From positions 1 to 37,047 of the forward strand of contig JACCWM010000136.1 of NCBI GenBank assembly GCA_013697635.1: a DNA stretch of 37,047 nt, in the 5' to 3' direction. Both the position numbers and the translations under genes were made by a program. A model generated the notes under the pieces. It was given only the letters and a program-made list of their open reading frames with translations. It searched no databases and had not been told where the DNA came from. The DNA is from Lujinxingiaceae bacterium (GTDB lineage Bacteria; Myxococcota_A; Bradymonadia; Bradymonadales; Bradymonadaceae). Positions 1-37,047 of this stretch are shown in pieces; the first letter of the stretch is position 1, and every line of letters starts with the position of its first letter.

Positions 1-1214
1 TCTTTGAGCAGGTTCGCACGCGTGAGCGCTCGGGCTACCGGGCGGCGTCGTCGCCGCTTTGGCCGGGTGAGCAGACGGCCTCGATTCGGGTGGTCGGCAG
101 GGCGGGGCGCACATTTTTGGTGACGGACGGTTTGAGCGATCCGTACGATCCGCAGATGCCCACCCACTTTTTCGAGCACGAGCTTGGCTGTGGATGCGAG
201 CTCTTTGTCGAGATCGCCGGCGAGCTTGGGGATGGCGAGGAGCAGGCCGCGGCGCTTCATGCCTATGAGTGGGTGCTGTGGTGTGTGGCGGACTGGGAGG
301 CGGAGAAGGGCGTTGTGCGAGAGTGGGTTGAGGACTACGGGGTGGTCATGCTCGAGATCGCCGGCCATCCGAGCCTGGAGTCCTGGCAAAAGGCCAACGG
401 CCAGCTCGAGGTGGCCGTCGGGCTGGCGGCGCGCGACGTTTTGGGATCGCTGGCACTGCCGGCAGGGCGCGCGTCTCTGTACTCGGTCAAGCTGCTTCGC
501 CCCGACGAGCGCGACCACGACGTCGAGCTCGCCACGCGCGGCGGTCGCGACCTGGCTCGGCGCTTCGCGCGCCGCGGTGATTTCCACCTCAACTGGCTCG
601 CGCGTCCCTCCGTGCTCGCTGAGCCTGCGGCCGAGCTGCCGGCGGGCATTGAGGCGGCCTGGCGAGATGCGCCGCTGCCGGCTCTGGTCACGCCGATGCC
701 CCAGGAGTTGATCCTCTTCGATCCGTATCTCAACGAGACCAACGCCGGTGTCGGGGTTATTGGCAACCGGGCCGACGATTTTATCGAGCAGCTCTACCGG
801 CAGACGGGTGGCGCCGGGGCTGGCGAGCTGGTGCCGGCGGCGATCCGTTATCTGCCGCTGCGCCTGCCGGCGATCGCGGGTTTTGTCATGAACATCCATC
901 TCTACGGCGTGCGCACGGACGAGGGTCTCGAGTCCGATGTCGAACAAACAGCGCTGCACACGCGCGCGCTGATCATCGCCCACGAGGGCGAGGATTTCCC
1001 AGCCGGCCTGCAGCGCGCCGCCGAGTTGACCAGCGAGCCGGCCGTGCCGACGGCGATTTGCGCGAGCCCGCAGGTCGCCCAACGCTTTAGTGAGCTGCAG
1101 GGCTACGCGCCGGTGTTTGCAGCCGAGCTGAGTGAGCAGGCGATCGTCTCCAGCCTCAAGGAGATCATGCGCCATGTGATGATCGCCATTCGCGACGCGG
1201 GCTCACAGAGTTGA
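1..1214 (+). CDS. Unrecognised protein, 5'-truncated by window start (possible SUFU-like domain)
   Basis: The reading frame is open to the left edge (first full codon at base 3), so the true start is probably outside the window. An internal GTG at base 90 is not a convincing start because the upstream residues read as ordinary coding sequence. The visible part is about 400 residues, soluble, with no signal peptide or membrane segment. The N-terminal third has a TDGLSDPYDP stretch followed by a GCGCELFVEI strand, which resembles bacterial suppressor-of-fused (SUFU) domain proteins. That resemblance is from memory and weak. The C-terminal half, after about residue 210 counted from the GTG, contains no motif I recognise. 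It converges on the RCC1 lipoprotein gene, with only seven bases between the two stops. The coding call is secure because of uniform codon-position GC bias; the function is unknown. Confidence 0.75.
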   Translation, partial: FEQVRTRERSGYRAASSPLWPGEQTASIRVVGRAGRTFLVTDGLSDPYDPQMPTHFFEHELGCGCELFVEIAGELGDGEEQAAALHAYEWVLWCVADWEAEKGVVREWVEDYGVVMLEIAGHPSLESWQKANGQLEVAVGLAARDVLGSLALPAGRASLYSVKLLRPDERDHDVELATRGGRDLARRFARRGDFHLNWLARPSVLAEPAAELPAGIEAAWRDAPLPALVTPMPQELILFDPYLNETNAGVGVIGNRADDFIEQLYRQTGGAGAGELVPAAIRYLPLRLPAIAGFVMNIHLYGVRTDEGLESDVEQTALHTRALIIAHEGEDFPAGLQRAAELTSEPAVPTAICASPQVAQRFSELQGYAPVFAAELSEQAIVSSLKEIMRHVMIAIRDAGSQS

Positions 1215-1221
1215 GCGCGCG

Positions 1222-4200
1222 TCATTGCGGCTCGATCTGGCCAAACAGGTTGGAGCCCCAGGCGGTGGTGGTGCCGTCGGCGTGGGCGGCGATGCTGTGG
1301 TCTTCGCCGGCGGCGATGGCCACGACATCGGTGAGGTCGTCGGGCAGGGTGATCTGGCCTTCGGTGTCGGTGCCCCAGGCGAGCAGGGTGCCGTCGGCCT
1401 TGAGGGCCAGGCTGTGGCGGCGGCCGGCGGAGAGGGCGATGACGTCGCTCATGTCGTCGGGCAGGGTGCTCTGGCCTTCGGCGACGCGCCCCCAGGCGAA
1501 GTAGCTTCCATCGGATTTGCGCACGATGTTGTGGTACCAGCCGGCGACGATTTCGACGGCGCCCAAGGCTGCCAGGGGAACGGTGGTCTGGTTGTTGGTG
1601 TCGAGGCCCCAGCCGAAGACGGCGCCGTCGGCGCGAATGGCGACGCTGTGTTGGTAGCCGGCGGCGATGGCGACGATGTCGAAGAGCGCGGCGGGCACGG
1701 AGCTTTCGCCGTGATCGTTTCGGCCCCAGGCGACAACCGTGCCGTCCGCTTTGAGCGCGAGGCTGTGGAAGCCGCCGGCGGCGACGGCGACGACGTCGTC
1801 GAGGCCTGCGGGCACTGTAATCTGGGAGTAGGCGTTCCATCCCCAGGCGCTCACGCTGCCGTCGATGCCCAGCGCCAGGCTGTGAAAAGCGCCGGCCGCA
1901 ACCTGGGCGACGTCGGACAAGTCCAGGGGAACGATGGTCTGGGCGCGATTGTCGCGGCCCCAGGAGGTGACCGTGCAGTCGCCGTGAAGCACGAGGTTGT
2001 GGCTGGCGTGTGCGGAGAGTGTCGCCCGGCCGGTGACAAAGGCCAGGCGGTGTTCGGCGGTGATCGCGACAGGCTCGGTGACGCGCACATGCTTGATCTC
2101 AGCCGTGTCCGAGCTCAGGACGCAACGTGAGACACCCTGGGCATCGGGCAGGGTGCAGCCTTTGAGCACGTTGCCGTCGCCGGAGACGCTCAAGGTCGGC
2201 AGCAAGGTGGTTATAGAATTGCCAAAACGGTCGCGCAGGCGCACGTCGACCACGGCGTCGGTTTGGCCGTCGGCCGGGACGCAGCGAGCACCGCTGACGC
2301 TCGATTGGTCGGCATCGGGCTGCAAGGGCGTCACGGCGAAAGTAGCGCTTTGAGAGAGCAGCGCGCCGCTCTTTGCGACGAGGTGGTAGTCGTCGGATGC
2401 GGCGTTGATCGCGACCTCGAAAAAGCGCGCGATGCCTTCGTCGTCGGTGATCGCGATGAGCTCGCTGGTGCTGTCGGCGAAGCCATGGTGGTTGAGGCCA
2501 AGGCGCACATAGATGCGTGCTGCCGGGCCCTCGGGGTTGGAGAGTCTACGGGCGCGAACGGTGACGTCGAAGCGCTCGCCAGCGGCCAGCGACGAGGGGG
2601 CCTCGAGCTCGAAGCTCAGCTCGCCGTTGGTGCCGGAGAACTGAAGGACGTGGCCGGAGCTCTGGTTCTGGCCGTCATCGCCCCAGCCGACGATGTGGCC
2701 GTTGGCCTTGAGGGCCAGGCTGTTGGTGCCGCCGGCGCCGATCGAGATCACGTCGTCGAGATCGTCGGGCACGCTGGTCTGGCCGAAGTCGTTGCGGCTG
2801 GCGTCGTCGATGCCCCAGGCGACGACCGTGCCATCGGCGCGAAGCGCGAGGCTGTGGAAGCCGCCGGCATCAATGGCGATCACGTCGTTGAGCAGGGCCG
2901 GCGGCGTGCTCTGGCCAAAATCGTTTTGTCCCCATGCCACGACCGTGCCGTCGGCTTTGAGCGCGAGGCTGTGGCCGGCGCTGGTGGCGATGGCGACCAC
3001 GTCGCTCAGGCCGGCGGGCTGGTTGAGCTGGCCGAAGTTGTTGCGTCCCCAGGCCACGACCGTGCCGTCGGCTTTGAGCGCCAGATTGTGCTGGCTGCCG
3101 GCGGCGATGGCGATTATGTCGCTGAGGCCTTCGGGGGCCTTGGCCTGGCCAAAATTGTCCAGGCCCCAGCCGACGACGCTGCCGTCGGCGGTGAGCGCGA
3201 GGCTGTGGGAGCGCCCCGCCGAGATCGCGACGATCTCTGAGAGGCCGGGCGGCGGCGTGCGTTGGCCGTTGAAGTTGTCACCCCAAAGCCTCAGGCTGCC
3301 GTCGCCTAAGAGCGCCATGCTGTGAAAGTCACCGACAGCGACGGCGACCACGTCCGAGAGTCCGGGCTGAGGCGCGGCCTGCCCGGAGATGTTTTGTCCC
3401 CAGACGCTGAGCGTGCAGTTGGACTTGAGCGCGATTGCGTGGTGCTCCGAGGCGACGACCTCGCTTCGGGAAAAGGAGACATGGCCGCCGTTAAGCGTAA
3501 CTGGCGAGGTCAGGCGCAGGGGCTTGCCGCCAATGTGGGTCGAGCTCATCTGGCAGACCGAGGCGCCGGCGGCGTTGGTCGGCGAACATGGGCTCGAAGC
3601 GTTGCCAAGGCCGCCGGCCTCGAAGGTGGGTGTTTGGCCGGTGACCGGATTGCCAAAAGCATCGCGCAGGGTGATGTGAATCGTGGCCAGCGAGTGGCCA
3701 TCGGCCTGCACGCAGCGTCCACCGTCGATCGACGAGGTTTCTGCGTCAGGCTCGCTGGCGACGACGTCAAAGCGCGCGCTCGAGGACGTGATGCTGGCGA
3801 GCGAGACGTGCAATCGGTAGTTGGTGGCGGCGGTCGTGATGGTGACGGCGGCAAAGAGGGCGACGCCGTCGGCGTTGGTGGTCGTCGTAAGGCTTTGTTT
3901 CTCGTCGCCGAACGAGTTTTTGCTCAGGCTGAGCGTCAGGTCGTGGCCGGCGATCGCGAGGGCTTCGCCCGAGGCATCGACGAGCTGCACGGCGATGTCG
4001 AAGGGCTGGCCGGCCGTGTGCTGTGCCGGAGGGTCGGTGACGAACCGCAGTCTGGCGACGGCCTGGTCAACGACGTCTTGGCCGACGTCTTGGCCAACGT
4101 CGGTATCGGAGTCGACGATGGTCTCGAGCGCCTGTACGCAGATGCTGTCGCCATAGAACAGGCCGGACGAGTCACTGCAGCGATAGCCGCTTTGACAGTC

Positions 4201-4296
4201 GCCATCCACCGCGCATTCACCGCCGCCACAGCCGGCGCCAAAGAGCAGCAGCAGGGCCAACGAACAACAAAAGAGAGTGGAGAGTTTTGGTTTCAT
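1222..4296 (-). CDS. RCC1 double-propeller lipoprotein with Ig-like domains
   Basis: 1024 residues. The signal peptide ends in a lipobox-like LFGAGC (Cys23), so it is probably an exported, lipid-anchored surface protein. The mature protein reads as two copies of one architecture: two Ig-like (Big_1-type) domains followed by seven RCC1 repeats of the form AGxxHSLALKADGTVVAWGxNxxGQ. The first propeller lies near residues 290-560 and the second near 755-1024. Seven repeats is the number needed to close one RCC1 beta-propeller, so each block should be a complete seven-bladed ring. A small Cys-rich knot follows the lipid anchor. It is last in a likely operon, 72 bases after the other RCC1 lipoprotein, with AGGA about ten bases before the ATG. 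Ligand and role are not deducible; binding or scaffolding at the cell surface is the usual guess. Confidence 0.9.
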   Translation of the reverse strand: MKPKLSTLFCCSLALLLLFGAGCGGGECAVDGDCQSGYRCSDSSGLFYGDSICVQALETIVDSDTDVGQDVGQDVVDQAVARLRFVTDPPAQHTAGQPFDIAVQLVDASGEALAIAGHDLTLSLSKNSFGDEKQSLTTTTNADGVALFAAVTITTAATNYRLHVSLASITSSSARFDVVASEPDAETSSIDGGRCVQADGHSLATIHITLRDAFGNPVTGQTPTFEAGGLGNASSPCSPTNAAGASVCQMSSTHIGGKPLRLTSPVTLNGGHVSFSRSEVVASEHHAIALKSNCTLSVWGQNISGQAAPQPGLSDVVAVAVGDFHSMALLGDGSLRLWGDNFNGQRTPPPGLSEIVAISAGRSHSLALTADGSVVGWGLDNFGQAKAPEGLSDIIAIAAGSQHNLALKADGTVVAWGRNNFGQLNQPAGLSDVVAIATSAGHSLALKADGTVVAWGQNDFGQSTPPALLNDVIAIDAGGFHSLALRADGTVVAWGIDDASRNDFGQTSVPDDLDDVISIGAGGTNSLALKANGHIVGWGDDGQNQSSGHVLQFSGTNGELSFELEAPSSLAAGERFDVTVRARRLSNPEGPAARIYVRLGLNHHGFADSTSELIAITDDEGIARFFEVAINAASDDYHLVAKSGALLSQSATFAVTPLQPDADQSSVSGARCVPADGQTDAVVDVRLRDRFGNSITTLLPTLSVSGDGNVLKGCTLPDAQGVSRCVLSSDTAEIKHVRVTEPVAITAEHRLAFVTGRATLSAHASHNLVLHGDCTVTSWGRDNRAQTIVPLDLSDVAQVAAGAFHSLALGIDGSVSAWGWNAYSQITVPAGLDDVVAVAAGGFHSLALKADGTVVAWGRNDHGESSVPAALFDIVAIAAGYQHSVAIRADGAVFGWGLDTNNQTTVPLAALGAVEIVAGWYHNIVRKSDGSYFAWGRVAEGQSTLPDDMSDVIALSAGRRHSLALKADGTLLAWGTDTEGQITLPDDLTDVVAIAAGEDHSIAAHADGTTTAWGSNLFGQIEPQ

Positions 4297-4368
4297 CGGC
4301 GTGGTGTCCTGAAAATCGTAGGTTCGTGACAGATCAGCAGCAGAACGGTGGCAAACACGTTGCAGGGC

Positions 4369-6264
4369 TCAGGGGCACATGACTCGCATCGGTACCGCGC
4401 TTGCGGTGGTCGAGCCCAAGCCGAGTTGGCCAAACGTGTTGGTGCCCCAGCAATACGTATCGTTGGCGCCGATCACGGCGCAGCTAAACGATGCCCCGTT
4501 TGATATTTGCGTATGTAAAAAGTCGCTGCTGACGGCAACGGGCAAATAGGAGTCGTCGATGGTGGCGTTGCCGAATTGACCGGTCCAGTTTCGGCCCCAG
4601 CAATAGCTTTGGCCGGCCGGGGCGAGCGCGCAGGTGTGGAGATCGTGGGCGCTGATCGATGCAAAGGTGCGACCGCCCTCGACGGCCACGGGCGTAGGCG
4701 AGTGGGTGAGGGTGCTTACGCCAAGGCGGCTGTACTGATTGAAGCCCCAACAGTAGGCCTCGCCAGCGCTGGTGAGCGCGCAGTTGTGGTAGCGGCCGGC
4801 GGTGATCGTCTGGAAGTCCATGTCTTCGGCTATCGGCTGGGGAACGCGGGCACTCTCGAGGGTGCCGTCTCCGAGCTGGCCGTAGTTGTCGTTTCTACCC
4901 CAGCAATAGGCTTTGTGCGCCGTGGTCGTCGCACACGTGTGGCTCTCACCCACGGCGATCGTGGAGAACTCGAGATCGCCCATGACGGGCGCGGGGACGA
5001 CGGCGCGAGTGAGCGAGTTGATGCCGAGCTGGCCATAATTGTTCAATCCCCAGCAATAGGCCTTGCCCGCGGTGGTCAAGGCGCAGGTGTGGTTGCGATC
5101 GACGGCGATGCTCGAGAAGACCAGTCCCCCGCTGACGGCGACGGGTTCGGCTGAGTCGACGGCGGTTGCGTTGCCGAACTGGCGTTGATTGTTTCTGCCC
5201 CAGCAATAGGCTGCTCCCTGCAGCGTCAGCGCGCAGGTGTGACTTTCGCCGGCGGCGATCTGGGCAAACGCGAGCTCGCCGACAACGGCCACGGGTTGCA
5301 TCGTGTTGACCAGCGTGGCGTCTCCGAGTTGTCCAAAGTTGTTTCTGCCCCAGCAATAGGCCTTGCCCGAGGTGCTCAGGCTGCAGGCGTGTGTCCAGCC
5401 GGTGGCGACGGTGGTGAAGCCGCAGGGCAGGGTGCAGTCGGTGCGACAGGCGCTGGGCTCGTCGTCGTCGTTGAGTGCGCCTTCGTCGCATGTTTCGTTG
5501 TCGTCGAGGACGCCGTCGCCGCAGCCTGCCGGGTTACAGTGGGTGCGACAGGCGTTGGGCTCGGTGTCGCTGTTGAGTTCGTCGCCGTCGTCGCAGGTCT
5601 CCTGGCCGGCGATGATGCCGTCGCCGCACGTGGTTGCGCAGATCTGGGGTTGTCCCAGACACTGCCAGCCCTCGAGGATCTGGCACTGGTCGCTGCAGGC
5701 AGACCAGTCGCCGCCGGGGCCGGGATCGCATTGTTCGCCAGAGTCGATGACGCCGTCGCCGCAGCGCGCCGGCGTGCAGTCAGTGCGACAGGCGTCGGGC
5801 GCGCTGTCGCTGTTGAGCGCGGCGTCGTCACAGAACTCTCGGCCGGCTTTGATGCCGTCGCCGCAGATTGTGAAGCAGCGCCTGGGCTCGTGTGTGCAGG
5901 TCCAGCCGGCCTCGACGACGCACTGTGGGGAGCAGCCGTCGCCGGGGCGACGATTGCCGTCGTCGCACCCTTCATCTTGATCGAGAATGCCGTCGCCACA
6001 ACCGGAGAATACAGGGTCAGGGCCGCTGTCGAGCGCGTCGGCGCCGTGGGTGTCGGTGTCAAAGGACCGCGCGTCGGCGTCTTCGCCTGTATCGCCAGTC
6101 ACGGCGTCGTCGCCAGCATCGCCAGCATCGACGACGTCGACGTCGGTTGAAACGACGCCGCAGTTGCTCTGGCAGCGATCGTCATTGCAGGCGCCCGCGA
6201 CCAGGATGAGCGCGAGCAGGGCAGCAAAGAGCGTCGAGCGCTTCCTATTGATTGCGTTCATCAT
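4369..6264 (-). CDS. Cys-rich (DUF4215-type) plus RCC1 propeller lipoprotein
   Basis: 631 residues from the ATG that overlaps the upstream stop (TAATG). A second ATG one codon later and a TTG two codons earlier are also possible. The signal peptide ends near LVAGAC (Cys26). A low-complexity Asp/Ala linker follows. Next come about five Cys-rich units of the CGDGxxxxxExCDDG kind common in myxobacterial surface proteins, then seven RCC1 repeats to the C-terminus. Here each blade has a paired HxCAL...YCWG, suggesting one disulfide per blade. The downstream RCC1 protein lacks this feature. Seven blades again make a complete propeller. The TAATG overlap with the PEGA-domain gene and a weak Shine-Dalgarno suggest translational coupling. 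Export and lipidation are inferred from the N-terminus; the binding partner is unknown. Confidence 0.9.
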   Translation of the reverse strand: MMNAINRKRSTLFAALLALILVAGACNDDRCQSNCGVVSTDVDVVDAGDAGDDAVTGDTGEDADARSFDTDTHGADALDSGPDPVFSGCGDGILDQDEGCDDGNRRPGDGCSPQCVVEAGWTCTHEPRRCFTICGDGIKAGREFCDDAALNSDSAPDACRTDCTPARCGDGVIDSGEQCDPGPGGDWSACSDQCQILEGWQCLGQPQICATTCGDGIIAGQETCDDGDELNSDTEPNACRTHCNPAGCGDGVLDDNETCDEGALNDDDEPSACRTDCTLPCGFTTVATGWTHACSLSTSGKAYCWGRNNFGQLGDATLVNTMQPVAVVGELAFAQIAAGESHTCALTLQGAAYCWGRNNQRQFGNATAVDSAEPVAVSGGLVFSSIAVDRNHTCALTTAGKAYCWGLNNYGQLGINSLTRAVVPAPVMGDLEFSTIAVGESHTCATTTAHKAYCWGRNDNYGQLGDGTLESARVPQPIAEDMDFQTITAGRYHNCALTSAGEAYCWGFNQYSRLGVSTLTHSPTPVAVEGGRTFASISAHDLHTCALAPAGQSYCWGRNWTGQFGNATIDDSYLPVAVSSDFLHTQISNGASFSCAVIGANDTYCWGTNTFGQLGLGSTTASAVPMRVMCP

Positions 6265-6992
6265 TACCAATCCAGACGCAGACCGAGCTTGCTCGGAGTC
6301 GCGGTGAGGGCCAGCGTGGGAGCTTGCTCGGCCGTGGAGTCCCCGAAAGAACCAATGACAAAGGAGGTCGCCCCGGCTGCAAAGAGCACGCTGCCGGTGG
6401 CAAAGAGCGCGAGCGTCTGGGTGCGTCGGCTGCCCGCCTCGTCCTCGAGCTCGTCGACGCGCGCGCGGTTGCCGACGGCGCTGGCCTCGACGATCGCGCT
6501 CTGGCGCTCGGTCGTCGCCGAGTCGATCCAGACGCTGGTGCCAACGAGCGTGGCGCCAAGCGCCATCAATCCCAGGCCCAGGGGCCGAAGGGGAACGACC
6601 GCCGGCGGCGGTGGCGCGATCGCGACGACCTCGTCTTCGACGAGCTCCGCCTCGATGGCGATGAGCTGCACCGAGATCTGTCGCTCATCGAGCGCGCTGA
6701 TGGTCACGTTTCTCTCAAAGGGCTTGAAGCCTTCGTCGACCACGGTCACACGGTGCGTGCCACTGACGAGCTCGATCGGCGTCTTGCAGGCGAACTCTTT
6801 GGAGTCGATGATCACCTTCGCCGTCGGGGGATTGCACTCGACGGTGAGGATGCCGCGCTGCTCGCCACCGCGCTGATCCTGGTCTTCGAGGACTTCGTGC
6901 TCCTCAAAGCTCTCCGTTAACTGCGCAAAGGCGCCCGAGCTGATGCTCAGAACAAACAACGCGACGGCCAAGATCAGCAGAGGCTTTTTCAT
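6264..6992 (-). CDS. Exported PEGA-domain protein with C-terminal membrane segments
   Basis: 242 residues starting at MKKPLL. The longer frame upstream is rejected because AAAGGA lies about ten bases before this ATG and a clean signal peptide (cleavage after AFA, residue 23) begins here. A PEGA domain covers roughly residues 48-112 (GxLxVxCxPPxAKVxID ... TPIEL ... GxHRVTVVDEGFKPFE), a short beta-rich surface module. Two hydrophobic stretches follow near residues 130-150 and 190-215. They look like membrane helices flanking a charged coiled segment. The gene is first in a run of three same-strand genes and overlaps the next by TAATG. PEGA proteins are often anchors or peptidoglycan-side accessories; a role here as partner of the two RCC1 lipoproteins is inference from the operon only. 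Confidence 0.85.
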   Translation of the reverse strand: MKKPLLILAVALFVLSISSGAFAQLTESFEEHEVLEDQDQRGGEQRGILTVECNPPTAKVIIDSKEFACKTPIELVSGTHRVTVVDEGFKPFERNVTISALDERQISVQLIAIEAELVEDEVVAIAPPPPAVVPLRPLGLGLMALGATLVGTSVWIDSATTERQSAIVEASAVGNRARVDELEDEAGSRRTQTLALFATGSVLFAAGATSFVIGSFGDSTAEQAPTLALTATPSKLGLRLDW

Positions 6993-7048
6993 GGTTGAAT
7001 GGTTCCTTTGAGTCGGGCGCTTGGTCTCTTTTGAGATGGTTCTCCACA

Positions 7049-7078
7049 TTTATACGCTTACTTAAGGCGTTCGCGCAA
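7049..7078 (-). promoter_or_regulatory. Candidate promoter of the PEGA/RCC1 operon
   Basis: On the minus strand, TTGCGC is followed after 18 bases by TATAAA, about 57 bases before the PEGA gene start. The -10 matches the sigma-70 consensus at five of six positions; the -35 is poor. The -10 sits in the string CGTATAAA, which recurs upstream of two other secreted-protein genes in the window. Confidence 0.35.
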
Positions 7079-7120
7079 TGCGATCGCCTATCAACGGCAT
7101 GGCTCGTCTGCTCGCGTGAC

Positions 7121-7137
7121 TTTGGACATTGTCCGAA
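7121..7137. promoter_or_regulatory. Inverted repeat upstream of crtY (candidate operator)
   Basis: TTTGGACATTGTCCGAA has perfect GGAC/GTCC arms around ATT, and the symmetry extends to the outer TT/AA. It lies 44 bases before the crtY start, in the space shared with the divergent PEGA operon, where an operator for the carotenoid genes would be expected. I cannot assign a regulator family. Confidence 0.3.
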
Positions 7138-7180
7138 TAAAGCTGCAATGTGTGTCTCGGCAATTTCTTTGGAGACGGTG

Positions 7181-8455
7181 ATGATGTCAAAGCTCAACAA
7201 TGCGCGCGCGGACGTGCTCGTCGTCGGTGCGGGTCCGGCGGGACTGGCCTTGGCCTGTGGGCTCGTCGCGCGCGGCATCGGCGTTGTCGTGGTGGATCCC
7301 CGGCTCGATGCGCCGTGGCCCAACAACTACGGCGCGTGGGTCGACGAGTTGCCGGCCGACAATGCGCGCATTGTCCTGGGCCAGCAGTGGCCGACGGCGG
7401 TCGTGCGTCTTGCTGGGCGAGTGCAGACCACGGTCTTGGAGCGCGCCTACGCGCGAATCGACAATGCACAGACGCGCGCGCGCCATCTCGACGCGTTGCG
7501 CTCGGGCGGCGCTGCATTGGTCGAGGGCCGGGTGGTCGGAGTGCGCTGTCTGGAGGAGCACTTCGTCGTCGCGCTCGAGCATGGCGAGGCTTTCGAGGCG
7601 CGCCAGGTGGTTGATGCGTCGGGCGTGGGTGCGCTGGTGGAATATGCGTCGGGTGGGGCGCCGGGCTTTCAGACGGCCTTTGGCATGGTGGCGCGCTTTG
7701 AGGGCGATCCGCTCGCTGGCGAAGCGATGGTGTTGATGGACTACCGTCAAAGCGGGCGCAATCAAGCCGAAGCCCGCGAGGTGCCGAGCTTTCTCTATGG
7801 GATGCACCTGGGAGCAAACCTCTACTTTGTCGAGGAGACGGTGTTGGTGGCGCGCCCGCAGGTGAGCATCGAGCTGTTGGAGGCGCGTCTTTATCGGCGT
7901 CTGGAGGAGGCCGGCGTGAAGGTGATCGAGGTCTTGGAGGTGGAGCGCTGTCGCATTGCGATGGGAACAGCGCTGCCCTTGCGAGGGCAAAGCGTGCTGG
8001 CAGTGGGCGCGGCAGCGGGCTTTGTGCATCCGGCCACGGGCTATCAGTTTGCGCGCAGTATGCGGGCTGCGCCCTCGATCGCCGAAGCGATCGAGGAGGC
8101 GCTGGGCAGCGGGCTCGATGCCCGAGCGCGCGCAGCAACGGTGTGGAATGTGATTTGGCCGGCCGAACAGGTGCGCGCGCGCGCGCTGTTGAGCGTTGGC
8201 ATGGAGGTCTTGCTCAAGCTCGACGGGGCCAAAACCTCGCGCTTCTTTGAGCACTTCTTCAGCCTCGAGCTCGCCGATTGGAGCGCCTATCTGGGCGGCG
8301 AGGCCGGCCACCGCCAGATCGCCTCGGTGATGTGGCGCTTGTTCGGGCAGGCCGAGATGGGACTTCGCCTCGATCTGGCGCGCTTTGCGCTCTGGCAAGG
8401 CGATGAACTCTGGCGCGCGTTGGCCCCCGGCCAGCCGGGAGGTGGGCATGGTTAA
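7181..8455 (+). CDS. crtY: Lycopene cyclase, CrtL/CrtY type
   Basis: 424 residues. Flavoprotein that cyclises the psi ends of lycopene to beta rings. Visible signs: dinucleotide-binding VVGAGPAG (residues 14-21), the cyclase signature PWPNNYGAWVDEL, SFLYGM, FVEETVLVARP (the FLEET-like motif carrying the acidic residue essential in this family) and GFVHPATGYQFARS near the C-terminus. These are features of the single-chain plant/cyanobacterial CrtL group rather than the two-subunit CrtYc/CrtYd enzyme of Myxococcus. The start was chosen at the ATG preceded by GGAGA with six bases spacing; the longer upstream frame has no such site. It overlaps crtW by eight bases. Whether it cyclises one or both ends cannot be read from sequence, but the crtC/crtD genes downstream imply that one end stays acyclic. 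Confidence 0.92.
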   Translation: MMSKLNNARADVLVVGAGPAGLALACGLVARGIGVVVVDPRLDAPWPNNYGAWVDELPADNARIVLGQQWPTAVVRLAGRVQTTVLERAYARIDNAQTRARHLDALRSGGAALVEGRVVGVRCLEEHFVVALEHGEAFEARQVVDASGVGALVEYASGGAPGFQTAFGMVARFEGDPLAGEAMVLMDYRQSGRNQAEAREVPSFLYGMHLGANLYFVEETVLVARPQVSIELLEARLYRRLEEAGVKVIEVLEVERCRIAMGTALPLRGQSVLAVGAAAGFVHPATGYQFARSMRAAPSIAEAIEEALGSGLDARARAATVWNVIWPAEQVRARALLSVGMEVLLKLDGAKTSRFFEHFFSLELADWSAYLGGEAGHRQIASVMWRLFGQAEMGLRLDLARFALWQGDELWRALAPGQPGGGHG

Positions 8456-9197
8456 GGGCCAACCCCCGCTCAGCCATGACATCAAAGGGTTGAGCATCGC
8501 ACTGGCGATCCTGGTGGGGTGGTCGGGTCTGCTCGCGCTCTTGCTCATGGTGGACATCGAGGCGATGGCGATCTGGGCGATTGTGGGCGCGGCTTTGGTG
8601 CAGACCTTCCTGTATACAGGGTTGTTCATTACGGCTCACGACGCGATGCATCGAACGCTCAGCCCCAACGCGCGCATGATCAACGATGGGATCGGGCGGC
8701 TCAACGTGTTCTTGTTTGCGCTGTTCTCGTTTTCCAAGCTCAAGCAGTCGCACTGGGACCACCATCGCCACCCGGCCGAGGCCGGCGATCCGGACTACCA
8801 TGACGGGGTGCATACCGGCGCGCTTCGCTGGTATGTGCACTTCATGCGTGAGTACGTCAGTGTTGTTCAAATCATGGGCATGGCCCTGGTTTTCAATCTG
8901 CTGCTCTACGGCGCCGGGGTGGCCGTGGCCAATCTGCTCGTCTTCTGGGTGGCGCCTTCGCTCTTGAGCACGGTGCAGCTCTTCTACTTTGGGACTTATC
9001 GTCCGCACCGGCAGCCAGCGGGCGGATATGCCGACAAACACCGCGCCAGCAGTAATGATTACCCGATATGGCTGTCGTTTTTGACCTGCTATCATTTCGG
9101 CTATCACTGGGAGCATCACGAGCGCCCGGGGCTTGCGTGGTGGCAACTTCCGGCGTTTCGACGGTCACAAGAGAAACCTCTCACTCAGGTGGAATGA
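8448..9197 (+). CDS. crtW: Beta-carotene ketolase (4-oxygenase), CrtW type
   Basis: 249 residues, integral-membrane di-iron oxygenase of the fatty-acid-desaturase/hydroxylase superfamily that adds the 4-keto group to beta rings. The three histidine clusters are all present: HDAMH (64-68), HWDHHRH (102-108) and HFGYHWEHH (216-224). The surrounding FLYTGLFITAHDAMH and CYHFGYHWEHHERPG are typical of CrtW. Hydrophobic helices lie near residues 15-60, 85-95 and 135-175. The ATG lies inside the end of crtY and is preceded by GGGAGGTG, a strong ribosome site, so longer N-termini are unlikely. The overlap implies coupled translation with the cyclase, its substrate supplier. No CrtZ-type 3-hydroxylase is present in the window. 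Confidence 0.92.
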   Translation: MVKGQPPLSHDIKGLSIALAILVGWSGLLALLLMVDIEAMAIWAIVGAALVQTFLYTGLFITAHDAMHRTLSPNARMINDGIGRLNVFLFALFSFSKLKQSHWDHHRHPAEAGDPDYHDGVHTGALRWYVHFMREYVSVVQIMGMALVFNLLLYGAGVAVANLLVFWVAPSLLSTVQLFYFGTYRPHRQPAGGYADKHRASSNDYPIWLSFLTCYHFGYHWEHHERPGLAWWQLPAFRRSQEKPLTQVE

Positions 9198-9227
9198 ACG
9201 GGCGACTGCAGTAAGTTTGAATTGGTA

Positions 9228-9257
9228 TTGAACAGGGTGTGCATGTTGTGGTAGTGT
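9228..9257 (+). promoter_or_regulatory. Candidate promoter for crtI-B-C-D
   Basis: TTGAAC, 18 bases, then TAGTGT preceded by TGG (extended -10 pattern TGn), in the 160-base gap between crtW and crtI. Matches to consensus are moderate. The gap is larger than any other inside the cluster, which favours a second transcription start here. Confidence 0.28.
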
Positions 9258-9267
9258 TCACTTTCTG

Positions 9268-9289
9268 CTCTGGGCCCGTGCGCCCAGAG
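9268..9289 (+). promoter_or_regulatory. Perfect hairpin between crtW and crtI
   Basis: CTCTGGGC and GCCCAGAG form eight perfect base pairs around a six-base loop, 71 bases after the crtW stop. No T-run follows, so it is not a classical intrinsic terminator. It could be an mRNA stabiliser, a processing site or a partial transcription stop separating crtYW from crtIBCD. Confidence 0.4.
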
Positions 9290-9324
9290 TCCCAATACAG
9301 TCGGCTGATTTTCATCTGAAGCAG

Positions 9325-9343
9325 TGTCTTGTCTCTAAAGACA
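9325..9343 (+). promoter_or_regulatory. Inverted repeat just before the crtI ribosome site
   Basis: TGTCTT and AAGACA flank seven bases; a nested alternative pairs GTCT with AGAC. The structure ends about three bases before the GAGGT ribosome site of crtI, so it could act as an operator or influence translation of the first gene of the crtIBCD block. Confidence 0.3.
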
Positions 9344-9357
9344 GCGAGGTCTCGATC

Positions 9358-10887
9358 GTGGCTCAACTCTCCGCAGCAATTGTAATTGGCTCGGGCTTTG
9401 GCGGGATCGCCGCGGCCGTTCGTCTGCGGGCGATGGGCTATCCGGTGACGCTGCTCGAGGCGCGCGATCAGGCAGGCGGTCGCGCATCGGTCTTTGAGCA
9501 GGACGGCTACACGTTTGACGCCGGCCCGACCGTGATCACGGCGCCCTATCTCTTCGAGGAGCTCTTTGCCCTGGCCGGGCGTCGCATGCAGGACTACATC
9601 GAGCTGATGCCCGTCGATCCCTTCTACCGGATCACCTTTGTCGACGGGCGCCACTTCGATTACGTCGGCGACGAGGATCGTCTTTTGGCCCAGATCGCCG
9701 CCTTCAACCCCGACGACGTCGAGGGCTACAAGCGCCTGGCCGAGCACAGCCGGCGCATCTTCGAGATCGGCTACGAGCAGCTCGCCGACCAGCCCTTTGA
9801 CAATCTGATCGACATGTTGCGCGTGGTGCCGGACATGCTTCGGCTGGGCAACTATCGCTCGGTTTACAGCCTGGTGGCCAAGTACATCAAGGACGACAGC
9901 CTGCGTCAGGTCTTCACCTTTCAGCCGCTGCTGGTGGGGGGCAACCCGTTCAACGTGACCTCGATCTACTTGTTGATCCACTGGCTCGAGCGCAAGTGGG
10001 GCGTGCACTTTGCGCGCGGTGGCACGGCGGCGATCGTCTCCGGGCTGATGACTCTGCTCGAGGAGATCGGCGTCGATGTGCGCCTGAGCACGCCCGTGGC
10101 CGAGATCGTGGTCGAGGGCGCGCGCGCGACGGCGGTTTTGACCGAGGATGGCGAGCGCATCGCATGCTCGATGGTCGTCTCCAATGCCGACCCGTCGTTT
10201 ACCTACAAGTACATGATTCCAAGCGAGCACCGCCCCAAGAATAACGATGGGCGAGTTGGGCGCGTCAAGCAATCGATGGGATTGTTCGTGGGCTACTTTG
10301 GCACGGACAAAAAGTACGACGCGATTGCGCACCACACGATCGTGCTCGGCCCGCGCTACAAGGAGCTGCTCACCGATATCTTCGACAAAAAGGTGTTGGC
10401 TGAGGACTTCTCGCTCTATTTGCATCGTCCCACGGCCTCCGACCCCTCGCTTGCGCCCCCTGGCCACGACGCCTTCTATGTGCTGGCGCCCGTGCCAAAC
10501 AACGAGAGCGGGCTCGACTGGGACAAGCTCTCGGGGCCGTATTTCGAGCGGATTTTGCAGTACCTCGAGGAGCGTCACCTGCCCGGCCTTAGCGAGCATC
10601 TCACCGTGAAGTTTTCGACCTCGCCAGATTACTTCGAGCAGGAGTTGCGCTCGGTGTCGGGCGCGGGGTTTGGCCCGGAGCCGCGGCTGACTCAGTCGGC
10701 CTGGTTTCGCTACCACAACCGCTGTGACGACATCGCCGGGCTGTATTTTGTCGGTGCCGGCGTGCATCCGGGTGCCGGTGTGCCGGGCGTGCTCACCTCA
10801 GCCAAGGTGCTCGAGAAGCTCGTCGCCCATCCTTCGATCGCCAATCGGGTGCCCATCGCCGGCGCGCCGACTCGGGCCACAGCGTAA
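9358..10887 (+). CDS. crtI: Phytoene desaturase, CrtI type
   Basis: 509 residues. FAD-dependent desaturase taking phytoene toward lycopene. An N-terminal Rossmann motif IGSGFGG (10-16) is followed by the family stretches GGRASVFEQDGYTFDAGPTVI and LLVGGNPF. The C-terminal FAD motif is LYFVGAGVHPGAGVPGVL. Length matches bacterial CrtI (about 490-510). The start is a GTG seven bases after GAGGT; no ATG upstream has a comparable site. It is followed 13 bases later by crtB. A second desaturase-like gene (crtD) lies three genes downstream. This one is the better phytoene desaturase because of its strict match to the lycopene-forming group and its coupling to crtB. Confidence 0.93.
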   Translation: MAQLSAAIVIGSGFGGIAAAVRLRAMGYPVTLLEARDQAGGRASVFEQDGYTFDAGPTVITAPYLFEELFALAGRRMQDYIELMPVDPFYRITFVDGRHFDYVGDEDRLLAQIAAFNPDDVEGYKRLAEHSRRIFEIGYEQLADQPFDNLIDMLRVVPDMLRLGNYRSVYSLVAKYIKDDSLRQVFTFQPLLVGGNPFNVTSIYLLIHWLERKWGVHFARGGTAAIVSGLMTLLEEIGVDVRLSTPVAEIVVEGARATAVLTEDGERIACSMVVSNADPSFTYKYMIPSEHRPKNNDGRVGRVKQSMGLFVGYFGTDKKYDAIAHHTIVLGPRYKELLTDIFDKKVLAEDFSLYLHRPTASDPSLAPPGHDAFYVLAPVPNNESGLDWDKLSGPYFERILQYLEERHLPGLSEHLTVKFSTSPDYFEQELRSVSGAGFGPEPRLTQSAWFRYHNRCDDIAGLYFVGAGVHPGAGVPGVLTSAKVLEKLVAHPSIANRVPIAGAPTRATA

Positions 10888-10900
10888 GGGGAAGTAATCC

Positions 10901-11836
10901 ATGAGTATGCAAGAGATGGAATCGACCGCGATCATTCGCTCCAGCACTGAGGTGCTGGCCCAAAACTCCCGCTCGTTTCGCCTGGCGAGCCTGTTCTTGC
11001 CGGCCAAGGCGCAGGACGATGCGGCGCTGTGCTATGCGGTCTGCCGGCTGATCGACGACACGGCCGACGAGGCCGAGAGCGTCGAGCTCGCTCGCCAGGA
11101 GCTCGCCCAAATCAGGGAGGAGTTGGCCGGCCACGTGCCGGCACGCGCTCTGCTCGCGACGTTCTTGGCCATGGCAAAGCGCACGGGGCTGCGCCTCGAT
11201 TGCGTGTTCGAGCTGATCAAGGGCGTGGAGTCCGATCTGGGCCCGGTGCGTCTGGCCAACGACGCTGAGCTGCTGCGCTACGGCTACCGCGTGGCAGGCA
11301 CGGTGGGCTTGATGATGTGTGCCGTGCTCGGCGTCGATGAGCGCGAGGCGCTGCCCCACGCCATCGATCTGGGCATCGCGATGCAAATTACCAACATCTG
11401 TCGCGACGTGCTCGAAGATGCGCGCATGAACCGCGTCTATTTGCCGGCCAGCCGGCTGGCCGCAGCCGGGATCGACGCCGAGCAGATCGTCGATGAGAGC
11501 GTTGACCGCGAGGCCCTCTCGCGCGTGCTCAACGAGCTGATCGAGCTGGCCGAGGCCTATTATCTGAGCGGGCAAAACGGCATGCGCTTTATCCCGGGGC
11601 GCTCGCGCATTGGCATCCTGGTGGCAGGGCGCGTCTACCGTGCGATCGGCATGCGGCTGCGCAGCCAGGGCGGCGATCCGTTTCGGGGACGATGCGTGGT
11701 GCCGGGTTGGGCGAAGAGTTACTGGATTGGTGTGGCGTGCGTGGGCTGGCTCGACATCAGCCTCTTCGGCGCTCGACGCGGCCACGACGCGACCCTGCAC
11801 TTGTTGCTCTCCGATTTGCCAGGAGTAACCCACTGA
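10901..11836 (+). CDS. crtB: Phytoene synthase
   Basis: 311 residues. Condenses two geranylgeranyl diphosphates to phytoene, the first committed carotenoid step. The two Asp-rich motifs are visible: DDTAD (52-56) and DVLED (169-173), set in ICRDVLEDARMNRVYLP. YGYRVAGTVGLMM is also typical of squalene/phytoene synthases. AAGGGGA ends nine bases before the ATG. Its stop overlaps the crtC start (TGATG), indicating coupled translation. The GGPP synthase gene crtE that supplies the substrate is not in the window. Confidence 0.94.
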   Translation: MSMQEMESTAIIRSSTEVLAQNSRSFRLASLFLPAKAQDDAALCYAVCRLIDDTADEAESVELARQELAQIREELAGHVPARALLATFLAMAKRTGLRLDCVFELIKGVESDLGPVRLANDAELLRYGYRVAGTVGLMMCAVLGVDEREALPHAIDLGIAMQITNICRDVLEDARMNRVYLPASRLAAAGIDAEQIVDESVDREALSRVLNELIELAEAYYLSGQNGMRFIPGRSRIGILVAGRVYRAIGMRLRSQGGDPFRGRCVVPGWAKSYWIGVACVGWLDISLFGARRGHDATLHLLLSDLPGVTH

Positions 11837-12987
11837 TGGGAATGATCGAAGTATCGGCGCCCGGATCGGGTCTCTCGCCGGCGCTCTTGAACAGCGCCGG
11901 GGGCTTTGCCTGGTGGTATCTCGACCTGGTCGACGCTCAGGGCAACGGCCTGGTCATCATTTGGAGCTTTGGGCTGCCGTTTTTGCCCGGTTATGCGGCG
12001 TCTGCGCGCCGAGGCCAGGCCCAGACGCCGGGCTCGCGGCCAAGCCTCAACGTGGCGACCTATTGCCAGGGAAAGGCCGACTACTATCTGCTCCAGGAGT
12101 TCGACATCGAAGATGTGAGCTGGACCACCGGTGATCACGGCGACAACTGGCGCTTTGGGCCGAGCACCCTGGCGAGCGAAGAGCGCGATGGCGAGCGCCG
12201 GGTTCGCCTCGAATTGCACCTCGATGTGCCGGGCCACGGTGGTTTGACCGAGATCGCGCTCGAGGCGTGCGGCCCGGCGCGCAGCGACGCCAATTGGCCG
12301 GCCACAGATGCCCCGGCCTCGCTTCGCCAGCACGATCCGCTGCCGGACCACGATTGGACGCCGCTGCTGGCCGCGAGCCTGGGACGTGCCATGATTCGAA
12401 ACCGCGAGGGTACGCGCCGGCTCGAGGGCCGCGTCTACCATGATCGCAACGGCGGTCAGCGGGCGATGCACGATCTGGGGATCGACATCTGGGTGTGGGG
12501 ACGCATTGCGCTGCCCAACAGCGAGTTGATCTATTACGTGCTCGACGCGAAGGGCTCGGGCGCGGCGCGCTCGGAGGCGATATTTCTCGAGATCGGCGCC
12601 GATGGCTCGACCACGCATCATCGCGACTATCAGCTCGTGCGCGCCAAGGGGCGGCGCAATTTGGGTGGGCTTCGCTGGTGGCCCACGATGCACGTCTTGC
12701 AACGAGGCCAGCTCCTCTTCGAGCTCGATCACAGCGACGTCGTCGACAGCGGGCCGTTTTATATGCGCTCGGTGCTTCGCGCGCTCGGCGCCGATGGGCA
12801 GCCCGTTGGCCGAGGAATCAGCGAGGTCTGCGATCCCGATCGCATCGACCTGGCGATTCATCGCCCGCTGGTGCGCATGCGGGTTCACCATCAGAGCGGC
12901 GACCACTCGCTTTGGACGCCGCTCTTTTGCGGCACGCGCGGCGGGCGAGTGCGCCGCATGTTGCAAAGCCTTCTGGCGCGGGGTTGA
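11836..12987 (+). CDS. crtC: Carotenoid 1,2-hydratase, CrtC family
   Basis: 383 residues. Family members add water across the terminal 1,2 double bond of an acyclic psi end, giving a tertiary 1-hydroxy group. Signs: SAGGFAWWYLDLVDAQGNGL near the N-terminus, GKADYYLLQEFD, and the central EGRVYHDRNGGQRAMHDLG/WVWGRI segment corresponding to the YHDxNWG region of CrtC (the usual Trp is Gly here). Two lipocalin-like beta domains are expected. Start chosen at the ATG overlapping the crtB stop, with AGGAG ten bases upstream; the longer frame inside crtB is rejected. It lies directly before crtD, the usual CrtC partner. Confidence 0.85.
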   Translation: MGMIEVSAPGSGLSPALLNSAGGFAWWYLDLVDAQGNGLVIIWSFGLPFLPGYAASARRGQAQTPGSRPSLNVATYCQGKADYYLLQEFDIEDVSWTTGDHGDNWRFGPSTLASEERDGERRVRLELHLDVPGHGGLTEIALEACGPARSDANWPATDAPASLRQHDPLPDHDWTPLLAASLGRAMIRNREGTRRLEGRVYHDRNGGQRAMHDLGIDIWVWGRIALPNSELIYYVLDAKGSGAARSEAIFLEIGADGSTTHHRDYQLVRAKGRRNLGGLRWWPTMHVLQRGQLLFELDHSDVVDSGPFYMRSVLRALGADGQPVGRGISEVCDPDRIDLAIHRPLVRMRVHHQSGDHSLWTPLFCGTRGGRVRRMLQSLLARG

Positions 12988-12991
12988 GTCG

Positions 12992-14482
12992 ATGACGAAA
13001 CGAATCGTGGTCATTGGCGCGGGCATGGGCGGTCTGGCGAGCAGCATGGCGTTGGCGGGCAAGAGCGACGCCGAACTCATGGTTTTGGAGGCGGCCAGCG
13101 GCTCGGGCGGCAAGATTGGCTACGCCGAGCACGAGGGTGTGCGCTTTGATACCGGGCCGAGCATCTTGACGCTGCCCGGTATCGCTCGCGCGCTGTTCAG
13201 CTCGGCCGGCCGTGACTTTGACGCCGAGCTCGAGCTCGTCGAGTCGACGCCGAACTTTCGCTACTATTTTGCCGACGGCACCGAGCTCGACGTCTTCAAC
13301 CGCGCCGAGGCGACCGCCGAGAGCATCGAGCGTGTGCTGGGAACCCAGGCGCGCCAGGAGTTCGACGGCTTCATGGTCTATGCCCGTCGCATCTGGGAGG
13401 CCGCATCGCCAAACTTCATCATGGGGCCGGCGCCGAGCTTCGGCTCGGTCGCGCGACTGGGCTTTGGAGCGCTCAAACAGTTGCGTGAGATCGATTCGAT
13501 GCGCACGATGCTCCAGGCGATCGAGGCGCGCATCTCGGATCGGCGGCTTCGAAGTCTCTTCTTGCGCTATGCGACCTACAACGGCTCCGACCCGCGCAAG
13601 GCACCGGCGACGCTCAGTTGCATCGCCTGGGTCGAGCTTGGCATGGGTTGCTGGGGCGTGGCGGGCGGCATGCGCACGCTGGCCGCGACGATGGAGCGCA
13701 TCGCGCGCGAGGCGGGCGCTCAGTTTCGCTTTGATACGCCGGTGCTCGGTATCACACAAAGCGCGCGCAACGGGTTTCGCATTCGCCTGGCCGACGATGA
13801 GATCGAGGCCGATGCGGTGATCGTCAACGCCGATGCCGCTCATCTGGTCAACGACCTGCTCGGCGCGACATATGATTGTGGGGTCGAGATCGCCTCGGCG
13901 GCGTCGATGTCGGCCTGGAACGCGGTGATCAAGGCTCGCCGACGCAGCGCTGAGCGCCGGCCGGGCCACGCCCTGGTGTTTCCCGAGCGCGAATACATCG
14001 AGGAGTTCGTCGATATCTTCGATCACCACCGCGCGCCCTTGCAGCCGACGATCTATCTCTGCGCCCAGGAGAAAGCCCACAAAAGCGCGGGCTGGCCCGA
14101 TCATGAGGCTTTGTTCGTCATGGCGAACGCCGCGCACGTGCGCGGGCTCGACGATGAGCGCTTTGACTGGCAGGGCTTTGAGCAGCAGGTATTGCAGCGT
14201 TTGCGCGCGCTCGACTTGATCGAGGCCGATGACGAGGTGGTGTGGCGGCGCAATCCGGCAGGGCTCGCGGCCCGGTTTCCAGGCAGCCGGGGCAGCCTCT
14301 ACGGGGCGGCCTCGAACAGCGCCTTCGACGCATTTCGCCGACCACCCAATCGAGCGCCCGCCATGGCGGGGCTTTATCTGGCCGGAGGCAGCGCGCACCC
14401 GGGTGGAGGCGTGCCGCTGTGTATTCAATCGGGCCGCCAGGCTGCGGCGGCGCTGCTCGAGGACGGTTGGCGAAAGCGTTGA
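12992..14482 (+). CDS. crtD: 1-hydroxycarotenoid 3,4-desaturase, CrtD-like
   Basis: 496 residues, second amine-oxidase/CrtI-superfamily flavoenzyme of the cluster. The FAD motif is IGAGMGG (8-14). FDTGPSILTLPGI follows, then ATYNGSDPRKAPATLSCIAWVELGMG, a stretch I associate with CrtD rather than CrtI, and a C-terminal YLAGGSAHPGGGVPLC. In known pathways CrtD introduces the 3,4 double bond after CrtC hydration, extending the chromophore toward red. It begins four bases after the crtC stop. The downstream lipoprotein gene converges on it with a five-base gap and no visible terminator. An alternative is a methoxyneurosporene- or hydroxyneurosporene-type desaturase of the same group. Confidence 0.85.
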   Translation: MTKRIVVIGAGMGGLASSMALAGKSDAELMVLEAASGSGGKIGYAEHEGVRFDTGPSILTLPGIARALFSSAGRDFDAELELVESTPNFRYYFADGTELDVFNRAEATAESIERVLGTQARQEFDGFMVYARRIWEAASPNFIMGPAPSFGSVARLGFGALKQLREIDSMRTMLQAIEARISDRRLRSLFLRYATYNGSDPRKAPATLSCIAWVELGMGCWGVAGGMRTLAATMERIAREAGAQFRFDTPVLGITQSARNGFRIRLADDEIEADAVIVNADAAHLVNDLLGATYDCGVEIASAASMSAWNAVIKARRRSAERRPGHALVFPEREYIEEFVDIFDHHRAPLQPTIYLCAQEKAHKSAGWPDHEALFVMANAAHVRGLDDERFDWQGFEQQVLQRLRALDLIEADDEVVWRRNPAGLAARFPGSRGSLYGAASNSAFDAFRRPPNRAPAMAGLYLAGGSAHPGGGVPLCIQSGRQAAAALLEDGWRKR

Positions 14483-14487
14483 GCGCC

Positions 14488-15063
14488 TTAGATCTCGTCG
14501 CTTGACGTGGCGTTAGCCGGGGCGGTCGAGGAGGTGCAGGCGCCGACGTGTTTGGTGGGCGCTTTGACGCAGTCCTGGCGCTCGGTGCAATTGAGCTCGG
14601 AGAGACAACCCAGCGTGCAAGAGCCGAAATAGTCGCTGGAGCAGTATTGGCCAGGGTGACAGATCGCAAAACGACTGGCGTTGAGCGGATCTCCGCAGGA
14701 AGTGTAGCCCGGATCGAGGTTCTCTCCGGTGCGCCGCGCTTCGAGCAGCGCGCGCGAAGTACAGGTGCCCAGATTCTGGCCGCTCGACTTGTAGCAGGCT
14801 TGCTCGTCGGTGCAGTTATCGTCCGAGAGACAACCCGTATAGCAGGTGCCAAAGCGCTGGCTGCCGCAGTACTGATTGGGGTGGCAGATCACGCCGTAGG
14901 TCGGGTTGGGAAAGTCGTTGCACGGCGTGTAGCCCTGAGCGAGCTTTCGGTCTTCGCGGTCTTCTCGATCGCCGCCCGTGTCCGCCATGACGCCGCAGCC
15001 CAGGGGCAAAAGGAGCAGGGAAATCGATCCAATCAACAGCAATGTGCGTCTCATTATCATCAT
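14488..15063 (-). CDS. Cys-rich lipoprotein with two tandem repeats
   Basis: 191 residues from the first of three close ATGs (bases 15063, 15060, 15054); GAAG just upstream fits the later two better, so the start is uncertain by up to three codons. The signal peptide ends in a textbook lipobox, LPLGC. After an Asp/Arg/Glu-rich spacer (TGGDREDREDRK) come two homologous units of about 57 residues. Each reads GYTxCxD...ICHPxQYCxSxxFGxCxxGCLSxxNCTxxQxC...GxC, with eight to nine conserved Cys. This suggests two small disulfide-rich domains on the cell surface. I do not recognise the family; the spacing recalls other Cys-rich surface repeats of myxobacteria. It converges on crtD but is not obviously part of pigment synthesis. 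Confidence 0.85.
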   Translation of the reverse strand: MMIMRRTLLLIGSISLLLLPLGCGVMADTGGDREDREDRKLAQGYTPCNDFPNPTYGVICHPNQYCGSQRFGTCYTGCLSDDNCTDEQACYKSSGQNLGTCTSRALLEARRTGENLDPGYTSCGDPLNASRFAICHPGQYCSSDYFGSCTLGCLSELNCTERQDCVKAPTKHVGACTSSTAPANATSSDEI

Positions 15064-15107
15064 CTTCAGCGCGGACCAGGTCAGTGTTTGGGGGGCAGGC
15101 ACGCGAG

Positions 15108-15116
15108 TTTATACGG
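15108..15116 (-). promoter_or_regulatory. CGTATAAA element upstream of Cys-rich lipoprotein
   Basis: Reading the minus strand, CCGTATAAA lies about 45 bases before the lipoprotein start. TATAAA would be a good -10; no convincing -35 is seen at 16-18 bases. The same octamer precedes the PEGA operon and the beta-helix lipoprotein. Confidence 0.25.
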
Positions 15117-15246
15117 AGAAGCGAGCGGCGAAATTCATTGTCGATTGCTGCGTGTAAACGAAATGCTTGCTACGCGCTTGGAAATTTGGCAATTATGGAT
15201 CGGTCGATCACAGCAATCACTTTGAATTAAATGGGAGACTCACATC

Positions 15247-16110
15247 ATGGATGTCGGCACGCGCAATCCTCTCCGGGCGACTCTTTGCTTTTTGGCCGTT
15301 ATCGGCATTTGTATGCTCGCCTGTGATCCTGGCGAGGAAGGCGCGACGAACAACGTGAACAACTCGAACAACACCACGAACAACACCACGAACAACACCA
15401 CGGTTGAGCCGTTGGACTTTTGCGGCTTCCTCGATTGCGTTGATTACTGCGAGGACGAGGACTGTGACGATATGTGCGACGCCCAGTCCTCTGAGGCGAC
15501 ACTGGAGTTGCGCGACTCTTTCTGGTCGTGCCTCGCCTACTGCGACGACGAGCCGAGCGAAGACGCCTGGTTTGAGTGCCTGGACGAATTCTGTGCCGAC
15601 GTGGTCGATGCCTTCGATGTCTGCGATGGCGTTGAGGATCCCGACGTTGACGAGCCTGGCGAGGGCACGTGTGCAAGCTTTATGGAATGCTCGACCGATT
15701 GCGCCCTGGTTGTCGAGGACTGCGTCAGCCAGTGCCTGAACAACGGCGAAGACGCGGCGAGCTGTGACAGCGAGTGTGCCGAGTCCGGCTTTGATTGCCA
15801 CTACCGGTGCGACGAGATCACCGAGCCTGGCGAAGACTACGAACTGTGCACGGACGACTGTGTCGACGCTGCGAGCACATGCGCTGCCGCCTGCGACGGC
15901 GATGAAGAATGTTCCGATGCGTGTTGGGAGACTCCCTACGGTTTTTGCATCTACGACTGCCGCCCCCAGATGCTGGAGTCTCACGAAGTTCGCCTTACGA
16001 TGGAGGAGTGCTTCCTCGACTATTGTGAGTGGGACGGCGCCGAGGCCTACGCTGCCTGCAAACAGGAGTTTTGTGTGCTTGAGATCAACACCTGCCTGAA
16101 TGATATCTGA
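15247..16110 (+). CDS. Acidic Cys-rich lipoprotein
   Basis: 287 residues. The signal peptide is followed by a lipobox-like CMLAC and an Asn/Thr linker (NNSNNTTNNTTNNTT). The rest is strongly acidic and carries more than 30 cysteines, mostly spaced CxxxC or CxxxxC, such as DCVDYCEDEDCDDMC. The CxxxC pairs within helical-looking stretches suggest a disulfide-stapled helical bundle, and the many Asp/Glu could bind cations. I cannot assign a family. GGGAG lies nine bases before the ATG. Thirteen bases after its stop the convergent beta-helix gene ends. Export and lipidation are inferred; the lipobox is not ideal because Met is at -3. Confidence 0.85.
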   Translation: MDVGTRNPLRATLCFLAVIGICMLACDPGEEGATNNVNNSNNTTNNTTNNTTVEPLDFCGFLDCVDYCEDEDCDDMCDAQSSEATLELRDSFWSCLAYCDDEPSEDAWFECLDEFCADVVDAFDVCDGVEDPDVDEPGEGTCASFMECSTDCALVVEDCVSQCLNNGEDAASCDSECAESGFDCHYRCDEITEPGEDYELCTDDCVDAASTCAAACDGDEECSDACWETPYGFCIYDCRPQMLESHEVRLTMEECFLDYCEWDGAEAYAACKQEFCVLEINTCLNDI

Positions 16111-16123
16111 GTAGGCGCTCGTT

Positions 16124-17917
16124 TCAGGGTAGGCGGCGGCGCAGTTGGTCTTCGTAGAGCGAGGCCGGCACGAGCGCGTCGCCTCGGCCAAGGCCTTCGG
16201 TCCAATCGCCGGGAAGGCTGTAGCCCCACGGGCTGATGGGCTCGAGCAGCTCGCGTTGCTCGGCGCTAATCTCGGGCAGCTCGGTGCGAACGATCGTCTC
16301 CGGCGCGGTGCCGATCACGTAGCCGTGGCCGGCCTGAAAGCTGCGCACGATGCCGGCGCCGCGCGTGTTCCAAAAGACCGACTCGGTAGCCGTGTGCCCG
16401 GCGCCGCTGCTCTCCTTGTGGCGATTGACCGCCGACCAGCCGTCTTCGACAAGGCAGGAGTCGATCAGATTGGCCATGGCCAGCGAGTGGTGAAACTCGG
16501 AGTGGCCCACCAGGCTGATCGTGGCATCGCGCGAGGGCAGGGCGCGGCCTTGCAGCGAGTGGGCACGCAACCAGACCACGCCCGATGTGCCAAAACCCCA
16601 GTTTTGAATGAAGTTGTGGCGCCCGGCGCGTGCGACCAGATCGCGAAAGAGCACCTCGTTGCTCTGGCGAACCTCGAAGAGATAGCCGTTGCCGCCCACG
16701 CCGCGGTGCTGGGGAAGTGCCATTGAAGAGTCGGCCACGGTGACGCGCTTTGCGTGGCGCAAGAGGATGCCGCCCGACTGCAAATGGGCGCCAGCGCCGG
16801 GGCCGTGCTCGGGCGCAGACGGCGAGGCGAAGGAGGCGACGTTTTGGATCCAGCAGTCTTTGACCCCGTCCATGAAGAGCGCGTGAACCTGGTTCTGGCT
16901 CCAGGCTTCTTCCCAACCGGTCGCATTGGCAAAGCCCAGGCCTTCAACGCCGCACTGCTCGATCAGGCCCAGCTCGATGCGCAGGCTGGCCTGGTCGCGC
17001 ACACGTGCGTCGTAGCGCAGGGGCACATCGAGGTGGACGCGCGCCGGACTTGACGTGTCGTCGATCGCCACCACCGTGCGCCGAAAAAATGGCTGCCAGG
17101 TGCCGTTGAACGCCCCCCATGTGCCCTCCATGCGGTGCTCCTCGATAAAGGCATCGCTTATCTGCCAGCCCAGGGCGACATCGTCGCCCACGGCCAGGCC
17201 GCTCACATCGGCCACCTCCACAAAGCTCGTTCGAGAGATGGCATCGCCAGCCAGCACAAAGGATGCGCCCATCTCGCGCGCAGCGCCGATCGTCAGGTGC
17301 GCCGTGTGAGACATCGCGTTGACGCGCGTGAAGTGGATGCGGCTGGCCTCGGGTCCGTCGCCTTTCAAGATGATGTTCGAGGCGCGCACAAAGAGGCGGC
17401 CGTCGACCCGGTACAGCCCGGGCGCAAAGTAGACCGTGCCGCCGCCGGCGCTCGTGGCGGCATCGATCGCGGCCTGAATCGCCTCCGTCGCGTCGAGAAC
17501 ACCGCCCGGCGAGGCCGCGAAGTCGGTGACGTCAAAGACGGCCTCGGCGCGATGCACGCCGAGCGGGCTGGCACCGTTTTCGTAGCCGGCATAGGAGAAG
17601 TCGTGCAGAAAGCGTCCTTCGGGCCCGCTCCAATCGGGCGACCAATGCTCACCGTAGAGCTCGCTTCGCCAGGAACCGAGGTCGACGAGCTCGGCATCGC
17701 TCGCGCTTTGGGTGTCGGCGCCGGCGTCGGCATCGATGGCATCGGCGGGCGTGGCCGTGTCCAGAAGCGCTGCGGCGTCGCCACCGAGATCTGCGACGAT
17801 GTCGGCGCTGGACACGTCCGAGGCATCTTGCCCGGCCAGGGCGCCGGCGGCCTGCTTGGACTCACAAGCCGCGCAGCCGACGACAAAGAGCAGCAAAAAA
17901 GCGATGCGGTGGGCCAT
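16124..17917 (-). CDS. Parallel beta-helix (pectate-lyase-3-like) lipoprotein
   Basis: 597 residues from MAHRIAFLLLF; an ATG two codons earlier (17923) is possible. GAG lies at usable distance for the start chosen, and the frame further upstream lacks a signal. Lipobox VVGC (a second Cys three residues on). An Ala/Asp-rich linker runs to about residue 75. Then GVLDATEAIQAAIDAATSAG and GTVYFAPGLYRVDGRLFV match the entry strand of pectate_lyase_3-type right-handed beta-helices. The rest has repeated short beta turns with V/I-rich rungs (IILKGDGPEASRIHF, VTVADSSMALPQHRG). Such proteins bind or cleave polysaccharides; I cannot identify catalytic residues, so lyase activity is unproven. It is divergent from the small exported protein at 18140. 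Confidence 0.82.
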   Translation of the reverse strand: MAHRIAFLLLFVVGCAACESKQAAGALAGQDASDVSSADIVADLGGDAAALLDTATPADAIDADAGADTQSASDAELVDLGSWRSELYGEHWSPDWSGPEGRFLHDFSYAGYENGASPLGVHRAEAVFDVTDFAASPGGVLDATEAIQAAIDAATSAGGGTVYFAPGLYRVDGRLFVRASNIILKGDGPEASRIHFTRVNAMSHTAHLTIGAAREMGASFVLAGDAISRTSFVEVADVSGLAVGDDVALGWQISDAFIEEHRMEGTWGAFNGTWQPFFRRTVVAIDDTSSPARVHLDVPLRYDARVRDQASLRIELGLIEQCGVEGLGFANATGWEEAWSQNQVHALFMDGVKDCWIQNVASFASPSAPEHGPGAGAHLQSGGILLRHAKRVTVADSSMALPQHRGVGGNGYLFEVRQSNEVLFRDLVARAGRHNFIQNWGFGTSGVVWLRAHSLQGRALPSRDATISLVGHSEFHHSLAMANLIDSCLVEDGWSAVNRHKESSGAGHTATESVFWNTRGAGIVRSFQAGHGYVIGTAPETIVRTELPEISAEQRELLEPISPWGYSLPGDWTEGLGRGDALVPASLYEDQLRRRLP

Positions 17918-18115
17918 GATCATCAACTCATTAGGCAGGCGTCTACACGTTCTATCAGAAGCGCCCCAATCGGGGCCAATCGTACCTGTTGTTGGTGCTG
18001 AATGCCCGCGCTTTGCATTGGCGTTGAATATTGGGCTGGCCGTCCAAGTCACAAAGAGTATGACGGCGTCGATGAGCGGGCCACTCTTGAGCGTCGGTAA
18101 AAGCTGTCCAACCAC

Positions 18116-18124
18116 TTTATACGC
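18116..18124 (-). promoter_or_regulatory. CGTATAAA element upstream of beta-helix lipoprotein
   Basis: The minus strand reads GCGTATAAA about 200 bases before the beta-helix gene. It also lies only 16 bases before the start of the divergent gene. TATAAA would be a -10 for the minus strand; no -35 is evident. The long leader makes this the weakest of the three copies. Confidence 0.18.
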
Positions 18125-18139
18125 TTGATGGAGTGAACC

Positions 18140-19051
18140 ATGATTTGCGCAACGTTTCAAAGATGCCCCAGAGTCGCCCTCTTCGCCGCCATGATGTTTG
18201 CCTTCGCCGCGGCAAGCTTTGCCTCCTCACCCGACGCCCAGGCTCGACCTGGCACCCACCTCGAGATCACGTTCGAACGCCTGACGATTACACAGGAGCC
18301 GGGACAGATCGTCGTCGACTATGTCATTCGCGCTGACGACTGGCGCCGGCTTCAGCGAGCGGAGCTTGCGCCCAGGCTCGATCTATTCTTGGCTCGCGGC
18401 AGCCACGGCAATCATGAGGTTCGCCACAGCGGCCAGAGCGTGCAACGTGCCCAGGGGCGCCTGGTCTACCGGGGAGCCAGCGTCCATCATCACCAGGATA
18501 CGGTCGGCCTGCAATTGCTCGGCGCTCACAAAGCGACGCGCATCGATCGCATCAGCTTCGGCGAGCTTTGTGGTTCAAAGATCGCGGTCGCTATTGCTCA
18601 TCGCCGGCCGCGCGCTGATCGATCACCTCCCAAAGCAAGGCCGGCACCGGCGCCCGCACCTGCGCCGAGAGCCGCGCGTCCTCGTCGGGGCCCACGCATT
18701 GATGAGCATTCGCCGCCTGCACCGGCGTGCACAGGCCGCGCTGATGTGGACTGCCCGATCGCCTGCCCGCAGAGCGCCTCGCGTACCGACATGATTCGAG
18801 CCTGCCAGGCGAACACGCGCTTTGCCTCGGATTTCGATGCCTGCCTGGTCCGTGGTCAGCGCCTGGCCAGCCATCAGGCGGTCTCGACGATCAACGCCTG
18901 TGGCCAACACAGCGCATTTGGTTCGGATATGACACGCTGTTTGGACATCGCCACAGGCATGCGCCACAACCCGGCACCGGTCGTGCAGGCATGTGGCGAG
19001 GCCACGCGATTTGCGTCCGACATGCACGCCTGCATGGTGACTTCGAGCTGA
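18140..19051 (+). CDS. Exported protein with three C-terminal Cys/FxSD repeats
   Basis: 303 residues. GGAG lies six bases before the ATG. A signal peptide is followed by a probable cleavage near ASFASS or AQA (about residues 28-36), with no lipobox. Residues 36-150 form a beta-rich domain I do not recognise. A Pro/Ala/Arg linker (about 155-200) follows. The last 90 residues hold three related units: ACQANTRFASDFDACL, ACGQHSAFGSDMTRCL and ACGEATRFASDMHACM, i.e. ACxxxxxFxSDxxxC(L/M). Each pair of Cys could close a small loop. I know no family with this signature. It stands alone, divergent from the beta-helix lipoprotein. Confidence 0.8.
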   Translation: MICATFQRCPRVALFAAMMFAFAAASFASSPDAQARPGTHLEITFERLTITQEPGQIVVDYVIRADDWRRLQRAELAPRLDLFLARGSHGNHEVRHSGQSVQRAQGRLVYRGASVHHHQDTVGLQLLGAHKATRIDRISFGELCGSKIAVAIAHRRPRADRSPPKARPAPAPAPAPRAARPRRGPRIDEHSPPAPACTGRADVDCPIACPQSASRTDMIRACQANTRFASDFDACLVRGQRLASHQAVSTINACGQHSAFGSDMTRCLDIATGMRHNPAPVVQACGEATRFASDMHACMVTSS

Positions 19052-19098
19052 GAGCCTCGCCGAGACAAGCGCGTCAATCGTCGCGCTGTGTCCAATCC

Positions 19099-19127
19099 TC
19101 GACCTTGGTTCTGCAATGCTGTATATG
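19099..19127 (+). promoter_or_regulatory. Candidate promoter for the large Cys-rich/propeller protein
   Basis: TCGACC, 17 bases, TATATG, ending about 58 bases before the start codon; each box matches sigma-70 consensus at about four positions. The -10 overlaps the near-palindrome listed separately. Confidence 0.35.
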
Positions 19128-19134
19128 CAGTGCA
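19112..19134. promoter_or_regulatory. Near-perfect inverted repeat overlapping candidate -10
   Basis: TGCAATGC and GCAGTGCA pair at seven of eight positions around TGTATAT. The position over the likely -10 would suit a repressor operator, although a chance palindrome is not excluded. Confidence 0.3.
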
Positions 19135-19185
19135 AGAGATCTAAGAGGTCGCTTATGAACGGCCATCGGCCGAGATGAGGATTGG

Positions 19186-21927
19186 ATGAAGTCACGATTG
19201 ACGCGCGTTTTGAGCTTGATGGTTGCACTGTGCCTGTTTTCAGCATGCAGCGATGATTTGGTGCAGAAAAGGCCTTCGGGTTCGCCAGATTCCAGCCACC
19301 AAGACGCCGAGATTGGCTTGTCGGACACGAGCGATGTGATGGCCGACGCCCCCTCGCCAAATGCCTGCGGCGGCCAAGGGGTTTTGCACTTCAACAGCGC
19401 AGCGGCGAACACCGGCGATCCCTGCGGCCCCTGCGGCGACGGCCATCTCAGCTGCGACGGCTTGGATGATTTGCAATGTACGGCAGCGTCCATTGAGCCC
19501 TGCGCGCAGGAACTTTGCGGCGGCGTTGAATGCCAACCCGAAGAGGTTTGCTACGACGGCAACTGCTTCGTCTCCTGCAGCGACGACGGCGAATGCACGC
19601 CGCCCTCGGTCTGCTTCAACAGCATGTGCGTCGAAGACCCCTGCGCAGTTACGAGCTGCGATCCCAACCAGGCCTGCTACGACGGGTCGTGTTTTGACAC
19701 ATGCAACGATGACGGCGATTGCACCCCGCCCTCGATCTGCTTCAACGACAAGTGCGTCGAAGACCCGTGCGTGGTGACGAGCTGTGATCCCACCCAGGCC
19801 TGCTACGTCGGCTCGTGCTTTGACACGTGCAACGACGACGGCGACTGCACGCCGCCCTCGATCTGCTTCAACGCCATGTGCGTCGACGACCCCTGCGTGG
19901 TCACGAGCTGTGATCCCACCCAGGCCTGCTACGTCGGCTCGTGCTTCGACACCTGCAATGACGACGGCGACTGCACGCCGCCCTTGGTCTGCTACAACAA
20001 CATGTGTGTCGGTGGTGATATTATTTGCTTAGATGTTCAGTGCCCGCCCGGATCGACGTGTGTGGCTGGGGACTGTGTCCTGGACGATCCTTGCGATTCG
20101 ATCACCTGTAAAGAAGGCAAGATTTGCCGCGATGGTGCCTGTTTTGATGAGTGCCTGGAGACCGGGTGTCCGGATGGGTCAACCTGTCAGCCAGAAGGGT
20201 GTGTCAAAGATGAGCTCTTACCGCCCGCGCGCTTCATATGCGAAACCGTGGGCACGGTGCTGGTGCTCGACTGGGAGCCATCCCAAACCAGCGACGAGTT
20301 GATTGCCTACCGGGTCTACGAGGTCGTGGATGGGCTTCCTACGGTAGTGCTCGATGAGGTTGACCCGACTCAAACTTCCTATGTGATCAGCGAAGTCGTC
20401 GATGCGTCGGTCTACTATCTGGTCACGGCCGTTTATGCCGTGGGCACGGACGAGGTCGAAAGTGAGCCGTCCAACGTGGGCGGCTGCCTGCCAACCGAGC
20501 CGTCAAATCTTGCTGTTGAGGTAGGTGATCAAGGCGCGGCCCTGGTCTTCGACAACGACTCAGGCCCTGGTATTTTCTTCACCTACTACGCCGTTTATGC
20601 CGCCGGGCGCTTCGATGAACTCGGCCCACAGACCAAGTTTTCCGTGCTCTCGGTCGTATGCGAAGCCGACGCGTTGCAGTGCGGGCTCAGGCTCGAAGGG
20701 CTGTTGCCAGACACTTACTACACGGCCTTTGTCGTGACCCAAAACGACGTCGGCACCTCCAGTGAGCCACCCGTGACGGGCTCCTACGTCGAGTTTTTGA
20801 CGACAAAAGGCAACGTTTCACAGGCGAATCACTGGTTCTTTGGCTCGCGCATAGGACTCGACTTCAGCACCGGTCAACCCGTAGCGGTGACCAGCGCCAT
20901 GGTGACCAGCGGCGGCACAGCGGTCATGTCGGGCCCCGATGGCAAGCTGTTGTTCTACACAAACGGCGGTCCGCCCGGTAATCCGGCGGCGATCTTTGGC
21001 GACGACGACGCGGTCATGTGGCCGATCGTGAGTGGCTGCTCCGAGTCCTTGCAGGCAGCGATCGCCATTCCCTTGCTCGGCCTCGACGATCACTACGTGG
21101 CCTTCACAACCGACTGTGAGGCGAACAGCTTTGTGAATGGATCGCACTACTATGTCGTAGCATTCGAAAAAGAAGACGGTGTCGGGTTCAATCAACAGAG
21201 CGTTAGCGGCAGCGTCAGCGACAGCGGCCGCGGCAGCGTGATCGACTCAGGGCTGGTGGGTCTCGATTTCGGCGGCGCGCTTGCGGCCGTGCGCCATGTA
21301 AACGGTGAGGGTTATTGGATCATCATGTACAGTAACCGCTTCAGCACTTTTCATACCTTCCTTGTGTCGGGCAGCAGTTTCGATCAGGGGAGGCTTGTCT
21401 TGGAGCCCGGTCCAGATTCAACGTTTGATCTGGGTTCCACGGGCCACGCTGCGATGATTCGACTCAGCCCGAACAAATTGCGCCTGGCATTGGCACTGAA
21501 CGACAACGGCTATCTCTTCAACTTCGACCCCTCCACGGGCATCGTCAGCGAACCGGTCGAGTTGCGAATGGAGATTGGCGCCGTGGAGTTTTCCCACGAC
21601 TGCAAATACCTCTATGTCACACGCGCCGAGGACGGCGCCAAGACGGGGTTCAAAGACTTGGTGCGTTTCAATCTTTTGGTTTGGCCCCTCGATGCACAGG
21701 ACTTCGGACGGACCGAAGCGGCAGGCTTCGGGGCCATGCAGCGCGCGCCCGACGGCAATATTTACGTCGCGCGAGACAGCGCCGACGGTTATCTGGGCGC
21801 GATCACGTCGGTGGGCAAGGACCGAGAGGTCTTCCTTGATCATGGATTGCACGTCGAAGGCTACAACGGTGAGCCCGGCCTGCCCAACTTTCCCAGTGAC
21901 ATGGTGGGCGTCTGCAAGACAAAGTGA
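19186..21927 (+). CDS. Large lipoprotein: Cys-rich tandem repeats, FN3-like domains, T9SS-type propeller domain
   Basis: 913 residues. GAGG lies five bases before the ATG; lipobox LFSAC (Cys21). Order: Asp/Ser linker; Cys-rich region about 60-340 with tandem 42-residue units (150-275) rich in SCDPxQACYxGSCFDTCNDDGDC; two fibronectin-III-like domains about 346-545 (DELIAYRVYEV, SYVISEVVDASVYYLVTAVY); then a C-terminal domain from about 548. The last begins NHWFFGSRIGLDFSTGQPVA and continues with GPDGKLLFYTNG. That pattern is familiar from large secreted Bacteroidetes proteins (WYFGNNAGLDFSSG...ISDANGNLLFYTDG), usually a beta-propeller. No Bacteroidetes type-IX sorting tail follows. Probably a surface adhesin or binding protein; the ligand is unknown. 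Confidence 0.85.
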   Translation: MKSRLTRVLSLMVALCLFSACSDDLVQKRPSGSPDSSHQDAEIGLSDTSDVMADAPSPNACGGQGVLHFNSAAANTGDPCGPCGDGHLSCDGLDDLQCTAASIEPCAQELCGGVECQPEEVCYDGNCFVSCSDDGECTPPSVCFNSMCVEDPCAVTSCDPNQACYDGSCFDTCNDDGDCTPPSICFNDKCVEDPCVVTSCDPTQACYVGSCFDTCNDDGDCTPPSICFNAMCVDDPCVVTSCDPTQACYVGSCFDTCNDDGDCTPPLVCYNNMCVGGDIICLDVQCPPGSTCVAGDCVLDDPCDSITCKEGKICRDGACFDECLETGCPDGSTCQPEGCVKDELLPPARFICETVGTVLVLDWEPSQTSDELIAYRVYEVVDGLPTVVLDEVDPTQTSYVISEVVDASVYYLVTAVYAVGTDEVESEPSNVGGCLPTEPSNLAVEVGDQGAALVFDNDSGPGIFFTYYAVYAAGRFDELGPQTKFSVLSVVCEADALQCGLRLEGLLPDTYYTAFVVTQNDVGTSSEPPVTGSYVEFLTTKGNVSQANHWFFGSRIGLDFSTGQPVAVTSAMVTSGGTAVMSGPDGKLLFYTNGGPPGNPAAIFGDDDAVMWPIVSGCSESLQAAIAIPLLGLDDHYVAFTTDCEANSFVNGSHYYVVAFEKEDGVGFNQQSVSGSVSDSGRGSVIDSGLVGLDFGGALAAVRHVNGEGYWIIMYSNRFSTFHTFLVSGSSFDQGRLVLEPGPDSTFDLGSTGHAAMIRLSPNKLRLALALNDNGYLFNFDPSTGIVSEPVELRMEIGAVEFSHDCKYLYVTRAEDGAKTGFKDLVRFNLLVWPLDAQDFGRTEAAGFGAMQRAPDGNIYVARDSADGYLGAITSVGKDREVFLDHGLHVEGYNGEPGLPNFPSDMVGVCKTK
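19633..20010 (+). repeat. Three tandem 126-bp coding repeats
   Basis: Three consecutive units begin at 19633, 19759 and 19885, each encoding 42 residues with the same eight Cys. Units two and three are nearly identical at DNA level, including silent positions (e.g. TGTGATCCCACCCAGGCC in both), so the duplication is recent or homogenised. A diverged, shorter fourth copy precedes them. Confidence 0.9.
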
Positions 21928-21945
21928 GCGCGATGAACAGGGCGC

Positions 21946-24132
21946 TCAGGCTTTGACGCTCGCCAGCTGTGCGCGGGCGTGGGCGATGACGCCAGGATTG
22001 TCGTGGGTGAGCCCCCAGGCGGCGATCACGACCGCGTTGAATGCCCAGCGCTCGGCGGTTTGCTCTTCGATGCGCGCCCAGATATGTCCACCGGCGTCCT
22101 CGAATTGTGTGAGCAGGGCGTCGAGGGCATGGTGGCCAAAACAGCCCAAAAAGCCGGCGAAGTCGATTGTCGGGTCGCTCTGGCGAGCTTCGGTCCAATC
22201 CAAGATACCGGTGAGCTGGCCGTCGGCGTTGAGCAGCAGGTGGCCCGGGTGAAGGTCGCCGTGAACGAGCGTGGTGCTGGTGGGCCAGTAGCCGTCCTCG
22301 TCGTCGAGCCAGCTTTGCCAGCGCGTCCAGACGGCCTCGCTCGGGTTGAGCACATGGCGCGTCTGCAGGGCCATGCGCCGCAGTGACTCACGGGCCTCGG
22401 CGATCGATTCGATCGGCAAATCGGCGCGAAGGATCTCGTCGCCCGGGATCGCTTGCAAGGCAACGAGCGCTTTGGCCAATGACTCCAAGAAGACGGCCGA
22501 TGGGCGCTTGGGGTTGATGATGTTCCAGTGAAGCTTGTCGCCCTCAAGGCGCCAGGCCGGCGTTCCGGCCAGGGTGGGGTAGGCGATGGCCTGGCCGGCC
22601 AGCAGTTGGAAGTCGGGAACGGCCACGGGCAGATGCGCGCGCACCAGGCGAAGCGCGCGGGCCTCGACGCGGCTTGCGGCAAAGACATCGGGCCGGCGCG
22701 GTGTGCGCACAATCCAGGGCCTGGCATCAGCGTCCTCGGCGTGAACGACCTTGAAGTCGAGCCCCGAATTGTCGAAATCCGACTGATCACTGGTGAGCTC
22801 GAGGCCGTGCGTGCGCGCGATCTCGAGCAGCTGGTCGACCGTCTCCACCGGCGTGGTGTGGCCAAGCATACTGCGCCAGCGGTCGAGCGCTTCGGCTCGA
22901 GCGCGCAGCTTGAGCGCGGTGCCCGACTCGGTGTGGGTCTCCTCGATGATCCGGGCCACGGCATGCACCTCGCCCAAAATCTGGCCCGCGGTGAAGGGCA
23001 CGAGCAGGGTCTCCTCGCTCATCGATTCATCTTGCGCAGCGATCAAGAGCTTGCGAAGGCCTAAAACGTCGTCGGGGTTGTGGGCGCTGAGCTGAATCGC
23101 GTCGGGCAAATCGCGCGCCAAGATGCGAGGCGTCACGTCGTCGAGGCGGTCGGCCTTGTTCAAGATGATCTTCGAGGGGATCTTCGAGGCCCCAATCGCA
23201 TAGATCGTCTCCTGGGTCAGCGCGAGCTGGCTTCGCCAGTCCGGATCGGAGGCGTCGACCACAAAAAGCAAGAAGCGTGCGTCCTTGGCCTCGTCAAGCG
23301 TGGAGCGAAACGAGGCGACAAGCTCGGTGGGCAGATTCTTGATGAAGCCCACCGTATCGGAGACCAGGATCTGCGGCGTCACCTGCGGTGAGAGCTGGCG
23401 CACGGTGGTGCCAAGGGTTGCAAAGAGCTTGTCTTCGACGAGCACTTCGCTTCCGGTGAGCGCGCGCATCAGCGAGGACTTGCCGGCGTTGGTGTAGCCG
23501 ACCAGAGCGACCTGAAAGGTCTCGCGGCGTCGCTCCCTGCGCACGGCCTCAGTGGCTTGCACCTCGGCCAGCTCACGTTTGAGCGCAGCGCGTCGATCGC
23601 GACGCTGTTGCTTGGAGAGCTCGAGGCCTGTGTGGCCGCGGCCGCCGCGGCCGCCGCCACCGCCGCCATCACCACCGGAGCCGGCGTGCTCATCGCGCAG
23701 CTTGGGCATCTCGTATTGCAAGCGCGCGATCTCGATCTCGAGGTGGGCCTCACGCGTTTGGGCGCGCTCCTCGAAGATGCGCAGGATCACGGCCGTGCGA
23801 TCGAAGACCTCGACCTCGAGCTCGCGCTCGAGGTTGCGCTGTTGCGAGCGGCTCAGCTCGCCGTCGACGAGCACGATGTCGATCCCTTCGAGCAGGCTCT
23901 CCTTGATCTCGGCGATTTTTCCCGGTCCAAGATAGGTCGACGAGGTGGTCTTCGAGCGCTTTTGAATCTCGCAGCCGACGATCTCAATTCCCAGCGTTGC
24001 GGCCAGGCGCTCGAGCTCGATGCACGATGACTCGACCTCGGACTCGGATTCGCGCGGCCGCTGCACGGCGACGATCAGAGCGCGGGGGCGCTGATTGGGG
24101 TGATTGGACTTGGGTTCTTTATATTCTGGCAC
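21946..24132 (-). CDS. HflX GTPase fused to macrolide 2'-phosphotransferase
   Basis: 728 residues. Residues 1-420 are HflX: N-terminal domain with YLGPGKIAEIKE and LSRSQQRNLERELEVEVFDRT; G1 GYTNAGKS (212-219); G2 FATLGTTVR; G3 DTVGFI (259-264); G4 NKAD (325-328); G5 SA (349-350). HflX splits or rescues stalled 70S ribosomes. The conserved GPGETQLE loop is replaced by a Gly/Arg-rich run (151-166). Residues 427-728 are a complete Mph-type aminoglycoside/macrolide kinase: NSGLDFKVV, WIVRTPRRPDVFA, LPVAVPDF, catalytic HGDLHPGH (624-631, Asp626, His in place of Asn as in MphA) and ILDWTEAR (Asp645). MphA-like enzymes phosphorylate the macrolide 2'-OH using GTP. No stop or frameshift separates the parts. 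The start is a GTG four bases after GGAGG. Domain identities are firm; the joint function is inference. Confidence 0.93.
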   Translation of the reverse strand: MPEYKEPKSNHPNQRPRALIVAVQRPRESESEVESSCIELERLAATLGIEIVGCEIQKRSKTTSSTYLGPGKIAEIKESLLEGIDIVLVDGELSRSQQRNLERELEVEVFDRTAVILRIFEERAQTREAHLEIEIARLQYEMPKLRDEHAGSGGDGGGGGGRGGRGHTGLELSKQQRRDRRAALKRELAEVQATEAVRRERRRETFQVALVGYTNAGKSSLMRALTGSEVLVEDKLFATLGTTVRQLSPQVTPQILVSDTVGFIKNLPTELVASFRSTLDEAKDARFLLFVVDASDPDWRSQLALTQETIYAIGASKIPSKIILNKADRLDDVTPRILARDLPDAIQLSAHNPDDVLGLRKLLIAAQDESMSEETLLVPFTAGQILGEVHAVARIIEETHTESGTALKLRARAEALDRWRSMLGHTTPVETVDQLLEIARTHGLELTSDQSDFDNSGLDFKVVHAEDADARPWIVRTPRRPDVFAASRVEARALRLVRAHLPVAVPDFQLLAGQAIAYPTLAGTPAWRLEGDKLHWNIINPKRPSAVFLESLAKALVALQAIPGDEILRADLPIESIAEARESLRRMALQTRHVLNPSEAVWTRWQSWLDDEDGYWPTSTTLVHGDLHPGHLLLNADGQLTGILDWTEARQSDPTIDFAGFLGCFGHHALDALLTQFEDAGGHIWARIEEQTAERWAFNAVVIAAWGLTHDNPGVIAHARAQLASVKA

Positions 24133-24148
24133 AAGGCCTCCAGTGGAC

Positions 24149-24163
24149 TATCGGTGTCCGATA
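24149..24163. promoter_or_regulatory. Perfect inverted repeat before hflX-mph (candidate operator)
   Basis: TATCGG-TGT-CCGATA lies 16 bases upstream of the GTG start, just before the GGAGG ribosome site. On the minus strand the arm is preceded by TTT, so it may overlap a -10. The position suits an operator for a small repressor or a hairpin controlling translation of the fusion. The divergent hydrolase starts about 205 bases away. Confidence 0.4.
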
Positions 24164-24212
24164 AAAGACCCCGTTCACGAGCGCAGATTCTATGGGAGTG
24201 TCGCTCGATGCA

Positions 24213-24234
24213 TGAACGCGAGAAGCGCGGTTCA
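24213..24234. promoter_or_regulatory. Imperfect inverted repeat in the divergent intergenic region
   Basis: TGAACGCG and CGCGGTTCA can pair with one bulged base around a short AGAAG loop, about 80 bases upstream of hflX-mph and 135 bases before the hydrolase. The rest of the 237-base gap shows no further recognisable element. Confidence 0.2.
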
Positions 24235-24369
24235 TCGTCAGAACGAAGGGCATCGAGCCAACCCAGAATTAGCGCGCCCGGCCGAGAGCGTCAAGTCTGC
24301 CCGGCCTTGCAAAACGCGCGTGGCCCGTGCAAAGCTGCGCCCGCACTCTCAAAACGGAGGAACACAACG

Positions 24370-25305
24370 ATGTGTGCAGCAATCACAAAGCGAAATCTCC
24401 TCGTCGGCAGCCTCGCCGTCGGCGGCCTCGTTGGCCTTGGCCTTGGCGTCTTTGTTGCCAAGCGCCCGTTGACGCTCGTCGAATGGTATTTGCGCGGCCG
24501 AATGCGGATTGCGGGCCTGGAAAAAAAGCTCATGGCGGTCGAAGGCGGCCAGCTCGCCTTTTTCACCAACGGGCGAGCTGCAGCCCCTGGACAGCCAACG
24601 GTTGTGCTCGTGCACGGTCTCGGTGGCAGCGCGGGCGACTGGTCGCAGATCATCCCCAGCCTCTCGCGCCACCCCTTGATCATCCCCGAGCTTGCCGGCC
24701 ACGGCGACAGCCAGTGCGGCGAGCAGCTCTCCGAGCCCGATCGTCTATTCGAGACTTTTTGCGCGCAGCTCGATCACGCCATGGCCTCGTCGGCCGCCTC
24801 GTCGCCGGAGAAGCTCGTGCTGGTGGGAAATTCGTTGGGCGGCTGGCTCGCGCTTCACTACGCGGTGACCTTTCCCGAGCGCGTCGCGCGCTTGATCCTG
24901 GTCAACAGCGCCGGGCTGCGCTTCGATGTCGATCCCAACCTGCTCGTGCCCGAGAATCGTGAGCAAGCCCAGACCACGGTCAAGGCCGTCTTCGGCCCTC
25001 ACGCCCCCAAGCTGCCGGACTTCGTGCTCGATGCGATCGTCGACCAGGCAAGCCGCAGCCCGACCAAGCGCTACATCGGCCACACCACGGTCAACTACTT
25101 CGACGAGCGGCTGAGCGAGGTGTCAGTGCCCACCGATATCATCTGGGGAATGCAGGACCCGGTGATTCCTCTCGAGCATGCGCGCCGCTTCGCCGACGAG
25201 ATTCCCAACGCGCGGCTGCACTGCATCGAGGGCTGCGGGCACTCACCCCAGGTCGGCAATCCGCGCGAGTTCGCTCGCCTGCTTCGCGAGCTGCTCGCCC
25301 GATAG
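24370..25305 (+). CDS. Membrane-anchored alpha/beta hydrolase
   Basis: 311 residues from the ATG nine bases after GGAGG; the long upstream frame lacks a ribosome site. Residues 8-30 form one N-terminal hydrophobic segment, likely an uncleaved anchor or signal. The alpha/beta-hydrolase fold follows: oxyanion HGLGG (82-86), nucleophile elbow GNSLGG (Ser155), acid Asp263 in GMQDPVIP and His291 in GCGHSPQ, so the catalytic triad is complete. Substrate is not predictable; lipase/esterase or haloperoxidase-like members share these motifs. It is divergent from the hflX-mph fusion across 237 bases. Some macrolide esterases (EstT type) are serine alpha/beta hydrolases, but the shared intergenic region is the only hint of such a role. 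Confidence 0.88.
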   Translation: MCAAITKRNLLVGSLAVGGLVGLGLGVFVAKRPLTLVEWYLRGRMRIAGLEKKLMAVEGGQLAFFTNGRAAAPGQPTVVLVHGLGGSAGDWSQIIPSLSRHPLIIPELAGHGDSQCGEQLSEPDRLFETFCAQLDHAMASSAASSPEKLVLVGNSLGGWLALHYAVTFPERVARLILVNSAGLRFDVDPNLLVPENREQAQTTVKAVFGPHAPKLPDFVLDAIVDQASRSPTKRYIGHTTVNYFDERLSEVSVPTDIIWGMQDPVIPLEHARRFADEIPNARLHCIEGCGHSPQVGNPREFARLLRELLAR

Positions 25306-25316
25306 CGGTTTTTGCT

Positions 25317-27110
25317 CTAGATGCGGCCCTTGCGCGCGCACACCACCGTCACGCCCGCGAGCACGAGCACGATCAGCACGACCGGGGCCAGCGGCGCGAG
25401 CGGCGAGTCCGAGCTGGTGATGCTGCAGCCGCCGGCTGCGGCAGCGGGCTTGGCTGGCTCGCGCACCGTGATCGCACCCTTCATGTAGGGATGCGGCGCA
25501 CACATGTACTTGTAGTCGCCGGCCTTGGTGAAGGTGAAGCTGTCACTCTCGGCGTGCGCCAGCAAATTGGTGGCGAAGCGCTCCGGGCCCTCGATGCCTA
25601 CGGCGTTGTGAATGCCCGAGAACTCGCCGGCCATGTAGGTGAAGACGTCCTCGTTTTGCCAGGTGACCTTGGTGCCCGGCGCAATCTCGATCACCTTGGG
25701 GTGATAGGAGTTGCCGATGATCTTGACGAACACCTCTTTGGTCTCGGGACCATAGACCACAGGCTTGTCCACCGGCGAGTTGCCGATGTCGAACGGCGAG
25801 ATCGTGCGCACGGCCTTGGCAGCCATCTCCTTGATCTCGGCCTCGGTGAACTTGGGCCCGTCCGCGAGGATGGTCCTGGGCGTCTGGGCCTTGGCGTCGG
25901 CCACGAGCACGCCGATCGCTCCGCGAGCGGTCGAGCCCACGGCATGCGAGAGCATCAGATAGGCACCCTCATCGGGCGGAACTCGAAACTCGATCACCCA
26001 GGTGTCCGACGGGCCCGCCGTGACCGACTGTCCGCCTTGCATCATGGCGTTGGGATTGCCCTGCCAGTACACGTAGTCCCAGATGATGCCCACGATGTGA
26101 AAGGTCGAGGTCAGGTTGGGGCCGATGTTCAAAAAGTTGATGCGCACGTAGTCGCCCGGCTTGGCCACGATCGGCTCCTCGACGTAGCGAAAGAGCTTGC
26201 CGTTGAAGGCCGTGTACATCGGCTTGCCCTCGATCGCGTCGCGCCCGCTCGCGTAGAACTCGTGCTGAATCAAATACAGGTTGATGTCGGGTGGGTGGCC
26301 GAGCTCCTCCTCGAGCTTGTACTTTTGCTTGGGCTCGACGACGATCATGCCGTACTGGCCAAAGAGCACGTGCATCGGGATGGCGTGACCACCGGGCGCG
26401 CAGTGATACATGTAGACACCGGGCGTGTTCGCCCGAAAGACCACGCTCTTGGTTTCACCCGGCGCGATATTGCCCACGTACTTCGAGGTCTGGGTGTAGG
26501 CGGCGTGAATCGAGGCGCCGTGGGGCACGGTGCCGGCGTTGGTGATCTTCATCTCGACGATGTCGCCCTCTTGCACCACGATCGTCTGGCCTGGAACACT
26601 GCCGTCGATCAAGAAGCCGTTATACATCACGCCCTGGCCGATGTAGGTCTGGCCCTCGTTGAGCACCACGGTGAAGCTCTTGTCAGGCGTGGTATCCTGA
26701 GGCACGAAGCTGGTCGCCGGGATCGACAGCGCCTCGTCGCGCCGGATGATGTCGATGAACTCGGCCCCCTCGAAGATCGGATTGAGGGTGTCGGCCGACA
26801 CCTTGGCGCCAGCAACCGACACCGGTCGTGCCGCGGCCACCGGGCGTGGCGTGGCCTGGGCGAGCACCTGACCTTGGACCGTGGCCTGGGCCAGGGCATC
26901 CTCGGGTAGCTCACGCAGCGGCAAGCCGCGCTGATTCTCCATCGCGTTGCGAATGTCCTTTCCGGCCAGGGTCTCGCCGCGCTCGGCTAAGATCTGACGC
27001 TCCATCGCGTTGTTGCAAGCATCGCAGGCATCGGCCTGCGGTACCTGCAGTGAATAGACGGCCACGGCGCCTGCCATCATAGCCACAATTTTTCCAAACC
27101 TGGTACTCAT
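25317..27110 (-). CDS. NirK-like multicopper protein with extra cupredoxin domain and C-terminal anchor
   Basis: 597 residues; GGAGG lies about six bases before the ATG. Signal peptide to about ADA28, then a CDAC motif and an Ala/Gln-rich segment. Residues 140-405 are two cupredoxin domains of copper nitrite reductase type. Aligned by eye to AcNiR: type-1 His197, Cys237, His247; type-2 His202, His236, His389; second-sphere His338 in STFHIVG. Two key positions differ: the catalytic Asp98 equivalent is Ser200 and the axial Met150 equivalent is Gln252. The Cys-to-His loop is one residue longer. Residues 455-550 form a third, plastocyanin-like domain with CAPHPYM (Cys537, His540, Met543) and His501. 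The tail GGCSITSSD, a hydrophobic helix, then ARKGRI resembles MYXO-CTERM sorting signals. Nitrite reduction is possible but doubtful. Confidence 0.85.
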   Translation of the reverse strand: MSTRFGKIVAMMAGAVAVYSLQVPQADACDACNNAMERQILAERGETLAGKDIRNAMENQRGLPLRELPEDALAQATVQGQVLAQATPRPVAAARPVSVAGAKVSADTLNPIFEGAEFIDIIRRDEALSIPATSFVPQDTTPDKSFTVVLNEGQTYIGQGVMYNGFLIDGSVPGQTIVVQEGDIVEMKITNAGTVPHGASIHAAYTQTSKYVGNIAPGETKSVVFRANTPGVYMYHCAPGGHAIPMHVLFGQYGMIVVEPKQKYKLEEELGHPPDINLYLIQHEFYASGRDAIEGKPMYTAFNGKLFRYVEEPIVAKPGDYVRINFLNIGPNLTSTFHIVGIIWDYVYWQGNPNAMMQGGQSVTAGPSDTWVIEFRVPPDEGAYLMLSHAVGSTARGAIGVLVADAKAQTPRTILADGPKFTEAEIKEMAAKAVRTISPFDIGNSPVDKPVVYGPETKEVFVKIIGNSYHPKVIEIAPGTKVTWQNEDVFTYMAGEFSGIHNAVGIEGPERFATNLLAHAESDSFTFTKAGDYKYMCAPHPYMKGAITVREPAKPAAAAGGCSITSSDSPLAPLAPVVLIVLVLAGVTVVCARKGRI

Positions 27111-27141
27111 GAGCACCTCCACTGGAGTTGAGTTGCGAGAA

Positions 27142-27155
27142 GTGAAGCAAATCAC
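27142..27155. promoter_or_regulatory. CRP/FNR-family-like site upstream of nirK-like gene
   Basis: GTGA-N6-TCAC symmetry (minus strand GTGATTTGCTTCAC) centred about 38 bases before the start codon. It matches the CRP half-site better than the FNR TTGAT half-site. The distance implies the site overlaps the promoter or leader, so repression or a nearby start would be expected. Confidence 0.3.
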
Positions 27156-27273
27156 GCTCCAATCATTAAGCCCTAGCCAGCCCCCCTGAGATGATCCAGG
27201 TCATATTGCCTAAAAGATTCGTGTCCGTTCAGCTGGCCACCGACTCCCCAACCTCCAAGGAGTGGCTGACCAT

Positions 27274-30200
27274 CTACTTACTCCACGTAACCGATTGGCC
27301 GTCGACGTCGACAAAACGCCCATCATTGAGATCGACGAGCAGGCCGTTGGCCTCGAGATTCTGGCCAATCAGACGGCCACTGGGATCGAGCAGGTAGACG
27401 CCGTGCTCGCTGGTGAAGGCGATGCCTTGTTCGGTCCAAAAAGGCGGCTGCGGGCCGGTGGGAAAGATTCGGGCGTCTTCGACCAGGACCTGGCTTGTCG
27501 CCGCTGCTCCAAGCTCGCGAACCACGATGCTGGCATTGCCCGAGGGCGTAGCCGAGACGTAGATCACGCGCGTGCCGTCCGGCGAGATCGCCGGCGCCCA
27601 GGCGTTTTCGTCAAGCGCGATGCTTTGCACCGCGCCGTCGGCAAGCCTGACCACGCGCAGCTCCATTTGCATCCCCATCTCGCCGCGCATGTAGCTCAGA
27701 CAACAGCCGTTGGCAGCCACCGAGATCAGCAGACCGATTTGATCGTCGAGCTCGCTGGCCGAGCCACTTTTGATGTCCACGTGCAGCAAGCGGCCGTTGG
27801 GCGTTCGAACGGCAAGGCTCGGCGGCTCGTCAAAGTCCTGCGCAGACGGCACGAACACGGCCGTGCTGATCAGCTCATCGCCAAGCGGCCAGCTCACCGG
27901 CTCGCCGTCGCGGCGAAGCTCGACCTTGAAGCTCGGCGGCGCATCGGAGTTGGGCAGCAAGGCCGTCGGCCGGGCGAGCAGCTGCCAGGTGCCGTAGACG
28001 GCGATCTGGCGCGGGGCAGGGCTGTTGATTCGGGCCGAATGGTCGGCAAAATCGTTTGCGACAAGCGCACCGGCTTGCTGGTTTGTGGCTGCGCTTTGCA
28101 CTGGCTGTACGGGCTCCTTTGAAGCCTCGCAGCCCACGGCAAAGATGAGCAGGCCGAGCGCCAGCAGACGAGCCTTGTCGCGCCACCGCCGCCTCAGTCC
28201 CAACAGGCCAAGCAGCGCCAGCAGTGCCGGCCAGGAGCCGCCAGGGCCGGCGGCGCCGCTCATGGCGCAAGAGCTCGTCGAGGTCGTCTGCACCGAGCTG
28301 CCCGGCGAGCGCGCGGCGTCGAGCTCGCCGGCGTCGAGCTCCGGGTTGCCGCCGCCGTTGTTGTTGTTGTCATTGTTGCCGTTGCCGTTGTTGTTGTTGT
28401 TGTTGTTGTTGTTGCCACTACCGTCGTCGGTGGTGATGCCCAGGCGCAACGAGACGCTGGGGGCCGGGCAGCTGATCGGGCCATCGTCGGTGCTGAGCAC
28501 GAAGAGCACGCGATCGAAGACGCCGGCGTCCTCGGGCACCCGCAGCGAAAAGCTCCACTCGCCGACCTCGCCAGGAGCCACGGCGGCCATCAGGGTGGCC
28601 GCCATGTCCGGTTGCGGCCAGCCCGTTGCCGGACGCAGCGCCTCGATCAACTGCGCGTCGTTGGCCACAGCCTCCAGATGCACCGCCCTGGCCGCCCAGG
28701 CCTCCCTGCCCTCGTTCAAAAAGCGCACGCTCGCCACGACGATCGAGCCGGCCACGGCCTGCTCTGGAAGAATCGCCTCGACCAGCCGCGCCGCGATTGC
28801 CGGTCGGGTCAGGCCCATCTCGCCCGGCTGGCCGTTGTCGATCACGCCGTCGCAGTCGTCGTCAAAGCCATTGCATTGCTCGGGGCGACACACACCGCTG
28901 CCAAGGCGAAGCGTGCTGTAATACTTCGGGTCACTCCAGCCCTGGGCGTTGGTAAAGGCCCCCAGATTCGAGACCCGCACGAACCCCTCGTCGCTTGCGC
29001 GCGCACAGACGAGCCCGGCCGAGGCTCGCGCGCACAGATCGCGGCGGCGATCGGGATCGATGTCGGTCAGGGCCACGGTGTGATAGTGCTGGGGCTTGTC
29101 CCATCCCGAGGCGTCGGACCACTCCGGGCCGGCGAGCGAGAAGCTCTCAGTGCCATCGAGCCCGTAGCAGCGCATGCCGGCATTGGCGCGCACGCAAAAA
29201 TCCTGGGCGCCGTCGCCGTTGACATCGCCCGTTCGCAGCGTCATGTGGTTGGTCGGATCGGACCAGCCGCTGGCATCGCTCAAGGCGGCGATCGCCACAA
29301 GATCCTCACCAAAGCCCGTCTCGGTGCTACGCAGACAACGTATCCCGCCCGAGAAGCGCGCGCAGACGTCGTCGCGCCCATCACCGTCGAAGTCGACCAG
29401 GCGAAGCGAGCTCCAGTATTTCATGTCGCTCCAGCCACCGGCGTTGGAGAAGTGCTCGTTGAGCGCGAAGCGCTCAAAGCCGCGACCCGTCGACAGGAAG
29501 CAATCAAAGCCGGCGATGCGTCGGATACACACGTCTTGCTTGCCGTCGCCGTTGAGATCGCCGGTGCGAATGGTTCCATAATACTGGGCCCGGCCAAAAC
29601 CACTGGCATCACTCCAGGTCGGCCCAACCACATGCTCGCCAAAGCCCGTGCCCGTCGACAACTGGCAGCTCCAACCCTGCGGCCCGCGCGCACAGACGTC
29701 GTCGCGGCCATCGCCGTCGATGTCGACCAGACGAAAGGTCGTGTAGAACTCCGGGCGATTCCAGCCCTCGGCATTGGTGTAGCCCGGCGCGTCGCCATAG
29801 TGCTCAAAGTCTGTGCCCGTCGAGCGCCAACACTGATAGCCCTTGGTCGAGTGGCGCGCGCACACGTCGGCCAAGCCGTCGCCGTCGACGTCGCCCATGC
29901 GGATCGTCGCGTAGTGCGCGGCCGCCCCCCAGCCGCTGGCATCACTCATCAGATTGGTCTGGATCTTCTCGCCGAAGCCCAGGCCTGTGGCCAGATAGCA
30001 GGCCCAGCCTTCGGCGAAACGCCCGCAAGCATCCTGGAGGCCGTCGCCATTGACGTCGGAGGTGCGCGCCGGCGCGTAGCTTGCCGGCGCTTGGGTCAAC
30101 GCGTCGATCTCGCACACATCGCCCTCGTCGACCTCACCGTTGCAGTTGTTGTCCTTGCCATCGCAGACCTCCGGGCTCGGCACGCAGCCGCACGAGGTGC

Positions 30201-30786
30201 CCACCGCCTCGCGGTAGCCGTTTTGCTGGCGCCAGGTGCCCGGTGAGCTCGTGCACGAGCCGCGGTACAGGTCGCGCGATACCCCGTTGGTGCTCCAACC
30301 CACGTGCAGATGCGGCCCCGTCGAGCTTCCCGAGCTCGCCGACTGTCCGACCTTTTGCCCGCAGGAGACGGCCTGGCCCACCGCGACCGTCAGAGAGTTG
30401 AGCTTCATGTGACAGTAGATCGTCGTCTGCCCATCGGCGTGGCGAATGCGCACGTAGTTGCCACAGCGCCCTCCGCATGTGTTGCCGAAGGAGCCGTAAT
30501 CGGCGCAGCTATTGTTGATCGCGGCGACCGTGCCATCGGCGCCCGCCAGGATGTTCGTGCCCACCACCATCGCGTGATCGGTGCCCGTGTGCCCACTGTA
30601 GCAGTAGCCACCGCAATTGAAGTCGCGGCAACTGCCGCTGCCGTAGTTGTTGTCGAAGCCGTAGTTGAAGACGATGTTCTCGTTGAACGGGCGACGCAAC
30701 GGCTCGGCCTGGGCATCCAAGGACTGCGTCGCTTGGAGCGCAAACATCACAAACACACACACGACAAACAACAAAGGCCGAGACAT
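27274..30786 (-). CDS. Exported M23 peptidase / FG-GAP protein read through into a second lipoprotein-like module
   Basis: 1170 residues starting at MSRPLLFVV (weak GAGAG upstream); the frame extends 218 codons further up but there it only shadows the caspase gene. Signal peptide to about residue 27. The M23 (LytM) domain has its metal set: His66-xxx-Asp70, His126, His159-x-His161. Then CDGKDNNCNGEVDEGD (MopE-type), seven FG-GAP units with DxDGDGxxDVC, a second MopE motif, an Ig-like domain and an Asn-rich linker (790-810). Near residue 840 comes a MYXO-CTERM-like tail: SCAMSG, hydrophobic helix, LRRRWRDK. Such tails normally end a protein. Here the frame continues into a second hydrophobic segment with lipobox FAVGC (about 883) and a TolB-like propeller domain (SPDGTRVIYVSA). 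Either a true fusion or two genes that lost their boundary. Confidence 0.85.
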   Translation of the reverse strand: MSRPLLFVVCVFVMFALQATQSLDAQAEPLRRPFNENIVFNYGFDNNYGSGSCRDFNCGGYCYSGHTGTDHAMVVGTNILAGADGTVAAINNSCADYGSFGNTCGGRCGNYVRIRHADGQTTIYCHMKLNSLTVAVGQAVSCGQKVGQSASSGSSTGPHLHVGWSTNGVSRDLYRGSCTSSPGTWRQQNGYREAVGTSCGCVPSPEVCDGKDNNCNGEVDEGDVCEIDALTQAPASYAPARTSDVNGDGLQDACGRFAEGWACYLATGLGFGEKIQTNLMSDASGWGAAAHYATIRMGDVDGDGLADVCARHSTKGYQCWRSTGTDFEHYGDAPGYTNAEGWNRPEFYTTFRLVDIDGDGRDDVCARGPQGWSCQLSTGTGFGEHVVGPTWSDASGFGRAQYYGTIRTGDLNGDGKQDVCIRRIAGFDCFLSTGRGFERFALNEHFSNAGGWSDMKYWSSLRLVDFDGDGRDDVCARFSGGIRCLRSTETGFGEDLVAIAALSDASGWSDPTNHMTLRTGDVNGDGAQDFCVRANAGMRCYGLDGTESFSLAGPEWSDASGWDKPQHYHTVALTDIDPDRRRDLCARASAGLVCARASDEGFVRVSNLGAFTNAQGWSDPKYYSTLRLGSGVCRPEQCNGFDDDCDGVIDNGQPGEMGLTRPAIAARLVEAILPEQAVAGSIVVASVRFLNEGREAWAARAVHLEAVANDAQLIEALRPATGWPQPDMAATLMAAVAPGEVGEWSFSLRVPEDAGVFDRVLFVLSTDDGPISCPAPSVSLRLGITTDDGSGNNNNNNNNNGNGNNDNNNNGGGNPELDAGELDAARSPGSSVQTTSTSSCAMSGAAGPGGSWPALLALLGLLGLRRRWRDKARLLALGLLIFAVGCEASKEPVQPVQSAATNQQAGALVANDFADHSARINSPAPRQIAVYGTWQLLARPTALLPNSDAPPSFKVELRRDGEPVSWPLGDELISTAVFVPSAQDFDEPPSLAVRTPNGRLLHVDIKSGSASELDDQIGLLISVAANGCCLSYMRGEMGMQMELRVVRLADGAVQSIALDENAWAPAISPDGTRVIYVSATPSGNASIVVRELGAAATSQVLVEDARIFPTGPQPPFWTEQGIAFTSEHGVYLLDPSGRLIGQNLEANGLLVDLNDGRFVDVDGQSVTWSK
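28357..28413 (-). repeat. GTT/AAC trinucleotide repeat encoding poly-Asn
   Basis: Nine uninterrupted AAC codons (minus strand) followed, after a short Gly/Asn/Asp interruption, by four more. The tract encodes the flexible linker before the MYXO-CTERM-like tail. All in frame; slippage by whole units would change only linker length. Confidence 0.9.
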
Positions 30787-30937
30787 TGGAGTTCTCTCAA
30801 GTTGTGGAGCAGTGACAACGCGTCGCCAGGCGCTCTGATCGACTTTGAGTCCTAGCAGCTTGGCTCTGCGCCGTACAGATCGCAACCCGAAGCGGCCAAC
30901 ACTTATCCACCGTGAGCCCCCCTTCCTAAAATTCTCG

Positions 30938-33670
30938 CTAGAGCTTGGCCGCCAGGTCGCAGGCCTCTTGGAGGCCGACTGTGCAGGCCTTTTGCAGGTA
31001 GGTGCGCGCGTGGTTGACGTCCTTGGCAACGCCGAGGCCGTCGCGATAGAGTACCCCGAGGTTGCGGCAGCCGAATTTCTCGTTGGCGTTGCAAGCCTGC
31101 TCGTAGAGTGTGTGGGCACGGCCGAAGTCTCGAGCCACGCCGGTACCATTTTGGAAGAGGGCGCCCAGGTTGGTGCAGGCGACTTGGTATGCGCCGTTGC
31201 AAGCCTGCTCGAATGAGGCGCGAGCGCGCCCAAAATCTTGGGGTGTGCCCAGGCCATCGCGTTGTAGGATGCCAAGGTTGACGCAGGCCTGCATCTCATT
31301 GCCCTGGCAGGCTTTTTCGTAGAACGTGCGCGCCTGGACGTGGTCTTGAGCGATGCCGTCGCCGATGTGGTAGCGCCAGCCCAGCTGGTTGCATCCCCAG
31401 TGATCGCCGCCCTCGCAGCTGCTTTGGAAATGCCGGACACCGCGGGCCGCGTCGCGGCTCACGCCGAGTCCTTCGGCGTAAAGATGGCCCAGGTTGCTGC
31501 AGCCGCGGGCGAGCTTGCCGTTGCAGGCTTGTTCGAAGAGGGCGTGGGCGCGGGTGAGATCACGGCTGATGCCGCGCCCGTCGCGGTGCATGACCCCGAG
31601 ATTGACGCAGGCCCACATCTCGCCCAAAGAGCAGGCTTTCTCATAGGCCCGGCGCGCGGCCGGCAAATCCTCGGCGATGCCCATTGCGGTGTCGAGTTGG
31701 TGGCCAATCAAATGGCAGCTTCGGGCGTTTCCGGCGTCACAGGATCGCTGAAACAACGCGTGGGCCCGTGCGCCGTCAGCCGCCACACCTTTGGCGTCGC
31801 GGTAGGCCACGCCAAGCTGGTTGCAGGCCGTCGTGATGTGGCCGTCGCAGGCTTTCTCGAAGTAGCCGGCGGCGCGCCGCTCGTCGATGGCGAGGCCGCG
31901 ACCGCCGGCGTACATCAAGGCCAGATTGGAGCAGCCATTCATCTCGTTGCCCTGGCAAGATTTCTCGTAGAGGGCGACGGCTTTGGATGCGTTGTGGGTG
32001 ACGCCTTGAGCGTAATCGTACATGATCGCCGCCCCATTGCAGCCGCGGACGTCGCCGGCCTGGCAGCCCTTTTCGTACAGCTCGAGCGCGCGGCTGTAGT
32101 CCCGGCTGACGTGGTTTCCGTTATGGTAGAGCGTCGCCAGGCCGACGCAGCCCGCCTGCACGCCGGCCTCACAGGCGCCACTGTTGAGCATGAAGGCGCG
32201 GGCGTAGTCGTCTTGGCCGAGCAGGCCAAAGACGCGGGCTTCCAGCGAGCAGCCAAAGGCGTCGCCGCCCTTGCAGGCCCGCTGAGCAAGCTCCAATGCG
32301 CGCTTTAAATCGTAGGGGGCAGCGCGCCCTGCGCGATGCAAATCACCCAGGCGCGCGCAGCCGGCCATGTCGCCCTTTTGGCAGCTCGCCTCGTACCACC
32401 TGGCGGGATCTTCGGGCACGCACTGCTGGCCGTCGGCCTGCATGCCTCTGGGGCACTTGGGCAGACCGACGCACATGCCGCGGCTCTCGGCATAGGTTTG
32501 ATCGGGCCAGCAGCAGTGCGTCTGGCCTTTGGGGCGAGCCATGCCGGTTTCACAGGCCGCAAGCGCGCAGCTCTGGTTGGCGGCGTCGGCGAACATGGCG
32601 TTGGGGCAGGCGCTGGGGATGCCGATGCAGGCCTTGCCGTTCCAGGCCTGGCCGGGCCAGCAGCACTTGCCGGCCGTGTCGATGCTGCGCGTCTTGCCGG
32701 CCTCGCAGCCGCTCGAATCGTCCGAGACTGCCGCGCGCTCGGGCGCACGCGAGGAGCGCCGCATCAGCGCATGCAGGCCAGGGTCGGCCTCTTTGGCGCC
32801 TTTGACGAGCAAGATCTTGTCGTCGCCATAGAGTCCCGGCGTCTGTTGAAAGCGCCCCGGGATGCCGCGCAGCGCCTGCTCGGTGTAGCCCAGCGCCTGC
32901 TCGGCCGAGACCTCGCCGCCCTGGCCCGCCCAGCCGCGCAGCGCGCCCAGCAGCAGGTAGCTAAAAGCCGGCCGCGAGGCGCCGGGAAGCGCGCCGGCAA
33001 ACTCGCTGGCCTGGGCCGCGGACAAGACGACGGTCTTTTTGAGCAGCCTGGGCTTGAGCGCGGTCGGGATCACGGGCTGTGCCGGAGCGAGCGCCTGACC
33101 ATCGCTTGCGCGCCCGCTAAAACAGGCATCGACGATCACAACCGTCTGCGCCTGCTCGCCGGCGTTGAGCAAATTGAGCAGCTCTTGTTGCGAGAAGCCA
33201 CGCGCGAACAGGCTCTCCGGGTCCTGCTGGGCGTCGACACCGACGAGCAGCCCGTCGTCGCCTGTGCGAGACGGTGAACCGTGGCCGATGAAGACAAACC
33301 AGACGGTGCCGCCGGCCTTGGATTCGCTCGCGGCAATCTTTGCGAAGCGCTCGACCTGCTCGCGCGTGGCCTGGCGATCGATGAGCATGTGCACCGAGGG
33401 CACACCAAGAGAGCTCTTGAAAAATCCCTCCCAGTCGGTCGCATTGGCCGAGGCGCCCTCGACGGCAGGCAAGAAGACGTAGTTCTCCACGGCGACGATG
33501 ATCGCCACGTCGTTCTTGCCGCTCTTGGTGAGCGAGGCCGGCTTGGAGAGCGACGGATAGGCGATCGGCGGCGCCTGGGCCTGCACGTTGACCAGAAACG
33601 AAGACAGGCCCAATACGCTCACCAACACCGCTGCAAGCACAGCACGAACAACGCCACGACCTTGCTTCAT
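30938..33670 (-). CDS. Exported caspase-like protein with Sel1 repeats
   Basis: 910 residues from MKQGRG; GAGGA six bases upstream supports this start over the ATGs 14 and 10 codons earlier. Signal peptide to AQA32. Residues 53-290 are a peptidase C14 (orthocaspase/metacaspase p20-like) domain: VAIIVAVENY, His130 in FIGHGSP, Cys183 in VDACFSG, so the catalytic dyad is intact. A Cys-rich linker (about 325-410, CCWPGQ/CCWPDQ units) leads to about 13 full Sel1-like repeats and a terminal half (420-910). Each repeat has two Cys (ACxxGxxxxCxNLG), as in Helicobacter Hcp proteins, so disulfide-stapled and suited to the periplasm or outside. Sel1 arrays bind proteins; substrates of the protease are unknown. 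Residues between p20 and linker may hold an autocleavage site. Confidence 0.9.
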   Translation of the reverse strand: MKQGRGVVRAVLAAVLVSVLGLSSFLVNVQAQAPPIAYPSLSKPASLTKSGKNDVAIIVAVENYVFLPAVEGASANATDWEGFFKSSLGVPSVHMLIDRQATREQVERFAKIAASESKAGGTVWFVFIGHGSPSRTGDDGLLVGVDAQQDPESLFARGFSQQELLNLLNAGEQAQTVVIVDACFSGRASDGQALAPAQPVIPTALKPRLLKKTVVLSAAQASEFAGALPGASRPAFSYLLLGALRGWAGQGGEVSAEQALGYTEQALRGIPGRFQQTPGLYGDDKILLVKGAKEADPGLHALMRRSSRAPERAAVSDDSSGCEAGKTRSIDTAGKCCWPGQAWNGKACIGIPSACPNAMFADAANQSCALAACETGMARPKGQTHCCWPDQTYAESRGMCVGLPKCPRGMQADGQQCVPEDPARWYEASCQKGDMAGCARLGDLHRAGRAAPYDLKRALELAQRACKGGDAFGCSLEARVFGLLGQDDYARAFMLNSGACEAGVQAGCVGLATLYHNGNHVSRDYSRALELYEKGCQAGDVRGCNGAAIMYDYAQGVTHNASKAVALYEKSCQGNEMNGCSNLALMYAGGRGLAIDERRAAGYFEKACDGHITTACNQLGVAYRDAKGVAADGARAHALFQRSCDAGNARSCHLIGHQLDTAMGIAEDLPAARRAYEKACSLGEMWACVNLGVMHRDGRGISRDLTRAHALFEQACNGKLARGCSNLGHLYAEGLGVSRDAARGVRHFQSSCEGGDHWGCNQLGWRYHIGDGIAQDHVQARTFYEKACQGNEMQACVNLGILQRDGLGTPQDFGRARASFEQACNGAYQVACTNLGALFQNGTGVARDFGRAHTLYEQACNANEKFGCRNLGVLYRDGLGVAKDVNHARTYLQKACTVGLQEACDLAAKL

Positions 33671-33721
33671 CTGCTTCCTCGTCAAACCGGCAAGTTCCAT
33701 CACTTGGAGCACTAAGAACCT

Positions 33722-33749
33722 ACACTAGCACGGCTTTTCAAGGGGTCAA
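33722..33749 (-). promoter_or_regulatory. Candidate promoter of the caspase/Sel1 gene
   Basis: Minus strand TTGACC, 16 bases, TAGTGT with TG one base before (extended -10), about 52 bases before the start. The -10 has the same sequence as the candidate before crtI, which slightly raises confidence in both. Confidence 0.28.
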
Positions 33750-33773
33750 GCGCCTGGCCGAGCGCCTCCTCGC

Positions 33774-34721
33774 TCAACGGTTGCCGGCCGGGCGTGGGGG
33801 CAGGGAGGTGAGGTAGAGCCAGAGCGCGGTGAGGTCTTCGTCGCTCGACTGGCTGATGAACTCCCAGGGCATGAAATCGGCGCGCAGCTCCTGGCCGCCC
33901 GGCGTCTTGCCGCTGCGAAGGGTGTTGATGAAGTCGGCCTCGCTCCAGCTGGCCAGCCCGCTGGCGTGCGGGGTCAGGTTGGGGGCGATCGGCCAGCTTG
34001 GCGGAACGCCGGGGATCTTGCCGCCGCTGAGACCCTCACCGTGGCAGCCGGTGCAGCCGGTGATCAGGTACTTGCCGTATTCGGCGCTGGCGGCAGGCAC
34101 GGGCCTGGCCGGCTGCAGCCCGTGGTCGATCAACTCGGCCGCAAGCAGCGGCAGCTCACCGGTCAGATACAAAATGCGGCCGAGCGGGCCAACCGCGCTC
34201 TGGCCGTGGTCGACCTGGGCGACGGCGGGCAGGCTGCGAATATAGGCCACGAGCGCGCCCAGATCCTCGTTGCTCAACTCGATCCACTCGTAGGAGGGCA
34301 TGAACAACAGCGGGCGACCGCTGGGGGCAATGCCGTGGCGCACGGCGCGCGCCCAGTCCTCGTCGGTGTAGGTGGCGGCCAGGCCACCCTGGGTCAGATT
34401 CGCTGCGACCAGGCGCATCACCGGCATTTCGTCGAGGAAGACCTTGCCGGAGAGATCCAGGCCGTGGCAATCCGCGCAGCCGCGAAAGATCGCAACGGCC
34501 TTGCCGCGCGCGATCACCTCGGCGCCCTCGGGAACGGAGTAGGCGACCGGCTTGACGTCCCAAATCTGGGTCATGTGCTTGCTGCTGACGGCATAGACCG
34601 CGCCGATGGCCACGCCGAGCAAGGTGACAAATACCGCGAGCACGGTGAGCAGGATTCGTGGCCAGCGGCGACGTCCAGAAGGTTTAGGTTTTTCAACGAC
34701 TTGAGGTGCTTTTGTGTCCAT
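33774..34721 (-). CDS. Membrane-anchored dihaem cytochrome c
   Basis: 315 residues from MDTKAPQ; CGGAG seven bases upstream excludes the longer frame. Residues 20-45 form one N-terminal transmembrane anchor after a basic stretch, so the haem domains lie in the periplasm. Two class-I cytochrome c domains: CADCH (82-86) and CTGCH (223-227). Candidate axial Met residues are Met141 (FMPSYEW) and the Met of DFMPWEF near residue 295. The layout resembles electron-donor dihaem c subunits of oxidases or dehydrogenases, but no partner oxidase gene lies nearby. It is divergent from the LysR gene, which may control it. Donation to the NirK-like copper protein seven kilobases away is conceivable but unsupported. 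Confidence 0.9.
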   Translation of the reverse strand: MDTKAPQVVEKPKPSGRRRWPRILLTVLAVFVTLLGVAIGAVYAVSSKHMTQIWDVKPVAYSVPEGAEVIARGKAVAIFRGCADCHGLDLSGKVFLDEMPVMRLVAANLTQGGLAATYTDEDWARAVRHGIAPSGRPLLFMPSYEWIELSNEDLGALVAYIRSLPAVAQVDHGQSAVGPLGRILYLTGELPLLAAELIDHGLQPARPVPAASAEYGKYLITGCTGCHGEGLSGGKIPGVPPSWPIAPNLTPHASGLASWSEADFINTLRSGKTPGGQELRADFMPWEFISQSSDEDLTALWLYLTSLPPRPAGNR

Positions 34722-34799
34722 TCGTTTCTCCGGGGGATGGCCCTGAACTGCGTTGAGAGTGAGCAAGTCGAAGTTGACAGCCACTCCGGCCGCGGGCAA

Positions 34800-34826
34800 T
34801 GAACAAAAATGCACACCACCTGTTCA
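34800..34826. promoter_or_regulatory. Inverted repeat in the cytochrome/lysR intergenic region (candidate LysR site)
   Basis: TGAACA-N15-TGTTCA has perfect six-base arms in the 133-base gap between divergent genes, 29 bases before the LysR start. LysR proteins typically bind such interrupted dyads between themselves and a divergent target. A consensus TTGACA at 34774 could be a -35 for lysR, but the matching -10 (CAATGA at 17 bases) is poor. Confidence 0.35.
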
Positions 34827-34854
34827 CACAAGTTCTCTTGACCTGGCATCTGGC

Positions 34855-35778
34855 ATGAATGAGATCTCGAACTGGGACGATATCCGCTTCTTTTTGGCGG
34901 TCTACCGCCAGGGAAGCCTCAGCGCCGCGGCGCGCAGGCTGAGCGTCAACCATGTCACCGTCGGTCGGCGCCTCTCTTCGCTCGAGGTCGACATCGGCGG
35001 CAAGCTCTTCGAGCGCTCCAGCGATGGCCTGGCGCCGACCGAGCTTGCCACCATGCTCTTCGAGCGTGCCCAGGGCGTTGAAGACAACATGAGCGCCTTT
35101 GAGCGCGTGGTGCGCGGCGCCGATCACTCGACCAGGCGCCCGGTGCGCCTGACCGTGCCAGGGGCTCTGCTCGGGACGCTGGTCGCCGACTGCATCGCCA
35201 GCCTGCATCAAGCCCATCCCGACATCCGTATCGAGCTCTTTGAGGGCACGAGAATCGCCAATCTGGCTCACCTCGAGGCCGATCTCGGCTTGCGCATGCT
35301 TCGCGCCAACCAGTCACCGGGCAGCGAAATGGTGCGCGTGCGACGCTTAACCAGCATCGACTGGGCCTTTTACGCCCACCCCGAGTTCGCAAAGCGGTGG
35401 AATCTGACCTTACCGTTGGGCAGGATCGAGGGCATTCCGATCGTCGGCTACAGCGAGGCCGCGCCGGCGCTCATCGGTGGCGACTGGATGCTGGCCCATG
35501 CAAACAGTCCCAATTTCGTTTTTCGCTGCAACTCGGCGATTGGTGTCTTGGAGATGGTTTGCCGGCAGATGGGCCTGGGCCTGATCCCTGTACCGCTTGG
35601 CGAGCGCGCCGGCCTGGTTCGCCTCTCCGAGGCGATCGAGACGATGAAGCTGTGGCTCGCCGTTCATCCCGACCTGCGCGACAATCCGCGCATTCGACTC
35701 GTCTACGACTTCATCGTGCAATACATCGATTCCTTGGAGGTGTTGCCTCAGGTGCCCGGCGAGGCGGCCGAGCGCTGA
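34855..35778 (+). CDS. LysR-family transcriptional regulator
   Basis: 307 residues. N-terminal winged HTH (residues 5-65: DDIRFFLAVYRQGSLSAAARRL, VNHVTVGRRLSSLE, LFERSSDGLAPTE) followed by a substrate-binding domain of the periplasmic-binding-protein fold (about 95-295). The start was placed at the ATG giving the standard LysR N-terminus; no clear ribosome site precedes it, and the frame is open 34 codons further up. Closest in style to the short-spaced LysR group that has NHVTVGRRL in the recognition helix. The effector is unknown. Divergent placement from the cytochrome c gene, with an interrupted dyad between them, suggests that gene as a target. Confidence 0.9.
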   Translation: MNEISNWDDIRFFLAVYRQGSLSAAARRLSVNHVTVGRRLSSLEVDIGGKLFERSSDGLAPTELATMLFERAQGVEDNMSAFERVVRGADHSTRRPVRLTVPGALLGTLVADCIASLHQAHPDIRIELFEGTRIANLAHLEADLGLRMLRANQSPGSEMVRVRRLTSIDWAFYAHPEFAKRWNLTLPLGRIEGIPIVGYSEAAPALIGGDWMLAHANSPNFVFRCNSAIGVLEMVCRQMGLGLIPVPLGERAGLVRLSEAIETMKLWLAVHPDLRDNPRIRLVYDFIVQYIDSLEVLPQVPGEAAER

Positions 35779-35838
35779 CGTGTGTGGCTTATAACGCCGC
35801 TGTAACGCCTCGGTCTTCTTGAGCCTACGGAGTACTTC

Positions 35839-36387
35839 ATGAGCGATTCAGCCTCCCCGACCACCCTTCGCGCGCGCTGGCAACAGGCCCGCGCCAAGGC
35901 CTGGGTGCGATGGACGATGGATTTGTCGGTCTTTGCCGCCATCTTCCTGGCGATCATGGCCTATCAGACCCGCCACCTCGTCGGCGGCGGCGAGCTCGCC
36001 CCGCACTTTGAGCTGCGCACCCTCGACGGCGAGCTGGTGCGCTCGAGCGATCTGGCCGGCAAACCGAGCATCTTGTATTTTTGGGCGCCCTGGTGCGGCG
36101 TCTGCAAGATCCAGTCGCCCACGCTCTCCTCGTTTCATAAGAGCTACGGCGATGAGGTCAACGTCTACGCAGTCGTCGTCGACTACGGCAGCGTTGACGA
36201 GCTCAAGGCCTACGTCGCGCGCGAGAACATCGACTATCCGGTCTTGCTCGGAACCCGGGAGCTGGCCGCCCATTACCGGGTCAACTCCTTTCCCACGCTG
36301 TATTTTCTCGACAAAGACAGCCAGGTGCGCCGCACCGTGATCGGCTACACCACCGGGCTTGGCCTTCGCGCCCGGCTCTTGCTCTAG
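35839..36387 (+). CDS. TlpA/ResA-like membrane-anchored thioredoxin
   Basis: 182 residues. GGAG lies seven bases before the ATG. One transmembrane helix (about 28-43) after a basic N-terminus, then a thioredoxin-fold domain on the outer side: LAPHFELRTLDGE, FWAPWCGVC (Cys86, Cys89) and a cis-Pro loop NSFPTLYF. The WCGVC active site and AhpC/TSA-like start place it with TlpA/ResA/DsbE reductases, including those that reduce apocytochrome c. The dihaem cytochrome gene two genes away makes cytochrome maturation a possible role, but disulfide handling for the many Cys-rich exported proteins here is equally plausible. It follows lysR by 60 bases on the same strand. Confidence 0.9.
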   Translation: MSDSASPTTLRARWQQARAKAWVRWTMDLSVFAAIFLAIMAYQTRHLVGGGELAPHFELRTLDGELVRSSDLAGKPSILYFWAPWCGVCKIQSPTLSSFHKSYGDEVNVYAVVVDYGSVDELKAYVARENIDYPVLLGTRELAAHYRVNSFPTLYFLDKDSQVRRTVIGYTTGLGLRARLLL

Positions 36388-36396
36388 CGCGCCACT

Positions 36397-36867
36397 TCAG
36401 TGCATCGCCATGCTTTGCGGCAGCTCGCCGGTGGGCGACATGCGCTCGATGCGCTCGCGCGCCTCCACCACCCCGAGCTGCACGAGCAAGCCCATCGCGT
36501 CGGCATTGCGCCACTCCTCGACAAATTGCTCATCCTCGATGCGCACCAGGATCGCCCCGGTCAAGACCACCTTGTGACCACCGGTTTTTGCCTGGCGTCC
36601 CGGCTCCTTGCGCGTGCCCGTGATTCTCCAGATATAGGCCGCTTTGTCGTCGCCAATGACCACATCCTCGTAGCGCATCGCCAGTTTGGCGATATCGCGA
36701 TGAAAGCCCTCCACGATCTGCTTGAAGGGCTCAACGCCCAATAAATCGCCTTGCGGGCCGTGCATCACATAGTCCACCGAGAAGAGGTGCTCGATCAGCG
36801 CGAGCTCCCCGCTGTTCCAAAGCTCCAAGCGTCGCTGCAACAGCTCACGGTTTTTTTCGGCACTCAT
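36397..36867 (-). CDS. SnoaL-like (NTF2-fold) protein
   Basis: 156 residues from the ATG preceded by AGGAGA at seven bases; a TTG two codons earlier is less likely. Soluble alpha+beta barrel of the SnoaL/ester-cyclase type: NRELLQRRLELWNSGEL, YVMHGPQGDLLGVEPFKQ, and the WRITGTRKE...GHKVVLTGAILVRIEDEQFVEEW pattern on the barrel strands. Members include polyketide cyclases and many unassigned small-molecule binding proteins; no catalytic assignment is possible here. It converges on the thioredoxin gene with a nine-base gap. Confidence 0.85.
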   Translation of the reverse strand: MSAEKNRELLQRRLELWNSGELALIEHLFSVDYVMHGPQGDLLGVEPFKQIVEGFHRDIAKLAMRYEDVVIGDDKAAYIWRITGTRKEPGRQAKTGGHKVVLTGAILVRIEDEQFVEEWRNADAMGLLVQLGVVEARERIERMSPTGELPQSMAMH

Positions 36868-36979
36868 AGACAAGTCTCCTGGTTTGCCGCCATGGCATGG
36901 TCGAGCGCGCGCTACCTGGCACCAGCGAGAAAGCTACGCCCAAAGCGCGTCCGCTCAAGGGGCGCGAGCTGTCGGCGTC

Positions 36980-37047
36980 CACCCGCGGTGACTGTCCCGG
37001 CGCAATCGGTGCCGGCACCGATTGCGCCGGGACAGTCACCGCGGGTG
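36980..37047. repeat. Perfect 68-bp palindrome at the window end
   Basis: The 34 bases from 36980 (CACCCGCGGTGACTGTCCCG...) are exactly reverse-complemented by the following 34 bases, with no loop, ending on the last base of the window. It could be a palindromic intergenic repeat, or the point where an assembler stopped at an inverted repeat. The preceding 110 bases, after the SnoaL-like gene, hold nothing I recognise. Confidence 0.9.

Follow-up and report, generated by a model that had tools for sequence, protein, structure and literature searches.

The window, by which we mean the whole 37,047-nt stretch of DNA analysed here, carries a gene on its minus strand (21946–24132) in which a complete HflX-type GTPase is joined to a complete Mph-type macrolide 2'-phosphotransferase. 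The gene forms a single unbroken frame of 728 codons plus stop, starts with GTG and is preceded by a GGAGG Shine-Dalgarno sequence. The HflX portion (residues ~17–420) comprises the N-terminal domain (PF13167, GTP-bdg_N, residues 35–120, 23773–24030), the middle helical domain with its Gly-rich HD loop (PF16360, GTP-bdg_M, residues 123–202, 23527–23766) and the GTPase domain (PF01926, MMR_HSR1, residues 207–326, 23155–23514) with the motifs G1 (GYTNAGKSS), G3 (DTVGF) and G4 (NKAD). These are followed by a C-terminal HflX domain (residues ~372–412, 22897–23019). A linker of about ten residues (~421–431) leads into the kinase portion (residues 431–725, 21958–22842; Pfam APH at 455–689), in which the catalytic Asp626, part of the HGD of HGDLHPGH, is encoded at 22255–22257 (residue roles from PMC5760710). 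All Pfam matches exceed their cut-offs. The NCBIfam profile TIGR03156 (GTP_HflX) matches residues 17–363 with 334 bits (cut-off 217), the Mph(E)/(G) profile matches residues 434–723 (E = 1.6e-62), and a PDB sequence search returned both HflX (E = 3e-74) and Mph (E = 1e-57). The AlphaFold2 model of the fusion has a mean pLDDT of 85, with about 80 for the linker block 421–430 and a disordered HD loop (residues ~147–166). In Foldseek searches with this model, the top matches were ribosome structures of Listeria HflXr for the N-terminal half and Mph structures for the C-terminal half. An uninterrupted fusion of an HflX with all G motifs to an Mph-type kinase with intact motifs, as first proposed from the letters of the sequence, is thus borne out. 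The junction, which had been placed at base 22850, was likewise confirmed with a small correction, the linker covering ~22840–22872. An internal start that would release free Mph was considered and rejected, as the other fusions do not conserve M422, which by eye also lacks a Shine-Dalgarno sequence.

Other genes of the window encode a multicopper oxidase/cupredoxin protein whose C-terminal tail resembles a surface-sorting signal (25317–27155, minus strand) and a cytochrome c (33774–34814, minus strand); this suggests an enzyme of the copper nitrite reductase type. A secreted protein of 913 residues, rich in Cys and containing near-identical tandem repeats (PCVVTSCDPTQACYVGSCFDTCNDDGDC), is encoded at 19186–21927 on the plus strand and matched no Pfam family.

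The HflX-Mph fusion is present in 16 genomes from three lineages of the Myxococcota, namely the Bradymonadales, Nannocystis and a further family (f42), several of them closed. In the window's own family it was found in 8 of 21 sampled genomes (the window genome G000 as well as G005, G010, G011, G012, G014, G017 and G019), with the copy of G017 being incomplete as it extends past the contig end. Family f42 contributes two genomes of one to two contigs (G200, G356) and Nannocystis six, one of which is a complete chromosome. The other fusions are 40–56% identical to the window protein along their length, and gaps at the junction are confined to two residues in the degenerate copy of G005. For close pairs, dN/dS ratios of 0.06–0.49 (HflX half) and 0.24–0.50 (Mph half) indicate purifying selection on both halves. 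Together, the occurrence in 16 genomes, the ungapped junction and the dN/dS ratios exclude chance, misassembly and a recent accident as origin of the fusion. Homologues with the two genes always apart would have spoken against the original prediction; instead, 15 other genomes, some of them closed, carry the two as a fusion. No fusion was seen outside the Myxococcota in a non-exhaustive search of 397 Bacillales genomes and the best 80 of 128 Mph relatives sharing two peptide patterns, and no plasmid record covered 80% of the fusion at a single location.

To which HflX paralogue the N-terminal half belongs was addressed with quick trees, for which all support values given here are SH-aLRT only. 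The window genome also encodes a housekeeping HflX (G000:C195), so that the fused HflX represents a second paralogue. In the tree, fused HflX falls within a Myxococcota HflX2 clade (support 100). This clade and that of the Bacillales HflXr lie on one side of a branch with support 96, with the housekeeping HflX of Myxococcota, Bacillales and E. coli all on the opposite side. The Bacillales proteins can be identified as HflXr, because they score 495 bits against Listeria HflXr compared to 268 bits against the next HflX. A housekeeping HflX with an accidental tail was rejected on the basis of the tree and the separate housekeeping copy in the genome. Two Nannocystis genomes (G379, G380) even possess three HflX proteins, i.e. 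the housekeeping protein, a free HflX2 and the fusion; G380 additionally encodes a free Mph. The HD loop, estimated by eye, has about 19 residues in the window protein and 17 in most fusions; that of E. coli HflX has 17 and that of Listeria HflXr 20. By its sequence, the N-terminal half is an HflXr-like paralogue, which, as a resistance-type HflX, would act by splitting ribosomes.

With regard to the C-terminal half, D626, H631 and D645 of the window protein align with Glu196, His201 and Asp214 of MphH, the catalytic residues of that enzyme, of which the first is Asp in most Mph proteins (PMC5760710, PMC6109786). Y518 aligns with the hinge tyrosine that is altered in the Mph(B) Y92M structure. 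Eight NCBIfam Mph profiles match with 170–212 bits, compared to 25 bits for the next APH-type profile. The fused kinase half shows 35–41% identity to characterised Mph and reaches none of the NCBIfam allele-level cut-offs of known Mph. In the Mph tree, the fused domains and the free Mph of Polyangium, Sorangium and Nannocystis form one Myxococcota clade (support 99), apart from the Bacillales enzymes. Mph enzymes modify the macrolide 2'-OH using GTP (PMC6109786), and the kinase half would do the same.

At 15 of the 16 fusions, the upstream region contains a short leader ORF with RLR-stop at its end, a feature that was not part of the original prediction; the window copy is the exception. Macrolide-sensing leader peptides, among them those of erm genes, carry this motif. 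RLR is described as their signature in macrolide resistance and is the motif of the leader that controls Listeria hflXr (PMC6310831). The Nannocystis leaders read MFAFIRLR, MVAFIRLR, MVFFIRLR and MAMFIRLR. In the window's family we found MWTLLYARLR (G014), MRKFCFYIRLR (G019), MIDxFHIRLR (G010–G012), MWISHYIRLR (G017) and MFILCLVRLR (G005), and in family f42 MFDLVLKFLRLR (G356) and an ORF with a GTG start whose last residues are KSLRLR (G200). Searching 1.85 Mb of strand with the pattern ATG-(2 to 12 codons)-RLR-stop gave 43 matches, 41 of which precede a fused gene, HflX2 or mph in the same orientation (31 distinct places once duplicate loci are removed) and two elsewhere; around housekeeping hflX there were none in 223 kb. 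Besides the fusions, several genes for free HflX2 and many for free Mph carry such leaders. As a side observation, free mph genes with upstream ORFs ending in RLR were seen at 18 loci, in Myxococcota, Paenibacillus, Brevibacillus, Cohnella and a Sericytochromatia MAG, and the RLR-ending ORF is apparently a widespread macrolide-sensing leader for mph. In the Nannocystis fusions, whose 5' regions are 94% identical, the Shine-Dalgarno sequence is predicted to pair with CTTCC, a pairing that, as a prediction only, resembles translational attenuation; for covariation these sequences are too similar, with only three pairs changed on both sides. Overall, the RLR leaders point to macrolide-sensing attenuation in the Myxococcota.

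Upstream of the window gene, no RLR leader was found within 800 nt when ATG, GTG and TTG starts were searched, and an upstream ORF containing RVR and RAR was judged to be due to chance because it lacks a Shine-Dalgarno sequence. Instead of such a peptide, the 5' leader (24133–24258) contains a hairpin, and its Shine-Dalgarno sequence is predicted to be covered by pairing; the fold z-score of the hairpin region is −1.9. A promoter-like TTGACG-N17-TAATTC element, recognised by eye as a consensus match only, is located at 24263–24291. A 44-residue ORF (MPFVLTMNRASR..., 24128–24246, minus strand) spans the hairpin pairing over the Shine-Dalgarno sequence and overlaps the fusion start. ORF and hairpin could possibly constitute another type of control that replaces the RLR leader. 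The window gene may have lost its leader and be constitutive, or may use another signal. The window contains no Rfam match.

Unfused counterparts exist in the Bacillales: Rossellomorea, Bacillus pakistanensis and two Oceanobacillus species each have an hflXr-type gene immediately 5' of an mph gene that runs in the same direction. Three of these four pairs carry an RLR leader (MATIRLRFRALNH, MATIRLRIQGLNN); none was seen at the pair of O. massiliensis. In Rossellomorea (L122:2260–2680), the RLR ORF is followed by two hairpins with T runs, an arrangement that resembles transcription attenuation. The Mph proteins of the Bacillales pairs are not near the fused Mph in the tree, which implies that HflXr and Mph functions have been united more than once.

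Decay and loss of the kinase half are also documented. The fusion of G005 (L018:1429–3582) has retained an intact HflX half and its RLR leader, with a kinase half that is degenerate (HGAW for HGDL, DGWG for DWTE, N lobe partly gone). In G001 and G002, an HflX of the same type stops at the junction and the kinase half is absent. Hence, the HflX half is able to persist alone. All other complete fusions have kept the catalytic residues. A single clade of fused HflX is rejected by the AU test (p = 0.0005), which rules out one fusion event kept unchanged, whereas a single clade of fused Mph is not rejected (p = 0.13). The trees require a minimum of three to four changes by fusion or fission, which may reflect an early fusion followed by fissions or several fusion events.

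In conclusion, the fusion very probably confers macrolide resistance through two activities and is inducible in the relatives, and a dedicated resistance protein of this kind, under leader control in those relatives, is the explanation of the data as a whole that we hold with good confidence. Hereby, the N-terminal half would use GTP to split ribosomes idled by macrolides, and the C-terminal half would inactivate the drug by GTP-dependent 2'-phosphorylation. In the relatives, a macrolide-bound ribosome would stall at the RLR leader peptide and relieve the downstream RNA structure, whereupon both activities would be produced together when needed. With the released drug phosphorylated, the freed 50S subunit would be re-poisoned less often. 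The original prediction had the fusion strip macrolide-stalled ribosomes and modify the drug on the spot. The macrolide role in this reading is strongly supported, because RLR leaders precede 15 of 16 fusions, hflXr-mph pairs exist in Bacillales and the HflX half lies beside HflXr in the tree. Against a dedicated resistance protein with two activities stand the window copy without RLR leader, the dead kinase half of G005 and its absence in G001 and G002, and an HD loop that cannot be assigned clearly to the longer HflXr type.

Regarding the on-the-spot part, one may tentatively picture a macrolide-induced, coupled machine, in which HflX acting on a ribosome with bound drug would set the macrolide free for phosphorylation by the tethered kinase before rebinding, so that the fusion would protect more than the separate proteins; we consider this possible, although we would not favour it. 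HflX does not bind ribosomes bearing peptidyl-tRNA, and macrolides promote drop-off, which yields ribosomes that HflX can split (PMC12493154). Drug and HflX have been seen together on the 50S subunit in structures, with the need for splitting in resistance being described as unclear (PMC12493154). In any case, splitting of the ribosome and inactivation of the drug need not be physically coupled, because a relative with a dead kinase and unfused relatives exist. Nearly even chances can be given to the simpler view that the two halves act independently in macrolide resistance, with the link fixing their ratio and no handover taking place at the ribosome. The separate adjacent genes in Bacillales, the unfused Mph and HflX2 genes behind RLR leaders in Myxococcota and the loss of the kinase half all fit such plain co-expression, whereas the retention of the fusion across deep divergence, with a short, ungapped linker of low variation, argues against it without being proof of coupling.

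The remaining alternatives appear far less probable. The Mph domain could sense macrolides and thereby steer HflX, with phosphorylation being secondary or absent, as might be suggested by the degenerate-kinase fusion of G005 that persists behind an RLR leader. This is unlikely, since the catalytic residues are kept in all other complete fusions, and the G005 protein also lacks segments of the nucleotide and drug pockets, which fits decay better than sensing. That the kinase half acts on another substrate, such as a different antibiotic or a ribosomal component, would be in keeping with the diversity of APH-fold enzymes, the moderate identity to characterised Mph and the unreached allele-level cut-offs. 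The full-length Mph profile match far above other APH families, the Mph structures as top fold matches and the macrolide-arrest motif of the leaders nevertheless make it an improbable reading. An assembly or annotation artefact, i.e. two genes joined through a sequencing error, could be suspected in view of the window genome being a draft of 213 contigs; with the fusion and an identical junction in 15 other genomes, some closed, it was rejected for the family, and its probability is negligible. Returning to the dedicated resistance protein, the fusion and the Bacillales hflXr-mph pairs name a drug-inactivating partner for HflX. The natural fusion moreover makes the question of HflX in resistance testable with one gene and few point mutants, and the RLR leader provides a simple sequence tag for finding more macrolide resistance genes.

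In line with the original prediction, which knew of no such architecture, no description of an HflX-Mph fusion was found in the openly available journal articles that our search covered, and the papers on Mph evolution and resistomes that we examined do not mention HflX. An HflX from a sediment metagenome raised the erythromycin MIC in a functional screen, which favours the resistance role, in a study that treats HflX and macrolide phosphotransferase as separate genes (PMC5776109). Listeria HflXr (lmo0762; PMC6310831), whose authors supposed that it may act with a second, drug-removing partner, resembles the fusion in being a second HflX paralogue beside the housekeeping one, in the RLR leader shared with the window's relatives, as top Foldseek match and in its side of the tree. 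It differs in that it is an HflX alone, without kinase, to which the fused HflX is about 35% identical, and in the leader that the window copy lacks. The kinase half shares with Mph(A), (B), (E) and (H) the whole domain, the catalytic Asp/His/Asp, the hinge Tyr and the fold; the known enzymes are, however, free single-domain proteins, whereas the fused Mph is the C-terminal half of a GTPase and belongs to a separate Myxococcota clade. The Bacillales hflXr-mph pairs match the fusion in gene order, with the HflXr-type gene 5' of mph on one strand and mostly behind an RLR leader, but consist of two genes with an Mph from a different region of the tree. Similarly, the msr(E)-mph(E) cassette (PMC5776109) combines a ribosome-protecting factor with a macrolide kinase; here, the factor is an ABC-F protein, and the genes are separate and mobile. 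Compared to these systems, the architecture of the fusion is new, conserved and mostly leader-regulated, and its two resistance activities are already known.
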